Below are positions 1-64,000 of a stretch of DNA of 64,000 nucleotides, piece after piece. Numbering within the stretch: position 1 is the first letter of the stretch; every line of letters starts with the position of its first letter. A model generated the notes under the pieces. It saw only the letters and a list, made by a program, of their open reading frames with translations. It was not told where the DNA came from and made no database searches. Origin of the DNA: Burkholderia sp. SRS-46. GTDB taxonomy: Bacteria > Pseudomonadota > Gammaproteobacteria > Burkholderiales > Burkholderiaceae. The translations under genes and the position numbers were made by a program. The DNA lies in contig NZ_PTXL01000008.1 of NCBI RefSeq assembly GCF_004343775.1, positions 372,001 through 436,000 on the forward strand, given 5' to 3'.

Positions 1-460
1 GCTGCCAGCGGTGATACCAGTAGCCGGCGAAGTCGAGCACGACGAGGTAGATCGCGAACGCGACGATCGGCCGCGAGGTCACGCCCGGCCACAGATAGTC
101 GAGGTTGACGTTCGCGACGCCGTGCAGGCGCAGCCACGCCTGGAAGTTGTCGAACACCGGCTGCAGCGCGAAAAAGAAGAACAGCGAGTAGATGCCGAGC
201 TTCGAGATCGCCGTGTAGATCACGTCGACCCGCACGGCCTTGCGGTTCTTCCAGCGCTCGACGGGCAACAGCGCCTCGAGCGGGCGCAGCAGCACGAACA
301 TCAGCACCATCTGCAGCGCGCCGACGATCACCCAGTACAGCGCGTCGTAGGTGTCCTCGTCATAGTCCATCATGTTGAACTTGAAGAGGAGCGGCTGCAC
401 GATATCGACGTACAGCCAGGTCTGGATGTCCGACACGAACGCATCGATCAGGTGCAGCAT
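1..460 (-). CDS. sterol desaturase / fatty acid hydroxylase family membrane protein (C-terminus cut by window edge)
   Basis: The gene reads off the left edge, so only the first 153 residues are visible. Translation from the ATG at 460 gives MLHLIDAFVSDIQTW and then a membrane segment (YWVIVGALQMVLMFVLLRPLEALLP). A second follows (LGIYSLFFFFALQPVF), then a third ending in DFAGYWYHRW at the edge. That last stretch is the typical entry to the first histidine box of the di-iron sterol desaturase/fatty acid hydroxylase family, but the remaining boxes lie outside. It sits 16 bp downstream of the beta-propeller gene at 477-1466, so the two are probably cotranscribed. Family assignment is from the visible topology and the YWYHRW motif; the substrate is unknown. 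Confidence 0.75.
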   Translation of the reverse strand, partial: MLHLIDAFVSDIQTWLYVDIVQPLLFKFNMMDYDEDTYDALYWVIVGALQMVLMFVLLRPLEALLPVERWKNRKAVRVDVIYTAISKLGIYSLFFFFALQPVFDNFQAWLRLHGVANVNLDYLWPGVTSRPIVAFAIYLVVLDFAGYWYHRWQ

Positions 461-476
461 CGTTCGCTCCCGCCCG

Positions 477-1466
477 TCACGCGCCGTTCGCCGCCTTCCA
501 CGGCGCGCGGTCGTAGAAGTAGATGCCGTGCGGCGAGCGGCCGACGGCGATCGTCTGCACCAGCTTGCGCGACGCGAGATCGATGATCCCGACCTTCTTC
601 GCGAAGCGGAACGTCACCCACAGCGTCTTCTTGTCGGCCGACAGCTCCATGTCGTCGGGGCCGGGCAACAGGCCCGTGATGTCGCCGACGTTGGTGAGCG
701 TGTTCTCGTCGATGATGCTGATCGTGTTCGCGACCCGGTTCGTGATCGCGACGTGCGTGCCGTCCGCGAGCGAGCGGAAGTTGTGCGCGCCCTTGCCGGT
801 CTGGATCGTCTTCACGACCTTCTGGTTGCGCCAGTCGACGACGGCGACATAGTCGGCGCCCGTCATGCCGACGAGCAGGTACTTGTCGTCCGGCGTCAGC
901 CACAGGCCCGCCGGCACCTTGCCGACCGGCATCTTCCACTTGACCGTCTGGGTCGCGAGGTCGACCGCCGCGATCTCGCCGGACACCTGCAGCGACACGA
1001 GCACCGTCTTGCTGTCCTTCGTGAACGCGAGGTGGCTCGGCATCACCGCGAGCGGCAGGCGCTTCGCGATCTTCACGTCACGGCCGTCGTAGCTGTAGAT
1101 GTCGAGGCGATCGAGGCGCAGCCCGGTCGACACGAACCACTTGTGATCGGGCGAGAAGCCGAGCTGGTAAGGATCCTCGATGCCTTCGACCGTGCGTTGC
1201 AGCTTGCCCGTCTTCGGATCTACGAACATCAGGCTGTTCGAGACCGAATTCGCGACGATCAGCGACCCGTTGTCGGGCGTGGCCATCAGGTGGTGCGGCT
1301 CCTTGCCCGTCGGCATCGTGCCGACGACCTGGCGGCTCTGCTGGTCGATCAGGGAAAGTGTCGCTTCGGCCGAATTGAGGACGATGACGTTATTCGCGTG
1401 TGCGGCGGGCGCCAGCACGGCAGCGGCCACCACGAGCGTGCGGCCGAGGGAAAGGAAAGTGCGCAT
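477..1466 (-). CDS. periplasmic YncE-like YVTN beta-propeller protein
   Basis: A 329-residue protein with a Sec signal peptide (MRTFLSLGRTLVVAAAVLAPAAHA, cleaved near residue 24). Repeated blades of the YVTN/YncE class follow (for example TMPTGKEPHHLMATPDNGSL, GDITGLLPGPDDMELSADKK and IAVGRSPHGIYFYDRAPW). Such proteins fold as seven-bladed beta-propellers in the periplasm; no catalytic residues are evident and function in this family is poorly defined. It precedes the sterol desaturase-family gene by 16 bp. The 141 bp between its start and hrpA probably carries its promoter. Confidence 0.8.
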   Translation of the reverse strand: MRTFLSLGRTLVVAAAVLAPAAHANNVIVLNSAEATLSLIDQQSRQVVGTMPTGKEPHHLMATPDNGSLIVANSVSNSLMFVDPKTGKLQRTVEGIEDPYQLGFSPDHKWFVSTGLRLDRLDIYSYDGRDVKIAKRLPLAVMPSHLAFTKDSKTVLVSLQVSGEIAAVDLATQTVKWKMPVGKVPAGLWLTPDDKYLLVGMTGADYVAVVDWRNQKVVKTIQTGKGAHNFRSLADGTHVAITNRVANTISIIDENTLTNVGDITGLLPGPDDMELSADKKTLWVTFRFAKKVGIIDLASRKLVQTIAVGRSPHGIYFYDRAPWKAANGA

Positions 1467-1607
1467 GAAGACTCACGTCGAGGAACAACCGTCATTGTAG
1501 AACGGACGACCCGCCCCGCCGGTTGACGGAAACGGGCATTGCGCCACTTCGACGCACGCCGGGCGCGATCCGTTCCCGGCGTTTGTCTCAAATTTTTCTC
1601 GAAATTT

Positions 1608-4600
1608 TCAGCGCTGCATCGACTCCCAGACCTTGACCAGCCGCTTGACCGACACCGGCATCGGCGTGCGCAACTCCTGCGCGAACAGCGAGATCCGCAG
1701 CTCCTCGAGCAGCCAGCGGAATTCCGCGAGGCGCGCGTCGGCGACGCCGCCGCGCTGCGACACCGCGCGCTGGTACTGCTGCACGAGCGGCTGCAGCTCG
1801 GCCTGCTGCTTCGTGTCGCGGGCCGGGTCGGCCTTGAGCTTGTCGATCCGCAGCGCGATGCCCTTCAGATAGCGTGGGAAATGCGCAAGCTGAACGTAAG
1901 GCGTGTCGATCACGAAGCGCTTGCCCACCAGCGCGGACAGCTGCTGCTGCAGGTCGGCGTGCACGGCCGCGAACGGCCTGGCCTGCGCGAGCTTCTTCGC
2001 GAGCCCCGCGTATTCGGCGAGGATCTGCCCGACGAGCCGCGCGATCTCCTGCGCGAGCAGGTTCAGGCGGCTCCTGCCCTCGTCGCGGCGCGCGTGGAAG
2101 CTCGCGTCGTCGTCGGGCAGCGGCTCCTGCAGGCACGCGCGGTCGAGCGCCGTGTCGATCAGCTGGTCGCGCAGTTCGTCCTGCGTGCCGAGCGACATGT
2201 ACTGCATCGCCATCTCGCGCAGGCCCGGCAGGTTCTTCTCCAGGAACTTGATCGGCTCCTTCAGCTGCAGCGCGAACAGCCGCCGCAGCCCCGCGCGGTG
2301 GATGCGCGCGGCCTCCTCCGGCGAATCGAACACCTCGACGTCGCAGTGCGTGGCGCGGTCGACGAGCGCCGGGTAGCCGTACAGCGTCTGGCCGCGCCGG
2401 CGGATCTCCAGCAGCTCGGGCAGCTTGCCGAAGTTCCAGGTCGTCAGGTTCTCGTACAGCGCGGTCGCGCCCGTGTCCGCCGGCGTGGCGGCTGGCGGTG
2501 CCGCACCCTTGCCGCCCTTCCCGCCCTTGCCGGCGCCCTGCGCCGCGGGCTGCGCGGCAGACGGGGCCACATCGGCGTCGCCGCCGGCCGCGATCGTCGA
2601 CGCCGCCGCGATCTTCTGGAACTGCTGCTGCGCCTGCGCACCGAGCTCCTGGCGAAGCTGCGCGAGATTGCGCCCCATCGCGAGCTGGCGGCCATGCTCG
2701 TCGATCACCTTGAAGTTCATGAACAGGTGCGCGGGCAGCGTCTCGAGCTTGAAGTCGCTCGTCTTCATCATCACCTGCGTCTGCGCGCGCACGTCGGCGA
2801 TCAGCGCCTCGACGAGCCCGCCCGCGCCGAAGCGCTCGCGGCCCGCGCGCTCGACGAAGCCCGCCGCGTAGTCGGGCAGCGGCACGCAGTGGCGGCGCAG
2901 CTTCTGCGGCAGCGATTTCAGCAGCAGCTGCACCTTCTCCTTCACCATCCCCGGCACGAGCCACTCGCAGCGGCGCGCGTCGACCTGGTTCAGCGCATAG
3001 AGCGGCACCGCGAGCGTCACGCCGTCGCGCGGCGCGCCGGGCTCGAAGTGGTACGTGAGCGCCATCTCGACGCCCGCCATCGTCGCGCGCTTCGGGAACA
3101 GCTCGGTCGTCACGCCCGCCGCCTCGTGGCGCATCAGGTCGTCACGCGACAGGTACAGCAGGCGCAGCTTGTCCTCCGGCTGGCCGCTCTTCTTCACCTC
3201 GTCGCGATACCAGCGCTCGAACGCGACGCCCGTGTGGATCCCGTCCGGAATCGCCTGGCCGTAGAACGCGTGGATCAGCTCGTCGTCGACCAGCACGTCC
3301 TGCCGACGCGATTTGTGCTCGAGCTGCTCGATGTCGGCGAGCAGCTTGCGGTTGTGCGCGAAGAACGCGAGCTTCGTGTCGAACTCGCCGTCGACGAGCG
3401 CGCCGCGGATGAACAGCTCGCGCGCGCGCGCCGGATCCTGCTTGCCGAACGCGACGCGCCGCCGGTGGTAGACCGGCAGCCCGTACAGCGTCGCGCGCTC
3501 GAACGCGCTCACCTGCGCCGGGCGCTTCTCCCAGTGCGGCTCGGACAGCGCCTTCTTCAGCAGGTGCGCGCCGACCTTCTCGATCCACTCGGGCTCGATC
3601 TTCGCGAGGCAGCGCGCGTACAGCCGGCTGGTCTCGACCAGCTCGGCCGCCATCACCCAGCGCCCCGCCTTCTTCGCGAGCACCGAGCCCGGCCACAGGA
3701 AGAACTTGATCCCGCGCGCGCCGAGGTAATGCGGCTCGTCCTCGGCCTTCAGCCCGAGGTTGCCGAGCAGGCCCGTCATCAGGGCCAGATGCACCTGTTC
3801 GTAGGTCGCCTCGACCTCGTTCAGCCGCCAGCCGTGCTCGCGCACGACGGTCAGCAGCTGCGAATGCACGTCGCGCCATTCGCGCAGGCGCAGGTGCGAC
3901 AGGAAGTTCTGCCGGCACGCGTCGATCAGCTGGCGGTTCGACTTCTTGTGCGCGACCGCTTCCTCGAACCACGCCCAGATCTTCAGCCACTGCAGGAATT
4001 CCGAGCGCTCGTCGGCGAACCGGCGATGCGCCTGGTCGGCCTGCTCCTGCGCTTCGATCGGCCGGTCGCGCGGGTCCTGCACGGACAGTGCGCTCGCGAT
4101 GATCAGTACCTCGCGCAGCGACTGCTGGTCGCGCGCGCCGAGAATCATCCGGCCGACCCGCGGATCGAGCGGCAGGCGCGCGAGCTCGCGGCCGAGCGGC
4201 GTCAGCGCGTTGTCGTCGTCGACCGCACCGAGCTCGTTCAGCAATTGATAGCCGTCCGCGATCGCGCGGCCCGGCGGCGGTTCGAGGAATGGGAACGCCT
4301 CGATCGCCGTCAGGTGCAGCGACTTCATCCGCAGGATCACCGACGCCAGCGACGCGCGCAGGATTTCCGGATCGGTGAAGCGCGCGCGGGCCTGGTAGTC
4401 GGTTTCCTCGTACAAGCGGATGCAGATGCCGTCCGCGACCCGGCCGCAGCGGCCCGCGCGCTGGTTCGCGGCGGCCTGCGAGATCGACTCGACCTGCAGC
4501 TGCTCGACCTTGTTCCGGTACGAATAGCGTTTCACGCGCGCGAGGCCCGTGTCGACCACGTAGCGGATGCCCGGCACCGTCAGCGAGGTTTCCGCGACGT

Positions 4601-5795
4601 TCGTCGCGAGCACGATGCGGCGCGCGTTCGACGCCTTGAACACCTTGTCCTGCTCGGCCGCGGACAGGCGCGCGAACAGCGGCAGGATCTCGGTGTGCGG
4701 CGGGTGATGCTTGCGCAGCGCCTCGGCCGCGTCGCGAATCTCGCGCTCGCCGGGCAGGAACACCAGCACGTCGCCGGGGCCTTCGCGGCACAGCTCGTCG
4801 ACCGCGTCGACGATCGCATCCATCAGGTCGCGCTCGGCCTCGCGCGCGGTCTTCACGCGGTCGCGGCTCGCCGTGCCCTCGGCGTTCTTCACGGCCGGAC
4901 GGTCCTCCGCCACCGGGCGGTAGCGCATCTCGACCGGATACAGGCGGCCGCTCACCTCGATCACCGGCGCGGGGCGCTCGTCGGTGCCGAAATGGCGCGC
5001 GAAGCGGTCGGCGTCGATCGTCGCCGACGTGACGATCAGCTTCAGGTCCGGCCGCTTCGGCAGGATCTGCTTCAGGTAGCCGAGCAGGAAGTCGATGTTC
5101 AGGCTGCGCTCGTGCGCCTCGTCGATGATCAGCGTGTCGTACGCCTTCAGCAGCGGGTCGGTCTGCGTCTCGGCGAGCAGGATGCCGTCCGTCATCAGCT
5201 TGACGGACGCGCCCGGCGCGAGATTGTCGGTGAAGCGCACCTTGTAGCCGACCACCTCGCCGAACGGTGTGCCGAGCTCCTCGGCGATGCGGCGCCCGGT
5301 GGACGACGCGGCGAGCCGGCGCGGCTGCGTGTGGCCGATCAGGCCCGTGCCGCCCGCGCCGAGGCCGCGGCCGAGCTCGAGACAGATCTTCGGCAGCTGG
5401 GTGGTCTTGCCCGAGCCCGTCTCGCCGCAGACGATGACAACCTGGTGACCGGCGATCGCGCGCGCGATTTCGCCGCGCTTGCCCGACACGGGCAGGCTTT
5501 CCGGGAAGGTGATCGGCGGGACGGGATTCGGCGCGACGGCCGCGCGCGGCCCGCGCTCGCGGCGCGGCGCGCGCGCGTCCGGCGCGGCGTGCTGGCGCGG
5601 CTCGTCGCGCCGTTCGTCGCCGCGCGGCAAGCGCTGCTTGCCCTGCTGCTGGCGCGGCGGCTGGCTAGGCGGCTGGCCCGCTTGCTGGCCGGGTGGTTGG
5701 CCCGCTTGCTGGCGCGCGCCGGCCGCCCCGTCCGGGTGCTGGCCCGACGGCGCGTTGGCCCGCGTCGGCGCGGGACTTTTAGGTACATTCGACAT
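1608..5795 (-). CDS. hrpA: ATP-dependent RNA helicase HrpA
   Basis: A 1395-residue DEAH-box helicase, near the length of E. coli HrpA (about 1300). Walker A GETGSGKT is at residues 124-131, DEAH at 225-228, then SAT (VTSATIDADRF) and QRAGRCGR. The HA2/OB region and the long HrpA-specific C-terminal domain follow. HrpA acts in RNA metabolism and ribosome rescue in E. coli (known for the family). The first 90 residues are a low-complexity extension rich in Q, P, G and R (QQAGQPPGQQAGQPPSQPPR) not found in E. coli. The start ATG is only 8 nt from a TATAAT-like box and has no clear Shine-Dalgarno. It is divergent from argA across 23 bp. Confidence 0.95.
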   Translation of the reverse strand: MSNVPKSPAPTRANAPSGQHPDGAAGARQQAGQPPGQQAGQPPSQPPRQQQGKQRLPRGDERRDEPRQHAAPDARAPRRERGPRAAVAPNPVPPITFPESLPVSGKRGEIARAIAGHQVVIVCGETGSGKTTQLPKICLELGRGLGAGGTGLIGHTQPRRLAASSTGRRIAEELGTPFGEVVGYKVRFTDNLAPGASVKLMTDGILLAETQTDPLLKAYDTLIIDEAHERSLNIDFLLGYLKQILPKRPDLKLIVTSATIDADRFARHFGTDERPAPVIEVSGRLYPVEMRYRPVAEDRPAVKNAEGTASRDRVKTAREAERDLMDAIVDAVDELCREGPGDVLVFLPGEREIRDAAEALRKHHPPHTEILPLFARLSAAEQDKVFKASNARRIVLATNVAETSLTVPGIRYVVDTGLARVKRYSYRNKVEQLQVESISQAAANQRAGRCGRVADGICIRLYEETDYQARARFTDPEILRASLASVILRMKSLHLTAIEAFPFLEPPPGRAIADGYQLLNELGAVDDDNALTPLGRELARLPLDPRVGRMILGARDQQSLREVLIIASALSVQDPRDRPIEAQEQADQAHRRFADERSEFLQWLKIWAWFEEAVAHKKSNRQLIDACRQNFLSHLRLREWRDVHSQLLTVVREHGWRLNEVEATYEQVHLALMTGLLGNLGLKAEDEPHYLGARGIKFFLWPGSVLAKKAGRWVMAAELVETSRLYARCLAKIEPEWIEKVGAHLLKKALSEPHWEKRPAQVSAFERATLYGLPVYHRRRVAFGKQDPARARELFIRGALVDGEFDTKLAFFAHNRKLLADIEQLEHKSRRQDVLVDDELIHAFYGQAIPDGIHTGVAFERWYRDEVKKSGQPEDKLRLLYLSRDDLMRHEAAGVTTELFPKRATMAGVEMALTYHFEPGAPRDGVTLAVPLYALNQVDARRCEWLVPGMVKEKVQLLLKSLPQKLRRHCVPLPDYAAGFVERAGRERFGAGGLVEALIADVRAQTQVMMKTSDFKLETLPAHLFMNFKVIDEHGRQLAMGRNLAQLRQELGAQAQQQFQKIAAASTIAAGGDADVAPSAAQPAAQGAGKGGKGGKGAAPPAATPADTGATALYENLTTWNFGKLPELLEIRRRGQTLYGYPALVDRATHCDVEVFDSPEEAARIHRAGLRRLFALQLKEPIKFLEKNLPGLREMAMQYMSLGTQDELRDQLIDTALDRACLQEPLPDDDASFHARRDEGRSRLNLLAQEIARLVGQILAEYAGLAKKLAQARPFAAVHADLQQQLSALVGKRFVIDTPYVQLAHFPRYLKGIALRIDKLKADPARDTKQQAELQPLVQQYQRAVSQRGGVADARLAEFRWLLEELRISLFAQELRTPMPVSVKRLVKVWESMQR

Positions 5796-5803
5796 GGGGG
5801 CGC

Positions 5804-5811
5804 ATTATAAT
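5804..5811. promoter_or_regulatory. overlapping divergent -10 elements between hrpA and argA
   Basis: The 23-bp gap contains the near-symmetrical sequence ATTATAAT. It reads TATAAT on the plus strand (5806-5811), 7 nt before the argA ATG. It also reads TATAAT on the minus strand (5809 back to 5804), 8 nt before the hrpA ATG. If used, either promoter would start transcription at or next to the A of the start codon. No convincing -35 was found in either direction, and no Shine-Dalgarno precedes either ATG. Confidence 0.5.
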
Positions 5812-5818
5812 CCCGCCC

Positions 5819-7198
5819 ATGAATTCCCAAACCGACCTCCCCCCCGCCCAGTCCGGCGCCGCGGCCCCCGCGGCATCCGACGATTCGACCGCGAGCCACG
5901 CCCAGTTCGTCGACTGGATGCGGTCCGTCGCGCCCTATATTCACAAGTTCCGCAACAGCACGTTCGTCGTCGGTTTCGGCGGCGAGGTCGTGCATCAGGG
6001 GCTCCTCAGCGCACTGGTGTCCGACATCGCGCTGCTGCAGGCGATGGGCATCCAGATCGTGCTGGTGCACGGCTCGCGGCCGCAGGTCGAGGAGCAGCTG
6101 AGCCTGCACGGTGTCGAATCCGAGTTTTCGCACGGGCTGCGCATCACCGATGCGCGCGCGCTCGAATCCGCGAAGGAAGCGGCCGGCGAAGTGCGCCTCG
6201 ACATTGAGGCCGCGATCAGCCAGGGCCTGCCGAACTCGCCGATGGCGCACGCGCACATCAGCGTGGTGTCGGGCAATTTCGTGACGGCGCGGCCGGTCGG
6301 GATTCTCGACGGGGTCGATTTCGCGCACACGGGCGTCGTGCGCAAGATCGACGCCGAATCGATCCGCCATTCGCTCGCGAGCCGCAAGCTCGTGCTGCTG
6401 TCGCCGCTCGGCTTCTCGCCGACCGGCGAGGCGTTCAACCTGTCGATGGAGGATGTCGCGTCCGCCGCCGCGATCGCGCTGCGCGCCGACAAGATCATCT
6501 TCCTGACCGACGCGCCCGGCATCGTCGACGACGAAGGCGAGCTGATCCGCGAAATGTCGCTCGACGCGGCCGCCGAGCTGCTCGATTCGGGCAATGTCCA
6601 GGGCGACGACGCGTTCTTCCTGAAGCACTCGATCCGCGCGTGCCGCGGCGGCGTGACCCGTGCGCACCTGGTGCCGCAGACCCTCGACGGCAGCGTGCTG
6701 CTCGAGCTGTTCCTGCACGACGGCGTCGGCACGATGATCTCGTACGAGAACCTCGAAAGCCTGCGCGAGGCGACGCCGGACGACGTCGGCGGCATCCTGT
6801 CGCTGATCGAGCCGCTCGAGTCGGACGGCACGCTGGTACGCCGTGGCCGCCACCAGATCGAACGCGACATCGACCACTTCTCGGTGATCGAGCACGATGG
6901 CGTGCTGTTCGGCTGCGCGGCGCTGTATCCGTACCAGCAGGAAAAGATCGGCGAGATGGCGTGCCTCACCGTCGCACCGGAGGCGCAAGGCTCCGGCGAC
7001 GGCGAGCGCCTGCTCAAGCGCATCGAGCAGCGCGCGCGGGCGCGCGGCCTCACGCACATCTTCGTGCTGACGACGCGCACCGAGCACTGGTTCCTCAAGC
7101 GCGGCTTCGTGAAGGTGAGCGTCGACGACCTCCCGGAAGACCGCCGCAAACTCTATAACTGGCAGCGCAAGTCGCTCGTGCTGATGAAGCAGCTCTGA
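5819..7198 (+). CDS. argA: amino-acid N-acetyltransferase (N-acetylglutamate synthase) ArgA
   Basis: A 459-residue protein with the two-domain layout of classical NAGS. An N-terminal amino-acid-kinase-like domain comes first ([47 protein letters not shown]). A C-terminal GNAT domain follows ([50 protein letters not shown]). It makes N-acetylglutamate from glutamate and acetyl-CoA, the first step of arginine synthesis. The N-terminus is about 30 residues longer than the E. coli protein. The ATG at 5819 lacks a Shine-Dalgarno and lies just after a TATAAT, so a leaderless mRNA or an internal start near M34 should be considered. yggX follows 44 bp downstream. Confidence 0.95.
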
Positions 7199-7242
7199 GC
7201 GAGCGCCGCCCTCCCCCAGTCCGCTTACAGGAGAAGTACACG

Positions 7243-7518
7243 ATGGCTCGAATGGTTCAATGCGCAAAGCTCGGCAAGGAAGCCGAAGGGCTCGATTTCC
7301 CGCCGCTGCCGGGCGAGCTCGGCAAGCGCATCTACGAAAGCGTCTCGAAAGAGGCATGGCAAGGCTGGCTCAAGCAGCAGACGATGCTGATCAACGAAAA
7401 CCGCCTGAACATGGCCGACCCGCGTGCGCGCCAGTACCTGGTGAAGCAGACCGAGAAGTACTTCTTCGGCGAAGGCGCGGACCAGGCGTCCGGCTACGTG
7501 CCGCCGACGGAAGGCTGA
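7243..7518 (+). CDS. yggX: YggX-type oxidative damage protection / Fe(2+)-trafficking protein
   Basis: A 91-residue protein with the full YggX signature: [56 protein letters not shown]. YggX proteins protect iron-sulfur clusters from oxidative damage and have been proposed to traffic Fe(II), with the conserved cysteine near the N-terminus (C7 here). The start is set by AGGAGA 8 nt upstream of the ATG. It follows argA by 44 bp and ends before a strong bidirectional terminator, so argA-yggX is probably one transcript. Confidence 0.95.
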
Positions 7519-7554
7519 CGCGGTTTCCGCGACCGGCCAGCCGGAGCGGCAACG

Positions 7555-7592
7555 CAAAAACGGCATCGTGCGACGCACGATGCCGTTTTCGT
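7555..7592. terminator. bidirectional rho-independent terminator
   Basis: A 15-bp perfect stem (AAAACGGCATCGTGC paired with its complement at 7575-7589, loop GAC) with A-run and T-run flanks lies between the convergent yggX and MHS transporter genes. It can end both transcripts. Confidence 0.9.
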
Positions 7593-7617
7593 TTGTGCGG
7601 CCCGAAGCAACGACCGC

Positions 7618-9033
7618 TCACACCGGCTTCAGCGTGCCGCCCTCGCCCGCAGCCCCCGCAGCACCCGTCGCTTCCGGTTCGCCGCGCGCCGCGTCGTCGG
7701 CGCGCCATTGCGCGGCGTCGCTGCGTTCGGCGCTCGACAACTCGTCCGCGCGGCAGCCGGTGCGCTTCAGCAGCGCCAGCATGCAGGCGAGCGACACGCA
7801 CGCATAGAGCCCCGACGCGATCGCGACGCCGACGATGCTGCCGGTCGCGTTGAGGATCGCCTGTGCGAGCACCGGCGTGCCGCCGCCGACGACGAGCGCG
7901 CTCAGCTGGTACGCGAGCGACAGCCCCGTATAGCGGAGGTTCGCCGGGAACACGCGCGCGAGCATGCCGCCGACCGCGCCGTAGAACATCGCCGACGGAA
8001 TCGTCGACACGCACATGCCGGCGACGGCGATCCAGTACGAGCGGGTCGCGAGCGCATGGAACATCACCGGCATCAGCACGATCTCCGGGATCAGGATCCA
8101 GCACATCGCGCGCCGCATGTCGATCTTCGACACGAGCCATGCGCCGAGCGGCTGCATGAAGAACTGCACGACAAGCGAGATCGACAGGATCCCGAGGAAC
8201 GTGCCCTGCGCATAGCCGAGTGTCCTGGTCGCCCACGACAGCGCGAACGTGCTGCGAAAATACGTGACGTTGATCACGGGCAGCGTGCCGGCCGCGAGCA
8301 GCACGATCGGCCAGTGGTCGCGCACGACGTCGCGCAGCGGCAGCTTCACCGTGCGCTTGCGCTGCAGCACGCGCTGCATGTCGGCGGATTCCTCGAGCTT
8401 CAGGCGAATCACCATCCCGACGACCACGAGCACCGCCGACAGCAGGAACGGGATGCGCCAGCCCCACATCAGGAAGTCGGGCGTCGGCAGCGCGCTCAGC
8501 GCGAAGAACGCGCCGGTGGCGAGCAGGTTGCCGGTGGGCGAGCCCTGCTGCGCGAACGCCGCATACAGGATGCTCTTGTGCTTCGGCGCGTTCTCGCTCG
8601 CGATCAGCACCGCGCCGCCCCACTCGCCGCCGACTGCGATGCCCTGCAGCACACGCAGTGCGACGAGCCCGGCCGGCGCCCCTACGCCGATCCGCGCGTA
8701 GGTCGGCAGCAGGCCGATACCGGTCGTCGCGAGCCCCATCATCACGAGCGTGATCACGAGCGCGGTCTTGCGGCCGACGCGGTCGCCGAGATGGCCGAAC
8801 ACGATGCCGCCGAGCGGCCGAGCGGCGAAGCCGGCCCAGAACGTGACGAACGCGAGCAGCGTCGCCACGCCGGGCTCCATCCGCGCCGAAAAGAACACCT
8901 TGCCGAACACGAGCGCGGCGGCCGTGCCGTAGATGTAGAAGTCGTACCACTCGATCGTGGTGCCGACGAACGCGGCAAGCGCGGCGCGGCCGGGCCGCGG
9001 GCGCGCGGCGGATGAGGAATGCGGACGGGTCAT
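7618..9033 (-). CDS. MHS-family metabolite:H+ symporter (MFS)
   Basis: A 471-residue, twelve-helix transporter of the metabolite:H+ symporter family (ShiA/ProP/KgtP-like). The N-terminus FVGTTIEWYDFYIYGTAAALVFGKVFF and the loop FAARPLGGIVFGHLGDRVGRK are diagnostic of MHS proteins. VLQGIAVGGEWGGAVLIASENAP follows in TM5. The start at 9033 (MTRPHSSS) was chosen over the ATG at 9045 because TGGAG lies 6 nt upstream. It lies downstream of the CoA-transferase and acyl-CoA dehydrogenase genes on the same strand with an 88-bp gap, so it probably imports the organic acid those enzymes use. The substrate cannot be read from sequence. Confidence 0.85.
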   Translation of the reverse strand: MTRPHSSSAARPRPGRAALAAFVGTTIEWYDFYIYGTAAALVFGKVFFSARMEPGVATLLAFVTFWAGFAARPLGGIVFGHLGDRVGRKTALVITLVMMGLATTGIGLLPTYARIGVGAPAGLVALRVLQGIAVGGEWGGAVLIASENAPKHKSILYAAFAQQGSPTGNLLATGAFFALSALPTPDFLMWGWRIPFLLSAVLVVVGMVIRLKLEESADMQRVLQRKRTVKLPLRDVVRDHWPIVLLAAGTLPVINVTYFRSTFALSWATRTLGYAQGTFLGILSISLVVQFFMQPLGAWLVSKIDMRRAMCWILIPEIVLMPVMFHALATRSYWIAVAGMCVSTIPSAMFYGAVGGMLARVFPANLRYTGLSLAYQLSALVVGGGTPVLAQAILNATGSIVGVAIASGLYACVSLACMLALLKRTGCRADELSSAERSDAAQWRADDAARGEPEATGAAGAAGEGGTLKPV

Positions 9034-9121
9034 CGATGTCTCCATGTCTGTGATCGGTGGCGCGACTGCCGCGCGCCTTCTCCGGTTGGCCGGCCTCGCG
9101 CCGCCGGCCGGCGGCGTCGCG

Positions 9122-10315
9122 TCAGCCAGGCGCCTTCAGCACGCCCGCGTCGAGCAGTTGCTGCTGCAGCGCCGGATCGACGCCAAGGCGGTCGAGCACC
9201 GCGCGCGTGTCGCGGCCCAGCGCGGGTGGCGGCGTACGGTAGGTCGCCGGCGTGCGCGACAGCTTGATCGGCGATGCGGTGCCGCGATAGCGGCCGAGTT
9301 CGACAAGCAGGTTCCGGTGCAGCGTATGCGGATCGCGCGCGACGTCGGCCACCGTCTGCACCGGGCCGCACGGCACGCCGGCCCCCATCAGCGCGCGCGC
9401 AAGCGATTCGCCCGCATGCGGCGCGAGCCGCGCCTCCAGCGCGGCCTTCAGCGCCGGGCGGTGCGCGCAGCGGCTGCGGTTGTCGACGAAGCGCGGATCG
9501 TTCGCCAGCTCCGGCGCGCCGAGGTGCGCGGCGAGCCGGACGAACTGCCGGTCGTTGCCGACCGCGAGAAAGATCGGCACGGTTGCCGTGCGGTAGCTGT
9601 CGTACGGCGCGATGTTCGGATGCGCGTTGCCGCTGCGTTCCGGCACGCGGCCCGAGCCGAAGAAATTCGGCAGGTGCGGATGCAGCAGCGACACGCCACA
9701 GTCGAACAGCGCGATGTCGATCGACTGGCCCTGCCCGCTCTTCTCGCGTTCGGCCAGCGCAAGCAGGATCCCGGCGAGCGCGTTGAGCCCCGTCACCATG
9801 TCGACGACCGGCAGGCCGATGCGGGTCGCGTCGCCGTCGCGCTCGCCGTTCACGCTCATCAGCCCGGCCATCGCCTGGATCACCGCGTCGTAGCCCGGCA
9901 GGCCGCCGAGCGGGCCGTCGGCGCCGAAGCCCGTCACCGCGCAATGGATCAGGCGCGGAAAGCGCGCGCGCAGGTCGCGCTCGTAATCCATGCCCCAGCG
10001 CGCGAGCGTGCCCGGCTTGAAGTTCTCGACCAGCACGTCCGCGCCGTCGAGCAGGCGCCACAGGATCGCGCGCCCTTCGTCGCGCGACAGGTCGAGCGCG
10101 AGCCCTTCCTTGTTGCGGTTCACGCCGAGGAAATACCACGCGGTGTCGTCGACGAACGGCGGCCCCCAGCCGCGCGTCTCGTCGCCCGACGGCGGCTCGA
10201 CCTTGATCACCTGCGCGCCGTGGTCGGCCAGCGCCTGCGTGCAGTACGGGCCGCCGAGCACGCGGCTCAGGTCGACGACCTTCACGCCGTCGAGTGCGCC
10301 ATGCGACGTGCTCAT
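9122..10315 (-). CDS. CaiB/BaiF (family III) CoA-transferase
   Basis: A 397-residue family III CoA-transferase. It starts GVKVVDLSRVLGGPYCTQALADHGAQVIKVEPPSGDETRGWGPPF, with the conserved catalytic Asp region in LVENFKPGTLARWGMDYERD. The C-terminal half has the FLAVGNDRQFVRLAAHLG stretch typical of CaiB relatives. It would move CoA between a donor acyl-CoA and an organic acid. The ATG overlaps the acyl-CoA dehydrogenase stop (ATGA at 10312-10315) behind a strong GGAGG, so the two are translationally coupled. With the dehydrogenase and MHS transporter it forms a three-gene organic-acid catabolic operon; the substrate is unknown. Confidence 0.88.
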   Translation of the reverse strand: MSTSHGALDGVKVVDLSRVLGGPYCTQALADHGAQVIKVEPPSGDETRGWGPPFVDDTAWYFLGVNRNKEGLALDLSRDEGRAILWRLLDGADVLVENFKPGTLARWGMDYERDLRARFPRLIHCAVTGFGADGPLGGLPGYDAVIQAMAGLMSVNGERDGDATRIGLPVVDMVTGLNALAGILLALAEREKSGQGQSIDIALFDCGVSLLHPHLPNFFGSGRVPERSGNAHPNIAPYDSYRTATVPIFLAVGNDRQFVRLAAHLGAPELANDPRFVDNRSRCAHRPALKAALEARLAPHAGESLARALMGAGVPCGPVQTVADVARDPHTLHRNLLVELGRYRGTASPIKLSRTPATYRTPPPALGRDTRAVLDRLGVDPALQQQLLDAGVLKAPG

Positions 10316-12078
10316 CGTTCGACCTCCGGCAGCAGGTCGAGCGCGGCGTCGAGCGACACCGGCGCGCCGAGCAGCAGCGCGTCGCAGGTCGCCGCTTCAT
10401 CGCCGGCATGCGACGGCCGCGCGAGCGGATCGACCGGCATCAGCTTCTCGCGCACGATCAGGTGCGCGAGCGCGAGGCGGCGGTAATCGGGGGCGAGCCG
10501 CGCCCCTTCGCACGCCATCAGGATCGCCGCGCTCGCGTAGTACAGCGCGGACGCCGCCTGCCTCACGCGCGCGTCGTCGCCGTCGGCCGCGACCTGCGCG
10601 AGCGTGTCGCAGGCGCGCGCGAGGATGCGCCGCAGCGCCGCGCGGCTCGCGTCCGGCAGCGGCGTCGCGCCGAGCCGGTCGGCGAGCCACGTGCGCAGCG
10701 CGTCGAGCGCCTGCTCGCGCTGCGCGGCGCGCGCGACGTCGAGCGCGACGATGTTGCTCGTGCCTTCCCAGATCGAGCCGAGATGCGCGTCGCGCACGAG
10801 CCGCGCGTCGCTCCACTCCTCGATATAGCCGGTGCCGCCGCGCACTTCCATCGCGTCGCCCGTCACGCGGCGCGCATCGCGGCACGCGCGGAACTTGATC
10901 AGCGGCGTCAGGATCCGCACGCAGCGCGCGGCCTGCTCGTCGCCGGCGTCCGTCTGCGGCAGCAGCAGCGCGATCTGCATGAACATCGTGCGCGCGGCCT
11001 CGGCCGGCAGCAGCATCTTCATCAGCTGGCGCCGCATCAGCGGCATCGCGATCAGCGTGCGGCCGAACGCCTCGCGATGCGCGGCGACGTGCAGCGCCTC
11101 GTTCAGCGCGCGCCGCATCAGCCCCGCGGCGCGCACGCCGTTCGACAGCCGCGACATGTTGATCATGTCGGCCATCTGGTGAAAGCCGCGGCCGATCTCG
11201 CCGATCAGGTAGGCCTGCGCGCCTTCCAGCGTGATCTCGCCGCTCGCCATCGAGCGGCTGCCGAGCTTGTCCTTCAGCCGCACGATCCGGTAGCGGTTGC
11301 GCGTGCCGTCCGGCAGCGTCTTCGGCAGCAGGAACAGCGCGAGGCCCTTGATGCCGTCCGGCGCGCCGTCGGGCCGCGCGAGCACCATCGCGAGATCGGC
11401 GTCGGCGTTCGAGCAGAACCACTTGTCGCCATGCAGGCGCCACACCGTGCCGCCCTGCGCATCCGTCTCGCGCGCCGCGCGCGTCGCGATCCGGCCGACG
11501 TCGGAGCCGGCCGCCTGCTCGGTCATGAACATCGCGCCCTGGTACAGCGTGTCGAAATCGCGCGACGCGAGCATCGGCAGGTAGCGCGCGACGAGCGCCG
11601 GATCGCCGAAGCGGCGCAGCGTGCGCGTGAGCGAATCGGTCATGCTGACCGGGCAGCACAGCCCGAATTCGGCCTGCACGAACAGGAAGGTCAGCGCGTA
11701 CTTGACGAGCGGCGCGGCCGGGTCGGGCTGGTGGCTCAGCGACGCGAGCCCGAGCTCCGCATACGCGACGCGCTCGAGCGCGACGTAGGCCGGATGCTTG
11801 TCGATCCGCTGCACGGGCTCGCCGCGCCGGTTGCGGTGCTCGAGTACCGGCGGGTGCTTGTCCGCGCACGCCGCCCATTCGTCGAGCTCGCCCGACACGC
11901 GCGCGCCGAGTTCGCGCAGCCGCGGTTCGAGTTCGGCATAGCGTACGTCGCCAAGGTGGAGTTTGAGCAACGCGCCGAAGTCGGGATCGGCGGTGAAGAA
12001 ATTGACGCCCCGGCTGTCGGGGATGTTGCCGGATGCGGCGGATGCGCCGGCAATGGGCGTGCGATCGATGTCATACAT
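10312..12078 (-). CDS. acyl-CoA dehydrogenase family protein, AidB-like
   Basis: A 588-residue acyl-CoA dehydrogenase homologue longer than the usual 380. The canonical flavin-site blocks are present: MTEQAAGSDVG, LHGDKWFCSNADADLAMVLARP, and MEVRGGTGYIEEWSDARLVRDAHLGSIWEGTSNIVALDVAR. The size, the N-terminal extension and the WEGTSNI block resemble AidB, which binds FAD and DNA, but a catabolic role is equally possible given the coupled CoA-transferase. The start at 12078 follows AGGAG with 8-nt spacing; in-frame sequence further upstream is not convincing. It is first in the operon and divergent from a LysR gene. Confidence 0.85.
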   Translation of the reverse strand: MYDIDRTPIAGASAASGNIPDSRGVNFFTADPDFGALLKLHLGDVRYAELEPRLRELGARVSGELDEWAACADKHPPVLEHRNRRGEPVQRIDKHPAYVALERVAYAELGLASLSHQPDPAAPLVKYALTFLFVQAEFGLCCPVSMTDSLTRTLRRFGDPALVARYLPMLASRDFDTLYQGAMFMTEQAAGSDVGRIATRAARETDAQGGTVWRLHGDKWFCSNADADLAMVLARPDGAPDGIKGLALFLLPKTLPDGTRNRYRIVRLKDKLGSRSMASGEITLEGAQAYLIGEIGRGFHQMADMINMSRLSNGVRAAGLMRRALNEALHVAAHREAFGRTLIAMPLMRRQLMKMLLPAEAARTMFMQIALLLPQTDAGDEQAARCVRILTPLIKFRACRDARRVTGDAMEVRGGTGYIEEWSDARLVRDAHLGSIWEGTSNIVALDVARAAQREQALDALRTWLADRLGATPLPDASRAALRRILARACDTLAQVAADGDDARVRQAASALYYASAAILMACEGARLAPDYRRLALAHLIVREKLMPVDPLARPSHAGDEAATCDALLLGAPVSLDAALDLLPEVER

Positions 12079-12120
12079 GCATGCGTCTCCTGGATCGGTT
12101 CGACCAGCGTAGGCGCGGGG

Positions 12121-12173
12121 TCGATAAGCGTCCAATACAGGATTTATTCGGTACGATAGAAGGTGCTTATCGA
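12121..12173. promoter_or_regulatory. inverted repeat in LysR / acyl-CoA dehydrogenase divergent promoter
   Basis: TCGATAAGC at 12121-12129 is repeated in inverted form as GCTTATCGA at 12165-12173, with 35 bp between. It lies in the 118-bp divergent region between the LysR gene and the operon on the other strand. This is the usual place and size for a LysR recognition/activation site pair; binding is inferred. Confidence 0.5.
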
Positions 12174-12196
12174 TGCCGAAGCCGGGAGGAGACACG

Positions 12197-13099
12197 ATGG
12201 AACTGAAGCAGCTTCGTTATTTCGTCGCGGTCGCCGAGGAGCTGCACTTCGGGCGCGCGGCCAAGCGGCTGTTCATCTCGCAGCCGGCGCTGAGCTTCGA
12301 CATCCGCAAGTTCGAGGAAGCGCTCGGCGTGCAGCTGCTGGCGCGCACCAGCAAGTCGGTCGCGCTGACCAACGCGGGCGAGGTGCTGCTCGGCGAGGCG
12401 CGCCGGCTGCTGCTGCAGGCGGCCGAGGCCGAGCGCCTGACGATCCGCTCGGCGTCCGGCCTCGCGGGCCGGCTGCGGATCGGCTTCGTCCATTCGATGC
12501 TGTATCGCGGGCTGCCCGATGCCGTGCGGCGCTTCGAGGCCGACTATCCGGGCGTGGAGATCGTGCTGTCGGAGATGAATACGCAGGCGCAGGTGCAGGC
12601 GGTGCAGCGCGGCCAGATCGACCTCGGCTACGCACACTGGGGCCACTTCCCGCCCGAGGTCGACTCGGTGCCGATCTACGCGGAGCCGTTCGTCTGCTGC
12701 CTGCCCGCCGCGCATCCGCTTGCGCGGCGCCGGCAGGTCGCGCTCGCCGCGCTCGCGGGCGAACCGTTCATCCTGTTCCCGCGCGACGCGGCCCCGCACT
12801 ATCACGACCTGATCATCGCGCAATGCGTGAACGCGGGCTTCAGCCCGCTGATCCGCCACGAGGCACGGCTGTGGCAGACCATCCTGTCGATGATCGAGTT
12901 CGGCATGGGCGTCGCGCTCGTGCCGCGCGTGCTGCAGCAGGCGAAGAGCGACCGGCTCGCGTTCCGGGCGCTGAAGGATGCGTCGCTCGAATCGCGCACG
13001 CTCGAGCTGAAGCGCAGCGGGAGCGCGGAACCGGTCGCGCTGCGCTTCGCCGACTACCTGCGCGCGTCGATCGACGCACTGCCGGCGCTCGCCGGCTGA
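12197..13099 (+). CDS. LysR-family transcriptional regulator
   Basis: A 300-residue LysR regulator. The N-terminal winged helix reads MELKQLRYFVAVAEELHFGRAAKRLFISQPALSFDIRKFEEALGVQLLART, followed by a LysR substrate-binding domain (GRLRIGFVHSMLYRGLPDAVRRFEADYPGVEIVL). The start at 12197 was chosen because GGAGGAG lies 6 nt upstream. It is transcribed away from the acyl-CoA dehydrogenase/CoA-transferase/MHS operon and most likely activates it in response to its substrate. The 35-bp-spaced inverted repeat in the divergent promoter is a candidate site. Confidence 0.92.
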   Translation: MELKQLRYFVAVAEELHFGRAAKRLFISQPALSFDIRKFEEALGVQLLARTSKSVALTNAGEVLLGEARRLLLQAAEAERLTIRSASGLAGRLRIGFVHSMLYRGLPDAVRRFEADYPGVEIVLSEMNTQAQVQAVQRGQIDLGYAHWGHFPPEVDSVPIYAEPFVCCLPAAHPLARRRQVALAALAGEPFILFPRDAAPHYHDLIIAQCVNAGFSPLIRHEARLWQTILSMIEFGMGVALVPRVLQQAKSDRLAFRALKDASLESRTLELKRSGSAEPVALRFADYLRASIDALPALAG

Positions 13100-13112
13100 A
13101 CGCGCCCGCGCG

Positions 13113-14531
13113 TCACTCCGCGCCGGGCAGCAGCGCCGGCTGCGCGCGCCGGTACCAGATGCCGTACACCACGGACAGCACCGCGAGGAACGGGATGCCG
13201 AACAGCAGCGTCATGTGGAATTCCGGCGTGAAGTACGTGGTGACCATCACCGCCAGCATCAGGCCCGCGCCGAGCAGCGTCAGCACCGGAAAGCCACGCA
13301 TCCGGAACGACGGCGGCGGCAGGCCGCTCGCGGCCCGGCGGCGCCGGAAGCAGTAATGCGTGACGAAGATCATCATCCACGTGAACATCGCGCCGAACAT
13401 CGACACCGCCATCATGATCGTGAACGATGCGTCCGGAACCAGCACGCTCAGGATCGTCGCGAGCGCGATGCCGAGCGTCGACAGCAGCAGCGCGCCGAGC
13501 GGCACGCCGCGCGCGTTCACTTCGCCGAGCGCCTTCGGCGCGTGGCCCGCGCGCGACAGGCTGAACATCATCCGCGTCGTGATGTAGATCTGGCTGTTCA
13601 TCGCGGACAGCGCGGCGATCAGCACGACGAAGTTGATCAGCCCGGCCGCGCCCGGCAGGTGCAGCGCCTCCATCACCTTGACGAACGGGCTCTCGTCGCG
13701 CCCGGCCGCCGTCCACGGCACGATCGCGAGCATCAGCGCGAGCGTGACCAGGTAGAACAGCACGAGCCGCGCGATCGTCGAGCGGAACGCTTGCGTGACG
13801 GCCCGCTCGGGATCCTGCGCCTCGCCGGCCGCCACCGCGATCATCTCGATGCTCAGGTAGCTGAAGATCGACACGATCACGGCCACCCACATCCCCCATG
13901 CGCCCTTCGGGAAGAACCCGCCGTGCGCGACGTAATGATGGAAGCCCGCGCGCGCCGCGCCGTCGCCGACCAGCGCCGGATTGCCGAACACGACGTAGGC
14001 GCCGAGCACGATGAACGCGACGATCGCCGCGATCTTCACGACCGAGAAGCCGTATTCGACCGAGCCGAACACGTCGACGCTGCGCGCGTTGATGAACACC
14101 AGCAGCGCCGAGAAGCCGACGATCCACAGCCAGCCCGGCACGCCCGGGAACCAGTACTTCATGTACAGCGCGATCGCGGTCACCTCGGTGCCGACCGCGA
14201 GCACGATGCACGCCCAGTACGCATAGCACACGAGAAAGCCGGCCCACGGGCTCACGTAGTGTTCGGCATACGCGCCGAACGAGCCGGAGGTCGGGTGCGC
14301 GACCGTCATCTCGGCAAGACAGCCCATCAGCAGCAGCGAGATGAATGCGCCGATCCCGTAGCTGACGAGCACGCTCGGGCCGGCGAAGCCGATCGCGAAG
14401 CCGCTGCCGAGAAAGAGCCCGGTGCCGATCGCGCCGCCGATCGCGATCATCGCCATCTGCCGCGCGGAGAGCGTGCGACGCAAGCCTTGCTCGCGCGCCG
14501 CGATGTGCTGGAATTGACCTTCTGAATGCAT
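13113..14531 (-). CDS. amino acid permease (APC superfamily, AAT family)
   Basis: A 472-residue permease with twelve predicted helices. The N-terminus LRRTLSARQMAMIAIGGAIGTGLFLGSGFAIGFAGPSVLVSYGIGAFISLLLMGCLAEM is the hallmark of the amino acid transporter (AAT) family of the APC superfamily (relatives: AroP, GabP, PheP). The chosen start at 14531 has GAGGT about 7 nt upstream; longer reading in frame is low-quality arginine-rich sequence. It lies last in the row tyrB-ridA-porin-permease, so uptake of the amino acid handled by the aminotransferase is likely. Its stop is 13 bp from the convergent LysR gene. Confidence 0.9.
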   Translation of the reverse strand: MHSEGQFQHIAAREQGLRRTLSARQMAMIAIGGAIGTGLFLGSGFAIGFAGPSVLVSYGIGAFISLLLMGCLAEMTVAHPTSGSFGAYAEHYVSPWAGFLVCYAYWACIVLAVGTEVTAIALYMKYWFPGVPGWLWIVGFSALLVFINARSVDVFGSVEYGFSVVKIAAIVAFIVLGAYVVFGNPALVGDGAARAGFHHYVAHGGFFPKGAWGMWVAVIVSIFSYLSIEMIAVAAGEAQDPERAVTQAFRSTIARLVLFYLVTLALMLAIVPWTAAGRDESPFVKVMEALHLPGAAGLINFVVLIAALSAMNSQIYITTRMMFSLSRAGHAPKALGEVNARGVPLGALLLSTLGIALATILSVLVPDASFTIMMAVSMFGAMFTWMMIFVTHYCFRRRRAASGLPPPSFRMRGFPVLTLLGAGLMLAVMVTTYFTPEFHMTLLFGIPFLAVLSVVYGIWYRRAQPALLPGAE

Positions 14532-14574
14532 CGAGTGACCTCGTTCGAAATCGGTTGTCGTCGCGCGCCGCGCG

Positions 14575-15651
14575 TCAGAACAGGTGGCGCAGGCCAAGCG
14601 CTGCGCCGGTCTGGTTGCCGCGCCCCGGCATCTCGGTGAACGCGCCGCCGGACACCTTGTTGTAGTCGAGCGTCGCGTAGACCTGGGTCGCCTTCGACAG
14701 CGCGTATTCGGCTTCCACCACACCCGTATAGCGCTTGCCGCCGTTGCCGGCGACGCCGTTCACGTTGCGGATGTCGTCGTAGTAGACCACGCCCGTGATC
14801 GACACGGCCGGCGTGAAGCGATAGCTCGCGCCCGTGTAGAAGATCGCGTCCCGGCGCGGGTTGTCGACGAAAGAGCCGTACACGACCTGGCGGCCCGGCG
14901 CATTCAGCAGCGCCTGGTCGAGCACGCCCGAGCGATCGATGCCGCCGAGATAGCCGGCGTACAGCGTCGCCGCGCCGAACCCGTAGCGCGCGCCCGCGCC
15001 CCACGCCTGCTGCGCGCGGCTGTTCAGGTCGCGCACCTGCTGGTAGGTCGCGCCGATCATCAGGCCGCCGTTCGAATACGCGGCGCGCACGCCCCAATAT
15101 GCGTTCGCGGCCATGCTGCCCGCGACGCCGCCGAAGCCGTAGCTCGCGCCGACGTTCAGCCCGCCGAACGTGCCGTCGTAGCTGACGACGTTGCTCGCGC
15201 GGCCCTGCGTGAGGAAGTACGGCCACATGTTCGCCGTGTAGTTGCCGACGGTGAGCGGATCGAGATCGCCGAACAGGTTGAACGCCTCGGTCGCCTGCCG
15301 GCCGAGCTTGACCGTGCCCCAGTCGCCCGCGAGGCCGACGTACGCGTAGCGGCCGAACAGCGCGCCGTCGAGCTGGCCGTTCTGCGGCTCGAAGCCACTC
15401 TCGAGCCGGAAGATCGCGCTCAGCCCGCCGCCGAGCGCCTCGGTCCCCTTCAGGCCCCAGCGGCTGTTGGTGATCGCGCCGTTGGTCATCTGCACGCTCG
15501 CGTCGTTCGACGCGTTCGCGTGCGTCGTGTAGCGGATGCTCTGGTCGACGATCCCGTACAGCGTGACGCTGCTCTGCGCGAGCACGCCGCCCGATGCGAG
15601 CAGGCCCGCGATCATTGGCAGTGCAAATCGATGGTGTTTGTCCATCTTCAT
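14575..15651 (-). CDS. Gram-negative general porin (Burkholderia OmpC/Omp38-type)
   Basis: A 358-residue outer-membrane porin. It has a signal peptide (MKMDKHHRFALPMIAGLLASGGVLAQS) and then the classical beta-proteobacterial opening SSVTLYGIVDQSIRYTT. It ends in the C-terminal aromatic LGLRHLF needed for BAM-dependent assembly. It would form a trimeric 16-stranded channel. The start at 15651 follows GGAGG by 5 nt. Position between ridA and the permease suggests a role in taking up the amino acid or amine handled by this operon. Confidence 0.92.
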   Translation of the reverse strand: MKMDKHHRFALPMIAGLLASGGVLAQSSVTLYGIVDQSIRYTTHANASNDASVQMTNGAITNSRWGLKGTEALGGGLSAIFRLESGFEPQNGQLDGALFGRYAYVGLAGDWGTVKLGRQATEAFNLFGDLDPLTVGNYTANMWPYFLTQGRASNVVSYDGTFGGLNVGASYGFGGVAGSMAANAYWGVRAAYSNGGLMIGATYQQVRDLNSRAQQAWGAGARYGFGAATLYAGYLGGIDRSGVLDQALLNAPGRQVVYGSFVDNPRRDAIFYTGASYRFTPAVSITGVVYYDDIRNVNGVAGNGGKRYTGVVEAEYALSKATQVYATLDYNKVSGGAFTEMPGRGNQTGAALGLRHLF

Positions 15652-15710
15652 CTTCTCCTCCAGTCCTTGTTGTGGTGATGTGTGTCGGGTGATGCGGTTG
15701 CGGTATCGCG

Positions 15711-16100
15711 CTACGTGCCCGACGGCGGCGAGATCGCGACGTAGGCGACGAGCTCGACGCGCATCGCCGGATGCGCGAAGCCCTGCACGCCGACGCAGGT
15801 GCGGTTCGGGTACGGCGCGCGGAAGTGGCGCCGGTATTCGGCGTCGAATTCGGGGATGTCCTGCGCGTCGGCGAGATAGACGAGCACCTGCGCGACGTCG
15901 TCCAGCGTCGCGCCCGCCGCCGCCACCGCCTTCGCGAGGTTCGACAGCGTGAGGCGCGCCTGCTCGGCCGTCGTGTCGCCGGCGATCGCGCCGGCTGCAT
16001 CGACCGGGCCGTGCGCGGTGAACATCAGGCCGCCCGCGCGGGTGGCCCACGAAAACGGCTGGCCGAGCTGGGGCAGGTCGACCGGGATCGGTTCTGGCAT
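15711..16100 (-). CDS. RidA/YjgF-family protein
   Basis: A 129-residue protein of the RidA superfamily. It shows LMFTAHGPVDAAGAIAGDTTAEQARLTLSNLAKAVAAAGATLDDVAQVLVYLADAQDIPEFDAEYRRHF and PYPNRTCVGVQGFAHPAMRVELVAYVA. The arginine of PNRTCV corresponds to the residue that binds the substrate carboxylate in enamine/imine deaminases. RidA enzymes hydrolyse reactive enamines and imines from PLP enzymes, which fits its place 33 bp downstream of an aminotransferase. GGAG lies 6 nt before the start. Confidence 0.88.
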   Translation of the reverse strand: MPEPIPVDLPQLGQPFSWATRAGGLMFTAHGPVDAAGAIAGDTTAEQARLTLSNLAKAVAAAGATLDDVAQVLVYLADAQDIPEFDAEYRRHFRAPYPNRTCVGVQGFAHPAMRVELVAYVAISPPSGT

Positions 16101-16133
16101 CGTGAACTCCGTTTCAGGTTGCGTGCGATGACG

Positions 16134-17345
16134 TCAGGCCGCTTGCCGCGCGGCGCCGAGCACGTCGGCGATCGCGCGCGCGACGTGATCGAGGTTGGCG
16201 TCGCTCAGCCCCGCGATGCACATGCGGCCCGAGCGCAGCAGATAGACGCCGTGCGACGCGCGCAGCCGGTCGACGTCGGCCGCGCCGATGCCCGTATAGC
16301 TGAACATGCCGCGCTGCGTGACCAGCGCATCGAACGCGCGGCCCGGCAGTTGCGCGTCGAGCCGCGTCTTCAGCGCGCCGCGCATGCGCTTGATGCGCGC
16401 GCGCACGGCCGCGACTTCGTCCTCCCAGCCCGCGCGCAGCGCGTCGTCGTTCAGCACCGTCGCGACGAGCTGCGCGCCGAACAGCGGCGGGCTCGAATAG
16501 GTGCGGCGCACGCCCGCCTGCATCTGGCTCAGCACGGTGGCCGCCTCGGCCGCGCTCGCGCAGACGATCGACAGGCCGCCGACGCGCTCGCCGTACAGCG
16601 AGAAATTCTTCGAGAACGAGTTGCCGACGATCACCGGCAGCCCCGCGTCGGTCATCGCGCGCACGGCCCATGCGTCGTCGTCGAGGCCATCGCCGAAGCC
16701 CTGGTAAGCCATGTCCAGGAACGGAATCAGCCCGCGCCGCGCGAGCACGTCGATCACCGCGCGCCATGCGTCGCGCCCGAGGTCGAGGCCGGTCGGGTTG
16801 TGGCAGCACGGCTGCAGCAGCACGACGCTGCGCGCGGGCAGCGCGTCGAGCGTCGCCAGCATCGCATCGACGCGCAGGCCGTTGGTTTGCGCGTCGTAGT
16901 ACGGGTAGGTGTGCACGTCGAGGCCCGCCGCCGACAGGATCACGCGGTGGTTGTCCCAGCTCGGGTCGCTGATCCAGATCGCGCTGTCCGGGAAGTAGCG
17001 CTTGATGAACTCCGCACCGAGCCGGATCGCGCCGGAGCCGCCGAGCGTCTGCAGCGTCGCGATGCGCCCCTGCGCAAGCGCCGCGCAATCGGCGCCGAAC
17101 ACGAGACGCTGCACGCCCTGCCGGTACGTGGCGTGCCCTTCCATCGGCAGATACGTGTGCGGCGCGCCGGCTTCGCGCAGACGTTCGGCCGCGATGCGGG
17201 TGCTGTCGAGCAGGGGAATCCCGCCCGCGTCGTCGTAATACAGGCCGATGCTGAGATTGACCTTGCGCGGATGCGCGTCCTGCTGGAATGCCTGGAACAG
17301 CGACAGGATCGGGTCGCCCGGATAGGCGGGAATATGGTCGAACAT
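16134..17345 (-). CDS. tyrB: aromatic amino acid aminotransferase (TyrB-like, class I)
   Basis: A 403-residue class I PLP aminotransferase of the aspartate/tyrosine subgroup. Motifs are VNLSIGLYYDDAGGIPLL, LQPCCHNPTGLDLGRDAW and the PLP-lysine region VGNSFSKNFSLYGERVGGLSIV. The C-terminal MFSYTGI and arginine SGRMCIAGL are also present. It would transaminate aromatic (and perhaps aspartate-type) amino acids with 2-oxoglutarate. It leads the operon with ridA, a porin and an amino acid permease, and is divergent from an Lrp-type regulator, so a catabolic role is more likely than biosynthesis. No strong Shine-Dalgarno precedes the ATG. Confidence 0.88.
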   Translation of the reverse strand: MFDHIPAYPGDPILSLFQAFQQDAHPRKVNLSIGLYYDDAGGIPLLDSTRIAAERLREAGAPHTYLPMEGHATYRQGVQRLVFGADCAALAQGRIATLQTLGGSGAIRLGAEFIKRYFPDSAIWISDPSWDNHRVILSAAGLDVHTYPYYDAQTNGLRVDAMLATLDALPARSVVLLQPCCHNPTGLDLGRDAWRAVIDVLARRGLIPFLDMAYQGFGDGLDDDAWAVRAMTDAGLPVIVGNSFSKNFSLYGERVGGLSIVCASAAEAATVLSQMQAGVRRTYSSPPLFGAQLVATVLNDDALRAGWEDEVAAVRARIKRMRGALKTRLDAQLPGRAFDALVTQRGMFSYTGIGAADVDRLRASHGVYLLRSGRMCIAGLSDANLDHVARAIADVLGAARQAA

Positions 17346-17561
17346 GACGGAAAGACGGTTGGGGTTGAAAGGCGTCGGCGCACGCCCGGGCGCCCGGTGT
17401 GCGGCCCGGCCAGCGACGCGGCGGCGTCGGCTGGCCCGGTCAACGTATGGGTCGCATGTTATCGAGGACGAAATAGAATGAGCTTCACATTTCCGTGACG
17501 CTCTGCGGGGTTTGCAGTAGAGTCTTCGACAGCCATCTCGGAATTACATGGAATCTGCGAA

Positions 17562-18044
17562 ATGACCCTCGACCGAACCGACATGCGGATCCTGCGGCAC
17601 CTCGAGCGGGACGGACGGATCAGCAACCAGGACCTCGCGAACGCGGTCGCGCTGTCGCCTTCCGCGTGCCTGCGGCGCGTGAAGCTGCTGGAGGAGCGCG
17701 GCGCGATTGCCGGCTACCGCTGCACGATCGACGCGAAGAACGTCGGCGTCGCGTTCGAGGCGCTGGTGCACGTGTCGATGCGGCCCGACGAGCCCGAGTG
17801 GCACGACCGGTTCGTGGAGGCGATCCGGCAGTGGCCGGAAGTGGTGTCCGCGCAGATCGTCACCGGCGGGTCGAACTACGTACTGACGGTGCGCGCGCGC
17901 GACCTCGACCACTACTCCGACTTCGTGATCAACACGCTGCACCGCGCGGCCGGCGTGATGTCGATCAACTCGAGCATCGTGCTCGCGACGCTCAAGCGGG
18001 ATGGTTCGATCCTGGACCTGATCGAGCCGTCGACGGGCAGTTGA
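17562..18044 (+). CDS. Lrp/AsnC-family transcriptional regulator
   Basis: A 160-residue Lrp/AsnC regulator. The N-terminal helix-turn-helix is LDRTDMRILRHLERDGRISNQDLANAVALSPSACLRRVKLLEERGAIAGYRCTID. The C-terminal RAM ligand domain follows (FVEAIRQWPEVVSAQIVTGGSNYVLTVRARDLDHYSDFV). It is transcribed away from the aminotransferase-ridA-porin-permease genes across a 216-bp region and is the natural candidate for their amino-acid-responsive control. A tRNA-Val gene follows. Confidence 0.92.
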   Translation: MTLDRTDMRILRHLERDGRISNQDLANAVALSPSACLRRVKLLEERGAIAGYRCTIDAKNVGVAFEALVHVSMRPDEPEWHDRFVEAIRQWPEVVSAQIVTGGSNYVLTVRARDLDHYSDFVINTLHRAAGVMSINSSIVLATLKRDGSILDLIEPSTGS

Positions 18045-18127
18045 CGGACTTGTGCGAATCGCCGTAAAAAAATTTGCAGAAAGTGCTTTACGAACCCCAA
18101 AAGCTCTGACATAATTTCATCTTCTTT

Positions 18128-18202
18128 GGGCGGTTAGCTCAGCGGTAGAGCACTGCCTTCACACGGCAGGGGTCACTGGTTCGATCCCAGTACCGCCCAC
18201 CA
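18128..18202 (+). tRNA. tRNA-Val(CAC)
   Basis: A 75-nt cloverleaf including an encoded CCA. Acceptor stem GGGCGGT pairs with ACCGCCC (18192-18198), anticodon stem CTGCC/GGCAG encloses loop TTCACAC with anticodon CAC, and the T arm contains GGTTCGATCCC. It serves GTG codons. Its 3' part is repeated in degraded form at 21104-21143, marking it as the integration target of the island that follows. Confidence 0.97.
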
Positions 18203-18284
18203 AAGAATTCGCCGCTTGTGGCGACGCGTCAAACGCTGGATCAAGCAGTTCTCTCCGGCGCCAGCGCAAAGCCACTAGGCAAAG

Positions 18285-18316
18285 AAAAAGCCCTGCACTC
18301 GCAGGGCTTTTTTTCG
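18285..18316 (+). terminator. rho-independent terminator after tRNA-Val
   Basis: A stem AAAAAGCCCTGC / GCAGGGCTTTTT with a 4-nt loop (18297-18300) and a T-run, about 80 bp downstream of the tRNA on the same strand. Confidence 0.9.
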
Positions 18317-18476
18317 TCCGCAGAGAACCATACCCGAGAACATCGGAGCAACTGTCCGCGTTGACCCGGGATGACCCGTCCCGGTGCTCCATCGGTCCCA
18401 CCAAAGCTACGGACTACGACACAGCCGCCGGCGATCGACAAGCGCACCGCACCCGCCGCAGAAACTGACGTTTCTA

Positions 18477-19214
18477 TCAATATGGGTCCAGATTCAGGCC
18501 CACATCACGCAAGACCGAAACAAACTCCTGCTCGTTACGCAGATATTTTGCGGCCTTGCTATCGATCAATTGAACCCCCAACAGAATCAATCGAAGCTGC
18601 GCAAAATCCGTCAGATTAATCAGAGTACCCAAAAAATCCTTCCTTTCAACGACAGAAAAGCCCTGCGTGTCACTCAGCTTTTCCGAGACCAGTTTTACGG
18701 ATATGTAAAAAGCCCGGACAACGCCGAAAATCTGATCCGTGGAGTCGATTCTCTCAACGTACTGTTTAAGTTGATCATTCGTTGCATTCACCTCCCTCAA
18801 TTTAGCGATCTCATCTTCGATCTTCATAATCGCCTCCACGCCTCGCTTCGTGAAGCCGACGTTATTTTCAAAAAAAACCAACTTGAATTTATCAAGCAAA
18901 GTCCTCTGCGAATCTATTAGACTAAAAAATAGATCAGAGAACGATTTAAGCTTTTCAGACTTTTGATTATCCCTCAGTTCATTTCTCAGAGTCTCATTCG
19001 CTTCATTTTGAAGCTTGAGCGATCGGATCAGAAAGAGCAATGAGATAAAACTAAGGACGGGACCAGCGAGCCCGCCGACATAGCTACCAAAATTCCCCCA
19101 GACCGATGTATCCGGGACTATCTCAAACCCCGGCCTCCCAACGAATTCCAGACAATACGCAGCCACAATCGCCAACAGCGAAATTGCGGCAGCGACAATG
19201 TAGCCAATAATCAA
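18477..19214 (-). CDS. two-TM AbiC-like putative phage abortive infection protein
   Basis: A 245-residue protein with two predicted membrane helices (residues 2-24 and 44-65). They are joined by WGNFGSYVGGLAGP (39-52), a motif recurring in AbiC-like and retron-associated two-TM effectors. A cytoplasmic helical domain with FFSLIDSQRTLLDKF (96-110) follows, close to the FFxLL pattern of the putative phage abortive infection family. The start is TTG at 19214: AAGGAGG lies 6 nt upstream and its TTG overlaps the TGA of the preceding gene (TTGA), so translation is coupled. By analogy it would disrupt the membrane when triggered. AT-rich composition unlike the neighbours. Family call is from motif memory, not a search. 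Confidence 0.7.
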   Translation of the reverse strand: MIIGYIVAAAISLLAIVAAYCLEFVGRPGFEIVPDTSVWGNFGSYVGGLAGPVLSFISLLFLIRSLKLQNEANETLRNELRDNQKSEKLKSFSDLFFSLIDSQRTLLDKFKLVFFENNVGFTKRGVEAIMKIEDEIAKLREVNATNDQLKQYVERIDSTDQIFGVVRAFYISVKLVSEKLSDTQGFSVVERKDFLGTLINLTDFAQLRLILLGVQLIDSKAAKYLRNEQEFVSVLRDVGLNLDPY

Positions 19215-20041
19215 ATCGGAACCTCCTTGATTTCCTTGATTATGTACTTAACCACCCTACCATCCGGCAATTTCAATGGCTGCGCAGTGATATGAAGATG
19301 TCTCCACAGTAGACTATCCCGGCCATTGTTGTAATTCAAATTCTCCGATATCACCTTCTTAATGCCCGGCAGAACGCGAATATACGGCATAGGAAAACCG
19401 AAAGCGACGGTATCGAATTCACCCTTGACTGCCAACCGTCCATTACCCGTGTTGATATTCAATCTCGTTATCGCAACCACAACAGGCACCACCTTCGGAT
19501 CAAGCTTAGCCTGCAATGACTCAGCGGTTTTTTGATCAAATCTCGCAAGCTCAGTTTGATCCACTCGACTCTTTCGATACCGAACTTTGACATCATATCC
19601 GAATTTCATCGGCACTTCATGAAGGTGATGAAGCGGAGATTTTCTAAGCTGCGCGACAAGATCATCAGCCTTATCACCCAATTCATCAACTACACGCTGC
19701 GCCTTATCACTCAACTCCTTGTGCTCTTTGTAAACGGCTTCATTGAGAAAATAGGCAATAAGCTCAACAAATGCAGGCCTCCCAATTTTATTGAATTTCT
19801 TTTGCACCTGCTCATGAAAAATATCGATACTAAATATTTGGCCATATGAACCACTAAAGCTTTGCTTCAGAATTGTACGAACATCAGATTTATGAGACTG
19901 CCGCTCCGGCACATTCCCCGTAAGAATCGCCTCCGCGATACATCGCGCCGCATCGGACACCCCCTGCAAGCTCTCTAAACCTGATTTCATATCTACAGTC
20001 GCATCGGGTGTATCTATAACGACATCCATGTTCAACGACAT
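19211..20041 (-). CDS. hypothetical protein, partner of AbiC-like gene
   Basis: A 276-residue soluble protein I do not recognise. No signal peptide or membrane segment is visible. The middle is helical and charged (EHKELSDKAQRVVDELGDKADDLVAQLRKSP). The C-terminal half looks beta-rich (YDVKVRYRKSRVDQTELARFDQ ... VVPVVVAITRLNINTGNGRLAVKGEFDTVAFGF) and ends in a lysine-rich tail. It overlaps the AbiC-like gene by 4 nt and has an AAGGA about 7 nt before its ATG. By position it may sense infection or hold the membrane effector inactive; that is inference from gene coupling only. AT-rich and probably acquired. Confidence 0.7.
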   Translation of the reverse strand: MSLNMDVVIDTPDATVDMKSGLESLQGVSDAARCIAEAILTGNVPERQSHKSDVRTILKQSFSGSYGQIFSIDIFHEQVQKKFNKIGRPAFVELIAYFLNEAVYKEHKELSDKAQRVVDELGDKADDLVAQLRKSPLHHLHEVPMKFGYDVKVRYRKSRVDQTELARFDQKTAESLQAKLDPKVVPVVVAITRLNINTGNGRLAVKGEFDTVAFGFPMPYIRVLPGIKKVISENLNYNNGRDSLLWRHLHITAQPLKLPDGRVVKYIIKEIKEVPI

Positions 20042-20248
20042 ATGATCCTTTTCTTTTGGTTAATTTTTTTACCAGGCGAGCCAACTACCCCGAACATACC
20101 AACCGACACATCACCAACTGCGGTTAAAAATGGCATGCTTGGTGAATTCTAACGCACCGCACTGTTACCTCCAGATGCAACTTACGTGAATCCCATCACG
20201 GGAATTGACCACCCCCAGTAGCGATAACGGCCCCGCCCCCGCTTCCCT

Positions 20249-20527
20249 TTAGTCTGGCCACTGTTGTCGAGCATGTTTCACGCGCAAAATCTCTACTGCG
20301 TCTGCTCCAATGCTGTACACGACAATGTAGTTGTGGAGTACCACCATCTCTCTCGTTCCGGAAACGCGCCCCGCTCGATACAGCCTCGGGCGAACCCGCA
20401 ACCCCTCGACCCTTTCACGAATCATCTGTATCAGGGCCAATGCAGCATCCGGATCGTCTTCCCCAATAAACTCCAAGATTCCCAACAGGTCTTCCTCGGC
20501 CAATGGCCGCCATTCAAGTCTTAGCAC
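20249..20527 (-). CDS. ParE/RelE-family toxin
   Basis: A 92-residue protein with the ParE/RelE fold signature. It starts LEWRPLAEEDLLGILEFIGEDDPDAALALIQMIRERVEGLRVRPRLYRAGRVSGTREMVV and ends HNYIVVYSIGADAVEILRVKHARQQWP. ParE toxins poison gyrase and RelE toxins cleave mRNA; the sequence alone does not decide, but the YIVVYSI...ILRVKHARQQWP ending is typical of ParE-like members. It overlaps the upstream antitoxin gene by 14 bp. It lies inside the tRNA-Val island but is less AT-rich than the AbiC-like module. Confidence 0.88.
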   Translation of the reverse strand: MLRLEWRPLAEEDLLGILEFIGEDDPDAALALIQMIRERVEGLRVRPRLYRAGRVSGTREMVVLHNYIVVYSIGADAVEILRVKHARQQWPD

Positions 20528-20972
20528 GCTTCCCCTTTCGCATCCCTTCGACGCGGGCCAGAGCCTTTTTCATTACGTCCTCATGCTCGATGCTCGGGCG
20601 CGGATCGTCGATCGACGCCTGCACCTGCTCGCGCAGCCATTTGTCATAGGCCGCCGCATTCGCGTGCGTTTGCTTCATCGCCGCTGCACGATCCGGACGG
20701 CTAGAGCGTTCGATCTCGACCTCATCCGGCCGCCATGCTTCGAGCGAGAAACGCCCCGACTGCAACCCAAGCTCGCGGATCACCTCAAGCGCCTTGACGG
20801 GGTTCCGGAACGCACGCGGTCGACGATTGTTCGACGTGACCAGCACAGCCGTTCCGGCCGTCCGCGTCTCCAGCTCGACGTAAAATGAACCGCCCTCAGC
20901 CTTGAGGACAGCCGACAGGACACCGCCCGCGTGTGCTGCCGCAGCAGCCTGAGACACATCTAACGTTTTCAT
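20514..20972 (-). CDS. antitoxin of the ParE/RelE-type pair
   Basis: A 152-residue protein from the ATG at 20972 (a longer in-frame start at 20999 lacks ribosome-site support; AAAGG precedes 20972). The C-terminus NAAAYDKWLREQVQASIDDPRPSIEHEDVMKKALARVEG matches the toxin-binding tail of RelB/StbD-like antitoxins. The N-terminal part (MKTLDVSQAAAAAHAGGVLSAVLKAEGGSFYVELETRTAGTAVLVTSNNRRPRAFRNPVKALEVIRELGL) is longer than in ordinary RelB (about 80 residues) and may be the DNA-binding and autoregulatory domain. Toxin translation is coupled through a 14-bp overlap. Confidence 0.8.
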   Translation of the reverse strand: MKTLDVSQAAAAAHAGGVLSAVLKAEGGSFYVELETRTAGTAVLVTSNNRRPRAFRNPVKALEVIRELGLQSGRFSLEAWRPDEVEIERSSRPDRAAAMKQTHANAAAYDKWLREQVQASIDDPRPSIEHEDVMKKALARVEGMRKGKRAKT

Positions 20973-21103
20973 GGCACAACCTTTAGAAGATAACGGCACG
21001 ATCTATAATACATCGTGCCACAGTCAATAGCATTCCGCCCCCTTTATTTGACGTAAAACCTCATGCCGTCATCCATGCTGCGCACCTTCGCGTACCGCAT
21101 CTG

Positions 21104-21143
21104 CACGGCACGGGTCACTAGTTCGATCCCGATACTGTCACCA
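21104..21143 (+). repeat. degraded copy of the tRNA-Val 3' end (candidate att site)
   Basis: CACGGCACGGGTCACTAGTT and the bases after it match the tRNA-Val segment from the anticodon stem to CCA (18161-18202) with about four substitutions over the first 32 positions. A 2-nt gap precedes CACCA. The T-loop GTTCGATCCC is intact. It is in the same orientation as the tRNA, as expected for the far attachment site of a tRNA-targeted island that has since decayed. Confidence 0.75.
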
Positions 21144-21178
21144 AAAAACCAAGGCCCTGCGTTTCACGACAGGGCCTT
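21143..21178 (-). terminator. rho-independent terminator on the minus strand
   Basis: A stem AAGGCCCTG (21151-21159) / CAGGGCCTT (21170-21178) with a 10-nt loop. On the minus strand it is followed by GG and six T (21148-21143). It lies about 60 bp past the stop of the hypothetical gene 21238-21549, supporting that gene. Confidence 0.75.
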
Positions 21179-21237
21179 CTCGTTTCTCTCGCACGAATGC
21201 GCGATCCAACCGTCTGGCGACGATCGACACCGCCTCG

Positions 21238-21549
21238 CTATTTGTCCGCCACCGCCCTCCGCAACGCAAGCACCGCGTCAACAGCATGCCGCTCATCAGC
21301 CGCGGCCTCGATAACGGCGATCGCATCCTCGCACCCCGCCTGCCGGAGATGCTCACGCCAGTCTCCCGGCCAGCTTTCAAGATCACACATGCGCAATGCG
21401 ATCGAGCCGCCGAGCTCGCGATGCCCGCCGCCGATCGATTCTTCGAAGATGAACGGCCGGACGCCGGAAGCGTCGACGGCAAACACATAGACGTGGTGAG
21501 TCAGATGCTGCGTACTGGGTGCGACATTTTTCATACCTATCGTGATCAT
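21238..21549 (-). CDS. small hypothetical protein
   Basis: A 103-residue protein starting MITIGMKNVAP, chosen because GAGG lies 5 nt upstream of the ATG at 21549; in-frame reading continues to 21621 without a better ribosome site. The sequence (HHVYVFAVDASGVRPFIFEESIGGGHRELGGSIALRMCDLESWPGDWREHLRQAGCEDAIAVIEAAADERHAVDAVLALRRAVADK) looks like a genuine folded protein but I do not recognise the family. A minus-strand terminator follows its stop. It lies just outside the tRNA-Val island and is divergent from the APS kinase gene. Confidence 0.55.
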   Translation of the reverse strand: MITIGMKNVAPSTQHLTHHVYVFAVDASGVRPFIFEESIGGGHRELGGSIALRMCDLESWPGDWREHLRQAGCEDAIAVIEAAADERHAVDAVLALRRAVADK

Positions 21550-21829
21550 CGCTTCCTCGAGTGGAGCGCGCTGGTTCGATGCGGCTTGCACCATCGGCAC
21601 GTCATGCCGAACTGCAAGCATTCATTACGTAGAGCGTCACATTTCACCAACATTGCGCCCGATTGTTTTGTAACGTTAGGTAAACGTTGTGTAACATTTT
21701 ATGGAAAGCGGCTGACTACAATCGGCTGACAATAACGGCGACTGTTGGTGCCGAGTCCCATTTCAAGACACCCGGATCAAGCCGGCGCACGCTCCGCCGT
21801 GCGTAGTCCATGTTCGGTCAGACGCATTC

Positions 21830-22369
21830 ATGACACTGTCCTCTCCACATACGTTGTGGCTCACCGGCCTGAGCGGCTCCGGTAAGTCGACGCTCGCACA
21901 GCAGGTCGCTGCGCGCCTGCGTGCGCGCGGCCTGCCGGTCTGCATTCTCGACGGCGACGAGCTGCGCGCCGGCGTGTCGCCGGATCTCGGCTTCAAGCGT
22001 GAAGACCGCGCCGAGAACTGCCGCCGCACGGCCGAAATCGCGAAGCTGCTCAACAGCCAGGGCATCACGGTCATCGTCGCGCTGATCTCGCCGTACGAAG
22101 CCGACCGGCAACGCGCGCGACACATCATCGGCGACGAACGCTTCATCGAGGTCTACCTGAAGACCGACATCGCAACCTGCTCCGCACGCGACCCCAAGCG
22201 CCTCTACGCCAAGGCGATCACCGGGCAGACGCGTCAATTCACCGGCATCTCGGATCCCTACGAGCCGCCCGAGCATCCCGACCTCGTCATCGAAACCGGA
22301 CAGATGGACGTCGCGTCCTCGGTCGAGTGCATCATGGCATTCGATCAACAGCGATTCGCGTCGGTGTGA
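21830..22369 (+). CDS. cysC: adenylylsulfate (APS) kinase, stand-alone
   Basis: A 179-residue APS kinase making PAPS from APS and ATP. The P-loop GLSGSGKST is at residues 13-21. The substrate region DGDELRAGVSPDLGFKREDRAENCRRTAEIAKLLNSQGITVIVALISPY follows, with YLKTDIATCSARDPKRLYAKA and FTGISDPYEPPEHPDLVIET after it. Length is normal for the family. A second APS kinase exists in this window fused to CysN (45745-47643). Here there is no cysD or cysN partner and no obvious sulfotransferase neighbour. It lies between the tRNA-Val island and the polyamine operon behind a 280-bp divergent region that is locally AT-rich. Confidence 0.92.
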   Translation: MTLSSPHTLWLTGLSGSGKSTLAQQVAARLRARGLPVCILDGDELRAGVSPDLGFKREDRAENCRRTAEIAKLLNSQGITVIVALISPYEADRQRARHIIGDERFIEVYLKTDIATCSARDPKRLYAKAITGQTRQFTGISDPYEPPEHPDLVIETGQMDVASSVECIMAFDQQRFASV

Positions 22370-22463
22370 CCCCGGTTTACGCGACGCATCGCCGCGTAGG
22401 TCTCCTTACTTTTCGTCCCGCCGGAATGTTTGGTGCCGGCGAGTGATCGACGCGTTCGCGTCG

Positions 22464-23864
22464 TCACCCTACCCGCTCAGCCGTCGCATCGAACGCCCGC
22501 TTCGCCTTGTCGACGATCTCGTCGACCTCGGCCTCGCCGATCACGAGCGGCGGCGACAGCAGCATCCGGTCGCCGGTCGCGCGCATGATCAGGTTGCCGT
22601 TGAAGCAGAAGTCGCGGCAGATCATGCCGACTTCCCCGCCGTCGTCGAAGCGCACGCGCCGCGCCGGATCGCGCGCGAGCTGCACGCCCGCGACGAGCCC
22701 CGCGCCGGCGATCTCGCCGACGAGCGGATGAGCGCCGAGCGCGTCGCGCAACTTTCGCTGGAAATACGGCCCGATGTCGCGCTTCACGCGCGCGACGATT
22801 CCGTCGTCGCGCAACAGCTTCAGGTTCGCGATCGCGACCGCCGCCGCGACCGGATGCCCCGAATACGTCATCCCGTGATTGAACTCGCCGTGGTCGACCA
22901 GCGCCTGCGCGACGCGATCGTGCAGCGCCACCGCGCCCATCGGCACGTAGCCGCTCGTCAGGCCCTTCGCGAGCGTCATCAGGTCCGGCTCGAAGCCGAA
23001 GTGCTGGTGCGCGAACCATTCGCCGGTGCGACCGAAGGCGCCGATCACCTCGTCCGCGACGAGCAGCACGTCGTACTGCCGGCAGATCCGCTGGATCTCC
23101 GGCCAGTACGTCGACGGCGGGAAGATCACGCCGCCCGCGCCCTGGAACGGCTCGCCGATGAACGCGGCGACGTTCTCCGCGCCGAGCTCGAGGATCTTCG
23201 CTTCGAGCTGCCGCGCGCGTTCGAGGCCGAATGCTTCGGGCGTCACCCCATCCGGCGCTTCGCCGAAGAAATACGGCTGGTCGATATGCACGACATGCTC
23301 GACCTTCGACGCCATCTGCTCGTGCATGTAGCCCATCCCGCCGAGCGTCGCGCCCGCGATCGTCGAGCCGTGATAGCCGTTCCAGCGCGAGATCACGTAT
23401 TTCTTGCGCGGCTTGCCCTGCACGCGCCAGTATTGATGCACGACGCGCAGCACGGTGTCGTTGCCTTCCGAGCCGCTGTTGCAGTAGAAGAAGCGATTGA
23501 AGCCATCCGGCGCGACATCGGCGAGCAGCGCCGACAGCTCGATCACCGGCGGATGCGTCGTCTTGAAGAACGTGTTGTAGAACGGCAGCTCGCGCATCTG
23601 CCGCTGCGCGGCGTCGATCAGTTCCTCGCGGCCGTAGCCGACGTTCACGCACCACAGCCCCGCCATCCCGTCGATGATCTTGTTGCCGTCGGAATCCCAC
23701 AGATAGACGCCGTGCGCCTTCACGATCACGCGGCTGCCCGCGCGATTGAGCGCGCCCATGTCGGAGAACGGGTGGATGTGATGCGCGGCGTCGAGCGCAC
23801 GATACTGCGCGGTGGTGCGTGGCGCGGCGGCCCCGTCTGCAAGGCGGTCGGAACGATCGGTCAT
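22464..23864 (-). CDS. spuC: putrescine/polyamine-pyruvate aminotransferase (SpuC-like, class III)
   Basis: A 466-residue class III aminotransferase. Motifs: HIHPFSDMGALNRAGSRVIVKAHGVYLWDSDGNKIIDGMAGLWCVNVGYGR, FYNTFFKTTHPPVIELSALLADV, LLVADEVIGAFGRTGEWFAHQHFGFEPDLMTLAKGLTSGYVPMGAV (PLP lysine in AKG). These are characteristic of the polyamine:pyruvate transaminases of Pseudomonas and Burkholderia. The start at 23864 is fixed by AGGAGG; longer in-frame reading upstream passes through the next gene and is spurious. It is the last gene of a spuA-spuB-spuC-like set that degrades putrescine, either by gamma-glutamylation or by direct transamination. Confidence 0.87.
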   Translation of the reverse strand: MTDRSDRLADGAAAPRTTAQYRALDAAHHIHPFSDMGALNRAGSRVIVKAHGVYLWDSDGNKIIDGMAGLWCVNVGYGREELIDAAQRQMRELPFYNTFFKTTHPPVIELSALLADVAPDGFNRFFYCNSGSEGNDTVLRVVHQYWRVQGKPRKKYVISRWNGYHGSTIAGATLGGMGYMHEQMASKVEHVVHIDQPYFFGEAPDGVTPEAFGLERARQLEAKILELGAENVAAFIGEPFQGAGGVIFPPSTYWPEIQRICRQYDVLLVADEVIGAFGRTGEWFAHQHFGFEPDLMTLAKGLTSGYVPMGAVALHDRVAQALVDHGEFNHGMTYSGHPVAAAVAIANLKLLRDDGIVARVKRDIGPYFQRKLRDALGAHPLVGEIAGAGLVAGVQLARDPARRVRFDDGGEVGMICRDFCFNGNLIMRATGDRMLLSPPLVIGEAEVDEIVDKAKRAFDATAERVG

Positions 23865-23899
23865 GCTTGCCTCCTGAACGATGCGAGACGCGCGGCGGG

Positions 23900-25237
23900 T
23901 CACACATGCAGCAGCAGGTGCCGGCGCTCCCAGGAACTGATCACGCGAAAGAACGCCTCGTATTCGGTTTCCTTCAGCGCGAGATACGCCTTCACGAACT
24001 TCTCGCCGAGGATGCCGGCGAGCGGCGTGCACGCCGCCATCAGCGAGATGCCCTCTTCGAGATTGCGCGGCAGCTGGTACGGCAGGTCGTAGCCGTCGGA
24101 CGCAAGCGGCTCGCTCGGCTCGAGCCGCTGCGTGATGCCGAGATAGCCGGCCGCGAGCGTCGCCGCGATCACGAGGTACGGATTGCAGTCGACGCCTGGA
24201 ATGCGGTTCTCGATGCGCCGCGCGACCGGGCTCGACTGCGGAATGCGAAAGCCGACCGTGCGGTTGTCGTAGCCCCACTGCACGTTGATCGGCGCGGCCA
24301 TGAACCGCGACAGCCGCCGATACGAGTTGATGTACGGCGCGAAGATCGGCATCAGCGCGGGCGTGAATTTCTGCAGCCCGGCGAGATAGCCGCGGAACAG
24401 CGGCGTCACGTCGCCGCTCGCGTCGGTGAACAGGTTGCGGCCCGTCTGCGGATCGGCGAGGCTCTGGTGGATATGCATCGCCGAGCCGGGCTCGTTTTCC
24501 ATCGGCTTGGCCATGAAGGTCGCGTACATGTTGTGGCGCAGCGCGGCCTCGCGCACCGTGCGCTTGAACAGGAACACCTGGTCGGCCAGCGACAGCGCGT
24601 CGCCGTGCATGAAGTTGATCTCCATCTGCGCGGCGCCGACCTCGTGGATCAGCGTCTCGATGTCGAGCCCCTGCATGTCGCAGTATTCGTAGATGTCCTC
24701 GAACAGCGGATCGAACTCGTTGACGGCCTCGATCGAATACGACTGCCGGCCCGTTTCCGCGCGCCCGGTGCGGCCGACCGGCGGACGCAGCGGCAGATCC
24801 GGATCGGCGTTCATGTCGACCAGGTAGAACTCGAGCTCGGGTGCGACCACCGGCTTCCAGCCCTTCTCGCGATACAGCTCGAGCACGCGCCGCAGCACGT
24901 AGCGCGGCGAGATCTCGACCGGCGAGCCGTCGAAGTGCACGCAGTCGTGGATCACCTGCGCGGTCGGATCGACCGCCCACGGGACCAGGCAGATCGTCGA
25001 CGGATCGGGCACGCACACCATGTCGGGATCGGTGACGCCGGTCAGCGTGCCGTCTTCCGGATAGTCGCCGGTGACGGTCTGCACCATCACGGCCTGCGGC
25101 AGCCGCATCGATTCGCCGGACTCGAACTTGTTGCGCGGAATGATCTTGCCGCGCGCGATGCCGGCCATGTCGGGAATGATCGCCTCGACCTCGGTGATGC
25201 GATGCTGCCTGAGGAATTCGTCCAGTGCGGGTTGCAT
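23900..25237 (-). CDS. puuA: glutamine synthetase family protein, gamma-glutamylpolyamine synthetase (PuuA/SpuB-like)
   Basis: A 445-residue member of the glutamine synthetase superfamily. Evidence: RITEVEAIIPDMAGIARGKIIPRNKF at the N-terminus (with HR before), ELEFYLVDMNADPDLPL, HEVGAAQMEINFMHGDALSLADQVFLFKRTVREAALRHNMYATFMAKPMENEPGSAMHIHQSL, and SSPVARRIENRIPGVDCNPYLVIAATLAAGYLGI. The latter holds the ATP/glutamate-binding arginines. The N-terminal form DMAGIARGK is typical of PuuA/GlnA3-type enzymes that join glutamate to putrescine or other amines rather than ammonia. Its neighbours (class I amidotransferase hydrolase and SpuC-like transaminase) support this over nitrogen assimilation. 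Confidence 0.88.
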   Translation of the reverse strand: MQPALDEFLRQHRITEVEAIIPDMAGIARGKIIPRNKFESGESMRLPQAVMVQTVTGDYPEDGTLTGVTDPDMVCVPDPSTICLVPWAVDPTAQVIHDCVHFDGSPVEISPRYVLRRVLELYREKGWKPVVAPELEFYLVDMNADPDLPLRPPVGRTGRAETGRQSYSIEAVNEFDPLFEDIYEYCDMQGLDIETLIHEVGAAQMEINFMHGDALSLADQVFLFKRTVREAALRHNMYATFMAKPMENEPGSAMHIHQSLADPQTGRNLFTDASGDVTPLFRGYLAGLQKFTPALMPIFAPYINSYRRLSRFMAAPINVQWGYDNRTVGFRIPQSSPVARRIENRIPGVDCNPYLVIAATLAAGYLGITQRLEPSEPLASDGYDLPYQLPRNLEEGISLMAACTPLAGILGEKFVKAYLALKETEYEAFFRVISSWERRHLLLHV

Positions 25238-25249
25238 GATCGGCCTCGT

Positions 25250-26059
25250 TCAATCGACGTCATGTGCGGCCGGCGGCGCCACTTCGCCGTCGAAGGCCGC
25301 GCGGATGCGGTGCGTCATGCGCGCGCGGCACGCCGCGCCGAATGCCGCGAAGATGTCGCGCGACAGCGGTTGCTCCGCGAAGCGCCATTCGGGATGCCAC
25401 TGCACGCCGAGCGCGAACGCGCGCGCGCCGCGCACGCTGACCGCCTCGACCAGCCCGTCGGGTGCGCTCGCCTCGACGGCCAGGCCCGCGCCGAGACGCG
25501 CGATGCCCTGGTCGTGCAGCGAGTTGACCGTCGCGACGCGCATGCCGCGCGCGATCCGCTGCAGCAGGCCGCCCGGTGTGAAGCGCACGATGTGCGCGGG
25601 CCCGTATTGCGCTTCGAGCGGATCGGACGGCGCCTCGCGATGGTCGGCGAAGCCCTCCGTCGCATGCAGCCGCTGGTGCAGCGTGCCACCGTACACGACG
25701 TTCATTTCCTGCATGCCGCGGCAGATCGCGAGCACCGGCACGCCTGCGTCGATCGCCGCGCGCATCAGCGGCAGCGCGGTCGCGTCGCGCGCGGCATCGT
25801 GCAGCGTGCCGGGCGCGCTCGCGTGTCCGCCGTAATGGTGCGGCTCGACGTTCGAATAGCTGCCGGTAAACAGCAGGCCGTCGATCGCGGCAACCAGCGC
25901 GTCGACCGGCTGGCGCACACCGAGCGCGGGCACCACGAACGCGAGCACGCCGGCGCCGTCGACCAGCGCGGCGAGGTACTTCTCGCCGGCCGCATGCGAC
26001 GGGTGCGCGCCGCGCATCGTGCGATCGGCGGTCACCGCTACGACAGGGCGAGTTCGCAT
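25250..26059 (-). CDS. puuD: gamma-glutamyl-gamma-aminobutyrate hydrolase (PuuD/SpuA-like)
   Basis: A 269-residue class I glutamine amidotransferase-like hydrolase. The nucleophile elbow is PVLAICRGMQEMNVVYGGTLHQ (Cys in ICRG), the catalytic His in ALGVQWHPEW. LLFTGSYSNVEPHHYGG is typical of PuuD. It releases GABA from gamma-glutamyl-GABA. The ATG at 26059 with GGAGG 7 nt upstream was chosen; 65 further in-frame residues upstream are arginine/cysteine-rich and not conserved-looking. It is first in the three-gene polyamine operon, 12 bp before the glutamine synthetase-like gene. Confidence 0.9.
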   Translation of the reverse strand: MRTRPVVAVTADRTMRGAHPSHAAGEKYLAALVDGAGVLAFVVPALGVRQPVDALVAAIDGLLFTGSYSNVEPHHYGGHASAPGTLHDAARDATALPLMRAAIDAGVPVLAICRGMQEMNVVYGGTLHQRLHATEGFADHREAPSDPLEAQYGPAHIVRFTPGGLLQRIARGMRVATVNSLHDQGIARLGAGLAVEASAPDGLVEAVSVRGARAFALGVQWHPEWRFAEQPLSRDIFAAFGAACRARMTHRIRAAFDGEVAPPAAHDVD

Positions 26060-26716
26060 GGCGGCGCCTCCGATGAGGTCCGGCCGGGCAGGCACGCGCG
26101 GCATCGCGCATGCGCACGGCATGCACGTGATTGCACGAATCGCGCGGCCCGCACGATGTAGCCGACGTGGCCGGCTCGCGATGCGCGGGCATGCAGCGGC
26201 CCGCCGCAGGCAATGCGCCGCGGAACACGGTACGCCCCGGAGCGGATGACGCAAGCGACGCTAGGGCAACAGCGACGCGCTACCGTCGCACTGAACCGCG
26301 CTGAAGATGCGCGCGGTCACGAGATTGAAGCGGCGCAGGCCGCGATGGGACAAGGCGATGAGGCGAGGTTCGCGGGATGAGGCGGAACGCATGCCGCGAT
26401 CAGCATGCCAGTGCGGACCGGCACGTTGCGGCGCGCCCGCCGACGGACTTCGCGTCCGGCGGATCGAAGGGCTTGCAGCTTTCACGATCGTACTCGACTG
26501 ACGGTTTGACGTATGGCGCGTGTCGAGCCGAAACGCATGCGGCCGATGCCGCGACGCGACACGTCAGCAAGCCGCTGCGCACGGGCTTCAACGCATCGCG
26601 CACGGTCCGCGTGCGAGCGCGCCGCCACGGTGCGCGCGACGACTTCCTGACATTCAGCTTATATCACCTAAAAATTGCGTCAAATTTCAACGATCACGGT
26701 CGGTATTAACCCTGAC
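26060..26716. other. intergenic region upstream of the polyamine operon
   Basis: About 660 bp without a credible gene. ORFs here have poor codon usage and no ribosome sites. It must contain the polyamine operon promoter near its left end. I see no clear operator; the far end (26640-26700) is AT-rich. Confidence 0.6.
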
Positions 26717-26754
26717 AAAACAAAAGCGGCATCGATTGCGGGAATCGATGCCGC
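26717..26754 (-). terminator. rho-independent terminator of the hut operon
   Basis: A 12-bp perfect stem GCGGCATCGATT (26726-26737) / AATCGATGCCGC (26743-26754) with a 5-nt loop. On the minus strand it is followed by TTTTGTTTT. It lies about 55 bp after the hutG stop. Confidence 0.9.
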
Positions 26755-26809
26755 CCGTTGCGATGCCGCGCCCTTCTCCGCCGCGGCGTCGTCTTTCGCG
26801 TCATCGCGT

Positions 26810-27607
26810 TCAGCGATAGGCGAGCGCCGTCTCGACGAGCGTCTGCAGCAACGGCGAGACCCGCGCGGCGCGCGTCTCGTCGTACGCATAGGGACGCGTC
26901 TCGTCCATGTAGGTGATCTGCGCGAGTTCCAGCTGCACGGCCTGCACGCCGGTTTCCGGCACGCCGTATTGACGCGTGATGTAGCCGCCCTTGAAGCGGC
27001 CGTTCGCGACCGCCGTGAAGCCGCCGTGCGCGGTCACGCACGCGGCCAGCGCTTCCGCGAGGCCCGCCGCGGCGCTCGCGCCGTTCGCGGTGCCGAAGTT
27101 GAAATCCGGCAAGCGCCCGTCGAAGAAACGCGGCACGTGCGAACGGATCGAATGCGCCTCCCACACCAGCGCGCGGCCGTGCTCGCGCTTCAGGCGCGCG
27201 AGCTCGCCTTGCAGCGCCTCGTGGTACGGCCGCCAGTAGCGGTCGCGGCGGCGCAGGATCTCGTCGTTGCCCGGCAACGCGCCCGCCGGATAGAGCGGCG
27301 CCTTGTCGAACGTGTCGACCGGCACGAGGCCGGTCGTGTCCTGCCCCGGGTACAGGTTCTCGTTGTCGGGCGGCCGGTTCAGGTCGACGACGTAGCGTGC
27401 ATGCGACGGCACCAGCACCGACGCGCCGAGCGCGACGGCGAAGCCATACAGGCGCTCGAGATGCCAGTCGCAATCGTCGACGAAGCGCGCGTCGGGCGTC
27501 ATCGTCGCCGCGAGGTCGTCGGGAATGTAGGTGCCCGCGTGCGGAATCGAGATCAGCAGCGGCAGCGTGCCCTGCTTCAGCGTGAATACAGCCGGTTGTT
27601 GGCTCAT
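26810..27607 (-). CDS. hutG: N-formylglutamate deformylase HutG
   Basis: A 265-residue N-formylglutamate amidohydrolase, last gene of the hut operon. Signature blocks: LLISIPHAGTYIPDDLAATM, DCDWHLERLYGFAVALGASVLVPSHARYVVDLNRPPDNENLYPGQDTTGLVP, and ALVWEAHSIRSHVPRFFDGRLPDFNFGTANG. It hydrolyses N-formylglutamate to glutamate and formate, the last step of the five-step histidine pathway, and so requires HutF upstream. The ATG at 27607 begins MSQQPAVFTLKQG; continued in-frame reading upstream lies over hutF and is spurious. A strong terminator follows. Confidence 0.95.
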   Translation of the reverse strand: MSQQPAVFTLKQGTLPLLISIPHAGTYIPDDLAATMTPDARFVDDCDWHLERLYGFAVALGASVLVPSHARYVVDLNRPPDNENLYPGQDTTGLVPVDTFDKAPLYPAGALPGNDEILRRRDRYWRPYHEALQGELARLKREHGRALVWEAHSIRSHVPRFFDGRLPDFNFGTANGASAAAGLAEALAACVTAHGGFTAVANGRFKGGYITRQYGVPETGVQAVQLELAQITYMDETRPYAYDETRAARVSPLLQTLVETALAYR

Positions 27608-27633
27608 GTCGGTCTCACCGTGGTCGGTCGGAC

Positions 27634-27657
27634 GGCGCGTGCCTGGCAGCACGCGCC
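27634..27657. other. hairpin in the hutF-hutG gap
   Basis: Perfect 9-bp stem GGCGCGTGC / GCACGCGCC with a 6-nt loop in the 65-bp space between hutF and hutG. There is no T-run, so it is not a normal terminator; it may stabilise or process the mRNA. Confidence 0.4.
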
Positions 27658-27672
27658 GCAGCGCTGCATCGA

Positions 27673-29049
27673 TCAGCGCAGCAGTTGCGCCAGCGCGGCG
27701 CGGTAATCGGCATACACCGCTTCTTCGTCGCGATGGCGGCGCTCGCGCACGACGCATGCGCCGCCCGTGTAGACGTCGCGCACCGGCGTATCGCCGTGCT
27801 CGGCGAACACCGCGCCGGACAGCCACGCCGCGCTGTCGTGCTCGGCGATCGCCGGATGGTCGGCATCGAGCACCAGCCAGTCGGCGCGGCAGCCCGCGCG
27901 CAGCGCGCCGATCGACCGCCCGCTCGCCTGCGCGCCACCCGCCAGCGATGCGTCGAACAGGCGATCCGCCACCACCGGCTGTGCGTCGCTCGCGAGCACG
28001 TTGCGCGCGCGATGCACGAGCCGCTGCCCGTATTCGAGCAGGCGCAGCTCCGCGCGCCAGTCGACCGACGCGTGGCTGTCGGAACCGATGCCGATCACGC
28101 CGCCGTGCGCGAGATAGTCGACGGCCGGGAACACGCCGTCGCCGAGGTTCGCTTCCGTCGTCAGGCACAGGCCGGCCACCGCACGGCGCTTCGCGAGCGC
28201 CTCGGTCTCGGCCGCATCGAGATGCGTCGCGTGCACGAGGCACCAGCGCGGGCCGACGTCGAAGCGGTCGAGCAGCCATTGCACGGGCCGCGCGCCGTAG
28301 GTGCGCACGCAGTCGTCGACCTCGGCCGTTTGTTCCGCGATATGGATATGCACGGGCGCGTCGGCGGGCAGGCCGTCGAGCAGCGCGCGCAGCCCGGCTT
28401 CGGACACCGCGCGCAGCGAGTGCGGCGCGACGCCGTAGCGCAGCGCGCCGTCTTCCGGCGCGCTGCGGCGCATCGCGTCGAGCAGTTCGAGCAGGCCCTC
28501 CGGCGTATTGATGAAGCGGCGCTGGTCGTCGCGCGGCGGCTTGTTGCCGAAGCCCGCGAACTGGTACGACACCGGCAGCATCGTGATGCCGATGCCGGCC
28601 GCGCGCGCCGCGTCGATCACGCGCGTGCCGAGCTCGGCGATCTGCGGATAGCGCGTGCCGTCCTGCGCGTGATGCACGTAGTGGAATTCGCACACCGACG
28701 TATAGCCGCACTTCAGCATCTCGACGTACAGCCAGCGCGCGATCGCCGCGAGCGCATCGGGCGTGATCTTCAGCGCGAAGCGGTACATCAGGTCGCGCCA
28801 GCTCCAGAAGCTGTCGGACGGGTTCGCGCGGTATTCGGTGAGCCCCGCCATCGCGCGCTGGAACGCGTGCGAATGCAGGTTCGGCATGCCGGGCACGACC
28901 GGGCCCGCCGCGCGCGCGACACCCGCCGGCGCGTCGGTGTCGGGCGTCACCTCGGTCAGCGTGCCGGCGGCGTCCCAGCGCAGCAGCACGTTGCGGCGCC
29001 AGCCGTCAGGCAGATAGGCGTGCGCCGCGAACAACGTCGAATCGGTCAT
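27673..29049 (-). CDS. hutF: formimidoylglutamate deiminase HutF
   Basis: A 458-residue amidohydrolase-superfamily enzyme converting N-formimidoyl-L-glutamate to N-formylglutamate and ammonia. Metal ligands are visible in VVPGMPNLHSHAFQRAMAGLTEYR (HxH), CLVHATHLDAAET and GIGSDSHASVDWRAELRLLEYGQRL (Asp). Start MTDSTLFAAHAYLPDGW at 29049 is taken as most family-like. An ATG at 29064 overlapping the hutI stop (ATGA) with AGGA upstream would add MMGLA and is a fair alternative. Presence with hutG defines the formylglutamate branch rather than the formamide branch of histidine degradation. Confidence 0.94.
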   Translation of the reverse strand: MTDSTLFAAHAYLPDGWRRNVLLRWDAAGTLTEVTPDTDAPAGVARAAGPVVPGMPNLHSHAFQRAMAGLTEYRANPSDSFWSWRDLMYRFALKITPDALAAIARWLYVEMLKCGYTSVCEFHYVHHAQDGTRYPQIAELGTRVIDAARAAGIGITMLPVSYQFAGFGNKPPRDDQRRFINTPEGLLELLDAMRRSAPEDGALRYGVAPHSLRAVSEAGLRALLDGLPADAPVHIHIAEQTAEVDDCVRTYGARPVQWLLDRFDVGPRWCLVHATHLDAAETEALAKRRAVAGLCLTTEANLGDGVFPAVDYLAHGGVIGIGSDSHASVDWRAELRLLEYGQRLVHRARNVLASDAQPVVADRLFDASLAGGAQASGRSIGALRAGCRADWLVLDADHPAIAEHDSAAWLSGAVFAEHGDTPVRDVYTGGACVVRERRHRDEEAVYADYRAALAQLLR

Positions 29050-29060
29050 CGCGAGTCCCA

Positions 29061-30284
29061 TCATCCATTCCTGCGGTGAAACACGGTCGCGCCGCCGCGC
29101 ACCACCCGCTCGCACAGCGGGCGGCCGATCCAGTAGGCGAGTTCCGCGAGCGAGCCGACCGGCCACACCGCGAAATCCGCCTGGCGGCCGACCTCGAGCG
29201 CGCCGTGGCGATCCGCGCGGCCGAGCGCCGCGGCCGCGTGGCGCGTGACGCCCTGCAGCACTTCGGGCACCGTCATGCGGAACAGCGTGCAGCCGAGGTT
29301 CAGCGTCAGCAGCAGCGATTCGAGCGGCGACGTGCCCGGGTTGTGATCGGTCGCGAGCGCGATCGGCACCTGGTGCTTGCGCAGCAGGTCGAGCGGCGGC
29401 AACTGCGTCTCGCGAATGAAGTAGTACGCGCCGGGCAGCAGCACGGCGACCGTGCCGGCCGCCTTCATCGCCTCGATGCCGGCTTCGTCGAGAAACTCGA
29501 GGTGATCGGCGGACAGCGCGCGATAGCGCGCGGCGAGCGCGGTGCCGCCCGCGTTCGACAGCTGTTCCGCATGCAGCTTCACCGGCAGCCCGCGCCGCGT
29601 CGCGGCCTCGAACACGCGCTCGGTCTGCGCGAGCGAGAAGCCGATCCGCTCGCAAAACACGTCGACCGCGTCGACGAGCCCTTCGTCGGCGAGCGCCGGC
29701 AGCATGCGTTCGCACACCTCGTCGATATACGCGTCCGCGCGGCCCGCGTATTCGGGCGGCAGCGCATGCGCGCCGAGGAAGGTCGTATAGACCGTCACCG
29801 GGAAGCGCTCGCCGAGCTGCCGCGCGACGCGCAGCATCTTGCGCTCGCTCGCGAGGTCGAGGCCGTAGCCCGACTTGATCTCGATCGCGGTCACGCCTTC
29901 GGCGAGCAGCGGCTGCAGCCGCGCGGCGGCCTGCACGAACAGCGTCGCCTCGTCGGCGTCGCGCGTCGCGCGCACCGTCGACACGATCCCGCCGCCCTGC
30001 CGCGCGATTTCCTCGTAGCTGACGCCGGCCAGGCGCTGCGCGAACTCGTCCGCGCGCGTGCCGCCGTACACGAGGTGCGTGTGGCAATCGACGAGGCCCG
30101 GCGTCACCCACGCGCCGTGCAGATCCTCGCGCTGCCAGTGCGCATAGTCGTGCGGCAGCGCGGCGCTCGCGCCGAGCCAGACGATCGCGCCGGTTTCGTC
30201 GACGACGATCGCCGCATCGTCGATCGTCTCGTCGGGGTGGCCGTGCGGGCACAGCCTCAGGTGATGCCAGACAGTCGGTTTCAT
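29061..30284 (-). CDS. hutI: imidazolonepropionase HutI
   Basis: A 407-residue amidohydrolase hydrolysing 4-imidazolone-5-propionate to N-formimidoylglutamate. Visible motifs: [51 protein letters not shown] (metal HxH and substrate loop), [25 protein letters not shown], and [31 protein letters not shown]. The start at 30284 ([15 protein letters not shown]) is 4 bp after the hutD stop; longer in-frame reading into hutD is spurious. It overlaps or abuts hutF. Confidence 0.95.
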
Positions 30285-30288
30285 GCGT

Positions 30289-30912
30289 TCAGTTCGATTC
30301 GGCCACGTCGAGCGACACGGCCAGCAGCGCGCCGTCGCCGCGCACCGCGACGTCAAACGCACGCTGCGGCCCGTCGAGCCGCAGCGTGTCCAGTTCTTCC
30401 AGGGTATGGGTCGTGCCGTCGAGCTCGACCTGCACCGGGCCCGCCGCGCAGAACAACAGCACGGTGCCCGCGCGCGCGACGCGATGCGTGCCGGCGCGCC
30501 ACGCGGCGACCGACCCGCGCGTGGTCGCGCGGCGCGTCATCAGGTTGAAATCGCGCGTGGGGCCATCGTGCAGCGTCGCGCCGATCGCCGTTTCGCCCGC
30601 GAAATCCGCGCGGGCGAGCGGCGCATCGAGCACGTGGCACGCGCCGTCCGCGGCCTCGAGCGTCATGCCGGCGCCGGACAGCAGCACTAGCGTGCGGTCG
30701 ATGCCGTCGAAGCGCGAGAACGGCCCCGCCGCCGCGACGTCCGCGACGCTCACGCGCCATGCGAACGCGTCGAGCGCGGCGCCGGGCGGGAACGCGGCGA
30801 TCTCGCGCGTCACGCCGCCGCCGTTCTTCCACGGCGACGCGACGAGATCCGCTGCGCGAATCATCGCGGCGGCCAGTGTCGCGGTCACCGGCGCCTGGTC
30901 GAGCGCCGTCAT
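30289..30912 (-). CDS. hutD: HutD family protein
   Basis: A 207-residue cupin-fold HutD protein: [70 protein letters not shown]. The WKNGGGxTREI and FDGIDRTL blocks are diagnostic. In Pseudomonas HutD is thought to limit hut over-expression, probably by binding an intermediate such as formylglutamate; the mechanism is not settled. It sits 2 bp after hutU and 4 bp before hutI. Confidence 0.92.
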
Positions 30913-30914
30913 GC

Positions 30915-32603
30915 TCAGCGGCCGAGCATCGGCAGCTTCAGGCCGGCTTCGCGGGCCGTCTGCTGCGCGAGTTCGTAGCCGGCGTCCGCGTGGCGCATCA
31001 CGCCCGTCGCCGGGTCGTTCAGCAGCACGCGGCCGAGGCGCTCGTGCGCTTCAGCGGTGCCGTCCGCGACGATCACGACGCCCGAGTGCTGCGAGAAGCC
31101 CATGCCGACGCCGCCACCGTGGTGCAGCGACACCCACGACGCGCCGCCTGCCGTGTTCAGCAGTGCGTTCAGCAGCGGCCAGTCGCTGACGGCATCCGAA
31201 CCGTCCTTCATCGATTCCGTCTCGCGGTTCGGGCTCGCGACCGAACCCGTGTCGAGGTGATCGCGGCCGATCACGATCGGCGCCTTCAGTTCGCCGTTCC
31301 TGACCATCTCGTTGAACGCCTGGCCGAGGCGATAGCGATCCTTCACGCCGACCCAGCAGATCCGCGCCGGCAGGCCCTGGAACGCGATGCGTTCGCGCGC
31401 CATGTCGAGCCAGTTGTGCAGGTGCGGATCGTCGGGGATCAGCTCCTTCACCTTCTGGTCGGTCTTGTAGATGTCCTCCGGATCGCCGGACAGCGCGACC
31501 CAGCGGAACGGGCCCTTGCCTTCGCAGAACAGCGGGCGGATGTACGCCGGCACGAAGCCCGGGAAGTCGAACGCGTTCTCCACGCCCATTTCCAGCGCCA
31601 TCTGGCGGATGTTGTTGCCGTAGTCGAGCGTCGCCGCGCCGCGCTCCTGCAGCGCCAGCATCGCGCGCACCTGCACCGCCATCGACTGCTTCGCGACCTT
31701 CACGATGCTCTGCGGATCGACCTTCTGCGCCTCGCGCCATTGCGCGACGGTCCAGCCCTGCGGCAGGTAGCCGTTGATCGGGTCGTGCGCGCTCGTCTGG
31801 TCGGTCACGCAGTCCGGCGTGATGCCGCGCGTGACGAGCTCCGCGAACACGTCGGCCGCGTTGCCGAGCAGGCCGATCGACACCGGCTTGCCCGTGCGCT
31901 TCGCTTCCTCGATCATGCCGAGCGCCTCGTCGAGCGTCGTCGCCTTCTTGTCGACGTAGCGCGTCTTCAGGCGGAAGTCGATGCGCGTCTCGTCGCATTC
32001 GACCGCGATCATCGAGAAGCCGGCCATCGTCGCCGCGAGCGGCTGCGCGCCGCCCATCCCGCCGAGGCCGCCCGTCAGGATCCAGCGGCCCGACGGATCG
32101 CCGTTGAAGTGCTGGTTCGCGACCGAGAAGAAGGTTTCGTAGGTGCCCTGCACGATGCCCTGGCTGCCGATGTAGATCCAGCTGCCGGCCGTCATCTGGC
32201 CGTACATCATCAGGCCCTTGCGGTCGAGCTCGTGGAAGTGATCCCAGTTCGCCCAGTGCGGCACGAGGTTCGAGTTCGCGAGCAGCACGCGCGGCGCATC
32301 CTTGTGCGTGCGGAACACGCCCACCGGCTTGCCCGACTGGATGAGCAGCGTCTCGTCCTCGTTCAGATCCTTCAGCGACGCGAGGATCTGGTCGTAGCAC
32401 GCCCAGTTGCGCGCCGCGCGGCCGATGCCGCCGTACACGACGAGCGCATGCGGGTGCTCGGCGACTTCCGGATCCAGGTTGTTCTGGATCATCCGGTAGG
32501 CCGCTTCCGCGAGCCAGGTCTTGCAGGTCTTCTCGCTGCCGCGCGGCGCGCGGATCGTGCGCGTCGGGTCGAGGCGGGGATCGATTTGATTCGGATGGTT
32601 CAT
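30915..32603 (-). CDS. hutU: urocanate hydratase HutU
   Basis: A 562-residue urocanase, full length. NAD-binding and active-site blocks are present: [102 protein letters not shown], and [21 protein letters not shown]. It hydrates urocanate to 4-imidazolone-5-propionate using tightly bound NAD+. GGGAG lies 8 nt before the start. It follows hutC by 37 bp and precedes hutD by 2 bp. Confidence 0.97.
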
Positions 32604-32640
32604 GACGACTGCTCCCGAAGGAAATGAAAATTCAACAGAT

Positions 32641-33336
32641 TCAGAAATGCCCGGTGAAGCGATAGCGGCTGCCGGGATGCCAAAGATTCGCCACCGAGGC
32701 GACGACGCCCTGCGACCAGGTGCGCCGATGTAAAACCAGACACGGTTCGACGTCGTCCATCCGAAGCTGCGCGCGCCTCTCCGGCGCGGGTGCGGCCGCT
32801 TCGATCCGGTACTCGACGCGCTGCAGCGGGGCCGCGCGCATCAGGTACTGGTTCGGCGTCGTGTTCGTGAAATCCTGCCCGGCGTAATCCGGCGCGACCG
32901 CCGGATTCACCCATCGTTCTTCGAGCTGCACCGGCTCGTCGTTCTCGAAATGCAGCACCAGCGAGTGGAACAGCTTCGCGCGCACCGCCACCTGCATCTC
33001 GTCCGCCAGCGCGTCGTCGGCCTTGACCGTCGCGAGGCCGAGCACGCTGGCGTGATACGCATGCCCGCGCGCCGCGACTTCCTCCGAGATGCTGCGGATC
33101 GCCACCAGGGTCGACTCGTACTTCGGCCGCGCGACGAAGGTGCCCGCGCCCTGCACCCGCGTGATCACCTGCTCGGCCGTCAACTCGCGCAGCGCGCGGT
33201 TGACGGTCATGCGCGCGACCTTGAAGTCGCGGGCCAGCTCGTTCTCGGACGGCACCTGATGGCCCTCCGCCCACTCGCCGGCATGAATGCGAGCCAGGAT
33301 GAAATCCTTGATCTCCTGGTAGACCGGTGCGCTCAT
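32641..33336 (-). CDS. hutC: histidine utilization repressor HutC (GntR family)
   Basis: A 231-residue GntR/HutC-type repressor. The N-terminal winged helix is [64 protein letters not shown]. The C-terminal UTRA ligand domain ends [36 protein letters not shown]. It would bind urocanate and release the hut promoter. It lies second in the operon, 4 bp after hutH, so it is autoregulated through the two palindromes upstream of hutH. Confidence 0.95.
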
Positions 33337-33340
33337 CGCG

Positions 33341-34864
33341 TTACTGTTCCGATGCGAACGAGAACGGTGCGACCTTCGCGAACGCGCGCTCGCCGACCAG
33401 CTTGGCGATCACCGCGATGTCCGGCGCGAAGTAGTGGTCGAGCTCGTAGTGCGCGACCTTGCCGCGGATCGTTTCCATCACCGGCGCCAGCTTCGGGCTG
33501 GTGTGATACGGCGCGCGCAGGTCGACGCCCTGGGCGGCGGCCAGCAGTTCGATCGCGAGGATGTGCTTCGTGTTGTCCGCGATGTCGGCGAGCTTGCGCG
33601 CGGCGAACGTCGCCATCGACACGTGGTCTTCCTGGTTCGCCGAGGTCGGCAGCGAGTCGACCGACGCCGGGTGCGCGAGCGTCTTGTTTTCCGATGCCAG
33701 CGCGGCGGCCGTCACGTGCGCGATCATGAAGCCGGAGTTCACGCCGCCGTCCCTCACGAGGAACGGGGGCAGGCCCGACAGCGTCGCATCGATCAAGAGC
33801 GCGATGCGGCGTTCGGCCAGCGCGCCGATTTCCGATGCGGCGAGCGCGAGGTTGTCGGCCGCGAACGCGACGGGCTCGGCGTGGAAGTTGCCGCCCGACA
33901 GCACTTCGCCGGTGTCCGGGAAGATCAGCGGGTTGTCCGACACGGCGTTCGCTTCGACCAGCAGCACGTCGGCCGCGTGGCGCATCTGGTCCAGGCACGC
34001 GCCCATCACCTGCGGCTGGCAGCGCAGGCTGTACGGATCCTGCACCTTGTCGCAGTCGCGGTGCGACTGGTTGATCGGCGAGCCTTCGAGCAGGTCGCGG
34101 TACGACGCGGCCGCGTCGATCTGGCCTTGATGGCCGCGCAGTTCGTGAATGCGTGCGTCGAACGGCTTCACCGAGCCGGCTGCCGCGTCGACCGACAGCG
34201 CGCCCGCGACCAGCGCGGTGCGGTACAGGTCTTCGATCGCGAACATGTTGTCGAGCGCCAGCGCGGTCGATGCCTGCGTGCCGTTCAGCAGCGCGAGGCC
34301 TTCCTTCGCCTGCAGCGTCAGCGGCGCGAGGCCCGCGACGCGCAGGCCGTCGAGCGCGCTGGCACGCTCGCCGCGGATGAACACTTCGCCGACGCCGAGC
34401 AGCACCGCCGACATGTGCGCGAGCGGCGCCAGGTCGCCCGATGCGCCGACCGAGCCCTTCACCGGGATCAGCGGCAGCACGTCCGCGTTGTACAGCTTGA
34501 TCAGCGCGTCCATCACTTCGCGGCGGATGCCCGAGTGGCCGCGGCCGAGGCTCGACAGCTTCAGCGCCATCAGCAGGCGCACCGACGAACGCGCCATCGG
34601 CTCGCCGACGCCGACCGCGTGCGACAGCACCAGGTTCTTCTGCAGCAGTTCGAGCTGGTCGTGCGGGATGTGCGTGCTGGCCAGGCGGCCGAAGCCCGTG
34701 TTGATGCCGTAGGCCGGCTCGCCCTTCGCGGCGATGTCGGCGACGGCCTTCGCGCCTGCGTCGATCTTCGCGAAGCTGGCCGGGTCGAGCGCGAGCTGCA
34801 CGGATTCGCGTGCGATCTGGCGCAGTTGCGGGAGGGTCAGGTGGCCGGGGGTAAGCGTAATCAT
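33341..34864 (-). CDS. hutH: histidine ammonia-lyase HutH
   Basis: A 507-residue histidase, first gene of the hut operon. The MIO-forming triad Ala-Ser-Gly is at residues 141-143 in [28 protein letters not shown] (substrate-binding loop with the catalytic Tyr) is near residue 52, and [14 protein letters not shown] is towards the C-terminus. It deaminates histidine to urocanate. The start ATG at 34864 has AGGA 8 nt upstream, and two GntR-type palindromes lie immediately before it. Confidence 0.97.
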
Positions 34865-34874
34865 GTGAGCAATC

Positions 34875-34887
34875 CTGTCTAGACAAG
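34875..34887. promoter_or_regulatory. HutC operator, proximal
   Basis: Palindrome TGTCTAGACA (34876-34885), flanked by C and AG, 11 bp upstream of the hutH ATG. It shares CTTGT...ACAAG-type half-sites with the second copy 43 bp away and fits the GntR/HutC operator style. Confidence 0.65.
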
Positions 34888-34918
34888 TTCGTGATGGCTT
34901 GCAGTGTAGTGACCCGAA

Positions 34919-34932
34919 CTTGTATAGACAAG
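34919..34932. promoter_or_regulatory. HutC operator, distal
   Basis: Near-perfect palindrome CTTGTATAGACAAG about 55 bp upstream of the hutH start, matching the TGTA/TACA-type sites bound by HutC in other proteobacteria. It probably overlaps or precedes the hutH promoter. Confidence 0.7.
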
Positions 34933-35328
34933 TGCTTTTTCGCCGATTTCGACTCGGGAGTTTCCCTGATGCCCGGCGCGCCCCGCCGGCCCGCCGGTTG
35001 CGGGCCGCATCTCATCATTCGTTGCGGTTATTTTGCTTTGAGAAACAGACGTATCAACGCGCTCGCCACGGAGAGGCGCCATGGATGCCCGTCACGATTC
35101 ACGAGCCAGCTCGCCCGCTGCACGCTCACGAAGATCCGGGCAAAGCAACGCGATCGCGATCGGCCGTTGCTGGATGTCGGCGCCGTTCTCGCACAGCGAC
35201 GCGAGCGGCAAGGTGCCGGCTTCCCGGAGGACCGGCAAGACCGCGTGATTGCCCCTATCAAGGCGCGCTACGCGGCGCCGAACGATGCGCCGCTCGAATG
35301 AGCGGGCCGGCGCGCGGATGAACGGGAA
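34933..35328. other. intergenic region between hutH and the phosphopantetheinyl transferase gene
   Basis: About 400 bp with no convincing gene. ORFs on both strands lack ribosome sites and family-like sequence. It holds the hut promoter at its left end; nothing else recognisable. Confidence 0.55.
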
Positions 35329-36093
35329 TTACGCGCGCGTCCACGCGACGCATGCCGCGTAGCCGGGCGCCGCGTCGAGCCAAGCGGCGTCGAACGCGGC
35401 CACGCCGGCCGCGGGCGCGGCGGGCGCGACGATTTCCACCGCCGGCGTCGCCGCGTCGCGCGGCGGCACCACCGCGAACGCCTGCAGCCCGCCGGCAATG
35501 CCGGTGCCGAGCGCCTTCAGCAGCGCTTCCTTCGCGGCCCAGACGCGCATGAACGCGTCCGCGCGCGCAGCATCCGGCCGAGCGTCGAGATAGGCGGCCT
35601 CACCGGGCGCGCACACCTCGCGCGACAGCGCGCGCCAGTCGATCGCACGGTCGGCGCGCTCGATGTCGACGCCGACCCGGCATGCGGCCGACCACGCGAT
35701 CAGCGCATGATCGCCGGCATGCGACACGTTGAAATCGAGCGATGCGCGGTGCGCGGGATCGAGCGCGGGACGGCCGGCCTCGCCGACGGCGATCACGACG
35801 TCCCGCGGCGCAATGCCGAGCCGCGCACCGAGCACGTCGCGCAGCGCGATGCGCGTGCCGGCGCTGCGCACCGCGTCCTCCCGGCGCAGGAAGCGCGCCG
35901 CGCGCGCCCGTTCGGCGTCGCTCAGGCCCGCATAGGCGGGCGACGCGAGCGGCGCATCCCAGTCGAAATCGACGCGCACGACCCGCACGCCCGCGCGGCG
36001 CGCGGCCGGCGGCACGTCGATTGCATGCGCACGATAGGCACGCGGGGCGCGGAGCGCGTCGCTGGACGAACCGGAATCGGGAGAGCTGGACAT
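35329..36093 (-). CDS. 4'-phosphopantetheinyl transferase (Sfp type)
   Basis: A 254-residue Sfp-type PPTase that would load phosphopantetheine onto carrier proteins of polyketide, peptide or fatty-acid synthases. Core motifs: FNVSHAGDH at residues 121-129, GVDIE at 141-145 (metal-binding acids), and WAAKEALLKALGTGI from 185. The N-terminus (first 35 residues) is Ser/Ala-rich and the exact start is uncertain, as no strong ribosome site precedes 36093. No carrier protein or synthase lies nearby, so it is probably a general PPTase. Confidence 0.9.
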   Translation of the reverse strand: MSSSPDSGSSSDALRAPRAYRAHAIDVPPAARRAGVRVVRVDFDWDAPLASPAYAGLSDAERARAARFLRREDAVRSAGTRIALRDVLGARLGIAPRDVVIAVGEAGRPALDPAHRASLDFNVSHAGDHALIAWSAACRVGVDIERADRAIDWRALSREVCAPGEAAYLDARPDAARADAFMRVWAAKEALLKALGTGIAGGLQAFAVVPPRDAATPAVEIVAPAAPAAGVAAFDAAWLDAAPGYAACVAWTRA

Positions 36094-36182
36094 CGACGCG
36101 TGGCCTGCGGGACGAAACGTCCGATGTTAATCGATCGTCGCGCGTTCGGGCGGAGCATCCCGCCGGTCACACGCCCGGCCGT

Positions 36183-37223
36183 TCAGCCGTTCGCGGCGAC
36201 GCCGGACGGCACATGCCGCGCACGCGCGGCCGCGTGGTGCGCATGGACCGTGCCCGGCGCATCGGCCGGCAGCGCACCGTGCCGCAGCCAGTGCAGCGCG
36301 AGCGGCCACAGCGTGTCGGCGAAACGGCTGTGGAAGAACGCGAAGTGCCCGATCGCGTCGACGCCGATGTCGCGCGGCGCGATCCGCAGATGCGTGACGT
36401 CGCTGCCGGTGTAATAGCCGATCAACCGCTCGATCGCCGCGACGGTGCCGAACGCGTCGTCGTCGAGCCCGATCGCGAGCATCGGCGCGGTGAGCGCCGC
36501 GAAGCGCGCGGGCAGCTCGGCACGGCACGCGACGTGCCGCGCGTGCCGGCCGCACGCATAGACGTCCTCGAAACGCGGCCGCGACCGCGCCCACGACAAC
36601 GCGACACCGCGCGGCGTGTCCTCCATCCAGCCGAGGCGCTTCGCCGGCACGTAGCCGCACACCGCCGCGAGCGCCGGCATCGCGACGTGCCACTTCCACC
36701 ACATGCGCCGCCGCTCGGCCGGCAGGTAGTCGCGCCAGTATGCATACTGCGCGCCGACCGTCAGTACGTGCCGCACCTGCACGTTCGACGGCGCGAGCCC
36801 GAGCACGAAGCCGCCGATGCTGTGCGCGACGACGTCGAGCGGCTGGCCGGGAAACGCGTCGAGCGCGTAGCGCAGCGCGGCCTCGCAGTCGAGCCGCCCC
36901 CAGTCGAGCCAGTTCGCGCGCAGGTTCGCGAGCCGCGCGGGGCGCGAGCCGCCGATGCCGCGATAGTCGTACACCAGCACGTCGCGCCCCTGCGCGAACA
37001 GGCAGGCGGCAAAGCGGAAGTAGTAGTCGCAGCGCACCGACGTCGCGCAGTTCACGACCGTGACCGGCCGGCCCGGCGCGCCGCCGCGGTGCCGCCACAC
37101 GTGGCCGTGCAGCGTGTAGCCATCCGCCGTGCGCAGCGTCACCGGTTCCGGCGGCCGCGCATCGGCCGCGCGCCCGTCGCGGCCTTCGCGTCGCGTGCCG
37201 GCCGCCTCCTTCGCATCCGTCAT
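36183..37223 (-). CDS. alpha/beta-fold hydrolase
   Basis: A 346-residue alpha/beta hydrolase. LRTADGYTLHGHVWRH leads into the core, VYDYRGIGGSRPA forms the oxyanion-side loop, and the nucleophile elbow is VVAHSIGGFVLGL with Ser135. A late DAIGHFAFFHS supplies the likely catalytic His. Relatives are annotated as serine aminopeptidase-like or lysophospholipase-like hydrolases; substrate unknown. The start at 37223 follows GAGGAG by 6 nt. It is divergent from a LysR regulator at 37326. Confidence 0.85.
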   Translation of the reverse strand: MTDAKEAAGTRREGRDGRAADARPPEPVTLRTADGYTLHGHVWRHRGGAPGRPVTVVNCATSVRCDYYFRFAACLFAQGRDVLVYDYRGIGGSRPARLANLRANWLDWGRLDCEAALRYALDAFPGQPLDVVAHSIGGFVLGLAPSNVQVRHVLTVGAQYAYWRDYLPAERRRMWWKWHVAMPALAAVCGYVPAKRLGWMEDTPRGVALSWARSRPRFEDVYACGRHARHVACRAELPARFAALTAPMLAIGLDDDAFGTVAAIERLIGYYTGSDVTHLRIAPRDIGVDAIGHFAFFHSRFADTLWPLALHWLRHGALPADAPGTVHAHHAAARARHVPSGVAANG

Positions 37224-37325
37224 CGTGTCTCCTCGCAAGGGCCGGACTCGGGCCGGCCTCGATCAAACTTGACGCATTGCGCAAACTCGACCACGCTTGC
37301 GACTTCGTTCGCATGAATCCAACGC

Positions 37326-38267
37326 ATGTCAACGCCTCTCGCCCGTCTCCCGTCGCTGGACCTCGTGCGCGGCTTCGTCGCCGTCGGCCGCCGCATGAGC
37401 ATCACGCTCGCGGCCCAGGATCTGTACGTCACCCAATCCGCGGTCAGCCGCCAGGTGCATGCGCTCGAGGCGCATCTCGGCGTCGCGCTGCTGCAGCGCG
37501 GCTACCGCAGGATCGCGTTCACGCCGGAAGGCGAACGCCTGTTCCACATCGCCGACGCCGCGCTGCGCAGCCTGCAGGACACCGTCGGCACGCTCACCGC
37601 CGCGCGCGAGCGGCAGCCGGTCACGGTCACCGCGAGCATCGGCGTGACCGCGCTGTGGCTGCTGCCGCGGCTCGGCCAGCTGCAGGCGCGGCATCCGGAG
37701 ATCGACCTGCGCGTCGCCGCGAACGACAAGGTACTCGATTTGCGCGCGGAAGGCATCGACCTCGGGATCCGCTACAGCCCCCGCGAACGCGCGCCGGCCG
37801 GCGCGCTGCACCTGTTCGACGAGACGGTGGTGCCGGTCGCGCACCCGGCGCATGCCGCGCGGCCGATCGCGGACGCCGACGCGCTCGCGAGCCACGTGCT
37901 GCTCGAATTCGACGGCCCGCCGCAAACACAGCTGCAATGGCGCGAGCACCTGCACGCGGCCGGGCTCGGCGATGCGCGCCCGAAAGGCGTGCTGCGCTTC
38001 AACCAGTACGACCAGGTGATCCAGGCCGCGCTCGCCGGCCAGGGCATCGCGCTCGGCCGCCTCGCGCTCGTCGCGCCGATGCTCGCGGACGGCCGGCTGA
38101 CGCTGCTCGGCCCGCACGGGTGCGCGCCGCGGAACGGCTACGGCTACTGGCTGTTCCAGCGCGACGCGGCGCCGCGCCGCGAGGTGGCCGAGGTGCGTGA
38201 CTGGATCCGCGCGCAAGCCGACGAATGCGCGGCCGTGATGCGTACGCTGGCCACCGCGCGCGACTAG
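37326..38267 (+). CDS. LysR-family transcriptional regulator (GcvA-like)
   Basis: A 313-residue LysR protein. The DNA-binding part is LPSLDLVRGFVAVGRRMSITLAAQDLYVTQSAVSRQVHALEAHLGVALLQRGYRRIAFTPEGERLF. The effector domain has the GcvA-type RVAANDKVLDLRAEGIDLGIRYSPRERAP and LLEFDGPPQTQLQWREHL. It lies 102 bp from the divergent alpha/beta hydrolase gene, its probable target. Its 3' end converges on the photolyase gene with a 15-bp gap. Confidence 0.92.
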   Translation: MSTPLARLPSLDLVRGFVAVGRRMSITLAAQDLYVTQSAVSRQVHALEAHLGVALLQRGYRRIAFTPEGERLFHIADAALRSLQDTVGTLTAARERQPVTVTASIGVTALWLLPRLGQLQARHPEIDLRVAANDKVLDLRAEGIDLGIRYSPRERAPAGALHLFDETVVPVAHPAHAARPIADADALASHVLLEFDGPPQTQLQWREHLHAAGLGDARPKGVLRFNQYDQVIQAALAGQGIALGRLALVAPMLADGRLTLLGPHGCAPRNGYGYWLFQRDAAPRREVAEVRDWIRAQADECAAVMRTLATARD

Positions 38268-38282
38268 CGCCCCTTCCCCCCG

Positions 38283-39761
38283 TCACCTGCCCTTCGGCAA
38301 CGTCCCCAGTGCATCGAGCGCGCGCCGCCGCGCCGCGTCGTGATCGACGAGCGGCGCCGGATAGTCGGTGCCGAGCCGCACGCCGGCCGCCGCGAGCTGC
38401 ACCGGCGAGGCGGCCCACGGCGCGTGGATCGCCGCGTCGTCGAGCCCCGCGAGTTCCGGCACCCAGCGCCGCACGTACGCGCCGTGCGGATCGAACTTGC
38501 GGCCCTGCAGCACGGGATTGAAGATGCGGAAGTACGGCGCGGCGTCCGCGCCGCAGCCGGCCACCCACTGCCAGTTCGCGGCGTTGTTCGCCGGATCGGC
38601 ATCGACGAGCGTGTCCCAGAACCACGCCTCGCCCGCGCGCCAGTCGATCAGCAGGTGCTTGACGAGGAACGACGCGACGACCATCCGCACCCGGTTGTGC
38701 ATCCAGCCGGTCGTCCACAGCTCGCGCATCCCGGCATCGACGAGCGGATAGCCGGTCAGGCCGCGCTGCCACGCGCGCAACGCGTCGGGATCGCTGCGCC
38801 ACGGCATCGCGTCGAACTGCGCGCGGAAGTTCGCACGCTCGAGTGCCGGAAAGTGATACAGCAGCGCATGATTGAATTCGCGCCAGCCGAGTTCGCCGAG
38901 GAGCTTGTCGGCGCCGGCCGCGCATACGGCGCCGCCCGCCTGCGCGTGCCCGCGGGCCGCATGCCAGACCTGCCGCGGCGACAGGTTGCCGAAGCGCAGG
39001 TACGGCGACAGCCGGCTCGTCGCGGGCAGGTCGGGACGGTCGCGTGCGTCCGCATACGCGGCCAGCGACGACGACAGGAATGCATCGAGCTGCCGGTGCG
39101 CGCCCGCCTCGTCCGGCGCGGGCCATCCGGCGCGCAGGCCGCCGGCCCAATCCGGCGCATGCGGCAGCAGCGCCAGCGCATCGAGCGCGACCGCGCGCTC
39201 GCGCAGCGCGGCGGGCCACGGCAGGAACGCGATCCGTTCCGGCTCGGGCAGCGGTGCGGCGACCTCGCGGTCGCGGCGGGCCGCGCGCCAGTAGGCCGTG
39301 TACACCTGGAACGGCGTGCCTGACCCGGTCAGCACTTCCCACGGTTCGTTCAGCAGGCTGCCGTTGCTGCTGTCGACCGCGAGCCCGCGCGCTTTCAGCG
39401 TAGCCTTGAGCGCGGCGTCGGCATCACGCTGCGGCTGCGCGTAACGGCGACTCCAGTAAACGGCGGCCGCCCCGGTGTCGAGCGCGACGCGCTCGATCTC
39501 GCGCTGCGCGTCGCCGCTCAGCAGCAGCAGGCGGCCGCCGTGCCGCGCGAGCGCGGCGTCGAGCGCGCGCAGCGCGCCGTGCAGCCACCAGTTCGCCGCG
39601 CCGCCGAGCGGCCTGCCCGCGCCGTCGCCCGTGTCGCGCACGTATACGCACACGAGCGGGCGGCCCGACTGCACCGCGCGCGTCAGCGCGGGATGATCGG
39701 TGAGACGCAGATCGTCGCGAAACCAGACGATCGCGGGCGCAACGGATGGCACGGCGGACAC
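38283..39761 (-). CDS. phrB: deoxyribodipyrimidine photo-lyase
   Basis: A 492-residue class I CPD photolyase. The N-terminal antenna domain begins SVAPAIVWFRDDLRLTDHPALTRAV. The C-terminal FAD domain has LSPYLRFGNLSPRQVWHAA, WREFNHALLYHFP, GYPLVDAGMRELWTTGWMHNRVRMVVASFLVKHLLIDWRAGEAWFWDTLVDADPANNAANWQWVAGCGADAAPYFRIFNPVLQGRKFDP. It uses blue light to split pyrimidine dimers. A GTG start at 39761 (GAGG 5 nt upstream) was preferred; the upstream in-frame codons to 39830 are not family-like. A copy of the sulfation-locus dyad lies 88 bp upstream, shared with the divergent SRPBCC gene. Confidence 0.93.
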   Translation of the reverse strand: MSAVPSVAPAIVWFRDDLRLTDHPALTRAVQSGRPLVCVYVRDTGDGAGRPLGGAANWWLHGALRALDAALARHGGRLLLLSGDAQREIERVALDTGAAAVYWSRRYAQPQRDADAALKATLKARGLAVDSSNGSLLNEPWEVLTGSGTPFQVYTAYWRAARRDREVAAPLPEPERIAFLPWPAALRERAVALDALALLPHAPDWAGGLRAGWPAPDEAGAHRQLDAFLSSSLAAYADARDRPDLPATSRLSPYLRFGNLSPRQVWHAARGHAQAGGAVCAAGADKLLGELGWREFNHALLYHFPALERANFRAQFDAMPWRSDPDALRAWQRGLTGYPLVDAGMRELWTTGWMHNRVRMVVASFLVKHLLIDWRAGEAWFWDTLVDADPANNAANWQWVAGCGADAAPYFRIFNPVLQGRKFDPHGAYVRRWVPELAGLDDAAIHAPWAASPVQLAAAGVRLGTDYPAPLVDHDAARRRALDALGTLPKGR

Positions 39762-39848
39762 GCACACCTCGACTCGGAAACCGGAACGTGACGCGTATTG
39801 TCGCGGGTGCGGCGCGCGGTGTCGATGCACGCCCCCCGGTGAAACGCC

Positions 39849-39865
39849 TTAGTCCGTTCCGACGA
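39849..39865. promoter_or_regulatory. copy 1 of the TTAGTCCG-NN-CGGACGA dyad
   Basis: TTAGTCCGTTCCGACGA, 107 bp upstream of the SRPBCC start and 87 bp upstream of the photolyase start. It differs at one defined position from the dyad consensus seen at 44693, 44740 and 47675 in the sulfation locus. Confidence 0.6.
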
Positions 39866-39972
39866 TTTTTCGTCGCGCCCGTGCGCCTACGCTCGGTGTC
39901 GGGTGAGCCGCGCCTCACCCGCCGCGCGCGAGCGCGCCGGCGCACCCGATCCCCACTGCCTCCATCACGCCC

Positions 39973-40452
39973 ATGACCAAAGCATCCAATCTCGTCACCT
40001 CGATCACCGTCGACATCGACGCGCCGGCGTCGCTCGTCTGGGAAGTGCTCACCGACTTCCCGCGCTATGCCGAATGGAACACGTTCTGCGTCGGTCTCGA
40101 AACGACCGGCCGGCTCGGCGACTTCGTCCACATGCAGGTGCGGATTCCGGGCACCGGCGACGTGATCCCCGTCAGCGAGACGCTCGTCGCCTACGAGCCC
40201 GAACGCCTGCTGTCGTGGGAGCAGCGCCCCACCGACGCCAACAAGGACGCCGCGCGCCGCGACCAGTACCTCGAGGCCGACGGCCCCGGGCGCTGCCGCT
40301 ACTTCACGACCGACCAGTTCCTCGGCGTCAACGCGGACACGATCATGCGCAACCACGGCGCGTGGGTGCAGCGCGGCTTCGACCAGTGCGCGCGCGACGT
40401 GAAGGCGCGCGCGGAAGCGCTGCACGCGGCGCGCAGCCGCCGGCGCGCGTGA
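39973..40452 (+). CDS. SRPBCC (START/Bet v 1-like) family protein
   Basis: A 159-residue SRPBCC-fold protein. It shows ITVDIDAPASLVWEVLTDFPRYAEWNTFCVGLETTGRLGDFVHMQV, then VSETLVAYEPERLLSWEQRP and CRYFTTDQFLGVNADTIMRNHGAWVQRGFDQCARDVKARAE. Such proteins bind hydrophobic ligands or act as polyketide cyclases/hydratases; none of those roles is proven by this sequence. It converges on the sulfotransferase operon at a shared terminator and has the locus dyad upstream, so it may handle the same hydrophobic metabolite. Confidence 0.85.
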   Translation: MTKASNLVTSITVDIDAPASLVWEVLTDFPRYAEWNTFCVGLETTGRLGDFVHMQVRIPGTGDVIPVSETLVAYEPERLLSWEQRPTDANKDAARRDQYLEADGPGRCRYFTTDQFLGVNADTIMRNHGAWVQRGFDQCARDVKARAEALHAARSRRRA

Positions 40453-40464
40453 GCCGTTGAGCAT

Positions 40465-40487
40465 GCCCCGCGCGAATCGCGCGGGGC
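40465..40487. terminator. hairpin between convergent SRPBCC and DHH genes
   Basis: Perfect 10-bp stem GCCCCGCGCG / CGCGCGGGGC with loop AAT in the 49-bp gap between two convergent genes. It lacks a T-run but its place fits a bidirectional terminator. Confidence 0.6.
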
Positions 40488-40501
40488 GTGGGGCGCGCCC
40501 G

Positions 40502-41482
40502 TCAATCGAGCCGGAACGCCGCCTCGAAGCGCGCGGCGAACGCGTCGAAGTCCGCTTCCGGCAGATGGTTGATGCCGCCCGCGCGCTTGCGTCCGCCGCC
40601 GGTCGCGAAGCCACGGCAGAAATCGTCCGCGCCGAGCGGCCGGCCGTCGGGCACGCGCACGCTGACGACGAGCCCGCCGTCCGCGCGCGGCGACAGCACC
40701 GCGAGCGCGGCACCGGGCGCGTTGCGCATCCGCTCGTTCGCGAGCATGCCGGTCGCGCGCCGCGCCCACGCGTGATCGGGCATCAGGACCAGCGTCGCGC
40801 CCGGCACCTCGCGCAGCGGCGCGAGCGCGCACGCGCGCGCCATGTCGTCGCGATAGCCGTCGCGCAGCGCCGCGAACACCGGCGTGCCGCGCACGAAGTC
40901 GCGCGGATCGGTGCACGGCAGCATCGCGTCGGCGAGCGCCGCCGGATCGAAATGCAGATCGCCGACGCACTCGCCGTATGCGTTGTAGTTCAGGTAAAGC
41001 CCGAGCTCCGCGAGCAGGCCGCGCTCGGCCGCGTCGATCCCGTGTTCGCGCGCGAGCGCGCCGCCGAGCGCCGGCAGCTCGTCGCCGAACGCCGCGACGA
41101 TCGCCCAGCGCACGTGCCGGCCGCCGAGGTAGCGGTTCACGAGCGCGCTCGTGCACACGTCCGCCGCCGTGTCGATATAGGCGTCGAATCGCGCATCGCC
41201 GGGCAGCGCGCCCGCGAAGTGATGGTCGAAATAGCGCACCGTCACGCCGTCGCGCAGCAGCCGCGCGCAGGCGTCGCGGTTCTGGTCGTGCGACACGTCG
41301 AGCACGGTGACGCGATCGCCCGCGCGCGCGTCGATCCGCTCGAGCAGCCGGATGTCGCGCTTCACGCCCGTCACGAGCGTGCCGTGCACGCCCTCCGCGA
41401 GCCGCAATTGCTGAAGTGCGCACAGGCCGTCCGCGTCGCCGTTGAACGCGAAGACGTGCTGCCCGCTGTCGTTGTCCTGCAT
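40502..41482 (-). CDS. DHH-family phosphoesterase-like protein
   Basis: A 326-residue protein with the DHH hallmarks. FAFNGDADGLCALQQL carries DADG at residues 16-19, VLDVSHDQNRD follows, and YFDHHFAG carries DHH at 86-88. The C-terminal GGRKRAGGINHLPEADFDAFAARFEAAF resembles the DHHA1 substrate domain. DHH enzymes cut phosphoester bonds of small nucleotides, including 3'-phosphoadenosine 5'-phosphate (NrnA/CysQ-like activity). As the last gene of a sulfotransferase operon, degradation of the PAP by-product is an attractive but unproven role. Start MQDND at 41482 was chosen for the GGAG 9 nt upstream; MEQRIMQDND at 41497 is possible. Confidence 0.78.
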   Translation of the reverse strand: MQDNDSGQHVFAFNGDADGLCALQQLRLAEGVHGTLVTGVKRDIRLLERIDARAGDRVTVLDVSHDQNRDACARLLRDGVTVRYFDHHFAGALPGDARFDAYIDTAADVCTSALVNRYLGGRHVRWAIVAAFGDELPALGGALAREHGIDAAERGLLAELGLYLNYNAYGECVGDLHFDPAALADAMLPCTDPRDFVRGTPVFAALRDGYRDDMARACALAPLREVPGATLVLMPDHAWARRATGMLANERMRNAPGAALAVLSPRADGGLVVSVRVPDGRPLGADDFCRGFATGGGRKRAGGINHLPEADFDAFAARFEAAFRLD

Positions 41483-41499
41483 GATCCGTTGCTCCATCT

Positions 41500-42291
41500 T
41501 CAAGGCATGTAATCGCCGCCGTTCGCGTCGAGCGTCGCGCCCGTCACCGCGTTCGCGTAATCGGACGCGAGAAACAGCGCGGCGCGCGCGCAGTCGTCGT
41601 CGGTCGGCAGCCGCGCGAGCGCGAGGTTCGATGCGATCGGCGCGATGATCTGCGCCTCCGGCACGCCGTACTCGGCAGCGGCCTGCCGGAAATACCCCTG
41701 CGTCGGCACGCCCCACATCCACCCCATGTGGATGCTGTTCGCGCGGATGCCGTGCACGCCAAGCTCCCGCGCCAGGTATTTTGCCGCAACCGCGAGCGCC
41801 CCCTTCGAAACAGCGTAGCCGGCTTCCCCTGCAAACGGCTTGCGGGTCGCCTGCGTGTTGATCATCACGATCGCGCCGCGCCGCTGCCGCTTCATGTGGG
41901 GCACGATCTCCTGCGTGAGCGCCATCGTGCCGAACACGTTGGTGTCGAACACGGCGCGCCAGCCGTCCAGGTCCGCCGCGTCGACCGGCTCCGGAAACGC
42001 GCCGTGCACGAACGCGCTGTTCACGAGCGCGTCGATCCGGCCGAAGCGCGCGATCGCCGCGTCGGCGAGCTGCCGGCATTGCGCGCGCTCGGTGATGTCG
42101 GTCGTCACCTTCAGCACGTCGCAGTCGACGCCGAGCGCGGCGATCCGCGCCGCGGCATCGTCGAGCTTCTCCGCCGTGCGCGCCGCGACCACCACGCCGC
42201 GCGCGCCCTCGCGCGCCGCCTCGACGGCGAGCTTCACGCCGAGCCCCGGCCCGATCCCGGAAATCACGACGATCTTGTCCTTCAGCAACAT
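41500..42291 (-). CDS. short-chain dehydrogenase/reductase (SDR)
   Basis: A 263-residue classical-length SDR. Cofactor motif SGIGPGLG is at residues 11-18 and NSA at 91-93 (usually NNAG). Catalytic Tyr159 and Lys163 are in GYAVSKGAL. The segment where the catalytic Ser is expected reads MINTQATRKP, with no serine, so either a Thr replaces it or activity is altered. It ends NAVTGATLDANGGDYMP, typical of the family. It follows the sulfotransferase by 37 bp and precedes the DHH gene by 17 bp. It would oxidise or reduce a hydroxyl/keto group on the operon's substrate. Confidence 0.87.
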   Translation of the reverse strand: MLLKDKIVVISGIGPGLGVKLAVEAAREGARGVVVAARTAEKLDDAAARIAALGVDCDVLKVTTDITERAQCRQLADAAIARFGRIDALVNSAFVHGAFPEPVDAADLDGWRAVFDTNVFGTMALTQEIVPHMKRQRRGAIVMINTQATRKPFAGEAGYAVSKGALAVAAKYLARELGVHGIRANSIHMGWMWGVPTQGYFRQAAAEYGVPEAQIIAPIASNLALARLPTDDDCARAALFLASDYANAVTGATLDANGGDYMP

Positions 42292-42328
42292 GGGTTGTCT
42301 CCTGGTTGTAGAGATGAAGCGGATTGCG

Positions 42329-43522
42329 TCAGCCGCCCTGCCGCAGATGACGCGCGCGATACGCGGCGAAATCGCGCACGAGCTGCGCATCGGTGAAGCC
42401 GAAGCGCGCGATCGAATAGTCATGCGCGGCGCGCTTGTCGCGGCCGTTGCGCACGAGCCATGCGTCGATCGCCGCGCGCCGGTCCGCATCGAGCGGCATC
42501 CGCGCGAACCGGTACACGGCTTGCGCCACGCCGAGCGGATCGGACACGGTGTCCTCGAAGCGCACGTCGAGAAAGCGCTCGGCCGGCAGCGCGTCGCGCG
42601 CGGCCATCGCGGCGCCGATCGCGCGCGCCATCCCCGCGTTCCATTGCGCGCCGACCACGCGCGGGTCCGGATCGTCCGCGTACATCTGCCACAGCGTGTG
42701 TGCCATGCTCGCCATCGACGGAATCGTCTGCGCCGGATCGCGGTGCGTGAGCACGACCTGCGCGCACGGAAACACGCGGCACAGCACGTCGAGCGCGTAC
42801 AGGTGCTGCGGCGTCTTCAGCAGCCAGCGCTCGCCCGTCGCGACGCCGCGCCGCGCCTTCTGCCATTGCAGGAATTGCAGCATCCGCTTCAGGTACGTGT
42901 AGACCGGCGTGAGATCCTGCTTCGCGAGCCACGCGGTATAGCCCGGCACGTTCGCGTACGAATCCATCGCGCACACGAACGCGTGCTCCATCAGCATGAA
43001 CTCCTCGTCGGCGAGCATCGCGTCGAGCGGATGGATCGACAGGATCTGCGGGATGCAGTCGATCATCTGCGCGACCTCGGCCTGCGCGCGCGCGATGCGC
43101 ACGGCGGGCGCGGCCAGCGTCTCGCCGGCGAGCGGCGCCGGATAGCGCGTCTCCCACCACGCGGCCGAATGAAAGCGCGGATCGACGGCCAGCAGGCGCT
43201 GCAGCAGCGTCGTGCCCGTGCGCGGCAGGCCGACGATCACGAGCGGATCGTCGATCGCGATGTCGGCGATCTCCGGATGACGCCGGAAGTAATCCTCGAC
43301 GACGAGCCGGTTCGCGAGCTGGCCGACGAGCTTCTCGCGCATCATCCGCGCGCCGCGCGCGGACAGGTTCGCGTCGTCGACGAGCGACGCGCACATCACG
43401 TCGAGCGCTTCGCGATACGGGCCGTCGCCGAACGCGGTGAGCCCCCGCGCGCGCGCGACGGCCTCGGCGATCAGCGCGTCGGCGTCGAGCAGCGTGCGCG
43501 CCATGTCGATCGATGCGTTCAT
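42329..43522 (-). CDS. PAPS-dependent sulfotransferase family protein
   Basis: A 397-residue sulfotransferase (Sulfotransfer_3 type). The 5'-phosphosulfate loop PLVIVGLPRTGTTLLQRLLAVDPRFHSAAWWETRYPAPL is at residues 93-131. A 3'-phosphate-binding strand/helix follows in FPCAQVVLTHRDPAQTIPSMASMAHTLW. The N-terminal 90 residues are helical. It would move the sulfuryl group from PAPS to a hydroxyl of a small, probably hydrophobic acceptor. The ATG overlaps the DUF1214 stop (ATGA at 43519-43522), giving translational coupling. PAPS can be made by CysD/CysNC encoded divergently 1.3 kb away. Confidence 0.88.
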   Translation of the reverse strand: MNASIDMARTLLDADALIAEAVARARGLTAFGDGPYREALDVMCASLVDDANLSARGARMMREKLVGQLANRLVVEDYFRRHPEIADIAIDDPLVIVGLPRTGTTLLQRLLAVDPRFHSAAWWETRYPAPLAGETLAAPAVRIARAQAEVAQMIDCIPQILSIHPLDAMLADEEFMLMEHAFVCAMDSYANVPGYTAWLAKQDLTPVYTYLKRMLQFLQWQKARRGVATGERWLLKTPQHLYALDVLCRVFPCAQVVLTHRDPAQTIPSMASMAHTLWQMYADDPDPRVVGAQWNAGMARAIGAAMAARDALPAERFLDVRFEDTVSDPLGVAQAVYRFARMPLDADRRAAIDAWLVRNGRDKRAAHDYSIARFGFTDAQLVRDFAAYRARHLRQGG

Positions 43523-44634
43523 GCGGCCTCCTTCAGCGCGGCGAGCTTGACCACGCGCGTGCGCGGATGCACGGGCTGCGCCGCGCCCACCCAACGCCAG
43601 CAGATCGTGCCGGTGCGATGCCCGGCCGTATCGAGCCAGTTCGCGCGGCCGGGCGCGGGGTTCGCGGCGGCGACCACCACCGTCACGCCGCCGCCGGCGT
43701 TCGGCTTCGCGCCGTGCTTGTTCACGCACACGTCGAAATACCGATAGTCGAGCGACTCCATCCAGTAGTTGTTCAGCTGCACGTTCCAGAAATCGCAGTC
43801 GGGCACGCGCTCGACGTCGATCACGAGCGCCTCGTCGTCGGCGAGCGACCAGCGCGAGTGGTAGTAGTAAATGTTCGGATCGCCGCCGACCGACTGGCAC
43901 AGCGCCTGGTCCGCGGGCGGCAGCGCGTTGGTGTGCGGCCGGTAGCTCGCGGCCCAGTCGGCGAACAGCCGCGCCGTCTGCTCGACGAACTGCGCGGCGC
44001 GCGCGAGGCCGCCCTGCAGCGCGAGCGGATCGAGCGGCGCCGGGCGGCCCGCCGCGTCGAGGCGTTCGATCTTCAGTTGCGCGGGCGTTTCCGTGCGCCG
44101 GTCGAGGAAGGTCTGGCGCACCAGCAGCGCGTTGGTGCCGGGCTCCATGCGGACCCAGTTGCCCGCGCGCGGCGTGCCGCTCAGCACGATCTCGAAGCTG
44201 CCGTCCGGCGCGATCTCGAGCTGCTTCGCGTCGATAAAACCCGTCTGCAGCATCTTGCCGTCGGTCTCGTAGCCGCCCTTCTGCGTGCCGAAGCTCAGGT
44301 ACGCGACGCTGCCGCGCCGCCCCGTCACGCGGTATGCGCAGCGGCCATCGAGCCGCGCGTACTGGTACAGGTTGTCGGGGTTGTCCGCGCCGATCTTCGC
44401 GGTCTCGTGCGACGGCGAGAAGAAGCCGGGCCACGCGCCGTCCGCGAATTCCACATGCATCTCGAGCGCGATGCGCATCAGCCGGCTCAGGTAGCGGAAG
44501 CCTTCCGCGCGGGTGAGCGGGTCGTCCGGCGCGTCGGCGCGCAGGATCTGCTGCCCGCTGCGTTTCAGGGTGTCGCAGAACGCGGCCCAGGCCTCGCCCG
44601 AAAGCAGCTGCGTGGCGCGTGTGTCGTCCGTCAT
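43519..44634 (-). CDS. DUF1214 domain-containing protein
   Basis: A 371-residue protein with a DUF1214-type C-terminal half: YYYHSRWSLADDEALVIDVERVPDCDFWNVQLNNYWMESLDYRYFDVCVNKHGAKPNAGGGVTVVVAAANPAPGRANWLDTAGHRTGTICWRWVGA. The N-terminal half includes RYLSRLMRIALEMHVEFADGAWPGFFSPSHETAKIGADNPDNLYQYARLDG. No enzyme activity is established for the family; it often lies beside SDR and sulfotransferase genes. The start at 44634 has GGAG 7 nt upstream. It is the first gene of a four-gene operon, reading away from cysD across a promoter with a large inverted repeat. Confidence 0.8.
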   Translation of the reverse strand: MTDDTRATQLLSGEAWAAFCDTLKRSGQQILRADAPDDPLTRAEGFRYLSRLMRIALEMHVEFADGAWPGFFSPSHETAKIGADNPDNLYQYARLDGRCAYRVTGRRGSVAYLSFGTQKGGYETDGKMLQTGFIDAKQLEIAPDGSFEIVLSGTPRAGNWVRMEPGTNALLVRQTFLDRRTETPAQLKIERLDAAGRPAPLDPLALQGGLARAAQFVEQTARLFADWAASYRPHTNALPPADQALCQSVGGDPNIYYYHSRWSLADDEALVIDVERVPDCDFWNVQLNNYWMESLDYRYFDVCVNKHGAKPNAGGGVTVVVAAANPAPGRANWLDTAGHRTGTICWRWVGAAQPVHPRTRVVKLAALKEAA

Positions 44635-44679
44635 GTGTCGTCTCCGCCAGTGGTCGAGCACCCACGTTAGCGCGCCGTC

Positions 44680-44769
44680 GCGGGGCGGCTCTTCGTCCGG
44701 GCGGACTAAGGAGAGATCCCCGCCATGCGCGGCGCGGCTTTAGTCCGGTCGGACGAAGAGCCGCCCCGC
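44680..44769. promoter_or_regulatory. large inverted repeat with two dyads (copies 2 and 3) in the DUF1214/cysD divergent promoter
   Basis: Arms of 30 nt (44680-44709 and 44740-44769) are complementary at 28 positions and separated by 30 nt. Each arm holds one 17-bp dyad: TCGTCCGGGCGGACTAA at 44693-44709 (minus-strand reading TTAGTCCGCCCGGACGA) and TTAGTCCGGTCGGACGA at 44740-44756. The sites lie about 60-75 bp before the DUF1214 start and 93-109 bp before cysD, well placed for one regulator to control both directions. Confidence 0.8.
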
Positions 44770-44848
44770 CCCCGCTCGCTACCGTTGGCGTCATGCACGA
44801 AACGCCGCACATGTCGCGCGGCGCCGGCATGAGACAAGGAGACGAACG

Positions 44849-45745
44849 ATGTTGACCCACTTGGAGCGGCTGGAGGCCGAGAGCATCCACATCATGCGCG
44901 AGGTGGTCGCGGAGAGCGAGAACCCGGTGATGCTGTATTCGATCGGCAAGGACAGCTCGGTCATGCTGCATCTCGCGATGAAGGCGTTCCATCCCGCGAA
45001 GCCGCCCTTTCCGCTGCTGCACGTCGATACCACCTGGAAATTCCGCGAGATGATCGCGTTTCGCGACGCAACGGCCGAGCGCCTCGGCCTCGACCTGCGC
45101 GTGCACGTGAACCCCGACGGCGTCGCACAGGACATCAACCCGTTCACGCACGGCTCGGCCGTGCACACCGACGTGTGGAAGACCCAGGGGCTCAAGCAGG
45201 CGCTCGACTTCCACGGCTTCGACGCCGCGTTCGGCGGCGCGCGCCGCGACGAGGAGAAATCGCGCGCGAAGGAGCGCATCGTGTCGCTGCGCTCGGAGCA
45301 GCACCGCTGGGACCCGAAGCGGCAGCGCCCGGAACTCTGGTCGCTGTACAACGCGCGCAAGCGCAAGGGCGAAAGCCTGCGCGTGTTCCCGATCTCGAAC
45401 TGGACCGAGCTCGACATCTGGCAATACATCCGGCTCAACGACATCCCGATCGTGCCGCTCTACTTCGCGAAGGAGCGCCCTGTCGTCGAACACGACGGCG
45501 CACTGATCATGGTGGACGACGCACGTTTTCCGCTGCGTGAAGGTGAAGTGCCGCAGCTGCGCAAGGTGCGCTTTCGCACGCTCGGCTGCTATCCGCTGAC
45601 GGGCGCGATCGACAGCGACGCGACGTCGCTCGACGACATCCTGCGCGAGATGCGCGACACGCGCACGTCCGAGCGGCAAGGACGGCTGATCGACAGCGAT
45701 TCGGCCGGTTCGATGGAGAAGAAGAAACAGGAGGGCTATTTCTGA
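44849..45745 (+). CDS. cysD: sulfate adenylyltransferase subunit 2 (CysD/NodP-like)
   Basis: A 298-residue ATP sulfurylase small subunit. PP-loop SIGKDSS is at residues 31-37. [52 protein letters not shown] and [17 protein letters not shown] are canonical, as is the end [11 protein letters not shown]. With CysN it makes APS from sulfate and ATP, driven by GTP. It overlaps the cysNC start by one base (TGATG). Divergence from a sulfotransferase operon and linkage to a LuxR regulator suggest this set supplies sulfation, like NodP/NodQ, rather than cysteine synthesis. Confidence 0.95.
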
Positions 45746-47643
45746 TGGCACACGCACTCACCGCGCGCGACGACATCGCGCATCCCGCCCCGGACACGCA
45801 GCAGAAGGACCTGCTGCGCTTCATCACCTGCGGCAGCGTCGACGACGGCAAGAGTACGCTGATCGGCCGCCTGCTGTACGAGTCGAACATGCTGTTCGAC
45901 GACCAGCTGACGCAGCTCGAAGCCGATTCGAAAAAGCTCGGCACGCAAGGCGGCGAACTCGATTTCGCGCTGCTCGTCGACGGCCTGTCGGCCGAGCGCG
46001 AGCAAGGCATCACGATCGACGTCGCGTACCGCTTCTTCGCGACCGCGCGGCGCAAGTTCATCGTCGCCGACACGCCCGGCCACGAGCAGTACACGCGCAA
46101 CATGATCACCGGCGCGTCGACCGCCGACCTCGCGGTGATCCTGGTCGACGCGCGCAAGGGCGTGCTCACGCAGACGCGCCGCCACAGCCACCTCGTCGCG
46201 CTGATCGGCATCAAGCGTGTCGTGCTCGCGATCAACAAGATGGATCTGGTCGACTACGACCGCGCGGTGTTCGAACGCATCGACGCCGACTACCGCGCGT
46301 TCGCCGCCGAACTCGGCCTGGCCGACATCGTCAGCATCCCGCTGTCCGCGCTGCGCGGCGACAACGTGATCGCGGCGGGCGCGCGGATGCCGTGGTACGA
46401 CGGCCCGACGCTGATGCAGCATCTCGACGACCTGCCGCTCGCCGCGCGCGTCACGCGCGACGAACCGTTCCGGTTGCCCGTGCAGTGGGTCAACCGTCCG
46501 CACCTGAACTTCCGCGGCTACGCGGGCAGCATCGCATCGGGCGAGATCCGCGTGGGCGAGCGCGTGCGCGTGCTGCCGTCCGGCAAGGAAAGCCGGGTCG
46601 CGACGGTGATCACGCAAAGCGGCGAAAGCGACGTCGCGCGCGCGGGCGACGCGGTGACGCTCACGCTCGCCGACGAGATCGACATCAGCCGCGGCGACAT
46701 GATCGCGCGCGCCGACGCGCCGCCCGAGGTCGCCGACCAGTTCGAGGCGACGCTCGTGTGGATGCACGACGAACCGCTGCTGCCGGGCCGGCCGTATCTC
46801 GTGAAGCTCGGCACGCAGACGGTCGGCGCGACCTGCGCGACGCCGAAGTACAAGGTCGACGTGAACACGCGCGAGCATCTCGCCGCGCGCACGCTCGCGC
46901 TGAACGAAATCGGCGTGTGCAACCTGAGCCTCGACCGGCCGGTCGCGTTCGACCCGTACGCGCGGAACCGCCATACGGGCGGCTTCATCGTGATCGACCG
47001 CTTCACCAACGACACGGTCGGCGCGGGGATGCTGCACTTCGCGCTGCGCCGCGCGCACAACGTGCACTGGCAGGCGGTCGACGTCGACCGGGCCGCGCGC
47101 GCCGCGCAGAAGCGCCAGACGCCGCGCATCGTGTGGCTGACCGGGTTGTCCGGCGCGGGCAAGTCGACGATCGCGAACCTCGTCGAGCAGCGGCTGCACG
47201 CGCTCGGCCGGCACACCTACCTGCTCGACGGCGACAACGTGCGGCACGGGCTGAACCGCGACCTCGGCTTCACCGAAGCCGACCGCGTCGAGAACATCCG
47301 GCGCGTCGCGGAGGTCGCGCGGCTGATGGTCGATGCGGGGCTGATCGCGCTCGTGTCGTTCATCTCGCCGTTCCGCGCGGAGCGCGACATGGCGCGCGCG
47401 CTCGTCGGGCCCGGAGAGTTCGTCGAGGTGTTCGTCGACACGCCGCTCGCGGTGGCCGAGGAACGCGACCCGAAGGGGCTCTACCGGAAAGCGCGGCGCG
47501 GCGAGCTGAAGCACTTCACCGGCATCGATTCGCCATACGAAGCACCCGAGCGGCCGGAGCTGCGCATCGACACGCTCGCCGAGACGCCGGACCAGGCAGC
47601 GGCGCGCATCGTCGCGTACCTGCTGCGCGAGCACGACGCCTAG
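45745..47643 (+). CDS. cysNC: bifunctional sulfate adenylyltransferase GTPase subunit / APS kinase (CysNC, NodQ-like)
   Basis: A 632-residue fusion. The N-terminal EF-Tu-like GTPase has G1 GSVDDGKST (30-38), DTPGHEQ (109-115) and NKMD (164-167), followed by the beta-barrel domains of CysN. From about residue 455 an APS kinase begins. Its P-loop GLSGAGKST is at 467-475, followed by [57 protein letters not shown] and [20 protein letters not shown]. The protein carries sulfate activation through to PAPS, the sulfotransferase donor. This architecture is that of rhizobial NodQ. The APS kinase repeats the activity of the stand-alone cysC at 21830. Confidence 0.96.
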
Positions 47644-47674
47644 CCGCGACGCGCGAACGCCTGGCCCGCGCCGC

Positions 47675-47691
47675 CTACTCCGTTCGGATGA
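47675..47691. promoter_or_regulatory. copy 4 of the dyad, upstream of the LuxR gene
   Basis: CTACTCCGTTCGGATGA, 67 bp upstream of the LuxR-type regulator start in the short gap after cysNC. It keeps the TCCG-NN-CGGA core and matches 12 of the 15 fixed consensus positions. Confidence 0.55.
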
Positions 47692-47757
47692 CGCGGGCCG
47701 CCGGCGGATCCGTATGCTCGACCGGGCCCCCTCATTCCGATCAAGGAGACTGCGAGC

Positions 47758-48954
47758 ATGCGGACCGCCGTTCCGTCCGACGCCCACCCCGGCACCGCCG
47801 CGCCCGACTGCTTCGACGACGCGGCGTGGTCGGCGCGCGACCTCGGCGCGTGGCTCGCCCTCGTGTATCGCGGGCCGACCGAGGCGACGCCGTGGGCCGG
47901 CTTTCTCGAGGCGATCCGCGCGCAGCTCGACGCGAGCTTCACGACGCTCGTGCTGCGCAGCCCGGGCAGCGCGCGGCGCGGCCTGATCATCAACGCGTCC
48001 GCGCACGGCCCGCTGCTGCCGGGCGAGCCGTCGTACAGCGAGCAGTTCTATGCGCTGTGCCCGTTCCTCGACCAGCCCGCCGGCGAAGTGTTCACCGCCG
48101 ACGCGCTGTTCGGCGATGCCGCGTGGCGCGCGCACGATTTCTACCGCGCGTACCTGCAGCCGCTCGACCTGCGCTACGTGCTCGGCGCGAACCTGCGCGG
48201 CGAGCACGGCGTCGAATGCGCGTTCTTCGTGAGCCGCGCGCATCGCGGCCGCGATTTCGACACGGCCGAACGCGCGCGGGTCGCGGTGCTGCTGCCGCAC
48301 CTGCAGCGCGCGGTCGAGCTGCACGCGGCGCTCGACGTGCTCGACGCGGAGCGCGCGCTGTATGCGGGCACGATCGACCGGCTCGACGTCGGCACCGCGA
48401 TCGTCGACGAGGACGGCCGCGTGCTGAAGCGCAACCGCATCGCGGAGCGCCTGTTCGAGCGGCAGGACGGCCTGTGCCTGCGCCAGGAGCGGCTGCACGC
48501 GTCGTGCCCGCTCGACGAGCGCCGGCTGCAGAAGGCGCTCCAGGCCGCGCTCGAGCACTACCGCGCGGGCGCGCTCGGCCGCATCGAGGCCACCACGCTG
48601 GCGCGCAGCGGCGGCGCGATGCCGCTCAACGTGCTGCTGCGGCCGCTCGCGCCCTATCGCGGCGCCGACGACCGGCGGCACCGGCCAGCCGTCGCGGTGT
48701 TCGTGCGCGACCCGACCTCGTCGCCGCAGACCTCGCGCGACATGCTGCACAAGCTGTTCCGCCTCACGCCGATGGAGACCGAGATCGCGCTGCTGCTGGT
48801 CGACGGCCTCACGCTCGACGAAGCCGCCGCCGCGACCGGCATCACGAAGAACACCGCGCGCGCGCACCTGCGCGGGATCTTCGCGAAGACGGGGGCGACG
48901 CGCCAGGCCGTGCTCGTGAAGACGCTGCTCAACAGCGTGGTGTCGATGGCCTGA
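47758..48954 (+). CDS. LuxR-type HTH transcriptional regulator
   Basis: A 398-residue regulator. Its C-terminal GerE/LuxR helix-turn-helix is FRLTPMETEIALLLVDGLTLDEAAAATGITKNTARAHLRGIFAKTGATRQAVLVKTLL. The N-terminal 330 residues include a PAS-like region around LDVGTAIVDEDGRVLKRNRIAERLFERQDGLCLRQERL; there is no autoinducer-binding domain or phospho-acceptor domain I can see. AAGGAG lies 9 nt before the ATG. It follows cysNC by 114 bp and has the locus dyad upstream, as do both arms of the sulfation locus, so it is the likely regulator and probably autoregulated. Confidence 0.88.
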   Translation: MRTAVPSDAHPGTAAPDCFDDAAWSARDLGAWLALVYRGPTEATPWAGFLEAIRAQLDASFTTLVLRSPGSARRGLIINASAHGPLLPGEPSYSEQFYALCPFLDQPAGEVFTADALFGDAAWRAHDFYRAYLQPLDLRYVLGANLRGEHGVECAFFVSRAHRGRDFDTAERARVAVLLPHLQRAVELHAALDVLDAERALYAGTIDRLDVGTAIVDEDGRVLKRNRIAERLFERQDGLCLRQERLHASCPLDERRLQKALQAALEHYRAGALGRIEATTLARSGGAMPLNVLLRPLAPYRGADDRRHRPAVAVFVRDPTSSPQTSRDMLHKLFRLTPMETEIALLLVDGLTLDEAAAATGITKNTARAHLRGIFAKTGATRQAVLVKTLLNSVVSMA

Positions 48955-48990
48955 CGCGCGCGGCCCGGCGGTTGACGCTTTGCCGCCGAG

Positions 48991-49127
48991 ATGTCATACG
49001 TCACAAGACATTAAATCCACCGCCTTTGGCCCATCAACCCGCGCTGACATCAGGAAAATCACGGATTCCCGGGTAAACCCGTGACCCGGAGCTCCGCGTC
49101 GAAGCGTAACATGTCATACGACGACAT
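48991..49127. promoter_or_regulatory. paired ATGTCATACG sites upstream of the MFS gene
   Basis: ATGTCATACG occurs at 48991-49000 and again at 49111-49120. Each is followed by GACAT, giving dyads ATGTC-N11-GACAT (48991-49011) and ATGTC-N7-GACAT (49111-49127). The style is that of GntR-family operators. The second lies 59 bp before the chosen MFS start. Confidence 0.45.
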
Positions 49128-49185
49128 ACTACTTAGGACGCACTCGGCGCCCGAACCGCCTGCCGCATCCCGACCGGAGACACCC

Positions 49186-50553
49186 TTGACCACGCCCTCG
49201 CCCGCCCTGGCCGGCCGCGACCCGCTCGCGTCCGCCGTCTCGAAAGTGAAATGGCACGTGCTGCCGCTCGTGCTGATCATGTTCATCGCCAACTACATCG
49301 ACCGCGTGAACGTCGGCTTCGTCGACCGCCACCTGGAAGCGTCGATCGGCATCGGCGCCGCCGCCTACGGGCTCGGCGCGGGGCTGTTCTTCGTCGGCTA
49401 CGCGCTGTTCGAAGTGCCGTCCAACCTGCTGATGCAGCGCTACGGCGCGCGCGTCTGGCTCGCGCGCATCATGGCGACGTGGGGCATCGTCGCGGCCGCG
49501 ATGGCATTCGTGTGGAACGACACGTCGTTCTACGTGCTGCGCTTCCTGCTCGGCGCGGCCGAGGCCGGCTTCTTCCCCGGCGTCGTGCTGTACCTGTCGC
49601 AATGGCTGCCGCCGCAGGCGCGCGGCAAGGCGATGGCGATCTTCCTCGGCGGCTCCGCGTTCGCGTCGGTGCTGTCGGGCCCGGTGACGGGCGCGCTGCT
49701 GTCGATCCACGGTTTCGGGCTGCAGGGCTGGCAGTGGATGTTCCTGATCGAAGGCCTGTTCTCGGTCGCGCTGTGCGGCGCGAGCTGGCTGCTGCTGAAA
49801 TCGCACATCCGCGACGCGACGTGGCTCACGGCCGACGAGCGCGCGGCGCTCGAACGCGCGCTCGACGACGAGCGGGCGGCCCGCGACGTGCGTTCGCACG
49901 CGCACGCGCCGCGCTTCGCGCTGCTCAGGGATCCGCAGATCGCGCTGTTCTGCTTCCTGTATTTCTCGATCCAGCTGACGATCTACGCGGCGACCTTCTG
50001 GCTGCCGACGATCATCCGCAAGATGGGCGGCCTCACCGATTTCCAGGTCGGGCTCTACAACACGATTCCGTGGATGATCGCGATCGGCGCGATGTACGGC
50101 TTCGCGGTGCTGTCGTCGAAATGGAAGCATCCGCAGCGCTGGCTCGCGTTCGCGCTCGTGCTCGCCGCGTGCGGGCTGTTCGCGTCGACGTCGCACGACC
50201 CCGTCTGGTCGTTCGCGTCGATCTGCTTCGCGGCGCTCGGCTTCAAGGCCGCGTCGTCGCTGTTCTGGCCGATCCCGCAGGGCTACCTCGACACGCGCGT
50301 CGCCGCGGCCGTGATCGCGCTGATCAACTCGGTCGGCAACCTCGGCGGCTTCGTCGCGCCGACGGCATTCGGCTATCTGAAGCAACATACGGGTTCGATC
50401 ACGGGCGGGCTGTACGCGCTCGCGATCGCTTCCCTCGTCGCCGCGCTCGCCGCGCTGTTCGCCCGCACGCACCGGCGCAGCGATCCGCCGCGCGGCAAGC
50501 CGGCCGACGAGCCCTTCACGTCTTCCCCGCTGCTGCGCCATGCCGAACACTGA
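49186..50553 (+). CDS. MFS transporter, anion:cation symporter family (sugar-acid/tartrate type)
   Basis: A 455-residue MFS protein. VLIMFIANYIDRVNVGFVDRHLEASIGIGAAAYGLGAGLFFVGYALFEVPSNLLMQRYGARVWLARIMATWGIVAAAMAF is diagnostic of the ACS family (TtuB, glucarate and phthalate transporters). A TTG start at 49186 is chosen because GGAG lies 6 nt upstream. The in-frame region back to 49081 contains operator-like repeats and poor protein sequence. The next gene overlaps by 14 bp and encodes a lactonase-type propeller, so uptake of a sugar acid or lactone is the likely job. Confidence 0.85.
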   Translation: MTTPSPALAGRDPLASAVSKVKWHVLPLVLIMFIANYIDRVNVGFVDRHLEASIGIGAAAYGLGAGLFFVGYALFEVPSNLLMQRYGARVWLARIMATWGIVAAAMAFVWNDTSFYVLRFLLGAAEAGFFPGVVLYLSQWLPPQARGKAMAIFLGGSAFASVLSGPVTGALLSIHGFGLQGWQWMFLIEGLFSVALCGASWLLLKSHIRDATWLTADERAALERALDDERAARDVRSHAHAPRFALLRDPQIALFCFLYFSIQLTIYAATFWLPTIIRKMGGLTDFQVGLYNTIPWMIAIGAMYGFAVLSSKWKHPQRWLAFALVLAACGLFASTSHDPVWSFASICFAALGFKAASSLFWPIPQGYLDTRVAAAVIALINSVGNLGGFVAPTAFGYLKQHTGSITGGLYALAIASLVAALAALFARTHRRSDPPRGKPADEPFTSSPLLRHAEH

Positions 50554-51592
50554 TCGCCGCCTGACCGTCATCGTCTCCAACGCCGCCGACGGCAACCTCG
50601 CCACCTTCTCGCTCGACGCAGGCGGCCAGCTCGCCCCGCTCACCCGCCATCCGGCCGGCGACGTCGTGATGCCGCTCGCGCGCCCGGCCGACGGCACGCA
50701 ACTGTACGCGGCGACGCGCGGCGAACGGCCGGCGCTCGTCACGTTCGACGTCGCGCCACGCACCGGCGCGCTGGCCCGTGTCGCGTCGGCCGCGATCGAC
50801 GCGAGCCTCGCGTACCTGACGCTCGACGGCAGCGGCCGCTGGCTGCTCGGCGCGTCGTACGGCGGCCATTCGCTGAGCGTGTACGAGGCCGCGCGCGTGC
50901 GCGCCGGCGACGGCGTGCCGCTGCAGGTGATCGGCGGGATCCCGAACGCGCATGCGGTGATCGTGTCGCCCGACGACCGTTTCGCATACGTGAGCTCGCT
51001 CGGCTCCGATCGCATCTTCTGCTTCGAACTGGTCCACGACATGCGCGGGATCCGCGCGGTCGAGCATGGCGAAGCCCGCGTCGAACGCGGCTTCGGGCCG
51101 CGCCACCTGCGCCTGACGCGCGACGGCCGCACGCTCGTCGCGGTCGGCGAATTCGAGGCGCGGCTCGCGGTGTTCGCGCGCGATCCCGACAGCGGCCGGC
51201 TCGACGACGCGCGCACCACGCCCCGCCCGGCCGCGCTCGCGACGCTCGCGGCGGGCCATGCGCGACCGCCCGCGCCGGCCGAGCCGGCCGTGTGGGCGGC
51301 CGACCTGCAGCTCACCCCCGACGCGCGCTTCGCGTACGTGTCGGAGCGCACCACCAGCCAGCTCGTCTGCTACCGCCGCCACGCGGACGGCACGTTCGCC
51401 TTTGCGCATGCGACGGCGACCGAGACGCAGCCGCGCGGCTTCGCGATCGATCCGTCGGGGCGGTTTCTCGTCGCGTGCGGCGAGCAGTCGGAATACGTAT
51501 CGGTGCATGCGATCGCGCCCGACGACGGCGCGCTGTCGCTGCGCGCGCGCGTGAGCGGCGGGCGCGGCGCGAACTGGGTCGAGATCGTGTGA
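50540..51592 (+). CDS. beta-propeller lactonase family protein (6-phosphogluconolactonase-like)
   Basis: A 350-residue seven-bladed propeller of the Pgl/YbhE lactonase family. It shows RRLTVIVSNAADGNLATFSLDAGGQLAPL, GIPNAHAVIVSPDDRFAYVSSLGSDRIFCFEL, GFGPRHLRLTRDGRTLVAVGEFEARLAVF and the end TQPRGFAIDPSGRFLVACGEQSEYVSVHAI. There is no signal peptide, so it is cytoplasmic and different from the YVTN protein at 477. It overlaps the MFS gene by 14 bp and would hydrolyse a lactone brought in by that transporter. Confidence 0.87.
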   Translation: MPNTDRRLTVIVSNAADGNLATFSLDAGGQLAPLTRHPAGDVVMPLARPADGTQLYAATRGERPALVTFDVAPRTGALARVASAAIDASLAYLTLDGSGRWLLGASYGGHSLSVYEAARVRAGDGVPLQVIGGIPNAHAVIVSPDDRFAYVSSLGSDRIFCFELVHDMRGIRAVEHGEARVERGFGPRHLRLTRDGRTLVAVGEFEARLAVFARDPDSGRLDDARTTPRPAALATLAAGHARPPAPAEPAVWAADLQLTPDARFAYVSERTTSQLVCYRRHADGTFAFAHATATETQPRGFAIDPSGRFLVACGEQSEYVSVHAIAPDDGALSLRARVSGGRGANWVEIV

Positions 51593-51647
51593 GGCGATGC
51601 GGCCGACAAAGCCGCCAGCAACGCGGCGCATGCGCGCCGCCTGCCGC

Positions 51648-52685
51648 TCAGCGCCGTTCGCTCGGCGCCACGCCGGTCCAGCGCTTGAATGCGCGCGTGA
51701 AATTCGCGCGATCCGTATAGCCGACCCGCGCCGCGATCTCGTCGACCGGCAGGCGCGTACCTTCGAGCAGGCGCAGCGCGTCGCGCAGGCGGATCTCGTC
51801 GAGCAGCGCCGAGTAGGTCGCGCCGTATTCCGCCAGCTTGCGCTTCAGCGTGCGTGCCGACACGTGCAGTTCGCGCGCGACGTCGTCGACCGACGGATAG
51901 CCGTGCGCGCCGCAGATCAGCAGGTTGCGCACCCGCTCGACGACGCTCTCCGCATAGCCGAGCCGGGCGAGCTCGGCCTCGCACTGCTGGACGATCATCT
52001 GCGCGGTCTGCGCGTTCGCGGTGCCGATCGGCTCGTCGAGCAGCGCGGCGTCGCAGCGGATCCGGTTCGCGCTCGCGCCGAAGTGGCAGCGCGGCAGCCG
52101 CGCGCGATACGCGTCGAACCACGGCGGCTCGGGCCATTCGAAATGCAGCTCGGCGCGCGACTTGAGCGTGCGCCCTGGCGCCGGCTCCAGCAGCGAGTTG
52201 AACAGGATCGCCGTCTCGACCAGGAAGTTCTCGACCGCGAACTGCCGCAGCCGGCCGAGCGGAAACGCTTCGAGCACGTCGATCTGCGCGGTGCCGTCGA
52301 ACTGCGCGAGGCGCACCGAGAAGAACGGCACGCGGGTCGGCAGGTAGCGGATGCCGAGCTGGATCGCCTCGCCGAGCGTCGCGCAGCTCATCAGCCCGAA
52401 ACCGATCAGCCCCGATTTCGTCAGGCTGCTGCGCAGGCCGATCTCGATCGCGATCGACGGATCGTCGGTGGCGTCGAGCAGGTTGAACACGATCGCCGCC
52501 TGCTGCAGCGGCGTGATCCGCGCGTCCGGCTGCGCGAGCCGCTCGCGCGCGATGCCCGAGCCGGCCAGGATCCGCCCCGCGTCGATCCCGCGCTCCTCGG
52601 CCAGCATCAACATGAACAACGCATACGCGGACGACACCGTCGCCTTGTTCAGCTGGCGCGCGGCGTCCGGGGCTGACAGGGCCAT
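51648..52685 (-). CDS. AraC-family transcriptional regulator
   Basis: A 345-residue AraC regulator of the OruR/ArgR-like group with an arabinose-binding-type N-terminal domain (RITPLQQAAIVFNLLDATDDPSIAIEIGLRSSLTKSGLIGFGLMSCATLGEAI). The C-terminal double HTH is SVDDVARELHVSARTLKRKLAEYGATYSALLDEIRLRDALRLLEGTRLPVDEIAARVGYTDRANFTRAFKRWTGVAPSERR. The start at 52685 (MALSAPDAARQ) has GGAG 7 nt upstream. It is divergent from a fatty-acid desaturase gene and is its likely regulator; three 9-bp direct repeats lie between them. Confidence 0.92.
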   Translation of the reverse strand: MALSAPDAARQLNKATVSSAYALFMLMLAEERGIDAGRILAGSGIARERLAQPDARITPLQQAAIVFNLLDATDDPSIAIEIGLRSSLTKSGLIGFGLMSCATLGEAIQLGIRYLPTRVPFFSVRLAQFDGTAQIDVLEAFPLGRLRQFAVENFLVETAILFNSLLEPAPGRTLKSRAELHFEWPEPPWFDAYRARLPRCHFGASANRIRCDAALLDEPIGTANAQTAQMIVQQCEAELARLGYAESVVERVRNLLICGAHGYPSVDDVARELHVSARTLKRKLAEYGATYSALLDEIRLRDALRLLEGTRLPVDEIAARVGYTDRANFTRAFKRWTGVAPSERR

Positions 52686-52757
52686 GCGGCGACTCCGGGA
52701 CGATTTGTGCGGATTGTAGCGACCGCTGGCCCGGGAAGACACATGGGCGCGACTCTA

Positions 52758-52784
52758 GACGCTCTCGACGCTCTCGACGCTCTG
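52758..52784. repeat. three 9-bp direct repeats in the AraC/desaturase divergent region
   Basis: GACGCTCTC, GACGCTCTC and GACGCTCTG in tandem. Position between an AraC gene and its divergent neighbour suggests regulator half-sites, though simple slippage is possible. Confidence 0.5.
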
Positions 52785-52911
52785 GTCGCAATGACCCGAA
52801 ATGACACCACCCTTGGCACCGGCGGCCCTCGCCCCGCGCCCGCCGCGCGCCTATCCTTGTCGCATCGGCATTGCGCCCCACTGCCCCACTCTTTCGCAGG
52901 AACCCCGGTCG

Positions 52912-54012
52912 ATGAGCCAGCCCGCCCGTGTCACCTTCCGCAACGACGCGGAGAAAGTCGCCTACGTACGCCGCGAGGTCAACGCGGCGAGCGACGCGAT
53001 CCGCGCGCGCTTTCCGCTGCTCGACCGCCAGAACCTCGTCGGCGGGGGCGTGATGGCCGCGAGCGTGGCCGCGATGCTCGCGATCGCGTGGCTATACGCG
53101 CGCGGCACGCTCGCGTGGTACGTCGCGCTGCCGCTCGCCGCGTTCGCGACGTCGCTGATCCACGAGCTCGAGCACGACCTGATCCACCTGATGTACTTCA
53201 AGAAGACGCCGTGGGCGTACCACCTGATGATGGCGCTGTGCTGGCTCGCGCGGCCCGGCACGATCAACCCGTGGACGCGGCGGCGCATGCACCTGCATCA
53301 CCACAAGGTGTCGGGCGGCGAATCGGATCTCGAGGAGTTCGGCATCACCAACGGCGAGCGCTGGGGCATGAAGCGCCTGCTGATGCTCGCCGACGGGATG
53401 CTCGCGGTCGTGCTGCGCCCGGCCGCGATGCGCCGCAAGGTGACGCAGTACGTCGCCGCGCAGCCCGTGCAGGACGCGGCCGAACGCGCGCAGCTGCGCG
53501 TCGAGCAGGTGTCGTCGTACATGCCGGTCGGGCACCTGTACTACGCGCTGTGGCATGCGTTCATCGTCTACCACGCCGGCCTGTTCGCGCTGCACGCGTT
53601 CGGCTGCGCGGTCGCGGTGCCGGCCGTCGTCACGCGCGCGATGCAGGGGGTCGATTTCCTCGCGGTGGTCTGGCTCGGGCCGAACTTCGTGCGCAGCTTC
53701 TGCATCAATTTCGTCAGCTCGAACATGCACTACTTCGGCGACATCGACTCGCGCAACGTGATCCAGCAGACCCAGGTGCTCAACCCGTGGTGGATGCTGC
53801 CGTTCCAGCTGTTCTGCTTCAACTTCGGCAGCACGCACGCGATCCACCATTTCGTGGTGCGCGACCCTTTCTATATCCGCCAGCTCACCGCGAAAACCGC
53901 GCATGCGGCGCTGCGCGAAGCCGGCGTGCGCTTCAACGACGTCGGCACGTTCGCGCGCGCGAACCGCTGGGGGCCGTATCGCCCGGGAAACGGCGCCCGG
54001 GCCGAGTTGTAA
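52912..54012 (+). CDS. membrane fatty acid desaturase
   Basis: A 366-residue integral-membrane di-iron desaturase. The three histidine boxes are HELEHDLIH (84-92), HLHHH (127-131) and HAIHH (309-313). Hydrophobic segments flank them (GVMAASVAAMLAIAWLYARGTLAWYVALPLAAFATSL, ALWHAFIVYHAGLFALHAFGCAVAVPAVV). It would introduce a double bond or hydroxyl into an acyl chain or related lipid. The start at 52912 (MSQPARVTF) has AGGA about 10 nt upstream; in-frame codons back to 52801 are proline-rich and unlikely. Divergent from an AraC gene. Confidence 0.88.
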   Translation: MSQPARVTFRNDAEKVAYVRREVNAASDAIRARFPLLDRQNLVGGGVMAASVAAMLAIAWLYARGTLAWYVALPLAAFATSLIHELEHDLIHLMYFKKTPWAYHLMMALCWLARPGTINPWTRRRMHLHHHKVSGGESDLEEFGITNGERWGMKRLLMLADGMLAVVLRPAAMRRKVTQYVAAQPVQDAAERAQLRVEQVSSYMPVGHLYYALWHAFIVYHAGLFALHAFGCAVAVPAVVTRAMQGVDFLAVVWLGPNFVRSFCINFVSSNMHYFGDIDSRNVIQQTQVLNPWWMLPFQLFCFNFGSTHAIHHFVVRDPFYIRQLTAKTAHAALREAGVRFNDVGTFARANRWGPYRPGNGARAEL

Positions 54013-54506
54013 CAGAAACCGTAACCAGCGGTAATCCTTTCCTGTTCAAGCGATACCTGAAGCATGCCGCGCGACGCACCAGCGCCGCGCGGCATCGCGC
54101 GTTTGCCCGCCTATTCCTCTGCACTTACGTGCTGTTACGCGGTATACATCTCGTTACCTTCGCAAAAATCCCGCTCGGTTAAAGTCGGCTTCCAATTGAT
54201 TTAAATCATCAGATTTAATAATCGATTGGTCTAATTAATAACAACATTGCTCTCTCCATCAGCCCGGCGCGCGGCGAATGTGTGCGACGGCGGAGAGTTG
54301 GCGGCGTCCAAAGCCGCCACGCGTTCGGCTCTGCTGGTGACACGGCAGGCCCGTCGAACGTCGCTTGTTGAATCCCTTGATTGCAGCTCCGAATGCCCCA
54401 GCGCGCGGTCTCGCCGCGCGCACAGGTTCGTTGCGGCGTTGTGTCGGGGGGGTGCCGCCGGTTGCCGCGCAACCGTCACTCGAATCTCTGAACAAGGAAC
54501 AATCCG
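54013..54506. other. intergenic region with AT-rich segment upstream of the GH114 genes
   Basis: About 490 bp without a credible gene. The segment 54185-54245 is strongly AT-rich and may be the promoter of the GH114 gene. The remaining 260 bp would be a long leader containing GC-rich hairpins near 54300-54320 and 54400-54421. No riboswitch family was recognised. Confidence 0.5.
54196..54209. promoter_or_regulatory. FNR/ANR-like box
   Basis: TTGATTTAAATCAT matches the FNR/ANR consensus TTGAT-N4-ATCAA at nine of ten fixed bases and contains the 12-bp palindrome TGATTTAAATCA. It lies in an AT-rich stretch 300 bp before the first GH114 gene. Confidence 0.45.
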
Positions 54507-55676
54507 ATGCGAAGTATCGCCCCGCTAGCCCTCTCCCTGATCCTCCCCGCCATGCTTGCCGCCTGTGGCGGCGACGACGGCGGCACCCAATCCGCCAGCG
54601 CCCTGAAGTGGAACGGCGGCTGGGGCAGCTGGAGCGGCCGTACCGGCTCGACCTCCGGTTCGACTTCGGGCACGACCTCCGGCTCCACGTCGGGCACGAC
54701 CTCCGGTTCGACGTCGGGCACGACTTCCGGCACGACGTCGGGTTCGACCTCCGGCACGACCTCCGGCACGACTTCCGGCACGACGTCGGGTTCGACCTCC
54801 GGCACCACCACGACCGCGTCGGGCGGCCCCGGCTTCGCGGTGTCCGCCCCGTGGATGACGTTCTACGGCGACTCGTCGGGCATCGACCTGAACCGCGCGG
54901 CCAGCACGTACCGCATCATGGACCTCGACCTCGATCCGGGCGCCGGCAACTTCACGGCCGCCCAGGTCGCGACGCTGAAGAACAACGGCCAGAACAAGGT
55001 ACTCAGCTACCTGAACCTCGGCTCGTGTGAACACTGGCGCGACTACTGGAACACCGCGCCGAGCGGCTTCGTGTCGTGCGGCGCGAACAAGGCCGCGCAG
55101 GCCGGTTCGTACCAGGGCTATTCGGACGAGACGTGGATGAACGTCGGCAATGCCGACTATCAGAACCTGATCGTCAACTACGTCGCACCGCGCCTCGTCG
55201 CGCAGGGCGCCGACGGCTTCTACCTCGACAACCTCGAAATCGTCGAGCACGGCACGTCGACCACCAACGGCCCGTGCGACGCCGCCTGCAGCCAGGGTGG
55301 CCTCGACCTCGTGCGCAAGCTGCGCCAGAAGTACCCGAACCTGCTGATCGTGATGCAGAACGCGACCAGCAACGTCACGCGCCTCGGCACGACCGGCGGC
55401 GTGAAGTTCGCGAGCCTGCTCGACGGCGTCGCGCACGAAGAGGTGTACAAGCCGAGCTACGACCAGGGCGCCGAGCAGGAACTGCTGAACTGGAAGAGCA
55501 TGAACCTCGCGCCGGGCGGCCATCCGTTCTGGATCGCGACGGTCGACTACGTCGGCTCGTGCACCAACACCGCCGACGCGTCGAGCGCGTACAGCTCGGC
55601 CCGCGCGAAAGGCTTCTCGCCGTACGTGTCGGATGCGAGCGCCGGCCAGGGCACGGTCTGCTACTGGGGCTTCTGA
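54507..55676 (+). CDS. GH114 family endo-alpha-1,4-polygalactosaminidase-like lipoprotein (copy 1)
   Basis: A 389-residue lipoprotein. The signal peptide ends in lipobox LAAC with Cys20. Residues 49-100 are a Thr/Ser/Gly linker of thirteen TSGS/TSGT units. The catalytic domain follows (APWMTFYGDSSGIDLNRAASTYRIMDLDLDPG ... KVLSYLNLGSCEHW ... GADGFYLDNLEIVEHGTSTTNGPCDAACSQGG ... LLIVMQNATSNV ... DGVAHEEVYKPSYDQGAEQELLNWKS). Asp241 in FYLDNLE is the likely catalytic acid. GH114 enzymes cut alpha-1,4-galactosamine-rich polymers such as galactosaminogalactan and Pel. The gene beside it is a near duplicate, and both face a Pel-like gene set. Confidence 0.88.
   Translation: MRSIAPLALSLILPAMLAACGGDDGGTQSASALKWNGGWGSWSGRTGSTSGSTSGTTSGSTSGTTSGSTSGTTSGTTSGSTSGTTSGTTSGTTSGSTSGTTTTASGGPGFAVSAPWMTFYGDSSGIDLNRAASTYRIMDLDLDPGAGNFTAAQVATLKNNGQNKVLSYLNLGSCEHWRDYWNTAPSGFVSCGANKAAQAGSYQGYSDETWMNVGNADYQNLIVNYVAPRLVAQGADGFYLDNLEIVEHGTSTTNGPCDAACSQGGLDLVRKLRQKYPNLLIVMQNATSNVTRLGTTGGVKFASLLDGVAHEEVYKPSYDQGAEQELLNWKSMNLAPGGHPFWIATVDYVGSCTNTADASSAYSSARAKGFSPYVSDASAGQGTVCYWGF
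54651..54806 (+). repeat. 12-bp minisatellite encoding TSGS/TSGT linker
   Basis: Thirteen tandem 12-bp units (variants of ACCTCCGGTTCG and ACGTCGGGCACG) within GH114 copy 1. Absent from copy 2, whose linker is Thr/Pro-rich instead. Confidence 0.85.
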
Positions 55677-55712
55677 TCGCCCACCCCGCGTCGCGCGCCC
55701 CGTGCGCGTGAC

Positions 55713-55748
55713 GCGCCGGAGGCCGGGCGCAGCGCCAGCCTCCGGTGC
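55713..55748. terminator. hairpin after GH114 copy 1
   Basis: Stem GCGCCGGAGGC / GCCTCCGGTGC (one mismatch) with a GC-rich loop, 37 bp past the stop. A related hairpin lies at the same place after copy 2, so it was part of the duplicated unit. No T-run. Confidence 0.45.
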
Positions 55749-55924
55749 CCAACCTTCACGCGGCGCCCAGTCGGGCGCCACTCGTCCGCCGGGCCCGCAC
55801 CTGCCGCCCGGCCCCGACGCCTGACCCTGCGCGCCGTGATGCGACACGTGTCGCGGCCGCGCCATCGCCGTCGGTGCCATCCCGGTTGCCACGCAACCTG
55901 AAGAACCTGACCAGGAACATCCCG

Positions 55925-57019
55925 ATGCGCAGCATTGCTCCGTTAGCCCTTTCCCTGCTCGTCCCCGTGATGCTTGCCGCCTGTGGCGGCGACGGCGGCG
56001 GCGACCAGTCCGCGTCGACGCTGAACAGCAAGACCGGCACGACGACCTCGACCACCGGCACCACCGCCACGCCCGCGGGCACGACGGCCACCCCGACGTC
56101 GACCACGCCGTCGACCACCACGCCCTCCACCAGCCCGGCCACGACCCCGAGCACGACCGCGACGAGCGGCCCCGGCTTCCCGGTGGCCGCCCCGTGGATG
56201 ACGTACTACGGCCCCGCGTCGAGCATCGACCTGAACCGCGCCGCGACCACCTTCCGCGTCATGGACATCGACCTCGATCCGGGCACCGGCAACTTCACGG
56301 CCGCGAACGTCGCGACGCTGAAGAACAACGGCCAGAACAAGGTGCTCAGCTACCTGAACCTCGGCTCGTGCGAACACTGGCGCAGCTACTGGAGCAGCGT
56401 GCCGAGCGGCTTCGTGTCGTGCAGCGCGAACACCGCCGCGCAGGCCGGCGCGTACCAGGGCTATTCGGACGAGACGTGGATGAACGTCGGCAACGCCGAC
56501 TACCAGAACCTGATCCTGAACTACGTCGTGCCGCGCCTCGTCGCGCAAGGCGCGGACGGCTTCTACCTCGACAACCTCGAGATCGTCGAGCACGGCACGT
56601 CGACCACCAACGGCCCGTGCGATGCCGCCTGCAGCCAGGGCGGCCTCGACCTCGTGCGCAAGATCCGCGAGAAGTACCCGAACCTGCTGATCGTGATGCA
56701 GAACGCGACCGGCGATGTCACGCGCAACGGTACGACCGGCGGCGTGAAATACGCGAGCCTGCTCGACGGCGTCGCGCACGAAGAGGTGTACAAGCCGAGC
56801 TACGACCAGGGCGCCGAGCAGGAACTGCTGAACTGGAAGAGCATGAACCTCGCGCCGGGCGGCCATCCGTTCTGGATCGCGACGGTCGACTACGTCGGCT
56901 CGTGCACCAACACCGCCGACGCGTCGAGCGCGTACACGTCGAGCCGTTCGCACGGCTTCTCGCCGTACGCGTCGGACGCGAGCGCCGGCCAGGGCACGGT
57001 CTGCTACTGGGGCCTCTGA
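55925..57019 (+). CDS. GH114 family endo-alpha-1,4-polygalactosaminidase-like lipoprotein (copy 2)
   Basis: A 364-residue paralogue of the preceding gene. The signal peptide MRSIAPLALSLLVPVMLAAC is almost the same, with the lipid-modified Cys20. The linker (residues about 32-75) is Thr/Pro/Ala-rich (TTATPAGTTATPTSTTPSTTTP) rather than Thr/Ser/Gly. The catalytic domain keeps roughly nine of ten residues by eye, with the FYLDNLE Asp at 216. AGGA lies 8 nt before the ATG at 55925; upstream in-frame codons are noise. Diverged linkers with conserved domains suggest duplication followed by separate linker evolution. The gene ends facing pelC. Confidence 0.88.
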   Translation: MRSIAPLALSLLVPVMLAACGGDGGGDQSASTLNSKTGTTTSTTGTTATPAGTTATPTSTTPSTTTPSTSPATTPSTTATSGPGFPVAAPWMTYYGPASSIDLNRAATTFRVMDIDLDPGTGNFTAANVATLKNNGQNKVLSYLNLGSCEHWRSYWSSVPSGFVSCSANTAAQAGAYQGYSDETWMNVGNADYQNLILNYVVPRLVAQGADGFYLDNLEIVEHGTSTTNGPCDAACSQGGLDLVRKIREKYPNLLIVMQNATGDVTRNGTTGGVKYASLLDGVAHEEVYKPSYDQGAEQELLNWKSMNLAPGGHPFWIATVDYVGSCTNTADASSAYTSSRSHGFSPYASDASAGQGTVCYWGL

Positions 57020-57065
57020 TCCCCGTCATGCGTCGCGCGTGCAACACGCGCGATGCGCGCGACGC

Positions 57066-57097
57066 GCCGGCGGCCGGGCGCCCTGCCCGCCGCCGGC
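57066..57097. terminator. hairpin after GH114 copy 2
   Basis: Perfect 9-bp stem GCCGGCGGC / GCCGCCGGC, 47 bp past the stop, in the same place and context (GACGCGCCGG) as the hairpin after copy 1. Confidence 0.45.
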
Positions 57098-57123
57098 ATC
57101 ATGCGACCTAACGCAAACGTGAC

Positions 57124-57145
57124 GCGGCGCCCACCCGGGCGCCGC
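57124..57145. terminator. hairpin between convergent GH114 copy 2 and PelC-like gene
   Basis: Perfect 9-bp stem GCGGCGCCC / GGGCGCCGC with loop ACCC, 8 bp from the stop of the minus-strand gene. No T-run; likely a bidirectional end for both operons. Confidence 0.55.
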
Positions 57146-57152
57146 GCGCACG

Positions 57153-57779
57153 CTACGAACGCGCGCGCTTGTCGCCGCTCCCGACGACCGGCGTCAGCAG
57201 TTGGCGCACCAGCCCCTGCGCGACGCTCGTCGCCGCATCGCGGCTCCATCCCGTGCGGCTCGCGGTGCCGCTCCACACCACCGCGCCGGTGCGCAGGTCG
57301 ATGATCTGCAGCGCGATGCCGATCGCCGGCTCGCCGTCGACCCCGACCTTGTAGCGCCACTCGTTCACCGCACCCGTCAGGCCGTAGCGCAGATGGTTGT
57401 CGGCCGCCCACTTCTTCGCCTTGCCCATGTCCGTGCCGGTCCAGTCGACGAACATCCCGTCGTCGCCCGGCGTACGGTACTCGCGCACGTCGGTGTAGCC
57501 CTGCGCGCGCAGGAAGCCCGCGGCGATCGACGCGGCGCGCTGCCCGGCATTCGCGGTCTCGGTGTTGTTCTCGATCGGCAGCACGGCCCAGCCGGTGTTC
57601 GCCATCCGCAGGTCGCTGTTGCCGCCGTTCGCCTCGAATGGCGAAACGGGCCCGCTGTCCATCTGCGCGCAGCCGGCGAGCAGCGCACTCGCCGCCGCCA
57701 GCGCCACGCACCAGCGGCGGGCGGTCCATCCGTGCCGCGCTGGCTTGCCAGCCACGTGCGGCGATGCGCTCTGTTTCAT
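57153..57779 (-). CDS. pelC: PelC-like outer-membrane lipoprotein
   Basis: A 208-residue lipoprotein with lipobox LLAGC (Cys near residue 37). The CsgG/PelC-like core is NTGWAVLPIENNTETANAGQRAASIAAGFLRAQGYTDVREY ... YGLTGAVNEWRYKVGVDGEPAIGIALQIIDLRTGAVVWSGTASRTGWSRDAATSVAQGLVRQLL. In Pseudomonas PelC forms a periplasmic ring that funnels Pel polymer to PelB. AAGGAG lies 6 nt before the ATG. It follows the PelB-like gene by 22 bp, the order of the pel operon. Identification rests on fold-type pattern plus operon order. Confidence 0.75.
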   Translation of the reverse strand: MKQSASPHVAGKPARHGWTARRWCVALAAASALLAGCAQMDSGPVSPFEANGGNSDLRMANTGWAVLPIENNTETANAGQRAASIAAGFLRAQGYTDVREYRTPGDDGMFVDWTGTDMGKAKKWAADNHLRYGLTGAVNEWRYKVGVDGEPAIGIALQIIDLRTGAVVWSGTASRTGWSRDAATSVAQGLVRQLLTPVVGSGDKRARS

Positions 57780-57801
57780 TTCGCTCTCCTTGATTGCCGG
57801 G

Positions 57802-60800
57802 TCAATACATCCAGCGATAGCGGATCCCGACTTCGGTTACGGGCGTCGAATGGTTCGACGACGCGCTGGCATGGGTGATGTAGAGGCCGAGCTGGTCGCC
57901 GCCGAACACGCTGCCGACGGCGCCCGCCGTCACGCGCTCGCCCCACTTCGCGTGCGAGTCGTACAGCGGGCCGACCTCGAGAAAGGGCCGCCAGCGACGC
58001 GAATAGCCGTCGAGCAGCCCGTTGCCGAACCCGCCGAGCACCGCGATCTGCGTGAACGTGCGCGGCACGAACAGCGGCGACGTCAGCGGCGTGCCGTTCG
58101 GCGTCATCTGCTGCAGCAGCGAGCCCGGCGTGCCGTTCGCGGTGTACTCGCCGTGCGTGACCGCGACCCGCACCGTGAAATCCGGATACGCGATGCGCAG
58201 CTTGTAGCCGGCGTCCGCGGTGATCAGCGTGCCGTGCCCGAGGTACGAGCGGTCCTGCCCGTAGAAGCGCGCGTATTCGACGCGCGCCCGCGTGAAGATG
58301 TGCAGGTCGGGCTGGAACGAGACCGCGGCCGCGACGTTGTCCTTCATGCCGCCGACTTGCAGCTGCGCGGATTCCGTCGCTTCCTGGTTGCGCCCGACCG
58401 ACCACGTGAAGCTCAGCGGCCGCCCCTCGAACAGCGCGCCTTCGACGCGCACCGTCGTGAACGCGCGCAACGCGTCGCGGCGGCCGAGCACGAGCGCCTC
58501 GCGGCTGACCGTGCCGTAGTGGCGCAGCACCGCCTCGAAGTTGCGATCCTTGCCGGGCACGCCGGGCAGCGAGTCGTTGCCGTGCTGCGCGCGATCGACG
58601 TAGCGGAACGCGAACGCGAGCGTCGGCGTGATGCGCACGCCCGCGCCGATGCTGGTCTCGTAGAACAGCAGCGGCCCGGTGTGCACGTAGCGGAAGCCCG
58701 GCGCGACCGCCTGCGCGGTCGGCAGCACCGCGTCGACGTAGGTCGCGTGCATCGCGTCGTTGTCCGGCAGCAGGTTCTGCGCCTGCGCGGCGTCCTGCTG
58801 CGCGGCTTCGACGCGGCCCGCGCGCTGCTCGGCGGCGATCTTCGTCGCGCTCGGCATCGGGTCGGCCGGATCGTCGAGCATCTGCGTCAGCTGCGCCGGG
58901 TTGTCGTCCGCGAGCGCGAGCGCCGCGTTCGCATACGACGGCTGCGACAGGCGCTCGGTGTAGTGCCACGCGAGCCAGTCGCGCTCGAAGTCGTACGCGT
59001 CGTGCGACTGGCTCCACGCGAGCATCGCCTCGCGCGCGACCGCCGACGTGTGTTCGCTGCGGCGCGTCAGCCCCTGCGCGGCCGCCGGCGGCAGCATCGA
59101 CAGGTCACCGAGATCGGTCGCCGCCTTCGACGCCGGCGCGGCGTTCGCCTGCGCGTCCCTGCGCAGCAGCTCGATCAGCAGCCGCTTCGACGCATCGCCG
59201 CCCGCGAAGCGGTCGGTGAGCGCGATGAAGCGCACCCGCGCCATGTCGTATTCGTCCGGCGTCATCTGCTGCGGCCGGCGCTGGTCGATGCGTTCGCGGT
59301 GCAGCTTCTTCCACGCGGTGCGGCGGATCTGCCACGCTTCCTCGGTCTGGCCGTCGAGCTCGAGCGCGTCGGCCACCGTCAGCCGCCACAGCACGTCGTC
59401 GCGATGCGACGGCAGGTTCAGCCGCAGGAAGTGCAAGGCGGCGCGCGCGTCGCCGAGCCGCAGGTAGGCGGCCGCATACGCGGCCGTGAGCGGCGTGTCG
59501 CCGGTCGCGCGCGAGCGGTAGGTGCGCAGCGCGGTGCGCAGTTCCGCGTCGGTGCCCGAGTCGTTCAGCAGCCAGATCAGCGCGACCTGCGCCTTCGCGT
59601 CGTCGGGCCGGCTGCGCAGCACCGCGCGCACGTCGTCGACGGCCCGCTTGGGCTCGCCGACGAGCCGCCAGTATTGCGAGCGCGCCATCAGGTATTCGGG
59701 ATCGCGCTCGGCGGCGGCGGCCTGCGCGGGCGTCAGCGAATTCAGCAGCGTCGCGATGCGCTCGTACGCACGGGCGCGCGTGTAGTAGTACACCGCGCGC
59801 CGCAGGTCGCGCAGCTCGCCGGTGCGGCGGTATGCATATTCGGCGACGCGGCCCGCGTCGAGCGGCTGATCGTCGAGCGCATCGATCATCTGCTCGAGGT
59901 CGCTCGGCGTTTCGTGGCCGCCCTTCAGCAGGTGCCGGGAGCCTTCAACCACGACGTCGGGCCTGCCGGCGAGCTTGCCGAGCGTCGCGTACAGCCGCCA
60001 GTATGCGTCGGCGTTCGGCGCAGCCTGCGCCGCCGGCTTCGCCTTCTCCAGTGCGGCCAGCGCATCCGCGTAGCGGTGCTGGCCGTACAGCGCGACCGCG
60101 ATCTTCGTCGCATACGCCTGGTTCGGGCCGTAGTCGTGCTCGAGCGTCTGCCACGTGCGCAGCGCCAGCGCGTCGTCGCCGGTGCGCTCCGCGAGCGCCG
60201 CGGTGCGCTCCAGCACCGGCTGGCGCAGCGCGCCGTGCGCCTGCATCGCGAGGAAGCGGATCGCCGCGCCCGGATCCGCGCGCCCTTCCTGGATCGCCAC
60301 GTACGCGTCGATCCATTCGAGCTGCTTGCGGCGATCGACCTTCGCACCGCCCCGCTCGAGTTCGTGCTGCATCGCGGCGAGCAGCGCGCGGTCGTCGCGC
60401 AGCGCGGGCGCGAGCCGCAGCACCTGCTGCCACGACGCTTCGTCGTTGCGCTTCCTCGCGAGCCACAGGTGCGCGTCGAGCGCGACGCGCGGCCGGTTGT
60501 TCCAGGTTGCGACCTGCGCGAGCCGCTCGTGCCATACGACCGACTCCGGGTCGCGCGCGAGCGCATGGCGCGCGACCTCCTCCGCCTCGCTCAGCTTGCT
60601 GTTCTGCAGGTAGACCTTGAACGCGAGTTCCTCGTCGGACGGCGCGGCCGCCGCGCCGGGCGCGTTGCCGGCCGCCGGCAGCGCGGCATCGTCCGTCGCG
60701 TCGTCCGGCTCCTTCGATTCCTTCACTGCCTGCGCGACGCGCACGACGTGCGGCCGGTCGCTCCAGCGCCATACCGCGAACATGATGCGCGGCGCATCCG

Positions 60801-61692
60801 CTGCGTCGCGCGGCGCGGCGGACAGCTTCGCCTCCGCGCGCTTCGAGCCGCTGCGCAGGTTCATCAGCTGGTTCGTGTAGTCGGCGGCGAGATCGGGGCG
60901 GCCCGCCGACATCGCGAGCGAGATCAGGAAGCGCAGCGTGCGCGCGTCGGTCGCGAGTTCGCCCACGTGCTCGCGCGCGGCAAGGATCGCCTCGCCGAGC
61001 AGGTTGCCGCCCTGCAGCGCGCGCAGCCCCGCGAAGAAGAACGTGCGCCGCTCCGTCTTCGACGTCGCGCTGGCGCCCGCCGCGAACGCCGCGCTCGCGG
61101 CCTCGCGGTAATGCCCGCTCGCGAGCTGCGTGGTCGATTCCTTGCTGAGCCAGTACGTCGCGCGCGCCGGCTCGCGCGCCGCGAGGCGATGGTAGTAGCG
61201 CGCGGCGAGCCCGCCGTCGTTCAGCGCGATCGCCTTGACCGCGAGCATCTGCATCTGCGCCGGTGACAGCGGCACGTCGAGCGCGTTGTTCAGCAGCGTA
61301 TCGAGTCGCGCGATGCGCGCGATGCGCTCCGGTGCGCCTTCCGGCAGCGCATACAGCCGCTGTTCGGCCAGGCCGATGTCGGACAGCAGCGCGCGCAGCC
61401 TGACATCGGCGTCGGGCGACGCACGCAGTTGCGCGACGAGCCGCTCGGCATCGTCGTAGCGGCCTTCGCCGATGTATTCGCGCGCGAGATGCTCGACGGC
61501 GCCGGCGTTGTTCGGGTCGGCACGCAGCCACGCGCGCAGATACGCGACGGTGAGGGAATCGGTCTCATGGCTTTCGAGCAGCGCGCGTTCGAGCGTGCCG
61601 CGCGGAAACACGGCGACGAGCGACAGCGCGACGGCCGCGCCGAAGCCGGCGATGCCGAGAGGCGAAACGAGTCGTTTGCGGTCAGATTGCAT
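57802..61692 (-). CDS. pelB: PelB-like TPR / outer-membrane beta-barrel export protein
   Basis: A 1296-residue protein close to PelB (about 1190). A membrane anchor (LGIAGFGAAVALSLVAVFP) is followed by a long series of TPR-like helices (VAYLRAWLRADPNNAGAVEHLAREYIGEGRYDDAERLVAQL and many more). From about residue 1000 it is beta-rich (APGFRYVHTGPLLFYETSIGAGVRITPTLAFAFRYVDR ... ) and ends VGIRYRWMY, an outer-membrane barrel terminus. In Pel the TPR part binds PelA and the barrel secretes the polymer. The start overlaps the PelA-like stop by 11 bp with GGGGG 6 nt upstream. NfrA-type phage N4 adsorption proteins share this layout and are the main alternative. Confidence 0.8.
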   Translation of the reverse strand: MQSDRKRLVSPLGIAGFGAAVALSLVAVFPRGTLERALLESHETDSLTVAYLRAWLRADPNNAGAVEHLAREYIGEGRYDDAERLVAQLRASPDADVRLRALLSDIGLAEQRLYALPEGAPERIARIARLDTLLNNALDVPLSPAQMQMLAVKAIALNDGGLAARYYHRLAAREPARATYWLSKESTTQLASGHYREAASAAFAAGASATSKTERRTFFFAGLRALQGGNLLGEAILAAREHVGELATDARTLRFLISLAMSAGRPDLAADYTNQLMNLRSGSKRAEAKLSAAPRDAADAPRIMFAVWRWSDRPHVVRVAQAVKESKEPDDATDDAALPAAGNAPGAAAAPSDEELAFKVYLQNSKLSEAEEVARHALARDPESVVWHERLAQVATWNNRPRVALDAHLWLARKRNDEASWQQVLRLAPALRDDRALLAAMQHELERGGAKVDRRKQLEWIDAYVAIQEGRADPGAAIRFLAMQAHGALRQPVLERTAALAERTGDDALALRTWQTLEHDYGPNQAYATKIAVALYGQHRYADALAALEKAKPAAQAAPNADAYWRLYATLGKLAGRPDVVVEGSRHLLKGGHETPSDLEQMIDALDDQPLDAGRVAEYAYRRTGELRDLRRAVYYYTRARAYERIATLLNSLTPAQAAAAERDPEYLMARSQYWRLVGEPKRAVDDVRAVLRSRPDDAKAQVALIWLLNDSGTDAELRTALRTYRSRATGDTPLTAAYAAAYLRLGDARAALHFLRLNLPSHRDDVLWRLTVADALELDGQTEEAWQIRRTAWKKLHRERIDQRRPQQMTPDEYDMARVRFIALTDRFAGGDASKRLLIELLRRDAQANAAPASKAATDLGDLSMLPPAAAQGLTRRSEHTSAVAREAMLAWSQSHDAYDFERDWLAWHYTERLSQPSYANAALALADDNPAQLTQMLDDPADPMPSATKIAAEQRAGRVEAAQQDAAQAQNLLPDNDAMHATYVDAVLPTAQAVAPGFRYVHTGPLLFYETSIGAGVRITPTLAFAFRYVDRAQHGNDSLPGVPGKDRNFEAVLRHYGTVSREALVLGRRDALRAFTTVRVEGALFEGRPLSFTWSVGRNQEATESAQLQVGGMKDNVAAAVSFQPDLHIFTRARVEYARFYGQDRSYLGHGTLITADAGYKLRIAYPDFTVRVAVTHGEYTANGTPGSLLQQMTPNGTPLTSPLFVPRTFTQIAVLGGFGNGLLDGYSRRWRPFLEVGPLYDSHAKWGERVTAGAVGSVFGGDQLGLYITHASASSNHSTPVTEVGIRYRWMY

Positions 61693-62800
61693 GGTCGGCC
61701 CCCATCTCGACGAATTGCACGGGACCGGCCGCGTGCGCGCCCGACCACCCTTGCGCGTCGCGCTGTGCGTGCGCGCCCTCCGCCGCCCGCGAACCGTCGC
61801 GGCGTGCCGCGAGCGCCGGCGCGCGCACGCGCTCGGCGAGCGCGCCGAGGCCGACGACGTCGAGCGCCGGGCCCGTCACATACGGAATCACGCCGGCCGC
61901 GCGGATCCGCGCGGCGGTATCGCGCGCGCACACGTCGTCGGCCGGCGGGCAATAGTCGATCGACACGACCGGCAGGCCATACGCCTTCGCGGCATCCACC
62001 TGCAGCATCAGCCATGCGCGATCGGCCGGAGTCACTTCGGTGTAGCGCTGCTGCGCCTGGCTCCAGCCACGATAGAGCGATTCGAACGCGACCGCATACA
62101 CGCTCTCGTGCACGCGCGGCAACAGCTCGAAGCCACGGTTCAGCATCAGCCGCGCGGACGGGAAACGCGCCTTGATCGCGTCGATCACCGCGACGATGCC
62201 CGCTTGCTGGCGCGCGCGTTCGGCGTCGGTCTTCGCGACGATCTGATAGGAATCCAATGTATCGAGGAAGAAGCCGCGAAAGCCGCGCGCCCACAGCGGT
62301 GCGATCACATGCTCGACATAGAACGCGGGCCATTGCGGCGCGGCCTGGTCGACCACCGCCGAGCCCCACGCGCGGTTCTCGCCGTGCAGCCAGGCTTTCG
62401 GGATGTCCTTGTAATACGCGCGCGCGGTGGTCACCTCGCCGACGCTCACATACGCGAGCCACGCGGTGCGCGGCGTGTCGGCCGCACGCGGATCGAAATC
62501 GCTGTCGGGCTCGACGACGACGCTGTCGAACGTCGACAGCGCGGCGACCGGCACGTGCGCGCCGTAGAAGAACGCGAAGGCCGGCTGCGGCGCGACGGCC
62601 GCGCTCGCGCCGGTCTCGCCCGCGCGTGCCGGGCCCGCGTCGGCCGCGGCAAGCGGCGCCGCGAATGCGGTGGCGGAATCGGCCGGAAGCGGAACCGTGT
62701 CGAGAGAGGCAGCCTGCACCGACGCCGACAGCGGCGCGAGGCACGCGACGAGCGCGCGCACGCCGACCAGGCGACGCCAAATCCTCCCCAACATGACCAT
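61682..62800 (-). CDS. pelA: PelA-like glycoside hydrolase (GH114/GH166-type domain only)
   Basis: A 372-residue secreted protein with signal peptide MVMLGRIWRRLVGVRALVACLAPLSASVQA. The hydrolase domain opens FAFFYGAHVPVAALSTFDSVVVEPDSDFDP. It continues LAYVSVGEVTTARAYYKDIPKAWLHGENRAWGSAVVDQAAPQWPAFYVEHVIAPLWARGFRGFFLDTLDS. Asp180 in FFLD and Glu240 in FESLYRGW lie 60 apart, close to the D160/E218 spacing reported for PelA. PelA of Pseudomonas has about 950 residues with an added deacetylase; that part is missing here. The first ATG (62800) or the second (62794, GGGGGG 7 nt upstream) starts it. Confidence 0.82.
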   Translation of the reverse strand: MVMLGRIWRRLVGVRALVACLAPLSASVQAASLDTVPLPADSATAFAAPLAAADAGPARAGETGASAAVAPQPAFAFFYGAHVPVAALSTFDSVVVEPDSDFDPRAADTPRTAWLAYVSVGEVTTARAYYKDIPKAWLHGENRAWGSAVVDQAAPQWPAFYVEHVIAPLWARGFRGFFLDTLDSYQIVAKTDAERARQQAGIVAVIDAIKARFPSARLMLNRGFELLPRVHESVYAVAFESLYRGWSQAQQRYTEVTPADRAWLMLQVDAAKAYGLPVVSIDYCPPADDVCARDTAARIRAAGVIPYVTGPALDVVGLGALAERVRAPALAARRDGSRAAEGAHAQRDAQGWSGAHAAGPVQFVEMGADHAI

Positions 62801-63412
62801 GCCCCCCGGGCCCAACGGCTGTTGGCTCTGCACTGCGAACCCCCGTGTTGTCTTTCTAGCGTCGCGGCGCGCCATCCCTGGTTCCGTGCCACGACTGCAC
62901 ACGAACACGCCGCGCTATCGAATCGGTCGCGCGTGAATGCCTGAATGCGCGATGCCTTGGATGAAGAAATAGACCAAGACATTTCGAAGTTCAAGGCGGC
63001 GAACCCTGCAGGACGGCGAAACGTCGGGCGGTATTTTCCCGTAGTGCCGCTGCGCGGCATGCACGTGCCCGGCGCGCTGTTGCACATCTGTTACGCGCCG
63101 CCGCGACTTTGCCCGCGCAACCGGTGACGGCCGCCGCCGGCGATTCGTCGCGGGGCCGTTGCGCGCGCATGCGGTGGATGCCGCCCCACATGCGCGCCCG
63201 CGAACGCGCCGGCCGGCCGCGCACCGATACCGGTTCCGACGTATCAGCGATGAAACAAAACCTGCGCGATTCCACGTGCGCCATCCCGCTGCGCGCCGTC
63301 TGGCCGCCCTGCGCAAGGAGAACCGATCACTGGTACGTTACTTGCGTCACCGCGAGGGGCAGCTTCGACGGCGCACCCACGCCCGGCGCCTCAACCACGC
63401 GGAGCATCGATC
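62801..63412. other. divergent promoter region of the Pel-like locus
   Basis: About 610 bp between the PelA-like gene and the small secreted protein gene reading the other way. ORFs here look non-coding. It must hold promoters in both directions; I found no clear operator. Confidence 0.5.
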
Positions 63413-63652
63413 ATGATTTCGGGAATCTCTCGCCTCCCGGGCCACCGAACCGTCGCGGTGTGCGGCGTCGCGCTCGCGCTCGCCGCCGGCCCGGCATGCG
63501 TCCTCGCACAATCCACCCAAGCGCCGCCGAACGGCGACAAGAACGCGGCCCCGCCGCTCGTCTTCAAGATCAAGCGTCAGGTCCAGCGCGGTCCGGCCCA
63601 GCCGCCGTCCTACCCGACACAGCCGCAGCAGGAAGTCCGCAAGCTCCGGTAA
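63413..63652 (+). CDS. small secreted hypothetical protein
   Basis: A 79-residue protein with signal peptide MISGISRLPGHRTVAVCGVALALAAGPACVLAQS and a short proline/glutamine/lysine-rich mature part (about 46 residues: STQAPPNGDKNAAPPLVFKIKRQVQRGPAQPPSYPTQPQQEVRKLR). GGAG lies 8 nt before the ATG. I do not recognise it. It lies 77 bp before the next gene on the same strand, so it may be the first gene of the operon running out of the window, and it is divergent from pelA. Confidence 0.6.
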   Translation: MISGISRLPGHRTVAVCGVALALAAGPACVLAQSTQAPPNGDKNAAPPLVFKIKRQVQRGPAQPPSYPTQPQQEVRKLR

Positions 63653-63729
63653 CGAACCGGATCGCATAACTCACTACATTGCCATCGCATACGAGCCACG
63701 TTTCCGATCGCCCGGTCGAGGGGAACATC

Positions 63730-64000
63730 ATGCATCCGAACCCGGCTTCCCGCTTGTGCCAGTCATGCGCAGCCGCCACCCGCCGCCTCGTGCGCGCACG
63801 CACGGCCGCATCGCGCGCCGCTGCCGCACTGGCGCTCGCGATGCTCGTCGCATTCGGCGCGATACCGCTGCGCGCCGCCGCCGAAACGCCCGTATCGATT
63901 GCAATGAAGCTGCTCGTCGTATCCGCCAACGGCACCGAACCGAGCTTCGCCGCAATCACGTCGGTACTGAAGCAGGTCGGCGTGCCGTACGACACGCTGA
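63730..64000 (+). CDS. secreted protein, N-terminus only (possible Agd3/PelA-like deacetylase)
   Basis: Open to the right edge; 90 residues are visible. AGGGGA lies before the ATG at 63730. A long signal region (ALALAMLVAFGAIPLRAAAE) is followed by MKLLVVSANGTEPSFAAITSVLKQVGVPYDTL. That opening (hydrophobic strand, Asn-Gly-Thr-Glu-Pro, helix, Gly-Val-Pro-Tyr) resembles the N-terminal domain of Agd3-type (CE18) galactosaminogalactan deacetylases as I remember them. The rest is needed to decide. If right, it supplies the deacetylase activity missing from the short PelA-like protein. Confidence 0.5.
   Translation, partial: MHPNPASRLCQSCAAATRRLVRARTAASRAAAALALAMLVAFGAIPLRAAAETPVSIAMKLLVVSANGTEPSFAAITSVLKQVGVPYDTL

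Follow-up and report, generated by a model that had tools for sequence, protein, structure and literature searches.

The locus analysed here raises the question of what a LuxR-type regulator controls when the same dyad lies before its own gene, before genes for PAPS synthesis and sulfotransfer, and before a gene for an SRPBCC protein. The window, i.e., the whole stretch of DNA that was analysed, comprises 64,000 nucleotides of a Burkholderia genome. The first-pass annotation had proposed that a motif at four sites marks a sulfation regulon, in which the LuxR-type protein binds the motif, autoregulates and joins three transcription units.

A dyad at four promoters

A scan of the window confirmed the four sites and their positions (Table 1). 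A consensus fitted to them, YTASTCCRNNYSGAYGA, matched exactly at 4 places in the 8.59-Mb genome, precisely the four window sites, against 2 for a control pattern, a count that is partly circular as the consensus was derived from the same sites. With up to three mismatches to the motif as first described, 6 matches were found in the window against a chance mean of 2.68, two of the six being the divergent sites read on the opposite strand, and this raw number was not significant (7 of 100 shuffles reached 6). Matches had been predicted to cluster at this locus, and genome-wide all 3 places with at most one mismatch did so; the looser level of up to two mismatches showed no enrichment (19 places versus 56 for the reversed pattern). 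It is by quality, place and conservation, and not by raw count, that the motif stands out. A matrix built from 6 distinct other-genus sites ranked the window sites 1, 2, 4 and 8 among all positions and one built from 10 sites ranked them 1, 2, 3 and 5. Independence is incomplete here, as the training sites had been found via the window motif and one is identical to the site at 44693. The site at 47675 is weak by sequence alone, with 1.75 equally good places expected per 64 kb under the 6-site matrix and 0.6 under the 10-site matrix (computed on order-2 Markov sequence); we accepted it because it is conserved, being at consensus level in 20 of 21 Burkholderia loci and divergent in the other (L035).

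Phylogenetic footprinting, as the annotation had suggested, found that 21 related Burkholderia loci have the sites ahead of the same genes: the divergent pair was kept in all 21, and the SRPBCC site in all 19 that reach the SRPBCC gene. The core first given, TCCG-NN-CGGA, needed slight correction, since its inner G..C is variable (TCCA is what most relatives have at the SRPBCC site and at the divergent pair); the core conserved across relatives is TAGTCC-N4-GGACGA, with the version TACTCC..GGATGA in the luxR promoter. A plasmid search using the divergent promoter region gave no match.

Table 1. Genes, predicted regulator sites and −10-like boxes of the module in the window.
Feature	Position	Strand	Details
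Regulator site before SRPBCC	39849..39865	+	TTAGTCCGTTCCGACGA; 1 mismatch to the motif as first described; predicted site
−10-like TACGCT, SRPBCC promoter	39888..39893	+	22 nt past site; offset identical in 20/20
SRPBCC protein, 159 aa (Polyketide_cyc2)	39973..40452	+	PF10604, 50.1 bits
DHH-type phosphoesterase, 331 aa	40502..41497	-	Invariant motifs; fold resembles NrnA and PAP phosphatase
SDR oxidoreductase, 263 aa	41500..42291	-	NCBIfam PRK07890, 361.5 bits
PAPS-type sulfotransferase, 397 aa (Sulfotransfer_3)	42329..43522	-	PF13469, 141.9 bits (cut-off 27)
DUF1214 protein, first gene of left operon	43519..44634	-	PF06742, 33.6 bits
−10-like TAACGT, DUF1214 promoter	44664..44669	-	23 nt past site
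Regulator site before DUF1214	44693..44709	-	TTAGTCCGCCCGGACGA; 0 mismatches; 21/21 loci; predicted site
Regulator site before cysD	44740..44756	+	TTAGTCCGGTCGGACGA; 0 mismatches; 21/21 loci; predicted site
−10-like TACCGT, cysD promoter	44780..44785	+	23 nt past site; 22/22 at 23 nt
CysD, sulfate adenylyltransferase small subunit	44849..45745	+	PRK12563, 568.7 bits (cut-off 413)
CysNC, fusion of sulfate adenylyltransferase GTPase and APS kinase	45745..47643	+	PRK05506, 1066.3 bits (cut-off 715)
Regulator site before own gene	47675..47691	+	CTACTCCGTTCGGATGA; 3 mismatches, outside core; predicted site
−10-like TATGCT, regulator promoter	47713..47718	+	21 nt past site; 22/22 at 21 nt
LuxR-type regulator, 398 aa	47758..48954	+	Predicted activator; HTH at the C-terminus (about residues 330-395)

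Every site is oriented toward its gene, and TAnnnT begins 21-23 nt past the site in all 86 promoters counted, as against 0.3% of random window places. These include 20 SRPBCC promoters (window and 19 loci) and 22 DUF1214 promoters (window and 21 loci), the latter all with the box at 22-23 nt. The longest DUF1214 ORF begins at 44661, and since the predicted −10 box lies so near this position, 44634 is the likelier start. Given the fixed distance of the −10-like box, the site centre falls at about -42 to -44 at the four window promoters, as measured from the predicted boxes. In class II activation by LuxR-type proteins the dyad is centred near -42.5 and overlaps the -35 region, and judged by the predicted −10 boxes all four window promoters have this arrangement; the position of the site would be the one expected for an activator. 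That the sites arose by chance or are structural repeats, with no regulatory role, as the unremarkable number of loose matches might suggest, is very improbable given that they are conserved at four promoters, in as many as 21 loci, with a fixed −10 spacing, and in view of their loss along with the module, and the presence of the motif before an unlinked gene as well (see below).

A site over the -35 region would also fit a LuxR-type repressor that blocks -35, and PMC6678751 and PMC8700777 cite a Comamonas steroid gene that is repressed by a LuxR-type protein; however, no consensus -35 was found at the module promoters, which favours activation. The sites might instead serve another regulator, such as a paralogue on contig C8 or the AraC or LysR neighbour: a C8 promoter holds a one-mismatch relative of the site, and paralogues may share a motif. 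Against this, the regulator gene lies inside the module both in Burkholderia and in other genera with a 57-60% relative, whereas the LysR, AraC and MFS neighbours are not retained with the module in the stretches examined outside Burkholderia. Taken together, we regard repression and control by another regulator as improbable, and favour activation by the LuxR-type protein. That three transcription units and the regulator gene act as one unit is supported by the conserved site, orientation and −10 spacing and with the regulator gene accompanying the module in other genera. Autoregulation is likely, as the regulator's own promoter carries a site, though the weakest of the four.

Further candidates were rejected. 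The site at 39849 had been read as lying before the photolyase gene too; it faces away from that gene, which is retained in loci L117-L119 where most of the module is lost and is probably no member. The MFS gene at 49081 is retained in the same three loci, and the window scan gave no site before it. Places at C19:400467 and C20:646121 (1 or 2 mismatches) have no module-like genes nearby.

Gene products of the module

The ATP sulfurylase subunits and the APS kinase domain of CysD and CysNC all scored above curated cut-offs. A second, free-standing APS kinase is encoded in the window at 21830-22369, and CysNC is therefore not the sole possible source of PAPS. The genome's own CysH has CC and CxxC cysteines, which we take to be those of APS reductases, so that assimilation should not need PAPS. 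The sulfotransferase matched PDB 2zq5 (E 5.7e-49, over 372 residues), presumably the M. tuberculosis sulfotransferase Rv3529c. The DUF1214 protein matched PDB 6ans (E 1.2e-237), an uncharacterised homologue; Rv3531c is, we assume, likewise DUF1214-like.

A Pfam profile search with the DHH protein returned no family at E 0.001. It carries the invariant motifs NGDADG, YFDHH and GGGR (DHH and GGGR compared across 12 proteins), and a fold search gave 34 PDB matches at E<=0.001, including NrnA (4ls9) and, in second rank with a TMq of 0.47, PAP phosphatase (8a8k), most of the matches having a long rmsd and low TM. By these motifs and fold matches the protein is a probable PAP phosphatase. The annotation's term sulfation regulon fits the PAPS-making genes, the Sulfotransfer_3 protein and the DHH protein, but the module is not free-standing, being linked to steroid genes in other genera.

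The regulator matched GerE (PF00196) at residues 336-387 with 19.9 bits, below the Pfam cut-off of 23.5, and the same segment gave weak PDB matches to VraR, EL222 and GerE. Within its HTH, residues N365, T366, R368, H370, L371 and R372 were invariant in 24 relatives. The LuxR-type protein is predicted to bind the dyad. Its predicted structure was poor (pLDDT 53.8), too low for a fold search, so we make no claim on the ligand domain.

Linkage to steroid degradation

A regulator gene of 57-60% identity adjoins module genes in six genomes of other genera (G087, G113, G045, G138, G145 and G261). Of the 8 other-genus genomes that have a regulator relative and the module, 5 carry steroid-ring degradation genes on the contig concerned: G087, G045, G138, G145 and G261 have HsaA- and HsaC-like genes there, together with KstD-, LLM-, FadD3- or KshA-like genes (HsaA, HsaC and KstD matches score below NCBIfam equivalog cut-offs). 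Steroid-marker matches by tblastn were kept only if they reached 40% identity and covered 60% of the query; in one other comparison matches had to span 80% of the query. A related pattern was enriched in these steroid-linked stretches, with 43 places in 380 kb versus 6 for the reversed pattern. The steroid markers of G113 are on a different contig from the module, and the examined stretches of G101 and G133 (regulator 41%) and of G231 held none. In G494, which like G231 belongs to another class of Pseudomonadota, the module genes occur with steroid genes and without the regulator. Because the module and paralogous LuxR-type regulators lie with steroid-degradation genes in other genera, the substrate is most likely a steroid or an intermediate of ring degradation, and the regulator is therefore probably a TeiR/TesR-like steroid-responsive activator.

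KshA, KstD, HsaA and HsaC genes, taken together as the mark of a 9,10-seco locus, are all represented in the studied genome. Its contig C8 holds a steroid locus comprising KshA (KshA_C 250.6 bits, cut-off 23.3), HsaA-like and HsaC-like proteins (78 and 69% identity to those of G045) and a KstD-like match below the equivalog cut-off. C8 also carries a 44% paralogue of the regulator beside a luciferase-like monooxygenase gene; a stricter pattern within one mismatch had 0 copies on this contig (control, 2). With the DUF1214 gene as module marker, 33 of 65 Burkholderia genomes had both DUF1214 and KshA, 1 DUF1214 alone, 3 KshA alone and 28 neither, in a test that ignores kinship among the genomes.

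The module could be under LuxR control and yet act on something other than a steroid, having been recruited in Burkholderia to act on some other lipid, a xenobiotic phenol or a secondary metabolite. All 21 Burkholderia module loci, like the window locus, lack steroid marker genes, Sulfotransfer_3 is a broad family, and the three genomes with KshA and no DUF1214 imply that steroids can be degraded in the absence of the module. We nevertheless consider a non-steroid substrate unlikely, since KshA is present in 33 of the 34 genomes with the module, which moreover occurs together with steroid genes in the five other-genus genomes above and, without the regulator, in G494.

The motif consensus occurred in 34/34 Burkholderia genomes with the DUF1214 gene and in 5/31 without it, three of the five being relics beside a deleted module. 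Through the motif we also reached a SnoaL-like gene that is not linked to the module. It occurs in 13 of the 65 genomes, each of which has DUF1214, and in 11 of these 13 it is preceded by a site with no more than one mismatch. These 11 promoters depart from the class II arrangement, TAnnnT being found at 21-23 nt in 0/11, though a block CACCAT is conserved at that place. In some species the regulon reaches beyond the module to unlinked members.

Proposed regulon and comparison with known systems

On balance we think it fairly probable, from sequence evidence, that the LuxR-type protein is an activator and that it switches on the synthesis of PAPS, its use in sulfating a steroid or steroid intermediate, and probably the removal of PAP. 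The regulator would bind the 17-bp imperfect dyad TAGTCC-N4-GGACGA, which would cover the -35 region of four promoters with its centre at -42 to -44, and recruit RNA polymerase as a class II activator, turning on the SRPBCC gene, the DUF1214-sulfotransferase-SDR-DHH operon, the cysD-cysNC operon and its own gene. The products could complete a PAPS cycle in which PAPS from CysD/CysNC is consumed by the sulfotransferase and the resulting PAP is cleared by the DHH enzyme, the substrate most likely being a steroid or a ring-degradation intermediate. More tentatively, aerobic steroid degraders may possess a dedicated, steroid-induced sulfation step within catabolism, served by separate routes for PAPS supply and PAP disposal. 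If so, sulfate on the steroid or ring-cleavage intermediate would serve as a leaving group, or the sulfated compound would be trapped in the cell or detoxified; the core would be the sulfotransferase-SDR-DUF1214 triad, common to Burkholderiaceae, the other class of Pseudomonadota (G494, G231) and perhaps mycobacteria. Why steroid degraders would sulfate something en route is the question this raises, and three proteins of no known role (DUF1214, the SRPBCC protein and the SDR) now have a working context.

LuxR-type steroid regulators are already known, and for such regulation we can now propose a defined DNA site, its position and orientation, and the promoters that carry it; no DNA site was found in the accessible parts of PMC6678751, PMC8700777 and PMC12239570. 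In Comamonas testosteroni, testosterone degradation is activated by the LuxR-type protein TeiR/TesR, and TeiR is reported to act through kinase activity, according to PMC6678751 and PMC8700777. The window regulator likewise is LuxR-type and a predicted activator, and relatives of it, in 5 of 8 other-genus genomes, sit among steroid-degradation genes with HsaA-, HsaC- and KstD-like enzymes; unlike TeiR/TesR, compared by description, it would control sulfation genes that are remote from the steroid locus. Caenibius tardaugens has, in its pdc progesterone cluster, a LuxR-type regulator beside a luciferase-like monooxygenase (PMC12239570), an arrangement resembling that of the 44% paralogue on C8, whereas the window regulator is a paralogue placed with the sulfation module; the word sulfotransferase is absent from the main text of that paper. 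Among open-licence PMC papers we found none joining sulfotransferase with Burkholderia/cysD/LuxR or LuxR/steroid degradation clusters, nor with KshA/steroid/HsaA. A mycobacterial cholesterol gene list includes Rv3529c-Rv3530c-Rv3531c, one of them a possible oxidoreductase (PMC6429209, in part). These too are neighbouring genes in a steroid catabolic set, resembling the window module also through the match of its sulfotransferase to PDB 2zq5; mycobacteria are a different phylum, and the likeness is by description only. Gut Bacteroides have steroid sulfotransferases accompanied by PAPS genes, and resemble the module in having a sulfotransferase with its own PAPS supply that acts on sterols; they differ in being anaerobes in which the steroid is modified, unconnected with aerobic ring degradation or a LuxR-type regulator.

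Four predicted regulator sites and their conservation

The first-pass annotation had reported one dyad motif at four places in the window, and all four were found there (table). A scan of the 8.59-Mb genome allowing at most one mismatch returned three places, all of them window sites, as that annotation would have it; exact genome matches to a consensus derived from the four sites fell at those four alone (control, 2). With up to two mismatches, 19 places were found genome-wide versus 56 for the pattern read backward, and loose matches showed no excess over chance in the window or the genome; the luxR-upstream site (47675) is weak judged on its sequence alone. Footprinting, suggested earlier as a check, was carried out on 21 Burkholderia loci found by a related-locus search with the regulator, and it showed both divergent sites kept in all 21 and the SRPBCC site in 19/19; the luxR site reached consensus level in 20/21, locus L035 having a divergent copy. 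The proposed core TCCG-NN-CGGA stood only in part, since in the alignments of loci its inner bases vary whereas TAGTCC and GGACGA are constant. Setting the lack of a loose-match excess against the strict scan and the footprint, we consider it very improbable that the four sites arose by chance. Matrices built from 6 distinct and from 10 other-genus sites ranked the window sites 1, 2, 4 and 8, and 1, 2, 3 and 5, respectively, among window positions, which is support and not a blind test because the training sites were originally located via the window motif and include one with the very sequence of the 44693 site.

Coordinates of the features discussed
Feature	Sequence	Positions	Strand	Remark
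Site before SRPBCC	window	39849-39865
Site before DUF1214	window	44693-44709
Site before cysD	window	44740-44756
Site before luxR	window	47675-47691
LuxR-type regulator gene	window	47758-48954
Free-standing APS kinase	window	21830-22369	+	47% identity to CysNC kinase part
ORF resembling 4'-phosphopantetheinyl transferase	window	35329-36093	-	by eye
Lengthened divergent sites	window	44680-44709, 44740-44769
Divergent sites, wide spacing	locus L023	~6720-6960
Divergent sites, wide spacing	genome G063, contig C27	21487-21725
Relic loci	L117, L118, L119 (genomes G093, G175, G195)			photolyase, DHH, SDR fragments, MFS kept

In the window, a common AAGAGCCGCCCCGC flank lengthens the divergent sites into near-identical arms of ~30 bases in opposite orientation; at other Burkholderia loci this flank is not common to the two divergent promoters. 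In L023 and G063 the divergent sites lie ~222 nt apart, where 47-48 nt is normal, and in L023 both are kept, as is their -10 spacing. The genes cysD, cysNC, DUF1214, sulfotransferase, SDR and regulator were each present in 21/21 loci and, at the match thresholds used, DHH in 20/21 and SRPBCC in 19/21, two loci ending near, or being without, the missing genes.

Promoter architecture and PAPS supply

At all four promoters the GGACGA half is gene-proximal and the TAGTCC half gene-distal. TAnnnT begins 21-23 nt past the site in 86/86 promoters counted, window included (SRPBCC 20, DUF1214 22, cysD 22, luxR 22), compared with 0.3% of 20,000 random window places, a rough yardstick as these are mostly coding sequence. 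If TAnnnT is the -10 box, the site centre falls at -42 to -44, over the -35 region, the classical class II position of LuxR-type activators; no consensus -35 was found at the four promoters. The predicted -10 position also suggests that DUF1214 starts at 44634 rather than at 44661 of the longest ORF. The regulator's GerE domain match is below threshold, and its HTH is conserved among 24 relatives. We think it unlikely that another protein binds the sites or that they mediate repression.

CysD and CysNC score above curated cut-offs. Contig C19 of the same genome encodes a second CysN (52% identity) without the kinase part, adjoined by a CysH in which the APS-reductase cysteines (CC and CxxC) are present; we therefore infer that the CysNC kinase serves a purpose other than assimilation. 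The free-standing APS kinase lies ~22 kb from the module, and no obvious sulfotransferase flanks it in the window ORF list. The sulfotransferase is a clear Sulfotransfer_3 protein whose match to PDB 2zq5 spans nearly its full length. The DHH protein had no Pfam match, DHH-type motifs are kept in 12/12 relatives, and the structures matched by its model (pLDDT 77.5) are DHH phosphoesterases, PAP phosphatase 8a8k ranking second, so it may hydrolyse PAP.

Steroid genes and further predicted regulon members

Among 65 Burkholderia genomes, DUF1214 occurred in 34, KshA in 36 and both in 33 (Fisher's test 6e-14, uncorrected for kinship); DUF1214 without KshA was seen in one (G193, completeness 82%) and KshA without DUF1214 in three. 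The site consensus was present in 39/65, namely 34/34 with DUF1214 and 5 without, three of which retain just the SRPBCC-side site as relics that have lost sulfotransferase, DUF1214, cysD, cysNC and luxR; in L118 the SDR fragments were not found at the threshold used.

The window's genome carries on contig C8 a steroid locus with KshA, KstD-, HsaA-, HsaC- and FadD3-like genes, DUF1329, MMPL, and a meta-cleavage tail of aldolase, dehydrogenase and hydratase, together with a regulator paralogue (44%) adjoining a luciferase-like monooxygenase gene. The strict motif is absent from the C8 steroid-locus promoters; the C8 genes are therefore probably under the paralogue, and the sulfation module under the window regulator. 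Among four loci (L080, which is this C8 locus, L081, L082 and L089), a paralogue-type variant site, TTACTCCAAACAGACGA, precedes the monooxygenase gene in three genomes, and in two another, ATCGTCCGATCGGATGA, lies close to the start of the paralogue itself.

In a 150-genome sample of the family, the best non-Burkholderia regulator relatives (58-60%) were in G087, G113, G045, G138 and G145, followed at 41% by G101 and G133; G261 (57%) was reached via DUF1214, which is present in 5/398 genomes of a phylum sample. Module genes adjoin the regulator in all eight. HsaA- and HsaC-like genes share the module's contig in five (G087, G045, G138, G145, G261), which add KstD-, LLM-, FadD3- or KshA-like genes; in G113 steroid-type genes are on a different contig. 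The stretches examined in G101 and G133 held no steroid markers, and G101 has a meta-cleavage-like hydrolase and hydratase plus a flavin reductase. G494, of another class, has sulfotransferase, SDR, DUF1214 and SRPBCC flanked by HsaA/HsaC- and KstD-like genes, with no regulator, and G231 has the sulfotransferase-SDR-DUF1214 triad alone. G087, G045 and G138 have three regulator paralogues apiece in module/steroid regions. A related motif pattern was enriched in the other-genus regions (43 places vs 6 reversed in 380 kb, some of the 43 being one palindrome read twice), with 30/43 lying close to the start of a gene on the same strand.

Extra sites in nine genomes precede a SnoaL-like gene (PF13577), which a protein search found in 13/65 Burkholderia genomes, all 13 with DUF1214, and which is absent from the window's genome. 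A site within one mismatch lies at 11/13 (9 exact, 2 one-mismatch), and of the other two genomes one has no site and one a partial match; the TAnnnT rule fails at these promoters (0/11), and CACCAT is kept. In G176 an extra site precedes a glyoxalase-like gene and an SDR whose best PDB matches are Rv2002 and 3-alpha,20-beta-hydroxysteroid dehydrogenase. Relatives of the SnoaL-like gene (72%) and this SDR (82%) stand side by side adjoining DHH in G087, where the nearby site faces the neighbouring gene instead; in G261 the SDR relative (79%) adjoins DHH. G101 and G133 each have a SnoaL-like relative (44-46%) with a one-mismatch site facing it.

A steroid-responsive LuxR-type activator of the PAPS cycle and of itself is the most likely reading: in the presence of a steroid or breakdown product the activator would increase both its own synthesis and the PAPS cycle, and a steroid may be sulfated. 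There is perhaps a one-in-several prospect that the sulfated substrate is not a steroid.

Comparison with known systems

No report of a sulfation module under a TeiR/TesR-type regulator was found in the open-licence papers searched. Mycobacterial Rv3529c-Rv3531c may correspond to the triad. These genes appear in a cholesterol gene list (PMC6429209). TeiR and TesR are known LuxR-type steroid regulators (PMC6678751 and PMC8700777), and steroid degradation has been predicted for Burkholderia (PMC4810484). The C8 pair of regulator paralogue and luciferase-like monooxygenase resembles the arrangement of the pdc progesterone cluster (PMC12239570).
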